Shown piece after piece: positions 1 to 42,515 of a stretch of 42,515 nucleotides of DNA. A program made the position numbers and the translations under genes. The notes under the pieces were generated by a model. The model did no database searches. It was not told the DNA's origin and was given only the letters and a program-made list of their open reading frames with translations. Origin of the DNA: Roseobacter sp. (GTDB lineage Bacteria > Pseudomonadota > Alphaproteobacteria > Rhodobacterales > Rhodobacteraceae); NCBI GenBank assembly GCA_018500125.2, contig JAHBAM020000105.1, positions 1 to 42,515 on the forward strand, given 5' to 3'. Positions within the stretch are counted from its first letter, which is position 1. The number at the start of each line of letters is the position of its first letter.

Positions 1-83
1 GACAGGGGCTTGAGCCGAAATTCTTTAAGGGCAACTGGCTTGCGTCGGCCTATCGTCAGACCATCAAAGGCGATTGGTTGTGA
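1..83 (+). CDS. 3' end of a truncated CDS, possibly outer-membrane assembly lipoprotein BamD
   Basis: Open frame to TGA at 81-83 giving ...QGLEPKFFKGNWLASAYRQTIKGDWL*; bamD upstream of recN is a common alphaproteobacterial order, but the fragment is short. Confidence 0.45.
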   Translation, partial: QGLEPKFFKGNWLASAYRQTIKGDWL

Positions 84-127
84 TCGAGGCTGTTTTGGGC
101 AAGCTGTGACAGGAAAGCTGAGCCAAG

Positions 128-1774
128 ATGCTGCGGTCGCTAGATATTCGGGACATACTGCTGATTGATCACCTTGAGCTTGGGTTTGAGGCCGGGCTGA
201 ATGTGCTCACGGGCGAGACCGGCGCGGGCAAGTCGATCTTGCTGGATTCGCTCGGGTTTGTGCTTGGGTGGCGCGGGCGCGCCGAGCTTGTGCGCAGTGG
301 CGCAAGTCAGGGCGAAGTAACGGCTGTGTTCGAGCTGCCCGAGGGGCACGCGGCCTTTGCTGTGCTTGAGGAGGCCGGTATCGCGCAGGCGCGCGAGCTG
401 ATTTTGCGGCGGATCAACACAAGTGACGGGCGCAAGACCGCCTGGGTCAATGACCGGCGTTGCTCTGGGGATGTGTTGCGGGCGCTGTCGGAGCATTTGG
501 TCGAGCTGCACGGGCAGAACGACGATCGCGGTTTGCTCAATCCGCGCGGCCACCGCAGTCTTCTGGATGATTTTGCAGGGCTTGGCCCCAAGCTGGCCGA
601 GCTGCGCGGGCTATGGCGGGCGCGGGCCAAGGCCGAGGCCGAGCGTGCTGCGGCGCAGGCGGCTGTGGCGGCTTTGCGCGCCGAGGAGGAGTATTTGCGC
701 TATGCGGTGACCGAGCTTGACAAGCTTGCGCCGCAGGCGGGCGAGGATGAGGCGCTGGACCGTCAGCGCCGCCAGATGCAGGGCGCGGAGAAGGTGCGGG
801 GCGATATTCTGCGCGCGTTGAGCGGGCTGCGGGACGAGAACGGCGCCGAGGACAGCGCCGCCGCGGCTTTGCGCTGGCTCGAAGGGGTTGGCGGCGAGGC
901 CGGAGAGATGCTGGGCGAGGCCATCGAGGCGCTCGAGCGGGGATTGAACGAGCTGGCACTGGCTTCGGACGCTGTGGAAGATCGGCTGCGAGAGATGGAG
1001 TTCAGCCCCGCCGATCTTGAAGCGTGCGAAGAGCGGCTGTTTGCCATTCGCGGGCTGGCGCGCAAGTATGAGGTGCAGCCGGACGATCTTGCGGATCATG
1101 CCGAGACTTTGCGGGCCAAGTTGGAGCAGGTGGATGCGAGCGATGCCGCGCTTGGTGCATTGGGCGCGGCCTGTGAGGCGGCGCAGGCGGCCTATCTGGC
1201 GGCGGCTGAAGAACTGAGCACAGCGCGGCGCAAGGCGGCGGCAGAGCTTGACAGCGCCGTGATGGCCGAGCTTGCCCCACTCAAGATGGAACGGGCGGTC
1301 TTTACCACAGAGATCACTGCGGGCGAAGCCGGCCCCGAGGGTTTTGACGCGGTGAGCTTTGTGGTTGCGACCAACCCCGGCGCACCGACGGGGCCTTTGG
1401 CCAAGATCGCCTCGGGCGGCGAGCTGAGCCGGTTTTTGCTGGCGTTGAAGGTATGTCTGACCGGGGGCGCGAGCGATGTGACGATGATTTTTGATGAGAT
1501 CGACCGTGGCGTTGGCGGGGCAACCGCCGATGCTGTGGGCCGCCGGCTGCGCGCGCTTGGCGAGGGTGGGCAGGTGCTTGTTGTGACCCATTCGCCGCAG
1601 GTTGCGGCGCTTGGGCAGCATCATTGGCGGGTCGAAAAGAGCGTCACCGACGGGCAGACGCTTTCGACGGTGAAGCCTTTGGGGCCTGAGGAGCGTATTG
1701 ACGAGGTGGCGCGTATGATTTCAGGCGACACCATCACGCATGAGGCACGGGCGGCGGCGAAAGCGCTGTTGTAG
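128..1774 (+). CDS. recN: DNA repair protein RecN
   Basis: N-terminal Walker A GETGAGKSILLDSLGFVLG; C-terminal ASGGELSRFLLALK signature and FDEIDRGVGGATADAVG; coiled-coil middle. Confidence 0.97.
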   Translation: MLRSLDIRDILLIDHLELGFEAGLNVLTGETGAGKSILLDSLGFVLGWRGRAELVRSGASQGEVTAVFELPEGHAAFAVLEEAGIAQARELILRRINTSDGRKTAWVNDRRCSGDVLRALSEHLVELHGQNDDRGLLNPRGHRSLLDDFAGLGPKLAELRGLWRARAKAEAERAAAQAAVAALRAEEEYLRYAVTELDKLAPQAGEDEALDRQRRQMQGAEKVRGDILRALSGLRDENGAEDSAAAALRWLEGVGGEAGEMLGEAIEALERGLNELALASDAVEDRLREMEFSPADLEACEERLFAIRGLARKYEVQPDDLADHAETLRAKLEQVDASDAALGALGAACEAAQAAYLAAAEELSTARRKAAAELDSAVMAELAPLKMERAVFTTEITAGEAGPEGFDAVSFVVATNPGAPTGPLAKIASGGELSRFLLALKVCLTGGASDVTMIFDEIDRGVGGATADAVGRRLRALGEGGQVLVVTHSPQVAALGQHHWRVEKSVTDGQTLSTVKPLGPEERIDEVARMISGDTITHEARAAAKALL

Positions 1775-1821
1775 GGCACAGCGGCACACGCCGGATCTCT
1801 TCTGGGCAGTGGTGGTGCAGC

Positions 1822-3204
1822 CTATGGCGTGTCTCTAGGTGGGACGAGCTTGCCCGGATTCATGATATTTTGCGGGTCGAGCGCGGATTTGATGTCGCCC
1901 ATGAGACCCCATGCCTCGCCATGCTCGCGCGCCATATAGTGCAGCTTTCCGATCCCGATCCCATGCTCGCCTGTGGCGGTGCCGCCCATATCGAGCGCGC
2001 GCGAGACCATCCGTTCGGCGGCCTCTTTGGCGGCGGCGCGCTCTGACGGTTTGGCGGGGTCAAACATCAGGATGGCGTGGAAGTTGCCATCCCCGACATG
2101 GCCGAGGATCGGACCGATGAGGCCAGAGCGGGCGATATCGTCTTGCGCGGCGCTGACCGCTTCGGCGAGGCGCGAGATCGGCACGCAGACGTCTGTGACA
2201 AGAGCGGTCGCGCCCGGACGGGACTGGAGGATCGACCAATAGGCGTGATGGCGCATATGCCAGAGAGCGGCGCGCTCTTCGGGGCGGGCCGCCCATTGGA
2301 AGCCGGTGCCGCCATGATCGGCGGCAATATCCCCGAAGGTTTCGGCCATATCTTGCACGCTGTTATCGGTGCCGTGAAACTCGAGCAAAAGGTGAGGTTG
2401 TTCGGGCAGGGCGGCGCCGGCGATGCTGTTGAATATCGCCACTGTTGCGGTGTCGACGAATTCGATACGGGCCATGGACAGGTCCATCTGGATCGTGTCG
2501 ATCACGCAGGTGACGGCGGCATCGACCGTGGGGAAGGCGCAGACTGCGGCGGTGATGGCTTCGGGCTGGCCACGCAGGCGCAGGGTGAGGGCGGTGATGA
2601 GGCCAAGTGTGCCCTCGGCGCCGACAAAGAGGCCGGTCAGATCATAGCCCGCCGCGGATTTGCGCGCTTCTGTGCCTGTCTGGATGATGCGCCCGTCTGC
2701 CAGCACGACTTCAAGGCCGATCACATTGTCGCGCATGGTTCCGTAGCGCACGGCGGTTGTCCCGGAGGCGCGGGTTGCCGCCATGCCGCCGAGCGAGGCG
2801 TTTGCGCCCGGATCCACGGGAAAGAACAGGCCAGTGGCGCGCAGCTCTGCGTTCAGCTCCTCGCGGGTGATCCCCGGTTCGACGATGGCGACCATATCTT
2901 CTTGGGCGAGGCGGCGGATTGTCTTCATCTTTGAAAAGTCGACACAAATACCGCCAAAAGGGGCTTGGGCCTGGCCTTCAAGGGAGGTGCCTGCGCCAAA
3001 CCCGATCACGGGGCAGCCTTCTTCGGCGCAGATCTTGACGATTGCGCTGACCTCCTCGGTGCTTTTGGGGAAGGCAACGGCATCGGGGGCTGCGAGCGGG
3101 AAATATGTCTCGGAGCGGCCATGATCTTCAAGAACGGGCTTGGACAGGCTGAGGCCTTCGCCTAGTAATGAAGTTAACCTGTGAATGGCGCGTGTCACGC
3201 TCAT
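1822..3204 (-). CDS. FAD-binding oxidase (glycolate oxidase GlcD / D-lactate dehydrogenase type)
   Basis: FAD_binding_4 motifs (VIGFGAGTSLEGQA, DPGANASLGGMAATRASGT) and C-terminal GHVGDGNFHAIL, GEHGIGIGK; ORF opens at 3222 but MSVTRAIHRL at 3204 is a plausible start. Confidence 0.93.
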   Translation of the reverse strand: MSVTRAIHRLTSLLGEGLSLSKPVLEDHGRSETYFPLAAPDAVAFPKSTEEVSAIVKICAEEGCPVIGFGAGTSLEGQAQAPFGGICVDFSKMKTIRRLAQEDMVAIVEPGITREELNAELRATGLFFPVDPGANASLGGMAATRASGTTAVRYGTMRDNVIGLEVVLADGRIIQTGTEARKSAAGYDLTGLFVGAEGTLGLITALTLRLRGQPEAITAAVCAFPTVDAAVTCVIDTIQMDLSMARIEFVDTATVAIFNSIAGAALPEQPHLLLEFHGTDNSVQDMAETFGDIAADHGGTGFQWAARPEERAALWHMRHHAYWSILQSRPGATALVTDVCVPISRLAEAVSAAQDDIARSGLIGPILGHVGDGNFHAILMFDPAKPSERAAAKEAAERMVSRALDMGGTATGEHGIGIGKLHYMAREHGEAWGLMGDIKSALDPQNIMNPGKLVPPRDTP

Positions 3205-3315
3205 GAGTGCCCCCTGCTGCATTTATGCGGCAAGGTTAGGGCTTTGGGAGCGCAGGGGAAAGCGTAGCTCGTTAATATTTTATTAAAATGCTGCATAAAA
3301 AGGTTAAGGCGGACG

Positions 3316-4995
3316 ATGGCCTCGAGGTTTGCAAAAGAAAAGCTGGCGGCGGCGGGCGAAGACCTTAGCCGCGCCTTGCGCGCGCTGCGCCATCAAGGGC
3401 CAAGTCAGGTGCAGTTCTGGTTTATTGCGCTTGCAATCGGGATTGCGGCGGGCTTTGCGGCGGTGCTGTTTCGCAAAGGCATTGAAGGGCTTCAGGCCTG
3501 GGCTTATGGCGTTGAGGATGTGAACCACCTCTATAGTTTTGCGCTGAATATGTCGTGGTATTGGGTGCTTGTGATCCCGATTGTGGGGGGGCTGATTGTC
3601 GGGCAGATCCTGCATCATTTTACGCCGGACGGGCGGGTGCGCTCGGTTGCCGATGTGATTGAAGGGGCGGCGCTCAATGATGGCCGTGTTGAGCGGCGCG
3701 AGGGCGTGGCCTCGGCCTTTGCCTCTCTGATCACGCTTGGCATGGGCGGCTCGTCGGGGCGGGAAGGGCCTGTTGTGCATTTGGCGGCGGTGATTTCCTC
3801 CTGGGTGTCCAACAAGCTACACGCCGATGGCATCACGGGCCGCGACCTGCTTGGTTGTGCTGTGGCTGCGGCGGTTTCGGCCTCGTTCAATGCGCCGATT
3901 GCGGGGGCCTTGTTTGCGCTGGAAGTGGTCTTGCGGCACTTTGCGGTTCACGCGTTTGCGCCGATTGTGATTGCGTCGGTGGCGGGCACGGTGATCAACC
4001 GGCTGGCCTTTGGCGATGTGACGGAATTCAGCCTGCCGGTCAGCTCGGCGCTGGCGTTTTATGTCGAATTGCCTGCTTTTCTCATTCTGGGGCTGCTGTG
4101 CGGTTTGATCGCGGCGGCGCTGATGCGGTCGGTCTTTATTGGCGAGGATATTGCCAGCCATTTGCAGCAGAAATTCAATGTGCCGCGCTGGTTGCGCCCT
4201 GCGATTGCGGGGGCTTTGCTTGGCGGGCTTGCGATCTTCTTTCCGCATATTATCGGCGTGGGCTATGAGACGACCTCGGCGGCTTTGACGGGCAAGCTCT
4301 TGCTGTGGCAGGCGGTTGTCTATGCGATGCTCAAGGTTGTGGCGGTTGTGATCACCATGGCCGGGCGGATGGGGGGCGGTGTGTTTTCGCCCTCTCTGAT
4401 GGTCGGGGCGCTCACCGGGCTGGCCTTCGGGACGATTGCGACAGGTCTTTTTCCCGAGGTGTCAGGCACAAGTGCGCTCTATGCGCTCGCGGGTATGGGG
4501 GCAGTTGCGGCGGCGGTTCTGGGCGCGCCGATTTCGACAACTTTGATTGTCTTTGAGCTGACCGGAGACTGGCAGACCGCGATTGCTGTGATGGTGGCGG
4601 TGAGTATGTCAACGGCGCTTGGCTCGCGGCTGGTGGACCGGTCGTTCTTTCTCACCCAGCTGGAGCGGCGCAATGTGCATCTGGCGGCCGGGCCGCAGGC
4701 CTATCTGTTGGCTATGTTTCGTGTCGCCAAGCTGATGCGCGACAGAGACGACGAGAGCTGCCCTTCGGAGGACGAGCTTTGGGCCTTTGTCGAGGAGGGG
4801 GTTTATGTGGACGGGAACGCAACACTGGAAACGGCCATGCCGCTTTTTGAGCGCACGGGGGCGCGGTTTTTGCCTGTGGTGAGCCTGTCAGGAGAAGATG
4901 CGCCGCCCGAGTTGTGGGGGGCTTTGATGCAGGTGGATGCGCTCAAGGCCTATAACCGCGCGCTGGCCGCCACGGCGGCCGAAGAGCACAGCTGA
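3316..4995 (+). CDS. ClC-family chloride channel/antiporter
   Basis: GSSGREGP selectivity motif, FNAPIAGALFALEVV, GGGVFSPSLMVGA; multiple TM segments. Confidence 0.95.
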   Translation: MASRFAKEKLAAAGEDLSRALRALRHQGPSQVQFWFIALAIGIAAGFAAVLFRKGIEGLQAWAYGVEDVNHLYSFALNMSWYWVLVIPIVGGLIVGQILHHFTPDGRVRSVADVIEGAALNDGRVERREGVASAFASLITLGMGGSSGREGPVVHLAAVISSWVSNKLHADGITGRDLLGCAVAAAVSASFNAPIAGALFALEVVLRHFAVHAFAPIVIASVAGTVINRLAFGDVTEFSLPVSSALAFYVELPAFLILGLLCGLIAAALMRSVFIGEDIASHLQQKFNVPRWLRPAIAGALLGGLAIFFPHIIGVGYETTSAALTGKLLLWQAVVYAMLKVVAVVITMAGRMGGGVFSPSLMVGALTGLAFGTIATGLFPEVSGTSALYALAGMGAVAAAVLGAPISTTLIVFELTGDWQTAIAVMVAVSMSTALGSRLVDRSFFLTQLERRNVHLAAGPQAYLLAMFRVAKLMRDRDDESCPSEDELWAFVEEGVYVDGNATLETAMPLFERTGARFLPVVSLSGEDAPPELWGALMQVDALKAYNRALAATAAEEHS

Positions 4996-5024
4996 GCCGG
5001 GGCCGCAGCCGCAGCCGCAGGTGG

Positions 5025-5369
5025 CTAGACGCGTTCGACCGCCACATCCTCGGAGGTGTAAAAGGCGAGGTGGTCTTTGAGTTTTGACAGGTTCGCCAGC
5101 GGGGTTTCATAGCTCCAGACTGCATTTTCAATCGTTTTGGATTTGGTCACGATCGAGTAGTAGCTCGCCGCGCCCTTATGCGGGCAGTGGCTTGTGTGGG
5201 GACTGGAGTCGAGAAAGGCGGTCGCAATATCGCTGCGCGGAAAATAGATCACCGGCGGGTGGTCGCCTTCTGACAGTTCGAGGGCGTTTTTGCTTTCGCC
5301 CAAGACAGCGCCGCCAGCGCGCACAACCCAAGTGCCTGTGGCGCGGGTGAGTGTGATTTTGGGGGCCAT
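5025..5369 (-). CDS. DUF427 domain-containing protein
   Basis: VIYFPRSDI, CPHKGAASYYSI, VWSYETP typical of DUF427; start at MAPKITL inside the longer ORF. Confidence 0.88.
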   Translation of the reverse strand: MAPKITLTRATGTWVVRAGGAVLGESKNALELSEGDHPPVIYFPRSDIATAFLDSSPHTSHCPHKGAASYYSIVTKSKTIENAVWSYETPLANLSKLKDHLAFYTSEDVAVERV

Positions 5370-5428
5370 ATGCGAACTCCTCGGGATAGGTTGCGCGCAA
5401 GATCGCGGCAAACTGTTACACTAAAATG

Positions 5429-7231
5429 TCAAATCTCTTGCGTGGCGTGACTTAACCACACTCGGGCCTCGGGGGAAAGCCTTGGCGCGATGTTCTCATA
5501 GCAGGCCTTGTGATAGAGATTGAGCCAGTGGCGTTCATCGGGGCTGAGCATTTCCACGCAAATCAGCCCGCGCGCAATCGGGACATATGTGAGCGTGAGA
5601 AAATCATACATCGGGCGCGGATCGGCGCCCTCCAGCGGGCGGGCCTCTTGCACGACAATGAGGTTTTCCAGCCGGATGCCGAAAGCGCCTTCGCGGTAAT
5701 AGCCCGGCTCGTTGGAGAGGATCATGCCCGCCTGCAGCGGCACATCCGACAGGCGGCTGAGCCTTTGCGGGCCTTCGTGAACGCAGAGGTAGACGCCGAC
5801 GCCATGGCCGGTTCCATGGTTGAAATCCTGCCCGGCGAGCCAGAGCGGATACCGCGCAATGGCGTCCAGATCGCGGCCTGCCAACCCTTTGGGAAAGCGC
5901 AGGCGCGAGATGGCAATCATGCCTTGCAACACGCGGGTGAAGCAGCGCTTTTCGTCTTGGCCGACCGCGCCGATGGGCAAGGTGCGGGTGATGTCGGTTG
6001 TGCCGTCAATATACTGTCCGCCGCTGTCCAGAACGAGAAGCTGGCCCTCTTGTAGGAGAGCATTGGTGTCTTCGGTGACGCGGTAATGCATGATCGCGCC
6101 ATGCGGGCCGGTGCCGGCAATGGTTTCAAAGCTGATGTCGAGCAGATCCTGCGTGGCATGGCGGGCCTCTTCAAGGCGTTTGACCACATCAATCTCTGTC
6201 AGAGTGCCGATGGGCTGGGCCTCGAACCATGTGAGAAATTCGACCATGGCGGCGCCGTCCCGCAGGTGGGCTTCTTGTGTGCCCGCGATTTCGGCTTTTG
6301 TTTTGCAGGCTTTGGGAAGGCTGCAGGGATCATCGGCCCAGCACAGGACTGCGTTGCCTTCGGCGAGTTCCTGGGCAAGTTTGACGGGGGCGGTCTTGCG
6401 ATCGAGTTGCACTTTGCCCTGGAGCGAATGAAGGGTCGGGACAAAGGCCGAGCCGGGCCGCAGCTTGACCTCGGGGCCGAGATGGGCGCGCAGCATATCG
6501 TCGATTTTGGCCGGATCGGTGAAGAGCGTGACATGGCCTGTGTCAAACAGAATGGCAAAGGCGTGTGGCACCGGGTTGCGGGGGATATCGCTGCCGCGGA
6601 TGTTGAGGAGCCAAGCGATGGAATCAGGCAGGGTGAGGACGGCGGCGGAGCGGGATGTGCTGCGCAGGGCTTTGGCGAGGCGGGCGCGTTTGGAGGCGTG
6701 GCTCTCGCCTGCGAGCGCTTCAGGATAGGGCGCAATCGGACCCAGCGGCGGGGCGGGCTGATCGGGCCAGATTTTGTCGACCAGATTGGGACCGGCGCGG
6801 AAGCTGATGCCTTTGGCGGCGAGGCTTGTCTCGAGGTCTTCGATCTCGCTGGCGACATGAAGCCAGGGATCATAAGCGATCACCCCGCCTTGGGGCAGCG
6901 CCTCGGCGAGCCAGTCTTTGAGCGCGGTTTCGGGCCATGGCACGGGGGTAAACACATCCAGATCGACCTGATCCTTGACCTGGGTACGATAGCGCCCGTC
7001 AATGAAGACGCCTGCGCTGTCTTTGAGCACAGCCGCAAAACCGGCCGAGCCTGTGAAACCGGTCAGCCACGCCAGGCGTTCGTCATGGGGGGCGCAATAT
7101 TCGCCTTGGTGGGCATCGGCGCGGGGCACGAGAAAACCGGCGACCCTCTCTTTGGCCATCAGACGGCGCAGGGCCGTCAGGCGCGCGCGACCTTCCTGCG
7201 GGCTGGCGCGGTTTTCAAAACTCTGGAACAT
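5429..7231 (-). CDS. pepP: Xaa-Pro aminopeptidase (aminopeptidase P, M24 family)
   Basis: Creatinase N-domain; metal-binding motifs LVLDSGGQYIDGTTDITRT, GTGHGVGVYLCVHEGP, SNEPGYY; likely start MFQSFENRA. Confidence 0.93.
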   Translation of the reverse strand: MFQSFENRASPQEGRARLTALRRLMAKERVAGFLVPRADAHQGEYCAPHDERLAWLTGFTGSAGFAAVLKDSAGVFIDGRYRTQVKDQVDLDVFTPVPWPETALKDWLAEALPQGGVIAYDPWLHVASEIEDLETSLAAKGISFRAGPNLVDKIWPDQPAPPLGPIAPYPEALAGESHASKRARLAKALRSTSRSAAVLTLPDSIAWLLNIRGSDIPRNPVPHAFAILFDTGHVTLFTDPAKIDDMLRAHLGPEVKLRPGSAFVPTLHSLQGKVQLDRKTAPVKLAQELAEGNAVLCWADDPCSLPKACKTKAEIAGTQEAHLRDGAAMVEFLTWFEAQPIGTLTEIDVVKRLEEARHATQDLLDISFETIAGTGPHGAIMHYRVTEDTNALLQEGQLLVLDSGGQYIDGTTDITRTLPIGAVGQDEKRCFTRVLQGMIAISRLRFPKGLAGRDLDAIARYPLWLAGQDFNHGTGHGVGVYLCVHEGPQRLSRLSDVPLQAGMILSNEPGYYREGAFGIRLENLIVVQEARPLEGADPRPMYDFLTLTYVPIARGLICVEMLSPDERHWLNLYHKACYENIAPRLSPEARVWLSHATQEI

Positions 7232-7289
7232 GATCTGTCTCCCCAACTTGGGGCCGAGATTATGCGCGAACGCGGTCCGGGGGAAGGGG

Positions 7290-7380
7290 CGGGATCGAAT
7301 TTTCGCTGCGCGAAAATCCGACCGGACGAGGGGGCCAGCCCCCTCGTGCTCCCCCGGGATATTTTGAGAAAGAAAAAGGC
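7290..7380. repeat. Modular palindromic intergenic repeat, copy A (cobT-pepP spacer)
   Basis: Contains ATTTTCGCTGCGCGAAAAT hairpin, GACGAGGGGGCCAGCCCCCTCGT palindrome and CCCCCGGGATATTTT core; shared with copies B, C and D. Confidence 0.85.
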
Positions 7381-7404
7381 GCAGGCGAGGGTTTGGCCGC
7401 GGGG

Positions 7405-9282
7405 TTAGCTTGCGCGTTTGATCCCGAGGAAGCGGGCGCGGGCGCGTGGGTCGGTATCAAAGAGGGAGGCGAGCTGTTCGGTCATGGCACCGGCGAGCTG
7501 TTCGACATCTGTGATGGTGACTGCGCGGTTATAGTAGCGCGTGACGTCATGGCCGATGCCGATGGCGAGCAGTTCGACGCTGCGTTTTTTCTCGACCATG
7601 GCGATGACATCGCGCAGGTGTTTTTCGAGGTAATTGGCCGGGTTGACCGACAGGGTGGAATCATCGACCGGCGCGCCATCCGAGATCACCATAAGAATTT
7701 TGCGCGCCTCGGTGCGGCGGCTCATGCGGCGGTGCGCCCATTCGAGCGCTTCGCCGTCGATGTTTTCTTTGAGCAGACCTTCTTTCATCATCAAGCCCAA
7801 GTTGTCACGCGAGCGCCGCCACGGGCTGTCGGCGTGTTTATAGATGATGTGGCGCAGATCATTGAGGCGGCCGGGCTGCTGCGGACGGCCATCGGCGAGC
7901 CATTTTTCGCGGGCCAGCCCGCCTTTCCAGGCGCGGGTGGTGAAGCCGAGAATCTCAACCTTCACGGAACAGCGTTCCAGGGTGCGTGCCAGAACATCGG
8001 CGCAGATTGCGGCGATCGAGATCGGGCGGCCGCGCATGGAGCCTGAATTGTCTATCAGAAGCGTCACCACTGTGTCGCGGAACACGGTGTCCTGTTCGAC
8101 CTTGAAGCTCAGGGGGGTTGTCGGGTTGGAGATCACCCGCGCCAAGCGGCCGGCATCGAGGATGCCTTCTTCTTCGTCAAAGGACCAAGAGCGGTTTTGC
8201 TGGGCTTGCAAGCGGCGCTGGAGCTTGTTGGCGAGGCGGCTGACCGCACCCTTAAGAGGCTCGAGCTGTTGGTCAAGATAGGCGCGCAGCCGCTCAAGCT
8301 CGGCCGGTTCGGCAAGCTCTTCGGCGAGGATTTCTTCATCGTGAGAGCCATCATAGACCAGATAATTGGGGTCTGCGTCAGATATTGGCTGTGGGGGGGG
8401 CGGCTCAAGCGGGGCCTCACCATCGGGCATATCGGCCTCGTCGCCAAGCTCGTCATCGGCCAGATCATCCATCGAAACCTGGGCCTCGGCGGCGTCTTGG
8501 CTTTCGTCTTGGGATTGCTCGGGGCTGGCGTCGGCCTCATCCTCCTGCGTGTCGTCCTGCCCTGTGCTGTCGGGCTGGTCTTCGTCCTGCTCGGCCTCTT
8601 CCTGACTGTCGTCGCTCTCGTCGTCCGGCGCGTCAGGGTCTTCGCCGAGCTGTTCGGCATAGCCCAGATCAGAGATCACACGGCGGGCGAAGCGGGCAAA
8701 ATCCTGCTGGCTTGCGAGGCGCGCCGAGATATCCTCGAGTGCCTCGCCGGCCTGATCTTCGATGAACCCCTGCCAGAGCTGCATCACATTGTGCGCTCCG
8801 GCTGGCAGGTCGCGCCCCGTGGCAAGGTGGCGCACAAGATAGCCTGCGGCTGTCGCAAGAGAGGCATCCGCGCGGTCGGTGATTTCGCCATAGCCGGCGC
8901 GGCGGGCGTCTTCGGCGATCTTGGCGTCGATATTGCCAGCCGTCCCCGGCATCTCGCGCGCGCCCATGGCTTCGCAGCGCGCTGTTTCCATCGCTTCGTA
9001 AATATCGCGCGCGAGGTCTCCGGCAGGGGCGTAACGCGCGTGGGTGGCTGTGTCGTGATACTTATGCTTGAGCGCCAAAGCGTCGGCGGTGCCGCGCGCC
9101 AGCAAGACTTCGTCGCGGGTCATGCGACGGGAAACTTGCGGCAGGCGCATCATATCGCCAGACAGGCCCGACGGGTCGACCGAATAGCTGACCGTCAGGT
9201 CGGAATCGTTGGCCAAGACTTTTGTGGCCTCGGCCAGGGCCTTCTTGAACGGATCTGCCGGGTTATCGGATGGCTTGGTCAT
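7405..9282 (-). CDS. cobT: Cobaltochelatase subunit CobT
   Basis: CobT N-domain, long acidic linker, C-terminal VWA with [13 protein letters not shown]; adjacent to cobS. Confidence 0.96.
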
Positions 9283-9298
9283 CGCGCGCACTCAGCCC

Positions 9299-9420
9299 TT
9301 TTTCTTTCTAAAAATATCCCGGGGGTGAGGCGAAGCCGAGGGGGCTGGCCCCCTCACCGCGCGCGTCACCGCGCGCGTCACCGCGCGCGGGTCGGATCGG
9401 CGAAGCTGATCCGAAGCTGG
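9299..9420. repeat. Modular palindromic intergenic repeat, copy B (cobS-cobT spacer)
   Basis: CCTTTTTCTTTCTAAAAATATCCCGGGGG then GAGGGGGCTGGCCCCCTC; shares leader with copy A. Confidence 0.82.
9354..9389. repeat. Tandem repeat, 3 x 12 bp (TCACCGCGCGCG)
   Basis: Three exact copies at 9354-9365, 9366-9377, 9378-9389. Confidence 0.97.
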
Positions 9421-9422
9421 CC

Positions 9423-10409
9423 TCATCCCAAGCTCACACTTGCGGCTGATTCCGGCAGTTCCTCGTCAAACAGGCGCTGGTAGAATTCGGCCACGGTCTG
9501 GCGTTCGAGCTCGTCGCATTTGTTGAGGAAGGTCAGGCGGAAGGCATAGCCGACATTGCGGAAAATCTCGGCGTTTTGCGCCCAGGCAATAACGGTGCGC
9601 GGCGACATCACGGTCGAAAGGTCGCCGTTCATGAAGGCCGTGCGGGTGAGATCGGCGACTTGCACCATGTGCCGGACAGTCTTGCGGCCGGCCTCTGTGT
9701 TGTAATGCGGGTTTTTCGCCAGAATGATCTGGGTTTCGGCGTCAATCGAGAGGTAGTTGAGCGTTGACACAAGCGACCAGCGGTCCATCTGGCCCTGGTT
9801 GATCTGTTGTGTGCCGTGGTAGAGGCCCGTGGTGTCTCCAAGGCCAACCGTGTTGGCGGTCGCAAACAGGCGGAAATAGGGGTTTGGCGTGATGACTTCG
9901 TTCTGGTCAAGCAGGGTGAGTTTGCCGTCCACTTCCAGCACGCGCTGGATCACAAACATCACATCGGCGCGGCCTGCGTCATATTCGTCAAAGACGATTG
10001 CGGTCGGGTTGCGCAGCGCCCAGGGCAGGATGCCTTCCTGAAATTCGGTGACTTGCTTGCCGTCGCGCAGCTTGATGGCGTCTTTGCCGATCAGGTCGAT
10101 GCGCGAGATGTGGCTGTCAAGATTGACGCGCACACAGGGCCAGTTGAGCTGGCTGGCGACCTGTTCGATATGGGTCGATTTGCCGGTGCCGTGATAGCCC
10201 TGAATCATCACCCGGCGGTTGTGGGAGAAGCCTGCGAGGATGGCCAGAGTTGTATCCGGGTCAAATTTGTAGGTGCTGTCCATGTCAGGCACGCGCGCGC
10301 TGCGCTCGGCGAAGGCGGGCACAGTCATATCGGTGTCGATGCCGAAGACATCACGCACAGAAATTTTCTCGGTGGGTTTTGCGTTGATGTCGATCATACC
10401 GTCCGCCAT
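9423..10409 (-). CDS. cobS: Cobaltochelatase subunit CobS (AAA+ ATPase)
   Basis: Walker [53 protein letters not shown]. Confidence 0.97.
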
Positions 10410-10631
10410 AGCCGGATTCCTTCATATCTCGAAAATTGTTACAGTTGTGGTGCAACAATTTCGGGGCAAGGGCAAGGCCAAGCCCGCAGATAGGCGCGCG
10501 CGGGGCAAAATTGAACTGGCGGGCTTGTGTGCGTGCTGTGTTACGGTGAGGTCACGCGAAGGTGCGCAGGCTTGAGCTGCGCAGCTTGCGCGCCTGCGCT
10601 AGACTTGCACAGACCGGATAGGGAGCATGAT

Positions 10632-11099
10632 ATGAAAAGACGGGTGTTTATCTTCACAGCCTTTGGCGCGGCGGCGGGTCTGACGTTTGGGCGGGGCGCA
10701 GGGGCGCAGCCGTTTGAGGTGATGCGCAGCGATGCCGCCTGGCGGGCCATGCTCTCGCCCCTGCAATATAGGGTGATGCGTCAGGAGGGCACCGAGCCGG
10801 CGGGGTCTTCACCGCTGGACAAGCTCTATGAGGCAGGGATGTATCACTGCCGCGGTTGTGATCTGGCCGTCTATAGCTCGGAGCATAAATACGACAGCGG
10901 CACCGGCTGGCCGAGCTTTTATCAGGCGCAGAACAAGGCGATCGAAACCAAAACAGATTACAAGTTGATCTATCCGCGCACCGAGTGTCATTGCCGTCGC
11001 TGCGGCAGCCATTTTGGCCATATCTTCAACGACGGGCCAAAGCCCACGGGCAAGCGGCATTGTCTCAACGGGGTGAGTCTGGTGTTCAAGCCGGCCTGA
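10632..11099 (+). CDS. msrB: Peptide-methionine (R)-S-oxide reductase MsrB with N-terminal signal sequence
   Basis: YRVMRQEGTEPAGSSPLD, YHCRGCDLAVYSSEHKYDSGTGWPSFYQ, two CxxC motifs (CRGC, CRRC), GKRHCLNG; start at MKRRVFIFTAFG. Confidence 0.94.
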   Translation: MKRRVFIFTAFGAAAGLTFGRGAGAQPFEVMRSDAAWRAMLSPLQYRVMRQEGTEPAGSSPLDKLYEAGMYHCRGCDLAVYSSEHKYDSGTGWPSFYQAQNKAIETKTDYKLIYPRTECHCRRCGSHFGHIFNDGPKPTGKRHCLNGVSLVFKPA

Positions 11100-11123
11100 G
11101 CGGGGGCCGCCCTGTGGGCCGCG

Positions 11124-11747
11124 TCATTTGAAGTTGCGGCTCACGTTGATTTGATCCCAGGCCCAGACGACTTCTTGCAACTGCTCTTCTTGCGAGCGGT
11201 CGCCGCCGTTCATGTCGGGGTGCAGCACCTTGATGAGCTTTTTGTAGGTCTTGCGAATCTCGGCTTTGGACCAATGGTCCTTGGCTTCCAAAATCTCGAT
11301 GGCGCGGCGCTCGGTCGGGGGCAGACGGCGCGATCCGCCGCCGCCTTTGCCGGGGTTTTTTGTTGCGTTGGCGCCAAGGACCTGATGGGGGTCTTCGATG
11401 CCAAGGCGCGCCCATGCGCGCGCTTCCGGATCGCCTATGGGCTTGGTTTCGCGCTCCCAGACCTTGTCTTTGGACATCTGGGCGTTCATCTCGGCTTCTG
11501 TCGTGCCGTCAAAGAAGTTCCACTTCAGATTATACTCGCGAATGTGCTCTTTGCAGAACCACAGATATTCGTCGAGCACATCGGGCGCGCGGGGCGCGCG
11601 GAACTTGCCGGCCTCTTCGCAGCCTGCGTGTTCGCACTGGCGCGTTGATGTTTCGGAGGCGCCAGACATTCCACGGCGACCGCGCGGGTTTTTCTTTTTG
11701 GCGGATGACACAGACATATCAAAACCGAAAGGATCTGCTTTGGGCAT
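11124..11747 (-). CDS. DnaJ-domain (J-domain) protein
   Basis: C-terminal J domain with HPDMNGGD (HPD motif); next to cobST. Confidence 0.92.
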   Translation of the reverse strand: MPKADPFGFDMSVSSAKKKNPRGRRGMSGASETSTRQCEHAGCEEAGKFRAPRAPDVLDEYLWFCKEHIREYNLKWNFFDGTTEAEMNAQMSKDKVWERETKPIGDPEARAWARLGIEDPHQVLGANATKNPGKGGGGSRRLPPTERRAIEILEAKDHWSKAEIRKTYKKLIKVLHPDMNGGDRSQEEQLQEVVWAWDQINVSRNFK

Positions 11748-11822
11748 GGGAACTCTCTTTTCGCGACTGGCTTAGCACTCTAGTGTGTTTGAAACTGGGG
11801 GAAAGAGGAAAGAGCGTAAAAA

Positions 11823-12074
11823 ATGAATATGGAAGCAAAAATTCGCGCGGCGCTTGTGGCAGCGTTTGAGGCGACGGCGCTTGAGGTGATCAATGAATCC
11901 CATCAGCACAGCGGCCATGCCGGCGATGATGGCTCAGGCGAGAGCCACTTTCGGGTGCGTATGACGGCGGCGGGATTTGACGCGATGAGCCGTGTGGCGC
12001 GCCACCGTGCCGTTCATGCGGCTCTGGGGCCGCTCAACGAGCAGATTCACGCTTTGGCGTTGGAGCTGTCCTGA
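11823..12074 (+). CDS. BolA family protein
   Basis: EVINESHQHSGHAGDDGSGESHFRVRMTAAGF, short BolA-like protein. Confidence 0.92.
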   Translation: MNMEAKIRAALVAAFEATALEVINESHQHSGHAGDDGSGESHFRVRMTAAGFDAMSRVARHRAVHAALGPLNEQIHALALELS

Positions 12075-12430
12075 TCGGTCTCTGGCGCCCCGCTCAGGGA
12101 CGTCGCGGGACGGCTTGTGAGCAGCGGCTCAGGCTTTGGCGCAAGCTTTGCCTCGCTGCGCGGGGCAGGGTTTGCGGCCGGGGTCTGGGCATCCTCTGCG
12201 GCTTGAAGTGCTTTGCGAAACACGAGCACCGAGCGATAGACCGTCGTGCGTGCGCGAAAGCCCGAGCGTTCTTCGCTGGGCAAGGTTTCGGCGCGCAGGA
12301 AGGCCCAGCCGGCTTTGGCCTCTGTGTTGATCAGCTCTTGCAGGGAATGCGCGAAACGGTCCTCGTTTGATTTGAGGCCCTTGGCTTTCAGGCCTTTGCG
12401 GGGGGCGGGGATAACTTTGTATTCGTGCAT
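12047..12430 (-). CDS. DUF4177-like conserved hypothetical protein
   Basis: MHEYKVIPAP... LQELINTEAKAGWAFLRAETLP pattern; convergent with bolA. Confidence 0.7.
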   Translation of the reverse strand: MHEYKVIPAPRKGLKAKGLKSNEDRFAHSLQELINTEAKAGWAFLRAETLPSEERSGFRARTTVYRSVLVFRKALQAAEDAQTPAANPAPRSEAKLAPKPEPLLTSRPATSLSGAPETDQDSSNAKA

Positions 12431-12506
12431 TCTGGTCTCTTTTGCGGCTCATGTCGCGCCAAGGGCCGAGGGCGGCGGCGCGGCAGTTTCTAACGATCGG
12501 TGCCTG

Positions 12507-12998
12507 TCAGGCTTTGTGGCGGATGCCCATCGGGCGTCCGACAAAGCCCGGCACGGGGAGGGTTGCGTGCGCGGCGCGCATGGTTTGAAAGGTTTGCAGG
12601 ATATCCGCCGGCATAGGGGCGACCTTTGGGCCTGACTGGTCGATGTGCAGGCACATTCCCTCGCCGCCCGCAGAGACCCATCCGTCCTGATGGATCAGCT
12701 CTTGGCAGAAGTGGATAGACTTATCATTCATATCAAGCACTTGGAAGGTTGCGCGCAGGGTGTCGCCCTGATGGACCTCGCGCATATAGTGCATATGATA
12801 TTCGGCGGAATAGGTTGTGTGGCCTGTGCGGGCGAGGTAATCGCCGCCAAAGCCGATCTCTTGCCACAGCGCATCCACGCCCAAATCCATGAGCACATTA
12901 TAATAGGCCATGTTGAGGTGACCGTTGAAGTCGATCCACTCGGGGCGCACGACCATCGGCTCGGAGAGAAAGGGCTGTGAGAGAAAGGGCTGTGTCAT
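12507..12998 (-). CDS. Thioesterase, hotdog fold (4HBT family)
   Basis: WIDFNGHLNMAYYNVLMDLGVDAL, hotdog-like YHMHYMREVHQGDTLRATFQVLDMNDKSIHF. Confidence 0.85.
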   Translation of the reverse strand: MTQPFLSQPFLSEPMVVRPEWIDFNGHLNMAYYNVLMDLGVDALWQEIGFGGDYLARTGHTTYSAEYHMHYMREVHQGDTLRATFQVLDMNDKSIHFCQELIHQDGWVSAGGEGMCLHIDQSGPKVAPMPADILQTFQTMRAAHATLPVPGFVGRPMGIRHKA

Positions 12999-13006
12999 CC
13001 TGTTTT

Positions 13007-14521
13007 TCAGCCGCCGAGTTTGGTCTGAACCAGATCATTCACGGCCTTCGGATTGGCTTTGCCGCCTGTGGCTTTCATGACCTGACCGACAAACCAGCCG
13101 GCGAGCTTCGGGTTTTCGCGCGCTTTTTCGACCTGTGCGGGATTGGCGGCGATGATCTCGTCGAGGGCGGTTTCGATTGCGCCTGTGTCGGTGACTTGCT
13201 TCATCCCGCGTGACTCGACGATCTGGGCAGGCTCGCCGCCTTCGGTGTAGACAATCTCAAACAGGTCTTTGGCAATCTTGCCCGATATTGTATCGGCTGC
13301 GATCAGGTCGATGATCCCGCCGAGCTGGGCCGGTGAGACGGGGCTTTCGCTGATGTCTTTGTCGCCATCTTTTTTGAGGCGGCCAAAGAGTTCGTTGATG
13401 ACCCAGTTTGCGGCGGTCTTGCCGTCGCGGCCTGCGGCGACCTCTTCAAAGTAGGTTGCGTTCTGGTTCTCGGCTGTGAGCACCGAGGCGTCATATTCTG
13501 TCAAACCGTAGTCTGACATGAAGCGCGCGCGTTTTGCGTCGGGCAGCTCGGGCAGGGAGGCGGCGATTTCATCGACCCAGGATTGCTCGATTTCAAGGGG
13601 CATCAAGTCGGGGTCGGGGAAATAGCGGTAATCATGCGCCTCTTCTTTGGAGCGCATAGAGCGGGTTTCGCCTTTGTCCGGATCGTAAAGGCGGGTTTCT
13701 TGTATGACTTCGCCGCCGTCTTCCAGAATTTTGATCTGGCGGCGGGCTTCATAGTCGATGGCCTGCTGGATAAAGCGCATCGAGTTCATATTCTTGATTT
13801 CGCAGCGCGTGCCGAGGTGGCTGAAGTCTTGCGTTGCCATATATTTTTCGTGCTGCCCGGCGCGACAGACCGAGACATTGACGTCGGCGCGCAGATTGCC
13901 GTTTTGCATATTGCCATCACAGGTGCCCAGATAGCGCAGGATCTGGCGCAGCTTGACAACATAGGCCGCGGCCTCTTCGGGGCTGCGAATATCGGGGCGC
14001 GAGACGATTTCCATCAGTGCAACGCCTGTGCGGTTGAGATCGACAAAGGACATATTCGGGTCCATGTCGTGGATCGATTTGCCAGCGTCCTGCTCGAGGT
14101 GAATGCGCTCCACGCGCACAAGGCGCGCCACGCCGGGGGCCATATCGACAAGGATTTCGCCTTCGCCGACAATCGGCTCGTAAAGCTGGCTGATCTGGTA
14201 GCCCTGCGGCAAATCAGGGTAGAAATAGTTTTTGCGGTCAAAGGCGGACTTGAGGTGAATTTGGGCCTTGAGGCCAAGGCCCGTGCGCACGGCCTGCGCG
14301 ACGCAGAACTCGTTGATCACAGGCAGCATACCGGGCATCGCGGCGTCGACAAAGGCCACATTGGCGTTTGGCTCGGCTCCAAAGAGGGTTGAGGCGCCAG
14401 AAAACAGCTTGGCCTTGGAGCTGACCTGCGCATGGACTTCCATGCCGATCACAAGTTCCCAGTCATATTTCGCCCCCGCGATCACTTTGGGTTGCGGTGT
14501 TTCATAGGCCAGATCTAGCAT
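13007..14521 (-). CDS. gatB: Asp-tRNA(Asn)/Glu-tRNA(Gln) amidotransferase subunit GatB
   Basis: [56 protein letters not shown]-like motif, C-terminal GatB/Yqey domain. Confidence 0.98.
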
Positions 14522-14619
14522 TGCCTCGTCCTTTTATGCGTCTCATGCAAAGTCGAGGTCGGTTCTAGGGCAGGCTTAGGGGCGGGGCAAGGGGGAGTTG
14601 GCGCGCAGTGAGCGGGGAG

Positions 14620-15921
14620 TTAGCCTTGGGGGTAGAGTGTCAGGCCGCCGTGGCCGAACTCGAGGATCTTGCCGCTGCTGATATCGCTCTTGAAATGACT
14701 GGCGATGGCGTTGAGCGCGGTGTCGCGGCCCTTGCGCAAGAGGGCGCTGCGCGGCGGCAGATAGGTCCCCGGTGCCGGACCAAGCTCGGCTTCGGCCCAG
14801 AGCAGCGGGTGCAGCTCGTGGAGGTTTTCGCGCAGGATGTGATCAAACATCGAATGGATGTTTTTGCGCACTTTGCGCACCACATCGGGCGCTTCGACAG
14901 GGGTGCGGGCCGGTGACATTGTGATGCCGGTGTAGGCGGCCAGAAGATTGGCAATATGTTGATCGGGCTGAAGGTAGAGAATGTCGCGCAGACCATCGAG
15001 GAAAAAATTGACATCCAAGCTGCGCGCGGCGCCCTGATCGACCCGGAGGGCGTCAAGAAAGACCCATGTATAGCCCCCATTTCCCCAGATGTGATGGGAG
15101 CGGGCGGCGGTGCGGCGGGCCTCAAGCTCGAGCGCTTCGTAAGAGCCAAACCAGCGTGGCAAGAGAAAGTTGCCAAGGCTGCGCATCGGCGCCGTGTTGA
15201 CCGGGTTGAGATCAATCAGCCGTTCATAGGCGTCCGCTATGTGCATGGCGGGCTTGGGCTTGGCAACGACAAGGCCGCATTGGGCCGCGGCCAGAAGGGG
15301 AGAGGCGAGGGCGGTGCGCGAAAAACTGTCCAAGATATCGGTGGCGCGTTGGAAATGGGCCTCAAACAGGGCGAGATTGCGCGGAGGGATTTCATGCGAC
15401 CAATTCGAGCCGCGCCAAGCCCAGCCGATATCCATATGGGTCTGTGCCACAATATCGGCGATGGCATAATCTTCGGGGAATTCGAACAAGACATCTTCGA
15501 GCGCCTCTATGCCGGCAAGGCCCGGTGTGAGACCATCGGCAATGGCGTGTTCTGTCGCCAGAACCACATCTGTTCGAGCGCCCAGACTGAGAAGGTCGGC
15601 ATGGGGCATTCCGCAATGGGTTGCGGTTTTGCGATTGTCCGCAGAGCGGATCAGGCGGCTCAGCTCCTCCCAACGCTCCTGACGCGCCAGAAACTGGCCA
15701 CGGTCCTGAATTCGTTCCCGGCAGCTTTCTTCCGGGGGTTCGTTGGCTGTGGGAATCACGAGCTGTTCATGGAGGCGGCTGCTCGGGGGGCGCGGGGCAG
15801 TCTCGCGCGGTGTGTCCTCACCGACAGAACGCTTGGCCAAGGGGAAGCGCACCAGGGGGAGCCGGCCAAGGCTTTGACGGGCCTGCGCGGCAAATTCCGG
15901 AAAGTGAGACAAGAGTGCCAT
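14620..15921 (-). CDS. Conserved hypothetical protein, function unknown
   Basis: 433-aa ORF; the plus-strand frame opposite it looks like a GC-driven shadow; I recognise no family signature. Confidence 0.75.
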   Translation of the reverse strand: MALLSHFPEFAAQARQSLGRLPLVRFPLAKRSVGEDTPRETAPRPPSSRLHEQLVIPTANEPPEESCRERIQDRGQFLARQERWEELSRLIRSADNRKTATHCGMPHADLLSLGARTDVVLATEHAIADGLTPGLAGIEALEDVLFEFPEDYAIADIVAQTHMDIGWAWRGSNWSHEIPPRNLALFEAHFQRATDILDSFSRTALASPLLAAAQCGLVVAKPKPAMHIADAYERLIDLNPVNTAPMRSLGNFLLPRWFGSYEALELEARRTAARSHHIWGNGGYTWVFLDALRVDQGAARSLDVNFFLDGLRDILYLQPDQHIANLLAAYTGITMSPARTPVEAPDVVRKVRKNIHSMFDHILRENLHELHPLLWAEAELGPAPGTYLPPRSALLRKGRDTALNAIASHFKSDISSGKILEFGHGGLTLYPQG

Positions 15922-16104
15922 ATGTGATTCGTCCTTTATCAGCCTTCTTTGTCATCGGCCAATCGGGCCAAAACAGGGCAATTACGGGTTTGATTTTGGG
16001 AAAAGGCGGTATGATTTGGTGGACTGTGCCGTGAGACGAAACAATCATGGCTGTGAGCGTGAAAAGATTGCCAAACCCGCTGCAATCGTCCTATTTGTTC
16101 GGGG

Positions 16105-16971
16105 ATGGTTGTTTCTGTTCGTCATATTGTTTTGGGGGCTGTTTTTCTCTCGGTCGTGAGCCATAGCACAGCTCAGGCCAGTGACTCTGTCCTGACCGGA
16201 GACGAGGCGGCGGCGGCTGGCAGCGCAGCGCAAGAGCCGCTTGTCGCCGCGCCGTTTCTTGGGACGGACGCGCCCCGCGCGCCCGATCCAGCGCTTGCCA
16301 AGATACGCCCCAAGGCGCGCACAACCTCGTATCGCACCGCCCGCGATGCGCGGCTGGCCCAGATCAGGCCTAAAAGCAGGCCCTATGAATTTGCTTTGCC
16401 TCACACGCGTTGGGAGCATCGGCCGGGCCATAAAGACTGGACTGCGGCGGCGATGAAGGCGGTGCTGTCACATGGGGCGCCTTTGACGCAGACTGTGCCC
16501 GATGACTATCGCGACTGGTGCCCGGCCTATAAGGAGAATGACGCGTTGCGGCGGGCGATGTTCTGGGTTGGCTTTATGTCGGCTTTGGCAAAACACGAGA
16601 GCACCTATCGTGCCGATGCGGTGGGCGGCGGGGGGCTTTGGTATGGGCTGCTCCAGATATTGCCCTCTACGGCGCGGCTTTATAACTGTCAGGCCAAGAC
16701 CGGCGAGGCGCTCAAGGACGGTGGCCTCAATCTGAGCTGTGCCACGCGGATTATGAGCAAGACGGTTGCGCGCGACCAGATCATTCACGGGTTTTTCCCC
16801 GAGACCTCGCGCAAATATCAGGGTGTGACGCAAGATTGGGGGCCGATGCATTCTTCTGCCAAGCGTGCGGAAATGGCGGCTTGGACGCGCAGGCAGGCCT
16901 ATTGTGTCTCTCGCAAGAGTTTGCGCCCGAAAGCACGCCCGAACGGTGTTTTGGCACAGAAAGACGGCTGA
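16105..16971 (+). CDS. Secreted lytic-transglycosylase-like (lysozyme-fold) protein
   Basis: N-terminal signal sequence (MVVSVRHIVLGAVFLSVVSHSTAQA) and FMSALAKHESTYRADAVGGGGLWYGLLQILPSTARLYNC, resembling SLT E-S and GLLQ motifs. Confidence 0.7.
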   Translation: MVVSVRHIVLGAVFLSVVSHSTAQASDSVLTGDEAAAAGSAAQEPLVAAPFLGTDAPRAPDPALAKIRPKARTTSYRTARDARLAQIRPKSRPYEFALPHTRWEHRPGHKDWTAAAMKAVLSHGAPLTQTVPDDYRDWCPAYKENDALRRAMFWVGFMSALAKHESTYRADAVGGGGLWYGLLQILPSTARLYNCQAKTGEALKDGGLNLSCATRIMSKTVARDQIIHGFFPETSRKYQGVTQDWGPMHSSAKRAEMAAWTRRQAYCVSRKSLRPKARPNGVLAQKDG

Positions 16972-16984
16972 TCAGCCGGCCCGA

Positions 16985-17413
16985 TCAGCCGATCAGCGAA
17001 AAATGATGCCGCTCGGTCTGAATGCCGAGGGTGCGAAAGGCGTCTTCGAGGGCTGCGTGGGGCGGTGTGCAGGCATGAGGCAAGCGCAGCTTGCGATTGT
17101 CTTTCAAGTAGAGCGTGACCTTGACGGAGAGATCAAGGCGGGTGTCAAACCGCGCCCGCAGGATCAGCCCGAGGGGCATTTCATCGGCCAGCCGCGGCGT
17201 GCTCCAGCGCATATGGCTGTCGGTCAGCTCAAAGGTGCTGACGGGGTTTTTCACCGCCTCCCAAAGCGCGGGAAGCGTGAAAAGCGAAAGAAAAACAGCG
17301 ATATACAGATTGAGATCAATCAGCCAGACAAGCGCTAGAACGGTCGCATAGATGCCGGCCAGCGTGATCAGCGCAGCGCGGGAGCGGCCATTGCTTTGAT
17401 ACACAATTGCCAA
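16985..17413 (-). CDS. Small membrane protein of unknown function
   Basis: Two adjacent hydrophobic segments (ALITLAGIYATVLALVWLIDLNLYIAVFLSLFTLPAL). Confidence 0.65.
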   Translation of the reverse strand: MAIVYQSNGRSRAALITLAGIYATVLALVWLIDLNLYIAVFLSLFTLPALWEAVKNPVSTFELTDSHMRWSTPRLADEMPLGLILRARFDTRLDLSVKVTLYLKDNRKLRLPHACTPPHAALEDAFRTLGIQTERHHFSLIG

Positions 17414-17417
17414 GGGG

Positions 17418-19973
17418 CTACCCTTCCAAAATCCGCGTGACCATTTCTGTGGTGTCGCGGCTCAGCCCGTCTGTCGCAAGGATCCGCTCCAGAGAGGCCT
17501 TTGCGCTGGTTTGGCGGGCGGCATCATAGCGCGAATAGGTCTGGAAGGCGGTGCACATCCGCGCTGTTGTTTGCGGATTGAGGCTGTCGAGCTTGATCAG
17601 CCAGTCTGCGAGCAGCCGATAGCCCTGTCCCGAGGCGTGGTGAAAGCCGGCATGGTTTGTGGCGAGCGCACCGAAGACGGCGCGGAAGCGGTTTGGGTTT
17701 TTCAGGGTGAAAAGCGGATGGCTTGTGAGGGCCTCGGCCGTGTTGGCGGCCTTTTCGGGCGCGGCAAAAGCCACCTGTGCGGCGAACCATTTGTCCATAA
17801 CCAAGCGATCACCCTGCCATTGGGCGAAGAAGGCGGCGGCCTCATCGCTGCCGATGTCCTGTGCGAGCAGAGCGTTGAGCGCTGCGCTTTGCAGGGTCAT
17901 ATTGTCGGCTGTTGCAAATTGCGCGCGCGCCTGTGCGCCCCCGTCCATGCGCGTGAGCATCGCCAGAATACGGGCGTTGAGCGCGCGCTTGCCGGCGCCG
18001 GCCGCGTCGGGGACAAAGGGGCCGTCCACAGTTGTCTGGGCATAAAGCCGCGGCAGGCTATCGGCGAGATGCTGCGCGAGGCTTTGCGCCATGGTTTCGC
18101 TGGCGTCATAAATGGCTTGCGGATCGGGTGTGTGGCCCTCGGCGTGCAGCTCGGCGGCGAGATCATCTTGACCAATGGGCTGAAGCACAAGCGCGCGGAA
18201 GGCCGGATCGAGGCTGTCGTCACGCGCGACGCGCGCGGCGGCGTCCAGAAACGCCGTATCGGGGGCTGCGCCTGTTGTGACAGAGGCGATCAGGCTGGCG
18301 CGGCGCAGAGCCTGACCGGCCTCCCATTTGTTGAACGGGTCGGTGTCATGCGCCAGAAGGAAGGCGCGCTCGGCGTTGCTGCGCGCGTGGTCAAGGACCA
18401 CAGGGGCGGAAAAGTCGCGCAGGATCGAGGCCACAGGCTTGGCGGCGAGGCCGTCAAAGGAAAAGCTCTGCTGGCGCTTGGTCATTTCCAGAAGTGTGGT
18501 GGGCTGAAGCTCTGCCCCATCCGGACCGAGCAGGCCAACGGCAATCGGAATGACCCGCGGCTTCTTCTGTGGCTGTCCGGGTGTTGGCGGCGTTTCTTGT
18601 TTGAATGTAAGCGTGTAGCGCCCGTTATTAAAGCTTTCTGTGACGCTGAGGCGCGGGGTGCCTGCGGAGCTATACCACCGCTTGAAGCGCTTCAGGCTGC
18701 GGCCTGTGACCTCTTCAAACACCTTCAGCCAGTCTTCTATTGTGGCGGCCTCGCCGTCGTGGCGGGTAAAGTAGAGGTCGAGCGCCTTATAATAGGCGTC
18801 GTCGCCGACGAGCCGTTTGAGCATCCCTATGACTTCGGCGCCTTTTTCATAGACGGTCGCTGTATAAAAATTGTTGATCTCAACGAAGCTTTCGGGGCGC
18901 ACGGGGTGAGCCAGCGGGCCGCTGTCTTCGCGGAACTGGCGGGCGCGCAGATCACTCACATCCGAGATCCGTTTGACCGGGGCAGAGCGCAGATCGGAAG
19001 TGAACTGGCTGTCGCGATAGACGGTCAGCCCCTCTTTCAGGCAGAGCTGGAACCAGTCCCGGCAGGTGATGCGGTTGCCTGTCCAGTTGTGAAAATACTC
19101 ATGCGCAATGATGGCTTCGATCCGCTCGAAATTGTCATCTGTCGAGGTTTCCGGGCTGGCAAGCACGCAGGAGGAATTGAAAATATTGAGGCCTTTATTT
19201 TCCATTGCGCCCATGTTGAAGTCATCGACCGCAACGATATTGAAGATATCAAGGTCATACTCGCGGCCATAGACGGTTTCGTCCCAACGCATAGAGGCTT
19301 TGAGCGCGGCCATGCCAAAGGCACATTTGGTCTCGTCGCCTTTGCGCACCCAGATATTAAGCTCAACATCGCGGCCTGACTGTGTTTGGAAGCGGTCGGG
19401 GTGATTGATGAGGTCTCCGGCGACGAGGGCAAAGAGATAGGCGGGCTTGGGCCAAGGATCATGCCACTCCGCAAAGCCCGCTCCCTGCGTGCCCTTGTTG
19501 CCGTTGGACAAGAGCACAGGCTCGGCCCCTTCAATGCGCACTGTGAATGTGCTCATCACATCGGGGCGATCGGGATAATAGGTGATTTTGCGAAAGCCCT
19601 CGGCCTCGCATTGGGTGCAATACATCCCGTTTGACATATAAAGCCCTTCGAGGGCCGTGTTTGTCTCGGGGCTGATTTCGACCTCGCATTCAAAGACAAA
19701 CGGCTCCTTTGGGACCGTGAGGCTGAGGCCCGACGGGGACAGCTCCGGGGTGCATGGCACGCCGTCAAGCTTTGCTGATATCAGTTTGAGCGCTTCGCCG
19801 TGCAAAAAGAAGCTCTGCGCGGGGGCGTCCGGATTGGGCGCAAAGGCGATCCGGCTGATCACGCGTGTGGCACTCGGGTGGAGCTTGAATGTCAGGTGGA
19901 CGGATGTGACGGTCCAGCCAAAGGGCGTGTAATCCTTGAGATAGATCGTCTGGGGGGCGGTCTCGGCCATCAC
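17418..19973 (-). CDS. pepN: Aminopeptidase N (M1 family)
   Basis: GAMENKGLNIFN, zinc motif HEYFHNWTGNRITCRDWFQLCLKEGLT. Confidence 0.98.
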   Translation of the reverse strand: MMAETAPQTIYLKDYTPFGWTVTSVHLTFKLHPSATRVISRIAFAPNPDAPAQSFFLHGEALKLISAKLDGVPCTPELSPSGLSLTVPKEPFVFECEVEISPETNTALEGLYMSNGMYCTQCEAEGFRKITYYPDRPDVMSTFTVRIEGAEPVLLSNGNKGTQGAGFAEWHDPWPKPAYLFALVAGDLINHPDRFQTQSGRDVELNIWVRKGDETKCAFGMAALKASMRWDETVYGREYDLDIFNIVAVDDFNMGAMENKGLNIFNSSCVLASPETSTDDNFERIEAIIAHEYFHNWTGNRITCRDWFQLCLKEGLTVYRDSQFTSDLRSAPVKRISDVSDLRARQFREDSGPLAHPVRPESFVEINNFYTATVYEKGAEVIGMLKRLVGDDAYYKALDLYFTRHDGEAATIEDWLKVFEEVTGRSLKRFKRWYSSAGTPRLSVTESFNNGRYTLTFKQETPPTPGQPQKKPRVIPIAVGLLGPDGAELQPTTLLEMTKRQQSFSFDGLAAKPVASILRDFSAPVVLDHARSNAERAFLLAHDTDPFNKWEAGQALRRASLIASVTTGAAPDTAFLDAAARVARDDSLDPAFRALVLQPIGQDDLAAELHAEGHTPDPQAIYDASETMAQSLAQHLADSLPRLYAQTTVDGPFVPDAAGAGKRALNARILAMLTRMDGGAQARAQFATADNMTLQSAALNALLAQDIGSDEAAAFFAQWQGDRLVMDKWFAAQVAFAAPEKAANTAEALTSHPLFTLKNPNRFRAVFGALATNHAGFHHASGQGYRLLADWLIKLDSLNPQTTARMCTAFQTYSRYDAARQTSAKASLERILATDGLSRDTTEMVTRILEG

Positions 19974-20169
19974 GGTATCCTTTTCGCTTTGGGCTGACGG
20001 TATGCGCGCGAGGGGTGGGCTTCAATAGGAGATAGCTTCGTGTCGCCATAGATTATCTTGAAAAACATGAAGGTTTATTTTCCTTTCGTGCTCTCCCGAA
20101 AGATTGCGCCTTGGCCTCCGGGCGGGCTAGAAAGACAGGACCAGAGTTTAAGCAGAAAGAGAGCTGAGC

Positions 20170-22311
20170 ATGACCAAGCGTGTGGACCGAGCCGGATTGA
20201 GCGTAGACGCAACGCTTGCCCGCTTTCTGGAAGAAGCGGCCCTTCCCGACACGGGCGTGAGTGCCGAGCATTTTTGGAGCGGGTTTGCCGATTTGCTGGC
20301 TGATTTGACGCCCCAGAACCGCGCCTTGCTTGAGACGCGCGAGCGGCTGCAAGGCAAGATAGACGCCTGGCATATCGCACATCGCGGCGCGGCCCATGAC
20401 CATGAGGCTTACAAAGCCTTTCTGAGCGAGATCGGGTATTTGTGCCCTGAGGGCGAGGATTTTGAGATTGAGACTCAAAATGTCGACCCCGAGATCGCCA
20501 CCATTCCCGGCCCGCAGCTTGTGGTTCCAATCACCAATGCGCGCTATGCGCTCAATGCGGCCAATGCGCGATGGGGCAGTCTTTATGATGCGCTCTATGG
20601 CACGGATGCTATGGGCTCGACGCCCCCGCCCGGCGGCTATGAGCGCGGGCGCGGTGCGCGGGTTGTGGCGCGGGCGCGGGTCTTTCTGGATGAGGCGTTT
20701 CCGGTGGAGGGCACATCGCACGCCGATGCGCGGCGCTATCATGTGCAGGAGGGGCGGCTTCTGGTGGACGACAGGCCGCTGCAAAACCCCGAGAAATTTG
20801 TAGGCTACAAAGGGAACCCGAAAGCGCCCGATGCAATCTTGTTGAAGAACAACGGCTTGCACGTCGAGCTTGTGTTTGATCGTGCGCATCCGATTGGCAG
20901 CCACGATCAGGCGTTGCTGGCGGATGTGCAGCTGGAGAGCGCTTTGTCGGCGATTATGGATTGCGAAGATTCGGTGGCGTGCGTGGATGGCGAGGACAAG
21001 ACTCTCGCCTATTCGAACTGGCTTGGCCTGATGAAGGGGGATCTTGCTGCCGATGTGGTCAAGGGCGGCAAGACCCTGAGCCGGCGTCTTGCGCAGGACC
21101 GCCACTATACGGCGCCGGACGGAGGCGACCTTGTCCTGAAGGGGCGGGCCTTGATGTGGGTGCGCAATGTCGGGCATTTGATGACCAATCCAGCGATCCT
21201 TGATCCGCAGGGCAATGAAGTCTTTGAAGGGCTTATGGATGCACTGGTCACCACGTTGATTGCGATGCATGACCTTAAGCGCGAGAGTGGCAACTCTGTG
21301 CATGGGTCGGTTTATGTGGTGAAGCCGAAGATGCACGGGCCTGAAGAGGTGGCCTTTGCCGAGGCGGTCTTTGCGCGCGTCGAGAGCGTGCTCGGGCTGC
21401 CGGCCAATACGGTGAAGATCGGGGTGATGGACGAAGAGCGCCGCACCTCTGTCAACCTCAAGGAATGTATCCGCGCCGCGAAATCGCGGATTGCCTTTAT
21501 CAACACGGGCTTTCTGGACCGCACGGGCGACGAAATCCACACCTCGATGGAAGCCGGCCCGTTCAGCCGCAAGGATTTCATCAAACGCAAGGGCTGGATC
21601 GGGGCCTATGAGAACCTCAATGTCGACATCGGCCTTGAGTGTGGCCTTTCGGGCAAAGCCCAGATTGGCAAGGGGATGTGGGCGATGCCTGATATGATGG
21701 CGGCCATGCTGGAACAAAAGATCGAGCATCCGAAAGCGGGGGCCACCTGTGCTTGGGTTCCCTCGCCAACGGCGGCAACGCTTCATGCGCTGCACTATCA
21801 CAAGATCGATGTGCTGGCGGTGCAGGCCAAGCTGCGCAGTGGCGGGCGGCGTGCCCATGTTGACGGGATTTTGGACATACCCTTGGCGACCTATCGCCGC
21901 TGGACCAAAGCGCAGATCACGCGGGAAGTGGAAAACAACGCCCAAGGCATTCTCGGCTATGTGGTGCGCTGGGTCGATCAGGGCGTGGGCTGTTCGAAAG
22001 TGCCGGATATAAACGATATCGGCTTGATGGAAGACCGTGCGACCTGCCGCATTTCGGCGCAAGCTCTGGCGAACTGGCTGCACCATTCGGTGGTGGATGC
22101 GCAGGATGTGATGGCGGCGATGCGCAAGATGGCCGCTGTGGTTGATGCACAGAACGCCGGTGATGCGGCCTATACGCCGATGGCCCCGAGCTTTGAGGGG
22201 ATCGCGTTTCAGGCGGCCTGTGATCTGGTCTTCAAGGGCCGCACGCAGCCCTCAGGCTATACCGAGCCGGTGCTCCATGCGCGTCGCCTTGAGCTGAAGG
22301 CCTCGCTCTAA
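20170..22311 (+). CDS. glcB: Malate synthase G
   Basis: [82 protein letters not shown]. Confidence 0.98.
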
Positions 22312-23639
22312 GCGACGGCCTTCACGGCCAGAGCAAAGGCGCGCGCCTCTGCGGGCGCGCGGCCGAGCTGGGCTTTGGCGTCAAACACATCCTTGATGTC
22401 AAGCGCGGGGAACTGCGCGGCTGTGACCTCTGCGAGCGATTTGCCGCTGCTGAGAGCGCTGGCGCACAGCTCTTTTGTTTTGAGCTGGGCTTCGGGGCGC
22501 GGCAGTGTGGCGCTCAGCGCAAAAGACAGGGCTTCGGCAAAGATAAGGCCCTGACCGCTCTCAAGGGTTGCGCTCATTTGGGCGCTGTTGGGCGTGAGCT
22601 TGGCGGCCATCTGGTGGGCGTGGCCAAGGGCTGCGCCCGTGCCCAGAACGAGCTGGGGCAGGGTCAGCCACTCGGTGATCCAGGCGCCACCGTCGCGCTG
22701 TTGGGCGTGTTGGGCGCTGGCTTGCAGGCTGCAATTGAGCGCCGTGACATGGCGCGCCAAACCGGTGATCACACCTGCGGACACCGGGTTTTGCTTTTGG
22801 GGCATGGTTGAGGAGCTGCCCGCACCGCCAAGGGTCACTTCGGCGCGCTCTGTCATGGTCAGCTCTGACAGATCGGCTGCCATTTTGCCCAATGCGTTGC
22901 TGAGGCGCGTGGCCCAAGACGCCAGCCAGACGATCGGGGTTCTGTCGCTGTGCCAGCTGCGGGCCGGATCATGCAGGCCGAGGGCCGCGGCGAGGGCGGC
23001 GCGCGTATCGCTCGCTTTGGGGCCGAGTGCGCTGCTTGTGCCGGCTGCGCCGGAGAGCGACACCCAGAAGGCCGTCTCGCGGGCGGCGTCAAACTCTGCG
23101 GCGAGCGCGCAGAGCGGCTGGCCCCATGCGGCGACAACCGCGCCAAAGCTTGTCGGTGTGGCGTGTTGGCCCCAGGTGCGCCCTGCCATTGGCGTTTCGG
23201 CGTGTTTTTCGGCGAGCGCAGCAAGATTTGCCAGATGGTCTTTCACGGTGGTTTGGATGTGCTCAAAGGCGCGCTTGAGACGCAGCATGAGCGCGGTGTC
23301 CAGAATATCCTGCGAGGTTGCGCCCCAATGCAAATACTGCGCGTGTTCGGGGGCTTCCAGTGTTTTGCGCAGAGCAGCGAGAAACGCGGGGATGCTGACG
23401 CCGTTTTGGGCTGTGGCGGCGGCCAGTCCTGCGGGGTCAACCTGCACTTCCATTGCCGCCCGATGCAGAAATGCACCGCTGGTCTGCGGGATGACGCCCA
23501 GATCGCCTTGGACTTTGGCCAGAGCGCCTTCCACAAGCAGGAGCGCGCGCATCTCGGCGCTGTCTGTGAACAGCGCGGCAAGTGGGCCTGTGTCAAAGAG
23601 TTTGGCGAGGTGTTGGCTGTCAAAGGCGGAAGCGGCCAT
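22308..23639 (-). CDS. pcaB: 3-carboxy-cis,cis-muconate cycloisomerase (fumarase/aspartase superfamily)
   Basis: Superfamily signature [12 protein letters not shown]; overlaps pcaD-like gene. Confidence 0.9.
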
Positions 23640-24460
23640 CAGATATGTCCGATCTCTGTTAGGAAATTTGTGAGCAGTTTGGCATAGGCTTCGGGTTGTT
23701 CCACGCAGGGCAGATGTCCGGCGCGGCGGATGATTTCAAACCGCGAGCCGGGGATGAGCGCCGCGGTTTCGGCCACGAGATCTGGCGGGGTGGAGCCGTC
23801 TTCGGACCCGGCAATCGCCAGTGTGGGCAGGCGCAGCCCTGATGTGGGCGTGATAAAGTCGGTGCCGGCAATGGCGGCGGAACAGCCTGTATACCCCGCT
23901 CGCGGTTGGCGGATCAGCATATTGCGCCAAGCGCTGAATTCGGGTGTTTGCCGGAAGGCGGGGGCAAACCAGCGCTCAAGGATGCTGTCGGCCAAAGCCT
24001 CGATCCCGCCTGCGTTGACCGCCTCGATCCGATCCTGCCACATCTGGCGGGTGCCGATTTTGGCTCCGGTGTTGGAGAGCACCATGGCGCGCATCAGATC
24101 AAGGCGTTTCACGGCCAGCCCCTGCGCAATCATTCCGCCGATCGAGAGGCCGACAAAGACGCAGTCTTTTACGGCAAGATAATCCAGCAGGTTTTCGGCA
24201 TCGCGCACCAATGTGCCCATGGAATAGGGCGCATCAGGGCCATCAGACAGGCCATGGCCGCGCTTGTCATAGCGGATCAGGCGCAGGCCCTTGGGCAGAT
24301 AGGGCAAGACAGCGTCCCAAAGGCGCAGATCGGTGCCAAGAGAATTGGCGAAGACCACGGCAGGCCCGTCTTTGGGGCCTTCGTCTTTGTAATGCAGGCG
24401 GATATCGCCAAGATCGGCTATGGTCATCGGGGTCTCTCCGCTCTGCGCTGAGGGTGTCAT
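23639..24460 (-). CDS. pcaD: 3-oxoadipate enol-lactonase (alpha/beta hydrolase)
   Basis: FVGLSIGGMIAQGLA nucleophile elbow, LIRYDKRGHGLSD, overlapping TGATG junction with pcaB. Confidence 0.88.
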   Translation of the reverse strand: MTPSAQSGETPMTIADLGDIRLHYKDEGPKDGPAVVFANSLGTDLRLWDAVLPYLPKGLRLIRYDKRGHGLSDGPDAPYSMGTLVRDAENLLDYLAVKDCVFVGLSIGGMIAQGLAVKRLDLMRAMVLSNTGAKIGTRQMWQDRIEAVNAGGIEALADSILERWFAPAFRQTPEFSAWRNMLIRQPRAGYTGCSAAIAGTDFITPTSGLRLPTLAIAGSEDGSTPPDLVAETAALIPGSRFEIIRRAGHLPCVEQPEAYAKLLTNFLTEIGHI

Positions 24461-24527
24461 GGTCTGGCTGTTTCATACACTTGCCCGGCGCAGGAGGCCA
24501 AGCCCCCGTTTGCAGGGCGGGCTTGCA

Positions 24528-25499
24528 TCAACCGAGCGTGGCAAGCGCTTTTTGAAAGACCGGCTCATCGACATTGCCGCCTGTTGCCACGGCGATCACG
24601 GCGGGGGCGTCGGTTTTGTCGGCATGAAACAGCGCGGCTGCAAGGCCCACGGCGCCGCCCGGTTCGATGACAATCTTGAGGCGCTGGAACGCCTGTGCCA
24701 TGGCCCGGAGCGCCTCCTCTTCGCGGACAACAATCCCGGCGCCGCAATGCTCGGCCATGATCGGGAAGGTTATATCGCCCGGCTGCGGGGTGATGATCGC
24801 ATCACAGAGCGACCCTGTCAGCTCAGCGTTGCGCTCTATTTTGCCGGTGGCCAGAGAGCGCGTCACATCGTCAAAGCCCTCAGGCTCACAGGGGCGGACC
24901 TTGAAGCCCGGTGCCTCGGCTGCGAGGGCAAGGGCGATACCCGAGGTCAGCCCGCCGCCGCCACAACAGACCAACACCTCGGCCTCATGCACGCCCAAGT
25001 CGGCGGCTTGTGCAGCAATCTCAAGGCCTGTCGTGCCTTGGCCGGCGATGACAAGAGGCTCGTCATAGGGCTTGATCAGGGTCAGGCCGCGCTCGGCCGC
25101 GAGGCGCGCACCGATGGCGTCGCGGTCTTCTGTGGCGCGGTCATAGAGCACAACCTCGGCCCCGAGAGCGCGGGTGTTTTCGATTTTGAGCTTTGGTGCG
25201 TCTGCGGGCATGATGATCACGGCGCTGACACCGTGAAGGGCGGCTGCATAGGCAACGCCTTGAGCGTGGTTGCCCGAGGAGAAGGCGATCACCCCGTTTT
25301 TGCGCCGCTCTTCGGGCAGGCCAGACAGGGCCGACCAGCCGCCGCGAAACTTGAAGGAGCCGGTATGCTGAAGGCATTCGGCTTTGACAAAGACGGGCTT
25401 GCCCGCGATGGCGTCAAGAAACGGCGAGGAGAGGAGCGGGGTGCGGCGCGCGTGGCCGTCAAGGCGGGTTGCGGCGGCGCGGATCATGTCGATGTTCAT
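24528..25499 (-). CDS. PLP-dependent threonine/serine dehydratase
   Basis: KAECLQHTGSFKFRGG PLP-lysine motif, FSSGNHAQGVA, CCGGGGLTSGIAL. Confidence 0.92.
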   Translation of the reverse strand: MNIDMIRAAATRLDGHARRTPLLSSPFLDAIAGKPVFVKAECLQHTGSFKFRGGWSALSGLPEERRKNGVIAFSSGNHAQGVAYAAALHGVSAVIIMPADAPKLKIENTRALGAEVVLYDRATEDRDAIGARLAAERGLTLIKPYDEPLVIAGQGTTGLEIAAQAADLGVHEAEVLVCCGGGGLTSGIALALAAEAPGFKVRPCEPEGFDDVTRSLATGKIERNAELTGSLCDAIITPQPGDITFPIMAEHCGAGIVVREEEALRAMAQAFQRLKIVIEPGGAVGLAAALFHADKTDAPAVIAVATGGNVDEPVFQKALATLG

Positions 25500-26314
25500 A
25501 GGCGTTTTGCCCATTGGAGCAGCGCATCCAGCGCGGCGGGTTCGTCGAGGTAGGGCACATGGCCGCGATCAGGGACCACAGCGGCGATCATATCGGGGCG
25601 CATGGCGCGCATTTTGGCGAAAGTGTCGGCACTGAGCAGCGTGGAGTTTGCTCCGCGTAGGGCCGCGATAGGCAGCTCCGAGAGGGCCTCAAACAGCGGC
25701 CACAGATCGGGCAGCTCGCTGTCGAGCGCTGCAACAACGCCCTCGCGCAGGGCGGGATCATACGTCAGCTCGAGGCCCGTGTCGCCTTGGGTGAAGAGTC
25801 GCGAAATTTCCTCGCGAAAGCGGCTGGTCGGGACATTGTCAAAGCCCTGTGCCAGATCGGGCCAGACGTTGAGCAGGCTGTCAAAATCCTTGAAGGCGGG
25901 CTTTTTGCCGATCACCTGTGCGATTTTTTCAAGGCCGTGGCGGGCCAGCTCGGGGCCGACATCATTGAGCGCCACCCCAAGCAGGCGCGACTTGGCTGTC
26001 GCGGCCAGTGTCATGGCGATCAGCCCGCCACGGGAGGTGCCAAGAATCGCGGCTTTGGGCAGGGCGAGATGGTCCATCAGCTCGACCACATCGCGGCTTT
26101 CCGTTAGGGGCGTATAGGTGCTTGGATCGGCCCAGCCCGACAGCCCGCGACCGCGGTAGTCCAGACGAATGAGGCGCATATGCGACAGGTGGGGCGCGAC
26201 AAAATCAAAGTCGCGCATGGTGCGGGTGAGGCCGGGCAGGCACAGGAGGGGAAGGCCCTCGCCCTCGTCTTCGTAATAAAGCGAGGTCCCGTCTGAGGCC
26301 TTGAACCTAGGCAT
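25496..26314 (-). CDS. Alpha/beta hydrolase
   Basis: LIRLDYRGRGLSGWAD, LGTSRGGLIAMTLA nucleophile elbow, C-terminal DRGHVPYLDEP. Confidence 0.9.
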   Translation of the reverse strand: MPRFKASDGTSLYYEDEGEGLPLLCLPGLTRTMRDFDFVAPHLSHMRLIRLDYRGRGLSGWADPSTYTPLTESRDVVELMDHLALPKAAILGTSRGGLIAMTLAATAKSRLLGVALNDVGPELARHGLEKIAQVIGKKPAFKDFDSLLNVWPDLAQGFDNVPTSRFREEISRLFTQGDTGLELTYDPALREGVVAALDSELPDLWPLFEALSELPIAALRGANSTLLSADTFAKMRAMRPDMIAAVVPDRGHVPYLDEPAALDALLQWAKRL

Positions 26315-27005
26315 GGTTGCGCCCGGCGACCAGCTCGGGAAGCGCTTTCAGATCGCTCAGGATATGGGCCGGCCTGCCGGGCAGGCGATCCATCGGAAGG
26401 CCGGTGCGGTTGACCCAGACGGTTTCAAAGCCAAACGACGTCGCGCAGGCGGCGTCCCATCCGTTGGAGGAGACAAAGATAACCTCACGGGGCTGTGTGC
26501 CGAGGCGTGCTTCAACCAGTTGGTAGACCTTTGCGGAGGGTTTGAAAACGCCGACATCCTGAACCGAGAGAACGGCGTCAAACTGGCCTGACAGGCCCGC
26601 AGAGGAGACTGCGCCATTGAGCATATCGGGGGAGCCGTTGGAGAGAATAGCGGTTTGAAGACCCGCCTCGCGCAGCCTGCGCAGCATTTCGGGGACTTCG
26701 GCATAGGCCGAGAGCGACCAATACAGCTGCAAGAGCCGCTCGCGCAGATCGGGATTGCCGTGAAGGCCTGTAGCCTCGAGCGCCCAGTCAAGGCCATCGG
26801 CTGTCACCTGCCAGAAATCGGTATGCTCGCCGGTGACGGCGCGCAGCCAGGTATATTGCAGCTGTTTGTCGCGCCAGTGTGCGGCGAGGCTTTGCCATGT
26901 TTTGGCCAACTCGGGAAAGGCGGGGTCTGCCGCGGCCTCTCGGGCGGCGGCTGTGACGTCAAAAAGAGTTCCGTAGGCGTCAAAAACGCAGGCTTTGATC
27001 GGCAT
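26307..27005 (-). CDS. Haloacid dehalogenase, type II (HAD superfamily)
   Basis: CVFDAYGTLFDV, AILSNGSPDML, KPSAKVYQL, FVSSNGWDAACATSFGF; start MPIKACVFDAYG. Confidence 0.93.
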   Translation of the reverse strand: MPIKACVFDAYGTLFDVTAAAREAAADPAFPELAKTWQSLAAHWRDKQLQYTWLRAVTGEHTDFWQVTADGLDWALEATGLHGNPDLRERLLQLYWSLSAYAEVPEMLRRLREAGLQTAILSNGSPDMLNGAVSSAGLSGQFDAVLSVQDVGVFKPSAKVYQLVEARLGTQPREVIFVSSNGWDAACATSFGFETVWVNRTGLPMDRLPGRPAHILSDLKALPELVAGRNHA

Positions 27006-27176
27006 CACATTTCCCCTCGTGATTTTTTTGGCGAGAGTGGGCGAGGGGGGCAGAAAGGTCAATGGCGCTGGCTGTTTGCAATCATGGGATTTGGCGTTTA
27101 GTTTATCTGCGAGCCTGAGAACCTGCGCAGCTGGCGCGGCCTCTAAATTCATTTCCCAATCAGAACTGGACACGCG

Positions 27177-27605
27177 ATGAGCGAAGTAAAAAGCGGTGAT
27201 ACCGTACGCATTCACTATACTGGAACCTTGAGCGACGGCTCGGTTTTTGATTCGAGCCAAGGCAAGGACCCGCTCGAGTTTGTGGTTGGGTCAGGCCAGA
27301 TCATCCCCGGTCTGGATGTGGCGTTGCCCGGTATGAAAGTCGGTGAGGAAAAGCGCGTCGAGATTGCCAGCGACGATGCTTACGGCCCCCATCACCCCGA
27401 AGCGCGCCAAGCGGTGCCGCGTGGCGAAATTCCTGCGGATATTCCGCTGGAGATCGGCCTGCAGCTTCAGGCGAAAAACGAGCGGGGCGAGATCATGCCC
27501 CTCACGGTGGCAGAGATCACCGATGAGACGGTTGTTCTGGATGCCAACCACCCGCTTGCCGGCAAGGATTTGACATTCGAGATCGAGCTTGTCTCGGTGA
27601 GCTAA
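27177..27605 (+). CDS. FKBP-type peptidyl-prolyl isomerase (SlyD-like)
   Basis: VRIHYTGTLSDGSVFDSSQGKDPLEFVVGSGQIIPGLDVALPGMKVGEEKRVEI, NHPLAGKDLTFEIELV. Confidence 0.96.
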   Translation: MSEVKSGDTVRIHYTGTLSDGSVFDSSQGKDPLEFVVGSGQIIPGLDVALPGMKVGEEKRVEIASDDAYGPHHPEARQAVPRGEIPADIPLEIGLQLQAKNERGEIMPLTVAEITDETVVLDANHPLAGKDLTFEIELVSVS

Positions 27606-27613
27606 GCGATGTC

Positions 27614-27639
27614 GGGCGGGTTTGAAACAAAACCCGCCC
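27614..27639. terminator. Stem-loop downstream of the FKBP gene
   Basis: GGGCGGGTTT-GAAACA-AAACCCGCCC perfect 10-bp stem, but no T-tract after it. Confidence 0.5.
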
Positions 27640-27720
27640 AAGTCTCGCGAAACCTTGATTGGTGGGTGAGAGCCTCTTTGCGCTATACCTCAACGACCAG
27701 AGGCGCAAAGGAGAAGCCCG

Positions 27721-28449
27721 ATGTGGCGCAGCATTACATTTGTTATCCTGATGCTTGCGGGGTTTGCCGCCTCTGCCAAGGCTGAGGACAACCGGCTTGT
27801 TGTGGTCGAGCTTTTCACCTCGCAGGGCTGTTCGAGCTGCCCGCCGGCGGACGCTTTCTTGCATGAGCTGGCGGCGCGGGAGGATGTGCTCGCGCTCGGA
27901 CTTCACGTGGATTATTGGGATTATATCGGCTGGACCGATGTGTTTGGCCAAAAGGCCCATTCGGACCGTCAGCGCGCCTATGCCCGTGTCGGCGGGCGGC
28001 GCTCTGTTTATACGCCCCAGATGGTTGTTCAGGGCGAGCAGCATATTGTCGGCAACCACCCCGTCGAAGTGAACCGCCTGATCCGGCGTCATCAGGCAGA
28101 CGCCGCCAAGGCGCGCCTGACGGTGGTGCGCGAGGCCGGGCTGCTGCGCATTGCAGCGCAGGCAGAAACACCGGCACAAACACAAACACAAGCGCAGGGG
28201 CGTGGCGAGCCTGTGGCTGTGCTGATGGTGCGGTATGTGCCCCGCGCTGTGACTCAGATCCAGCGGGGAGAAAACGCGGGGCTTGAGATCGCATATGCCA
28301 ATATCGTGACAGACATCAAACTGCTCGACGTCTGGGATATGACGCGCCCCTATGAGGCCAGAGTGCCGCTGAGCGGGCCAGAGCGCGCCGCAATCATTGT
28401 GCAGGCGCGCGGGCATGGTCCGATTGTGGCTGCGGCGCGCGCCGATTGA
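27721..28449 (+). CDS. DUF1223 (thioredoxin-like) secreted protein
   Basis: Signal peptide, LFTSQGCSSCPPADAFLHEL, HVDYWDYIGWTDVF, RRSVYTPQMVVQG. Confidence 0.93.
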   Translation: MWRSITFVILMLAGFAASAKAEDNRLVVVELFTSQGCSSCPPADAFLHELAAREDVLALGLHVDYWDYIGWTDVFGQKAHSDRQRAYARVGGRRSVYTPQMVVQGEQHIVGNHPVEVNRLIRRHQADAAKARLTVVREAGLLRIAAQAETPAQTQTQAQGRGEPVAVLMVRYVPRAVTQIQRGENAGLEIAYANIVTDIKLLDVWDMTRPYEARVPLSGPERAAIIVQARGHGPIVAAARAD

Positions 28450-28515
28450 GGCCGGCTTTGGAGGCGGTGCGGGAGCCGGCTCGGGGATAGCGCGGGCCTG
28501 GGCGCGCCCGCTGCC

Positions 28516-29568
28516 TTATTCTGCCGGTTGAAAGCCCTCGATGAGCTGGCGCAGCCCGAAAGCGGCTCCGGCAAAAATTGCGGCGAAGGTGATCGGGGCT
28601 GAATAGCTCAGCGTGGAGAAGGCCGAGAGGCCCTGACCGACGGTGCAGCCCATGGCCAGAACCGCCCCGGCGCCCATACAGGCCGCCCCCAAGAGCTGGC
28701 GGCGCAACTCGCGCGGATCTTCACAGGCTTCCCAGCGGAAGTGGCCTTTGATGAGCGAGCCAATGAAGGCTCCGATAAGCACCCCGCCCACCGAGCCGAC
28801 CGCAAAAGACGGCAGGCCCGCGGAGGCTGTCATGGCAAAGAGCAAGGTTTCCCCAACAGGGGCGCTGAAGCTATGGGACACAACCGGATAAGCGCCAAAT
28901 CCGTGGGCCGTGATATAGCCCGAAGCGGCCCAGCCGCTGACGATTGCTGCGGCCACCACCAGCGCCCAGAAGGCTGAGGCCGGGCTTTTGCGAAAGGCCG
29001 GAGAGGCCAGCGAGGCGAGGGCGATCAGAAAGCCGATCGTCACCCCGAGCTTTGGCACGCCAAGACCTGTCTGTGCGGCGATAAAATGAACGATGCCGGG
29101 GGGCGCTGTGGCCTCTGTTTGAGGAAAGACCCAAATGCGCAGATAGGCGAGCGGGCCGGACAGCACCGCATAAGCCGAAACGCCCATCACCAGAACAATC
29201 ACAAAGGCACGCATATCGCCGCCGCCGAGCCGCGCCAGCGCGCCAAAGCCGCAGTTGCCCGCAAGGGCCATGCCATAGCCAAACATCAAGCCGCCAAGGA
29301 CCGAGGCAACGGGCATCCATGTGATGGACAGATAAAAGCTTTGCTCAAGCGCCACCATGCCCGCGCCGGAGAGCGCATATGTGCCCATGATCGCCGCGCC
29401 GATGGCAAGCCCCCACATCCGCAGGCGCAGGGTGTTGCCTCCGTAGAGCGCATCTTCAATCGCGCCGAGCGTGCAAAAGCGCCCGAGCCGGGCGGCAAGG
29501 CCGAGCAATACGCCGCCAAAAACGCCGGCCAGCGTCACAAAACTGCTTTCGGACAGTATATCAAGCAT
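28516..29568 (-). CDS. soxT: YeeE/YedE-family sulfur-compound transporter, SoxT-like
   Basis: Polytopic; GLAARLGRFCTLGAIEDALYGG, FGYGMALAGNCGFGALARLGGGDMRA, ACMGAGAVLAMGCTVGQGLSAFS; downstream of soxR. Confidence 0.88.
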   Translation of the reverse strand: MLDILSESSFVTLAGVFGGVLLGLAARLGRFCTLGAIEDALYGGNTLRLRMWGLAIGAAIMGTYALSGAGMVALEQSFYLSITWMPVASVLGGLMFGYGMALAGNCGFGALARLGGGDMRAFVIVLVMGVSAYAVLSGPLAYLRIWVFPQTEATAPPGIVHFIAAQTGLGVPKLGVTIGFLIALASLASPAFRKSPASAFWALVVAAAIVSGWAASGYITAHGFGAYPVVSHSFSAPVGETLLFAMTASAGLPSFAVGSVGGVLIGAFIGSLIKGHFRWEACEDPRELRRQLLGAACMGAGAVLAMGCTVGQGLSAFSTLSYSAPITFAAIFAGAAFGLRQLIEGFQPAE

Positions 29569-29600
29569 CTGCAACCCTCCCCAGTCACGATGCGGTGTGT

Positions 29601-29939
29601 TCAGCTATCGTCGTCGCAAAACAGCTCGTAGACAAGCTCCAAAATGCGTTTGGGACGATTGTCTGCCAGACGGTAGTATATCGCCTTGCCGTCGCGGCGC
29701 GGAATAACGAGGCCTTCCAGACGCAAGCGCGAGAGCTGCTGGCTCACGGCGGCCTGACGCGCGGAGAGCAGGCTTTCAAGCTCGGTCACCGACTTTTCTC
29801 CTGTCACGAGGTGACAGAGGATCATCAGGCGGCCTTCGTGACTGACTGTTTTGAGGAAGTTGGACGCCTTGGTGGCGTTGTCCATGAACTTGTCGATTTC
29901 TGCATCGCTCAGATCATCGGTGAATTGTGGAAGTCCCAT
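29601..29939 (-). CDS. soxR: ArsR-family transcriptional repressor SoxR (BigR/SqrR-like)
   Basis: wHTH VTELESLLSARQAAVSQQLSRLRLEGLVIPRRDGKAIYYRLAD; Cys at residues 42 and 108 of a 112-aa protein. Confidence 0.93.
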   Translation of the reverse strand: MGLPQFTDDLSDAEIDKFMDNATKASNFLKTVSHEGRLMILCHLVTGEKSVTELESLLSARQAAVSQQLSRLRLEGLVIPRRDGKAIYYRLADNRPKRILELVYELFCDDDS

Positions 29940-29978
29940 CGGGTATCCTTCTGCGCGGGACTTCGTGCCCCAAATTGT

Positions 29979-30362
29979 CTAATTGCTGGCAGCGGCGCCG
30001 TCAGGTTTTACATAGCTTGTTTTGGCCCTTAGCATCATTTCAAGCAGACCCCAAAAAAAATCTTCTCCGGGGTAGCCTTCAATCCGGCCGATTTCTTTGC
30101 CCTCATCTACCAGAATAAACGTCGGTGTGAACACAGGCTTGCGGGCGAAGTGCACATCCGCAGGAGGCCCATCTGCAATATTCACCAGACGCAAAGGGGC
30201 AAAAGCCCCTTCCGGTGTTTTGGGGTAGATCGGACCTATCTCGGCCAGCCACTTTTGGCAATAGTGGCAGCCTTTCTGCTCGACCATGATCAGTTCGACA
30301 GCAAGCGCCTGACTGGCCATGAAAAGAGAAAAAGCCACAAGGGAAAAAAACCGGGTGAGCAT
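29979..30362 (-). CDS. soxS: Periplasmic thioredoxin-like SoxS
   Basis: Signal peptide MLTRFFSLVAFSLFMASQALA; QKGCHYCQKWLAEIGPIYPKTPEG. Confidence 0.9.
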   Translation of the reverse strand: MLTRFFSLVAFSLFMASQALAVELIMVEQKGCHYCQKWLAEIGPIYPKTPEGAFAPLRLVNIADGPPADVHFARKPVFTPTFILVDEGKEIGRIEGYPGEDFFWGLLEMMLRAKTSYVKPDGAAASN

Positions 30363-30393
30363 CGCCACATCATTGACTGTTTGAATTACACAC

Positions 30394-30412
30394 AACATAA
30401 TCTGAATATGTT
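30394..30412. promoter_or_regulatory. Candidate operator palindrome in the soxS/soxV divergent promoter
   Basis: AACATAATCTGAATATGTT: 6-bp perfect arms AACATA/TATGTT plus internal TC/GA symmetry, 8 of 9 paired positions. Confidence 0.6.
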
Positions 30413-30434
30413 AATTTGACAAGGAGCGCGGGCC

Positions 30435-31175
30435 ATGCTCGGCGAAATCAGCTACTGGGGCGCAGCATTGGCCGGGCTGGTGGCGTTTTTTACGCCCTGT
30501 ATCCTGCCGATGGTCCCGTTTTATCTGAGTTATATGGCGGGGATATCCATGAGCGAGCTGCGCGAGGAGGGCGATATTGCGCCCGGCGCGCAAAAGCGGC
30601 TTGTCGTCTCGGCCGTCATGTTTGCCTTGGGGGTGACAACGATCTTCATGCTGCTGGGCTTGGGAGCGACGGCTCTGGGGCAGGCTTTTGCACAGTGGAA
30701 GCAGCCTTTGTCTTATGTCGCGGCGGCGGTGATCTTTGTCTTTGGTCTGCATTTTCTGGGGGTGATCCGTATCGGATTTCTCTATCGGGAGGCGCGGATG
30801 GAGAGCAAGGCCGACCCTTCGACCGTGCTGGGCGCCTATGTCATGGGGCTGGCTTTCGGTTTTGGCTGGACGGCTTGTGTCGGGCCTGTGCTGGCGTCGA
30901 TTCTGTTTATGGCGAGCGGTATGGGCGAGCTGTGGAAGGGAGCGCTTTTGCTGGCCTGTTTCGGGCTGGGAATGACGGCGCCTTTTGTTCTGGCGGCTCT
31001 GTTTGCGAAGCCGTTTCTGAGCTTCATGGCGCGCTTCCGCCAGTATCAGGGCCACGTCGAAAAGGTCATGGGGGTGATGCTGATCGTGTTTGCGATCCTG
31101 ATTGCGACAAACACGGTGAATCTGATTGCCAACTGGATGATCGAGGTTTTCCCCAGCTTTCAGACGCTGGGATGA
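30435..31175 (+). CDS. soxV: Cytochrome c biogenesis protein CcdA family, SoxV
   Basis: GLVAFFTPCILPMVPFYLSYMAGIS and GFGWTACVGPVLASIL CcdA cysteine motifs; TM-rich. Confidence 0.94.
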   Translation: MLGEISYWGAALAGLVAFFTPCILPMVPFYLSYMAGISMSELREEGDIAPGAQKRLVVSAVMFALGVTTIFMLLGLGATALGQAFAQWKQPLSYVAAAVIFVFGLHFLGVIRIGFLYREARMESKADPSTVLGAYVMGLAFGFGWTACVGPVLASILFMASGMGELWKGALLLACFGLGMTAPFVLAALFAKPFLSFMARFRQYQGHVEKVMGVMLIVFAILIATNTVNLIANWMIEVFPSFQTLG

Positions 31176-31196
31176 TGCGTGTAACGGGAGAGAGAT

Positions 31197-31760
31197 ATGA
31201 ATAAGATAGTGGCGGGTATCGCCGCGCTTTTGATTGGGCTGCCGGTTTACGGGGCCGAGCTTGGCGATGACGGGCTGCACAAGGCGGCCTGGATGCGTGA
31301 TACCTTCAAAGACCTGCGCGAAGATCTGGCCGAGGCCAACGCGGAGGGCAAGCGCCTTGCGATCATCATCGAGCAGCGCGGCTGCATCTATTGCAAGAAG
31401 ATGCATGAGGAGGTCTTTGTCGTTCCCGAGATCGACAGCTACATCACGGAGAATTACTTTTTCGTCCAGATCAATATGTTCGGAGATGTGGAGGTCACGG
31501 ATTTTGACGGCGAGACTTTGCCTGAAAAAGAGATGGTCCAGAAATGGGGCGCGCTTTTCACGCCCCTGATGATCTATTTTCCCGAAGAGGTGGCCGAGGG
31601 GCTGAGCGCGCCGCAGGCGGCTGTGGCGCAGGTGCCCGGTGCTTTTGGGAAATGGACCACGCTCAATATGCTGACCTGGGTGAAAGAAAAAGGCTATGCT
31701 GGCGAGGAGCCTTTCCAGAAATATCATGCGCGTATGCTGGAGACGCAACTTTCGGAATGA
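31197..31760 (+). CDS. soxW: Periplasmic thioredoxin SoxW
   Basis: IIIEQRGCIYCKKMHEEVFVVPEI; position after soxV. Confidence 0.92.
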   Translation: MNKIVAGIAALLIGLPVYGAELGDDGLHKAAWMRDTFKDLREDLAEANAEGKRLAIIIEQRGCIYCKKMHEEVFVVPEIDSYITENYFFVQINMFGDVEVTDFDGETLPEKEMVQKWGALFTPLMIYFPEEVAEGLSAPQAAVAQVPGAFGKWTTLNMLTWVKEKGYAGEEPFQKYHARMLETQLSE

Positions 31761-31818
31761 TTTTTCGGGGCTTTGGAGCCTAAGAGACCGTGGGTCGCTC
31801 AAAGGCGTATAAATAGGT

Positions 31819-31838
31819 AAATTCATTTTCGTGAATTT
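31819..31838. promoter_or_regulatory. Candidate SoxR operator upstream of soxX
   Basis: AAATTCA-TTTTCG-TGAATTT perfect 7-bp inverted repeat containing ATTC-N8-GAAT. Confidence 0.7.
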
Positions 31839-31919
31839 GTTGTTGCGAGTCTCTTGCCTGTCCACTACGGTATGCAGAGCTAACCTAGCTTTAGAACACG
31901 GGTGGCCAAGGGAGGAATT

Positions 31920-32396
31920 ATGAGGTTCACAACACTTGCACTGGCGGCAACGCTGACAGCCGGAGCGGCTTATGCGGATATGGTTGCACCAAAAGATGTC
32001 GTCTTCACCGAAGATGGCGCGGTTGAAATGTCGCTGAGTGGCGCGGCTGGCAACGTCGAGGAAGGCATTGGTGTCTACTCGAGCCGCAGCAAAGGCAATT
32101 GCGTTGCTTGTCATGTCGTCAGCTCGCTGCCGGATGTCGCATTTCCGGGCAATATCGGCCCGGCGCTTGATGGCGTCGCAGACCGTTGGAATGAGGCGGA
32201 GTTGCGCGGTATCGTGTCAAACGCCAAGCTGACATACGACGGAACGATGATGCCGAGTTACTATAAGGTCGAGGGCTATCAGCGTCCGGGCAATGCCTAT
32301 ACCGGCAAGGCCGCAGAGGGTGCTCTGGATCCGCTTTTGAGCGCACAGCAGATTGAAGATGTTGTTGCGTTCCTGATGACACTGAAAGACGAGTGA
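31920..32396 (+). CDS. soxX: Sulfur oxidation c-type cytochrome SoxX
   Basis: Signal peptide, CVACHV haem motif, FPGNIGPALDGVADRW, GGAGG-type RBS at 31911. Confidence 0.95.
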   Translation: MRFTTLALAATLTAGAAYADMVAPKDVVFTEDGAVEMSLSGAAGNVEEGIGVYSSRSKGNCVACHVVSSLPDVAFPGNIGPALDGVADRWNEAELRGIVSNAKLTYDGTMMPSYYKVEGYQRPGNAYTGKAAEGALDPLLSAQQIEDVVAFLMTLKDE

Positions 32397-32441
32397 TCCA
32401 GTCCGCTGGACCGCTTTGAGAGAGACGTAAAGGAGTTAGAT

Positions 32442-32858
32442 ATGGAATTTTCACGACGTGATACGCTTGCCCTTGGGGTCGGCGCTGTTGCCCTGACAAT
32501 TCTGCCGTTTCAGGCCACTGCGGCCGCCGACGACATGATTGCAGCGTTTACAGGTGGCGCAGATGTGGCTGAAGGCGGTGTAACGCTGACGGCTCCTGAA
32601 ATCGCCGAAAATGGGAATACTGTTCCAGTCACCGTATCGGCGGACGGCGCAGAGGCGATTTTGCTTCTGGCGGCGGGCAACCCGACACCTGATGTGGCAA
32701 CATTTAATTTTGGCGAGCTGTCCGGTAGCCAGAGTGCCTCAACACGCATCCGTCTTGCCGGCACGCAAGATGTTGTTGCTGTGGCCAAGATGGCAGACGG
32801 CACATTTGCCCGCGCAAGCTCGACTGTAAAAGTGACCATTGGCGGCTGCGGCGGCTAA
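32442..32858 (+). CDS. soxY: Thiosulfate oxidation carrier protein SoxY
   Basis: Tat-like SRRDTLALG signal and C-terminal GGCGG carrier motif. Confidence 0.97.
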   Translation: MEFSRRDTLALGVGAVALTILPFQATAAADDMIAAFTGGADVAEGGVTLTAPEIAENGNTVPVTVSADGAEAILLLAAGNPTPDVATFNFGELSGSQSASTRIRLAGTQDVVAVAKMADGTFARASSTVKVTIGGCGG

Positions 32859-32876
32859 TCAGAGGAGACGAAAAAA

Positions 32877-33206
32877 ATGGCAGATGGTGTAAAACCCCGC
32901 GTCAAAGCCCCCAAGTCGGCAGCAGCTGGCGAAGTTGTGACGATCAAGACTCTGATCAGTCACAGCATGGAATCAGGCCAGCGCAAAGACAGCGATGGCA
33001 ACAAGATTCCACGCTCGATCATCAACCGCTTTACCGCGGAATTTAACGGTAAGATGGTGATTGATGTTGCGCTCGCACCTGCGATCTCGACAAACCCGTA
33101 TTTCGAATTCGAAGCAACTGTTCCTGAAGCCGGTGATTTCAAATTCACCTGGTATGACGACGACGGTTCTGTCTACGAAGACGCAAAATCAGTCGCAATC
33201 GCCTGA
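32877..33206 (+). CDS. soxZ: Thiosulfate oxidation carrier complex protein SoxZ
   Basis: VVTIKTLISHSMESGQRKDSDGNKIPR. Confidence 0.97.
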   Translation: MADGVKPRVKAPKSAAAGEVVTIKTLISHSMESGQRKDSDGNKIPRSIINRFTAEFNGKMVIDVALAPAISTNPYFEFEATVPEAGDFKFTWYDDDGSVYEDAKSVAIA

Positions 33207-33218
33207 TCAACACGCAGA

Positions 33219-33249
33219 AGTGCCTTGCCCCGCAGAAGGGCAGGGTGCT
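33219..33249 (+). other. soxZ-soxA intercistronic RNA hairpin
   Basis: AGTGCCTTGCCC-cgcagaa-GGGCAGGGTGCT, 12-bp stem with three G-U wobbles that pair only in the sense RNA. Confidence 0.55.
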
Positions 33250-33267
33250 TTCCAAGGGAGGAAATGC

Positions 33268-34119
33268 ATGAACTTCAAGATAATGTCCCTCATCGGCGCG
33301 GTTGCGCTTGCTGTGCCAACATTTGGCATGGCTGACCCCGACGATGACACGCTGGTGATCAACGGCGATATCGCGATCACCACCAAAGCCCCGGCGCCTG
33401 CCCATTTGTCAGATTCGCTTGATGAAGTGATGTCTGGCTGGCACTTTCGCTCAGACGAAACACAGGCCATGGAAATGGACGATTTTGACAACCCCGGCAT
33501 GATTTTTGTCGAAGAGGGCGCCGAAATCTGGAATGCGGTTGACGGAAGCGAAGGCAAGTCCTGCGCAAGCTGTCACGGAGCGCCTGAAGAGATGGCCGGC
33601 GTAAAGGCCGTCTATCCGAAGTGGAACGACGCCGCAGGCGAAGTGCGCACAATCCAGATGCAAGTCAATGATTGCCGTGAAAACCGCATGGGCGCGAAGC
33701 CCTGGAAAACAGACAAGGGCGGCTCTATCCCTATGGAAGCGCTGCTGGCGTCTGTGTCACGCGGTTTGCCTGTCAATGTCGCGATCGACGGTCCGGCTCA
33801 GGCCACATGGGAAAAAGGTAAAGAGATTTACTACACCCGCTATGGCCAGCTTGAGCTGTCTTGTGCCAATTGCCACGAAGACAACTATGGCAATATGATC
33901 CGCGCGGATCATTTGAGCCAAGGCCAGATCAACGGCTTTCCCACATACCGTTTGAAAAACGCCAAGCTGAACGGCACGCACAGCCGCTTTAAGGGCTGCG
34001 TCCGTGACACACGCGCTGAAACATTCAGCCCGGGCAGCGCAGAGTTTGTTGCGCTTGAGCTTTATGTCGCCAGCCGCGGCAACGGTCTTTCGATCGAAGG
34101 GCCTTCTGTCCGCAACTAA
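33268..34119 (+). CDS. soxA: Sulfur oxidation c-type cytochrome SoxA
   Basis: Signal peptide; two CxxCH motifs (CASCH, CANCH); KGCVRDTRAETFSPGS active-site Cys region. Confidence 0.95.
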   Translation: MNFKIMSLIGAVALAVPTFGMADPDDDTLVINGDIAITTKAPAPAHLSDSLDEVMSGWHFRSDETQAMEMDDFDNPGMIFVEEGAEIWNAVDGSEGKSCASCHGAPEEMAGVKAVYPKWNDAAGEVRTIQMQVNDCRENRMGAKPWKTDKGGSIPMEALLASVSRGLPVNVAIDGPAQATWEKGKEIYYTRYGQLELSCANCHEDNYGNMIRADHLSQGQINGFPTYRLKNAKLNGTHSRFKGCVRDTRAETFSPGSAEFVALELYVASRGNGLSIEGPSVRN

Positions 34120-34130
34120 ACCATCTAAAG

Positions 34131-34162
34131 CCCGCATCTCGACAGAGGTGCGGGTCTCTTTT
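34131..34162 (+). terminator. Intrinsic-terminator-like hairpin between soxA and soxB
   Basis: CCCGCATCTC-GACA-GAGGTGCGGG (one G-U) followed by TCTCTTTTTG. Confidence 0.75.
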
Positions 34163-34226
34163 TGTCAGAACGCATTAGGTTTTGTGCATATGTTGCCGCC
34201 AATGCCCGAAGGAAGGTTCTCTTGCC

Positions 34227-35924
34227 ATGATCTCACGCCGCGATTTTCTCCAAGTTTCTATGGCCGCCTCGGCACTTTATGGTGCGAGCGGATTTGGCAA
34301 TTGGGCCCGTCTGGCGGCGCAGCAGGCGCTCACGCAGGACCAGCTTCTGGAGTTTGAAACCTATGGCAACGTGAGCCTTATTCACGTCACCGATATCCAT
34401 GCGCAGATGAAGCCGATCTTCTTCCGCGAACCAGAGGTCAATATTGGCGTTGGGGAGAACAAGGGCTTTGTGCCCCATATTACCGGCGCGGACTTCCGCA
34501 AGGCCTATGGCGTTGCCGATGGCAGCCCTGCGGCCTATGCGCTGAGCTACAACGACTTTACCTCGCTTGCGCAGCAATATGGCCGTGTCGGCGGGCTTGA
34601 CCGTGTGGCGACTGTGGTCAACGCGATCCGCGCCGACCGCCCTGATGCGCTCTTGCTGGATGGTGGCGATACATGGCATGGCTCCTATACCTGCTACCAG
34701 ACCGAGGGGCAGGATATGGTCAATGTTATGAACGCGCTCAAGCCCGATGCGATGACGTTCCACTGGGAATTTACACTCGGTTCGGAGCGGGTGAACGAGC
34801 TTGTCTCGAGCCTGCCGTTTACCTCGCTTGGGCAGAATATTTTCGATGCGGAATGGGACGAGCCAGCCGAGCTTTTCAAGCCCTACAAGTTCTTTGAGCG
34901 CGGCGGTGTGAAAGTGGCCGTGATCGGGCAAGCCTTCCCTTATATGCCGATTGCCAACCCGCGCTGGATGTTCCCGGAATACTCCTTCGGGATCCGCGAA
35001 GACAATATGGCGGCCATGGTGCAGGAGGTGCGCGATCAGGGGGCCGAGCTTGTTGTTGTGCTGAGCCACAACGGCTTTGATGTGGACAAGAAGATGGCGG
35101 GCAATGTCGAGGGGATTGACGTGATCCTCTCCGGGCACACCCATGATGCGCTGCCCGAGCCTGTGCTTGTGGGCAAGACGCATATCATTGCCTCCGGCTC
35201 CAATGGCAAGTTTGTCAGCCGTATCGACCTTGATGTGCGCGACGGCGAAATGAAGGGCATCCGTCACAAGCTGATCCCGATTTTCTCGGATGTGATCACG
35301 CCGGATCAGGAGGTTGCGGCGCTGATTGATGCGCAGCGCGCGCCCTATGAGGACAAGCTCAAAGAGGTGATCGGCACGACCGATACGCTGCTCTACCGCC
35401 GCGGGAACTTTAACGGCTCTTGGGATGATCTGATCTGTAACGCGCTGATGTCTGAGCGCGAAGCCGATATCGCTATGAGCCCTGGCGTGCGGTGGGGGCC
35501 GAGCATCCTGCCGGGTCAACAGATCACACGGGAAGATATTTGGAACGTAACATCAATGACTTACGGGGAAGCTTATCGCAGCGAGATGACCGGTGAGTTC
35601 ATCAAGGTGATCCTTGAGGATGTGGGCGACAACCTGTTCAACCCGGACCCCTACTACCAGCAGGGCGGTGACATGGTCCGGATTGGCGGCATGGGCTATA
35701 AGATTGATGTGAGCAAGCCACAGGGCGAGCGGATCAGCGATATGACCCTCTTGAAGACCGGCGAAGCGATTGACCCCGCGAAAAACTATGTTGTGGCGGG
35801 CTGGGCCAGTGTGAACGAGGGCACGGAAGGCCCGCAGATTTGGGATGTGGTGGAAAACCACATTCGCAAAGAGGGCACTGTGCGGCTTGAGGAGAATACA
35901 TCGGTTCAGGTTACGGGGGCGTAA
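34227..35924 (+). CDS. soxB: Thiosulfohydrolase SoxB
   Basis: Tat motif RRDFLQVSMAASALYG; 5'-nucleotidase-like VTDIHAQMKP, DGGDTWHGSYT, LSGHTHDALPEP. Confidence 0.96.
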   Translation: MISRRDFLQVSMAASALYGASGFGNWARLAAQQALTQDQLLEFETYGNVSLIHVTDIHAQMKPIFFREPEVNIGVGENKGFVPHITGADFRKAYGVADGSPAAYALSYNDFTSLAQQYGRVGGLDRVATVVNAIRADRPDALLLDGGDTWHGSYTCYQTEGQDMVNVMNALKPDAMTFHWEFTLGSERVNELVSSLPFTSLGQNIFDAEWDEPAELFKPYKFFERGGVKVAVIGQAFPYMPIANPRWMFPEYSFGIREDNMAAMVQEVRDQGAELVVVLSHNGFDVDKKMAGNVEGIDVILSGHTHDALPEPVLVGKTHIIASGSNGKFVSRIDLDVRDGEMKGIRHKLIPIFSDVITPDQEVAALIDAQRAPYEDKLKEVIGTTDTLLYRRGNFNGSWDDLICNALMSEREADIAMSPGVRWGPSILPGQQITREDIWNVTSMTYGEAYRSEMTGEFIKVILEDVGDNLFNPDPYYQQGGDMVRIGGMGYKIDVSKPQGERISDMTLLKTGEAIDPAKNYVVAGWASVNEGTEGPQIWDVVENHIRKEGTVRLEENTSVQVTGA

Positions 35925-35935
35925 AGGCAGCGCAC

Positions 35936-35995
35936 CGGATTTATTTTGCCGGTTTGAAAATAAATCCGCCCGCGGGATGGTCCGCGGGCGGATTT
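35936..35995 (+). terminator. Overlapping hairpins downstream of soxB: alternative stem plus strong intrinsic terminator
   Basis: CGGATTTATTTT/AAAATAAATCCG (35936-35968) and AAATCCGCCCGCGG-GATGGT-CCGCGGGCGGATTT then TTG (35962-35995) share AAATCCG. Confidence 0.9.
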
Positions 35996-36012
35996 TTGTT
36001 TGGAGCGGTGTT

Positions 36013-36109
36013 TCGGCTGGCGCCGACCCGGAGGGGGGCCAGCCCCCCAGAGACAAAAGCCTGCCGGCTTTTGTCTCATCCCCCCGGGATATTTCGGGCA
36101 ATAAAAAAG
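36013..36109. repeat. Modular palindromic intergenic repeat, copy C (soxB-moxR spacer)
   Basis: GGGGGGCCAGCCCCCC, 28-nt hairpin GAGACAAAAGCC-TGCC-GGCTTTTGTCTC, CCCCCCGGGATATTTCGGGCAATAAAAAAG. Confidence 0.88.
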
Positions 36110-36125
36110 CCGGGAGAGCGGGCGC

Positions 36126-36998
36126 CTAGCGGCTCTGGCGGGCCATGAAGGCGAGGCGCTCGAAAAGATGCACATCCTGCTCGTTTTTCAAAAGCGCGCC
36201 GTGCAGTTTGGGCAGGGCATTGGCCGCATCGCGCCGCAGGTCTTCGGGGCCGAGGTCTTCGGCGAGCAGAAGCTTGAGCCAGTCGAGTACTTCGGAGGTG
36301 GAGGGTTTTTTCTTAAGACCCGATTGGTCGCGGATCTCGTAGAACTGGGTCAGCGCCGTTGTCAGGAGCTGTTCTTTGATGGCGGGGTGATGCACCGCCA
36401 CGATCTGGCGCATGGTCTCCATATCGGGGAAGCGGATGTAGTGAAAAAAGCAGCGGCGCAGGAAGGCGTCGGGCAGTTCTTTTTCGTTGTTGGAGGTGAT
36501 GATGATCACCGGGCGGTTTTGGGCGCGGATCGTCTCGCCGGTTTCATAGACATGAAACTCCATGCGGTCTAGCTCTTGCAGCAGGTCGTTGGGGAACTCG
36601 ATGTCGGCTTTGTCGACCTCGTCAATCAGGAGCACCACGCGCTCCTCGCTGGTGAAGGCCTCCCAGAGTTTGCCCTTTTTGATATAGTTTTTCACATCAT
36701 GCACCCGCGCCTCGCCGAGCTGGCTGTCGCGCAGCCGAGATACGGCGTCATACTCGTAAAGCCCTTGCTGGGCCTTGGTGGTGGATTTGATGTTCCATTC
36801 GATCATGCGCAGGCCCAAAGCGCTGGCGACCTGACGGGCCAGCTCTGTTTTTCCTGTGCCCGGCTCGCCTTTGACGAGGAGCGGGCGCTCGAGCGTGACG
36901 GCGGCGTTGACGGCTGTTTTGAGGTCTTCGGTGGCGATATAGGCCTTCGTTCCTTCAAATCTCATGTGAGCACTGCCTTCTTGATTGTTGATTTCCAA
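36126..36998 (-). CDS. MoxR-family AAA+ ATPase
   Basis: Walker A VKGEPGTGKTELARQ, LLIDEVDKAD, TSNNEKELPDAFLRRCFFHYI; likely start may be MRFEGTKAYI at 36965. Confidence 0.95.
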   Translation of the reverse strand: MEINNQEGSAHMRFEGTKAYIATEDLKTAVNAAVTLERPLLVKGEPGTGKTELARQVASALGLRMIEWNIKSTTKAQQGLYEYDAVSRLRDSQLGEARVHDVKNYIKKGKLWEAFTSEERVVLLIDEVDKADIEFPNDLLQELDRMEFHVYETGETIRAQNRPVIIITSNNEKELPDAFLRRCFFHYIRFPDMETMRQIVAVHHPAIKEQLLTTALTQFYEIRDQSGLKKKPSTSEVLDWLKLLLAEDLGPEDLRRDAANALPKLHGALLKNEQDVHLFERLAFMARQSR

Positions 36999-37113
36999 GG
37001 CAAACTATCCGAGACGCAATTTCACCGCAATCTGATGTTATGGGGTAGTGACAATCCGCTTCCTTAGGGGTAAGAGCGGCGCAGAAGAAGCGCGCAGTGT
37101 AGGAGAGTAACCC

Positions 37114-37572
37114 GTGTCATTGACTCGCTCAAACGTAGGGGTAAAGGAAATGAAAGCAGAGTTTTTTCTGCCTGATGATTATCGTCCAGCAGAGGACGAA
37201 CCTTTTATGAACGAGCGCCAGCTCGAATATTTCCGCCGAAAACTGATCACGTGGCGCGACGAATTGCTGGAAGGCAGTCGCGATACGATTGAAGGGCTTC
37301 AAGAGAGCACGCGCAATATTCCGGACGCAGCCGACCGCGCCTCGGAGGAGACCGATCGTGCGCTGGAGCTGCGCACCCGGGACCGCCAGCGCAAGCTTGT
37401 CTCAAAGATCGACGCGGCCTTGCGGCGGATCAGCGAGGGCGAATTCGGCTATTGTGAGGTGACGGGTGACCAGATTTCGCTCAAGCGCCTTGATGCGCGC
37501 CCGATTGCGACCATGAGCCTTGAGGCTCAGGAGCGCCACGAGCGCCGCGAGAAAGTCCACCGCGACGATTGA
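37114..37572 (+). CDS. dksA: RNA polymerase-binding protein DksA
   Basis: FMNERQLEYFRRKLITWRDELLEGSRDTIEGLQE...DRASEETDRALELRTRDRQRKL; alternative start MKAEFFLPDDY at 37150. Confidence 0.95.
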   Translation: MSLTRSNVGVKEMKAEFFLPDDYRPAEDEPFMNERQLEYFRRKLITWRDELLEGSRDTIEGLQESTRNIPDAADRASEETDRALELRTRDRQRKLVSKIDAALRRISEGEFGYCEVTGDQISLKRLDARPIATMSLEAQERHERREKVHRDD

Positions 37573-37647
37573 TGCGTGGATGGGACTGATACAGAATACC
37601 AAGGCGTCGGAGCTTCTGTTCCGGCGCTTTTTTGTTGAGAGGCAGGC

Positions 37648-38847
37648 ATGATCGAGGGCTTGAAAACCTATATTATCGGCGCCGGGATCGGCGGGCTGGC
37701 TTTGGCGCGGGTTTTGGCGCTGCGCGGCGCGGATGTGACCGTGCTGGAGCAGGCCGACGAGATCAAGGAAGTCGGTGCGGGGCTACAGATTTCGCCCAAC
37801 GGGCTGGCTGTGTTGCGCGCGATCGGGCTTGAGCCGGCGCTTGTCCGCAGCGGGGCTGTTCTGGCGGATACGGTGCGGCTGATGGACTATCGCGGCGGGG
37901 AAGTTGTCCGGCTTGATCTGACGCAGATGTCGCCGCAGAAATATTACTTTGTGCATCGGGCCGAGCTGATCTCACTCTTGGCCGAGGGGGCGCGGGCTGC
38001 GGGGGCAAAAATCGAGCTTTTGCAAAAGGTTGAGCGGGTTGAGGCGGGCGCGCCTGCGGCGCTTGTTTTGCAGGGAGGCGCGCGGCGGGAGGCGGATCTG
38101 GTGATTGGCGCGGATGGGGTCCATTCTGTGGTGCGCCCTGTGCTCAACGGGGTGCGGGCGCCGTTTTTCACCGGCAATGCCGCATGGCGGGCTGTTGTGC
38201 CCAACCATTGGGGGCGGCGCAGCGATGTGCAGGTTCATATGGGGCCGCGGCGGCATCTTGTGAGCTATCCTTTGATGGGGGGGCGGCTGATCAATCTGGT
38301 GGCTGTGCAAGAGCAGCGCGCCTGGCTTGAGGAGAGCTGGACGCAGGCCGACGATCCGGCCAATTTGCGCGCGGCGTTTGCGGATTTTGCGCCCGAGGTT
38401 GGCGAGATGCTGGACGCGGTGGACGAGGTCGGGCTTTGGGGCTTGTTCCGTCATCCTGTGGCCGAGCATTGGCACGGGCAGGGGCTTGCTCTCTTGGGCG
38501 ATGCGGCGCATCCGACCCTGCCGTTTCTGGCGCAGGGGGCTGTTATGGCGCTGGAGGATGCTTGGGGGCTGGGCGCGGCTTTGGAGCAGGCCGCAGGGCT
38601 TGGCACGGGGCTTGGCACGGGGCTTGAGACCTATCAGCTCTGGCGGCGGGCGCGGGCGCAAAAAGTCATCCGGGCGGCGACTGGCAACGCCTGGAAATAT
38701 CACCTCGGCGTTGGCCCGCTGCGCTTTGCGGCGCATACGGCTTTGCGGCTGGGCGGGGCGCTTGCGCCCCGGCGGATGCTTGGCCAGTTTGACTGGCTTT
38801 ATGGCTACGATATCACAGAGGCCTTGCCCGAAAAATCGGGCCGTTAA
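37648..38847 (+). CDS. FAD-dependent monooxygenase (salicylate hydroxylase-like)
   Basis: IIGAGIGGLALARVLALRGADVTVLEQ Rossmann motif, VIGADGVHSVVR, LLGDAAHPTLPFLAQGAVMALEDA. Confidence 0.94.
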   Translation: MIEGLKTYIIGAGIGGLALARVLALRGADVTVLEQADEIKEVGAGLQISPNGLAVLRAIGLEPALVRSGAVLADTVRLMDYRGGEVVRLDLTQMSPQKYYFVHRAELISLLAEGARAAGAKIELLQKVERVEAGAPAALVLQGGARREADLVIGADGVHSVVRPVLNGVRAPFFTGNAAWRAVVPNHWGRRSDVQVHMGPRRHLVSYPLMGGRLINLVAVQEQRAWLEESWTQADDPANLRAAFADFAPEVGEMLDAVDEVGLWGLFRHPVAEHWHGQGLALLGDAAHPTLPFLAQGAVMALEDAWGLGAALEQAAGLGTGLGTGLETYQLWRRARAQKVIRAATGNAWKYHLGVGPLRFAAHTALRLGGALAPRRMLGQFDWLYGYDITEALPEKSGR

Positions 38848-38883
38848 CCTTTCCGATTGGGCCGATTCGGGGGGGGTGATATG

Positions 38884-38912
38884 CGTGCACAACCCGTGCA
38901 CCATGCGTGCAC
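38884..38912. repeat. Three phased CGTGCAC iterons (11-bp period)
   Basis: CGTGCAC-AACC-CGTGCAC-CATG-CGTGCAC. Confidence 0.85.
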
Positions 38913-38936
38913 CGGCCGAGCGGATTTCTGAAACGC

Positions 38937-38980
38937 GCAAAAAAGCCGCCGTTCGTTACCCGAGCGAACGGCGGCTTAAG
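38937..38980 (-). terminator. Intrinsic terminator, best fit to eno (minus strand)
   Basis: AAGCCGCCGTTCG-TTACCCGAG-CGAACGGCGGCTT 13-bp stem; minus strand continues with TTTTTT. Confidence 0.85.
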
Positions 38981-39081
38981 TTTTGGGGCCGATTATTTAA
39001 GAAAGTTCCGCCTTAAATTTGTATCGCCAATACCCTGTCAGGCTGTGCCTTCTCGGGACATTGGCAATACCTTTTATCAAG

Positions 39082-40401
<1,320 letters not shown>

Positions 40402-40467
40402 TCATAGGCGCTTCAGCGCTGCGTGCAAGGTCGGTAGCGCCAACATCGCGGATATGCGCAGGCTTTG

Positions 40468-40583
40468 GCCTTTTTTATTGCCCGAAATATCCCGGGGGGA
40501 TGATTCAAAAGCCGGCAGGCTTTTGAATCCGGGGGGCTGGCCCCCCGCCGGGGTCGGATTTTCGCGCAGCGAAAATGCGACCC
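40468..40583. repeat. Modular palindromic intergenic repeat, copy D (DMT exporter-eno spacer)
   Basis: TTTTTTATTGCCCGAAATATCCCGGGGGG, hairpin GATTCAAAAGCC-GGCA-GGCTTTTGAATC, GGGGGGCTGGCCCCCC, GGTCGGATTTTCGCGCAGCGAAAAT. Confidence 0.88.
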
Positions 40584-40586
40584 TCT

Positions 40587-41471
40587 TTAAACGGCCGCAG
40601 AACTGCGGAGCGCTTGCGCCAGTTTGCGTTCGCGCAAAAACGTGTAGAGGCCGGAGGCAATGATCAGGGCCGCGCCGAGATAGGTCAGCGCATCCGGGGA
40701 TTCCGAAAAGACGGCATAGCCCAGCAGGATCGAGAACAGGAGCCGCGTGTAGCGGAACGGCATGATTGCTGCGGTGTCACCCATGCGCATGGCGGTGACG
40801 ATCAGATAATACCCGATCACACCAAAGCCGACGGCCGCGCCCAGCGAGAGCGCCTCGCCGCCGCTGACCGCCTCTGGCCAGCCGGTGAGCGCCATGAGCA
40901 AAGGGCTTGCGAGCACGAGGGCAAAGAAGCCGTAAAAGGAGACAACCGTTGAAGAGGTGCGCGCCGGCATGAGGCGGGTGAGCAGATCGCGTGCGGCAAT
41001 GGCGAAGACGGTGATGACCACAAAGAGCGAGGCCGGCTCAAAGCCTGCGAGGCCGGGGCGGATGATGATCAGCACGCCCAGAAACCCGGTGAGAATGGCG
41101 CACCAGCGCCGCCAGCCGACCTGTTCGCCTAAAAACAGCGCCGCCCCGAGGGTGATTGCCAGTGGCGTGGCCTGAAACACCGCCGCGACGGTTGTGATCG
41201 GCACAAGCGAGAGCGAGGTGATAAAGAACAGTGCGGCCAGAGCTTCGGAGGCCGTGCGCCAGAACAGCGCCTGCGAAAAATGCCGTCGCTGAAACACATT
41301 GACCCGCTGGCCAAGCGCCACAAGGAAAAACACAAGCGAGCCGCCAAGGCCGAGCAGCAGCATGATCTGCCCTTTGGGAACCGAGCCGGAGAGATATTTG
41401 ATAAAGCTGTCCTCAATCGCAAAGGCGGCCATGGCTGCCGTGATGAAGAGAATGCCGCGCAGGTTGTTCAT
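40587..41471 (-). CDS. DMT-family (EamA) transporter
   Basis: Ten hydrophobic segments, two EamA-like halves; start MNNLRGILFITAAM. Confidence 0.92.
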   Translation of the reverse strand: MNNLRGILFITAAMAAFAIEDSFIKYLSGSVPKGQIMLLLGLGGSLVFFLVALGQRVNVFQRRHFSQALFWRTASEALAALFFITSLSLVPITTVAAVFQATPLAITLGAALFLGEQVGWRRWCAILTGFLGVLIIIRPGLAGFEPASLFVVITVFAIAARDLLTRLMPARTSSTVVSFYGFFALVLASPLLMALTGWPEAVSGGEALSLGAAVGFGVIGYYLIVTAMRMGDTAAIMPFRYTRLLFSILLGYAVFSESPDALTYLGAALIIASGLYTFLRERKLAQALRSSAAV

Positions 41472-41634
41472 GGGGGAGGGTCCGAAGCTGTTGTGTGCCA
41501 CCTTTCGGGGAAAGCGGGCAGGGGCGCAAGGTCTTTCGCTTGTTAAGGAGTGTGTGACGCGGCGCGCGGCCGCAATTGGCTCTCGCGGTCTGCCCCCCCT
41601 GTCAGCCGCCGTCAGCCCCTGCCAGCCCTCGCGG

Positions 41635-42048
41635 TCAGGGCTTTTTGATCGGCACGCCGTAGAGTTCGAGGCGGTGGCCTTTGAGGGTATAGCCGAGCTT
41701 TTGGGCAATGCGCTCTTGCAGGGCTTCGATCTCCTCATCGACAAATTCGATCACTTCGCCGGAGTTCATATCAATCAGGTGGTCGTGATGCTCGCGTTCG
41801 GCGTCTTCATAGCGGGCGCGTCCATCGCCGAACTCGAGCTTGTCCAGAATGCCGGCTTCGTCAAACAGCTTGACGGTGCGATAGACCGTGGCGATCGAAA
41901 TCCCGGCGTCGAGCGCGGCGGCGCGGGCGTAAAGCTCTTCGACATCGGGGTGGTCATCGGAGTCTTCCAGCACGCTGGCGATGATGCGGCGCTGGCCTGT
42001 CATGCGCAGGCCCTTGGCTTCGCAGCGGGAGGTGATTGTATCGGTCAT
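41635..42048 (-). CDS. fur: Fur-family transcriptional regulator (Fur/Mur type)
   Basis: GLRMTGQRRIIASVLEDSDDHPDVEELYARAAALDAGISIATVYRTVKLF, EHHDHLIDMNSGEVIEF. Confidence 0.92.
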   Translation of the reverse strand: MTDTITSRCEAKGLRMTGQRRIIASVLEDSDDHPDVEELYARAAALDAGISIATVYRTVKLFDEAGILDKLEFGDGRARYEDAEREHHDHLIDMNSGEVIEFVDEEIEALQERIAQKLGYTLKGHRLELYGVPIKKP

Positions 42049-42129
42049 GGCATGGCTCGTTCTGGCTTTGGATCGGTTTAGCCGAGCCGGGCGCGCTTGG
42101 CCAGAGGGGCGCGCCCGAGGGCGGCGATT

Positions 42130-42496
42130 TCAGAGGCAGAGCTGGCCCTGCATGGTTTTGACCGCTGCGCCGGTGAGGGTGACGCCTGTGTCCTGCGCCT
42201 TTACCGTGATCTTTGAGGGGCGGCCCATGTCTTCGCCCTGCCAGATCGTGAGCGTGAGCGGCTTGGCCGAGAGCGCGGCCAGATAGGCCCCGAGCGTGGC
42301 GCAGGCAGAGCCTGTGGCGGGGTCTTCGGGGATGTTGTCGAGCGGGGCAAACATCCGGGCGTGCAGGCTCTGGCCGCTGCGCACATAGGCAAACTGCGCA
42401 AAATCGAGCGCGCCTTGAAACCGGGCCGCGCCCTCGCGAAAGGCGGCGGTTTCGGGGGTGCAAGCGGCGAGCGCCGCGCGGCTGTGCAGCTCTGTC
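42130..42496 (-). CDS. PhzF-family protein, C-terminal fragment truncated by contig end
   Basis: IPEDPATGSACATLGAYLA PhzF motif; N-terminal MCIRDR of the ORF is adapter-derived. Confidence 0.85.
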
Positions 42497-42515
42497 CTGT
42501 CTCTTATACACATCT
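42497..42515. other. Nextera/Tn5 mosaic-end adapter sequence (assembly contamination)
   Basis: Exact 19-mer CTGTCTCTTATACACATCT at contig terminus. Confidence 0.98.

Follow-up and report, generated by a model that had tools for sequence, protein, structure and literature searches.

The contig analysed here ends in 19 bases within which two reverse-strand reading frames begin, and this raises the question of whether these bases are bacterial DNA at all and whether the frames that start in them are genuine. The window, by which we mean the whole stretch of DNA that was analysed, is 42,515 nucleotides long.

Identity of the last 19 bases and their copies across the assembly

Positions 42497-42515 of the window read exactly CTGTCTCTTATACACATCT and run to its last base. 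This was the sole match in the whole window when up to three mismatches were allowed, and no match was found in 100 dinucleotide-preserving shuffles. Since the window is the entire contig C12 (1-42515), its last base, and with it the 19-mer, marks a genuine contig end. The Tn5MErev oligonucleotide used for tagmentation libraries consists of letter-for-letter the same 19 bases, and in the full adapters the arms TCGTCGGCAGCGTC and GTCTCGTGGGCTCGG precede the reverse complement of this 19-mer (PMC4248319). We consider it practically certain that the contig terminates in 19 bases of Nextera (Tn5 tagmentation) adapter that escaped trimming, and not in bacterial DNA. The basis for this reading is the identity itself, the placement of the 19-mer at contig ends across the genome, its continuation into both sequencing arms and the fact that homology is lost precisely at the junction; no evidence against it was found. 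A first-pass annotation had already assigned these bases to the Nextera/Tn5 mosaic end, and the assignment is borne out by the exact match and by 92 copies at contig ends, several of which run on into the i5 or i7 arms.

The source assembly is a draft of 2,688,051 bases in 264 contigs (528 ends) and is 83% complete. The exact 19-mer was found on 78 of these contigs, 14 of which are affected at both ends, and all 92 copies are terminal, 91 of them no more than 17 bases from the end of their contig and the remaining one, on contig C203, with 70 bases beyond. All copies point outward from the genomic DNA, with 53 of 53 forward copies at right ends and 39 of 39 reverse copies at left ends, and the reversed pattern, used as a control in the same assembly, gave 0 matches compared with 92 for the 19-mer. 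Additionally, contig C194 carries a partial copy comprising the first 12 bases (5'-CTGTCTCTTATA) 7 bases before its end, so that adapter or its 12-base part is present at 93 of the 528 ends (~18%). The genomic bases that precede the 19-mer differ at every end that was read, as random tagmentation predicts.

At other contigs of the assembly, the overhangs past the 19-mer are mostly GACGCTGCCGACGA (the Illumina i5 arm) or CCGAGCCCACGAGAC (the i7 arm), which correspond, in reverse complement, to the Tn5ME-A and Tn5ME-B arms (PMC4248319). Small deviations were present at some overhangs, for example GACGCC in place of GACGCT, a lone T at C174 and errors in C203, and these fit sequencing errors at read ends. 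In the longest overhang, that of C203, an i7-like and index-like stretch is followed by TCGTATGCCGT...GCTTG and then by poly-A. We take this tail to be the product of running off the end of the i7/P7 adapter, with errors.

The same bases would have another source if a Tn5/IS50 element or a terminal repeat of natural origin started at 42497, as the 19-bp mosaic end was derived from IS50 end sequences; it is, however, a laboratory replacement for the wild-type ends (PMC4248319). Moreover, the copies are restricted to contig ends, and the overhangs that were read contain no transposon sequence and continue as Illumina i5/i7 arms. Neither a transposase nor a transposon body was found beside the 19-mer in these overhangs, and C12 itself ends at the 19th base. 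We regard a natural element as extremely improbable.

The opposite end of C12 was also considered. Its left end begins with GACAG, identical to the final five bases of the reversed mosaic end, and it was tried as a truncated adapter; this candidate was rejected, as a relative aligns to it as coding sequence from base 3. Judged from the alignment, at most two bases would be doubtful there, and we do not interpret this end as adapter. Searching plasmids with the contig end of C12 gave no match.

A phzF gene divided between two contigs

The 127-residue frame that enters the adapter (Table 1) matches PhzC-PhzF (PF02567) with an E-value of 3e-19 from its residue 9 onwards, covering profile positions 161-281 of 281; the score of 69.9 bits, against a curated cut-off of 27, refers to the C-terminal 121 positions only. 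A complete PhzC-PhzF protein with both halves is absent from C12. The front part of phzF, corresponding to profile positions 1-102, was found on contig C169, where it runs into an adapter end of its own.

Among the relatives searched, the closest phzF is that of the Lentibacter MAG L031, with 84% identity at the protein level. When both contigs were aligned with L031, the homology of C12 began exactly at 42496 (L031 base 3000), and that of C169 ended at L031 base 2881. Both limits coincide exactly with the adapter junctions and the two ends face each other, leaving ~118 bp (~39 codons) of phzF unassembled between them. The first-pass annotation had placed the end of genomic sequence at or before 42496; the alignment fixes 42496 as the last genomic base.

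The gap bears on a further alternative, namely that the strain was mutagenised and carries a real mosaic end from an engineered transposon inserted in phzF. Transposons of the EZ-Tn5 type do carry the same mosaic end (PMC4901475), but 118 bp are missing between C12 and C169 where a 9-bp target duplication would be expected of such an insertion. In addition, it would have to account for 92 sites in one genome, none of which is followed by a visible cassette and several of which continue as sequencing arms, and we give an engineered insertion no better a chance than a natural element. Least credible of all is a chance resemblance of native phzF coding sequence to the 19-mer: the frame is open across all 19 bases (MCIRDR), but the shuffles gave no match, L031 has the unrelated tcgggctgcccttcacgct at the same place with a good match from the base right past the junction onward, and relatives encode GLPFTLTEL... 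where the C12 frame reads MCIRDRTEL.

Table 1. Features at the right end of the window, with positions counted from its first base.
Feature	Position	Strand	Basis
Nextera/Tn5 mosaic-end adapter read-through, CTGTCTCTTATACACATCT, almost certainly non-genomic	42497..42515	+	Exact match; Tn5MErev identity; 92 assembly copies
Artefactual MCIRDR start on phzF fragment, 127 aa, ATG within adapter	42130..42513	-	ORF list
Artefactual ORF MYKRQD, 185 aa, GTG within adapter	41954..42511	-	No Pfam match
Genuine phzF-like C-terminal part, 5' side cut by contig end	42130..42496	-	PF02567; 83% DNA identity to L031 from 42496

Reading frames that start or end in the adapter

On the reverse strand the adapter reads AGATGTGTATAAGAGACAG, which offers start codons in two frames, ATG for MCIRD and GTG for MYKRQ, and a stop in the third. 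In the phzF frame, adapter bases 42513-42497 account for MCIRD and for the first two positions of the following R codon. Both of the reverse-strand frames described in the first-pass annotation, beginning MCIRDR and MYKRQD, were found (Table 1). Its view that the start of the PhzF frame is artefactual agrees with our results, as the Pfam match begins only after the adapter-encoded residues and the N-terminal part lies on C169. For the overlapping frame, the claim of an artefactual start also stands, but it needs refinement: since the 185-residue translation has no Pfam match and the frame overlaps both phzF and fur/zur, most likely the frame as a whole, and not just its start, is spurious.

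Similar effects were observed at other ends. In 1.5-kb loci at 30 adapter ends, the longest open frame enters the 19-mer in 18 cases, giving the tails LSLIHI, CLLYTS or VSYTH, and starts inside it in 10 (six with MCIRD and four with DVYKRQ or MYKRQ). A literature search for the artefact peptides MCIRDR and MCIRD found no paper, and the matches for DVYKRQ, as far as their titles and abstracts tell, concern engineered insertions or fusions.

The importance of these observations is limited to data hygiene. At adapter ends, gene models acquire spurious N-termini (MCIRD..., MYKRQ...) or C-terminal tails (...LSLIHI, ...CLLYTS, ...VSYTH), and such adapter-encoded protein ends can reach protein databases. 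In the present case the practical cost is that one phzF is shown as two fragments with adapter-encoded ends. The gene models at the 93 affected contig ends should be trimmed.

Origin of the adapter ends, wider occurrence and comparison with known systems

We infer the read-level cause of the adapter ends as follows. Tn5 would have cut the template right behind base 42496 and joined the mosaic-end oligonucleotide there during library preparation, and short-insert reads would have passed through the insert into the adapter, which was presumably left untrimmed. Because no fragment bridged the site, as might happen where coverage is locally low, the assembler would have carried the contig on into the mosaic end. 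It would then have halted, usually at the last base of the mosaic end, after which the i5 and i7 arms differ, or once support was exhausted. The in-frame ATG and GTG of AGATGTGTATAAGAGACAG would subsequently serve gene callers as false starts. The artefact is of an ordinary, well-known assembly kind, and nothing at the site is biologically novel. A systematic loss of certain sequences from tagmentation libraries, in place of random low coverage, appears an unlikely reason for the adapter-ended breaks.

The same 19-mer was also observed in other public data and is common among viral contigs. In IMG/VR, at least 120 stretches contain it exactly; of the 127 copies in the matches listed, 125 are no more than 100 bases away from an end of the stretch examined, and most continue with CCGAGC or GACGCT (the i5 or i7 arms). 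One IMG/VR stretch, L121, has an internal copy behind an i5 arm, with two Ns nearby. Another internal case was found in CP051231.1, titled as the chromosome of Oceanicola sp. MAG m2, where the dimer CTGTCTCTTATACACATCT-GATGTGTATAAGAGACAG interrupts a gene at ~448615-448633. A similar coding stretch (22 protein letters) is repeated on either side of this dimer, which probably arose when two pieces ending in adapter were wrongly joined.

As for relatives, the 19-mer was absent from two of the three nearest ones searched; a survey of 60 genomes for it serves as a generic negative control only, because these genomes are not close kin. RecN (window 128-1774) shows ~26-31% identity to the listed same-genus and same-family relatives, with ~28-31% for the same-genus genomes, and in rpoB only short pieces align with the listed same-genus genomes, at ~66-73% DNA identity. 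In contrast, rpoB of the assembly (contig C126) has 91% DNA identity to a Lentibacter MAG. On these comparisons the listed kin group appears ill-fitting, and the assembly most likely represents a member of the Rhodobacteraceae near Lentibacter. We also observed a two-base gap relative to Lentibacter in rpoB (C126:3300-5400, near position 620 of that locus), which breaks the frame and is probably an assembly error.

Compared with the PhzC-PhzF family, the C-terminal 121 residues encoded on C12 agree with the family and with its relatives in the Rhodobacteraceae; unlike complete members, the C12 copy is without the N-terminal part and has the 19 adapter bases in its place. Compared with the Illumina Nextera/Tn5 adapter, C12 differs from the full-length form in stopping at base 19, where the arm is not visible. 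It nevertheless carries the same 19 bases, the Tn5ME-A and Tn5ME-B arms continue at other contig ends, and the junctions are varied.
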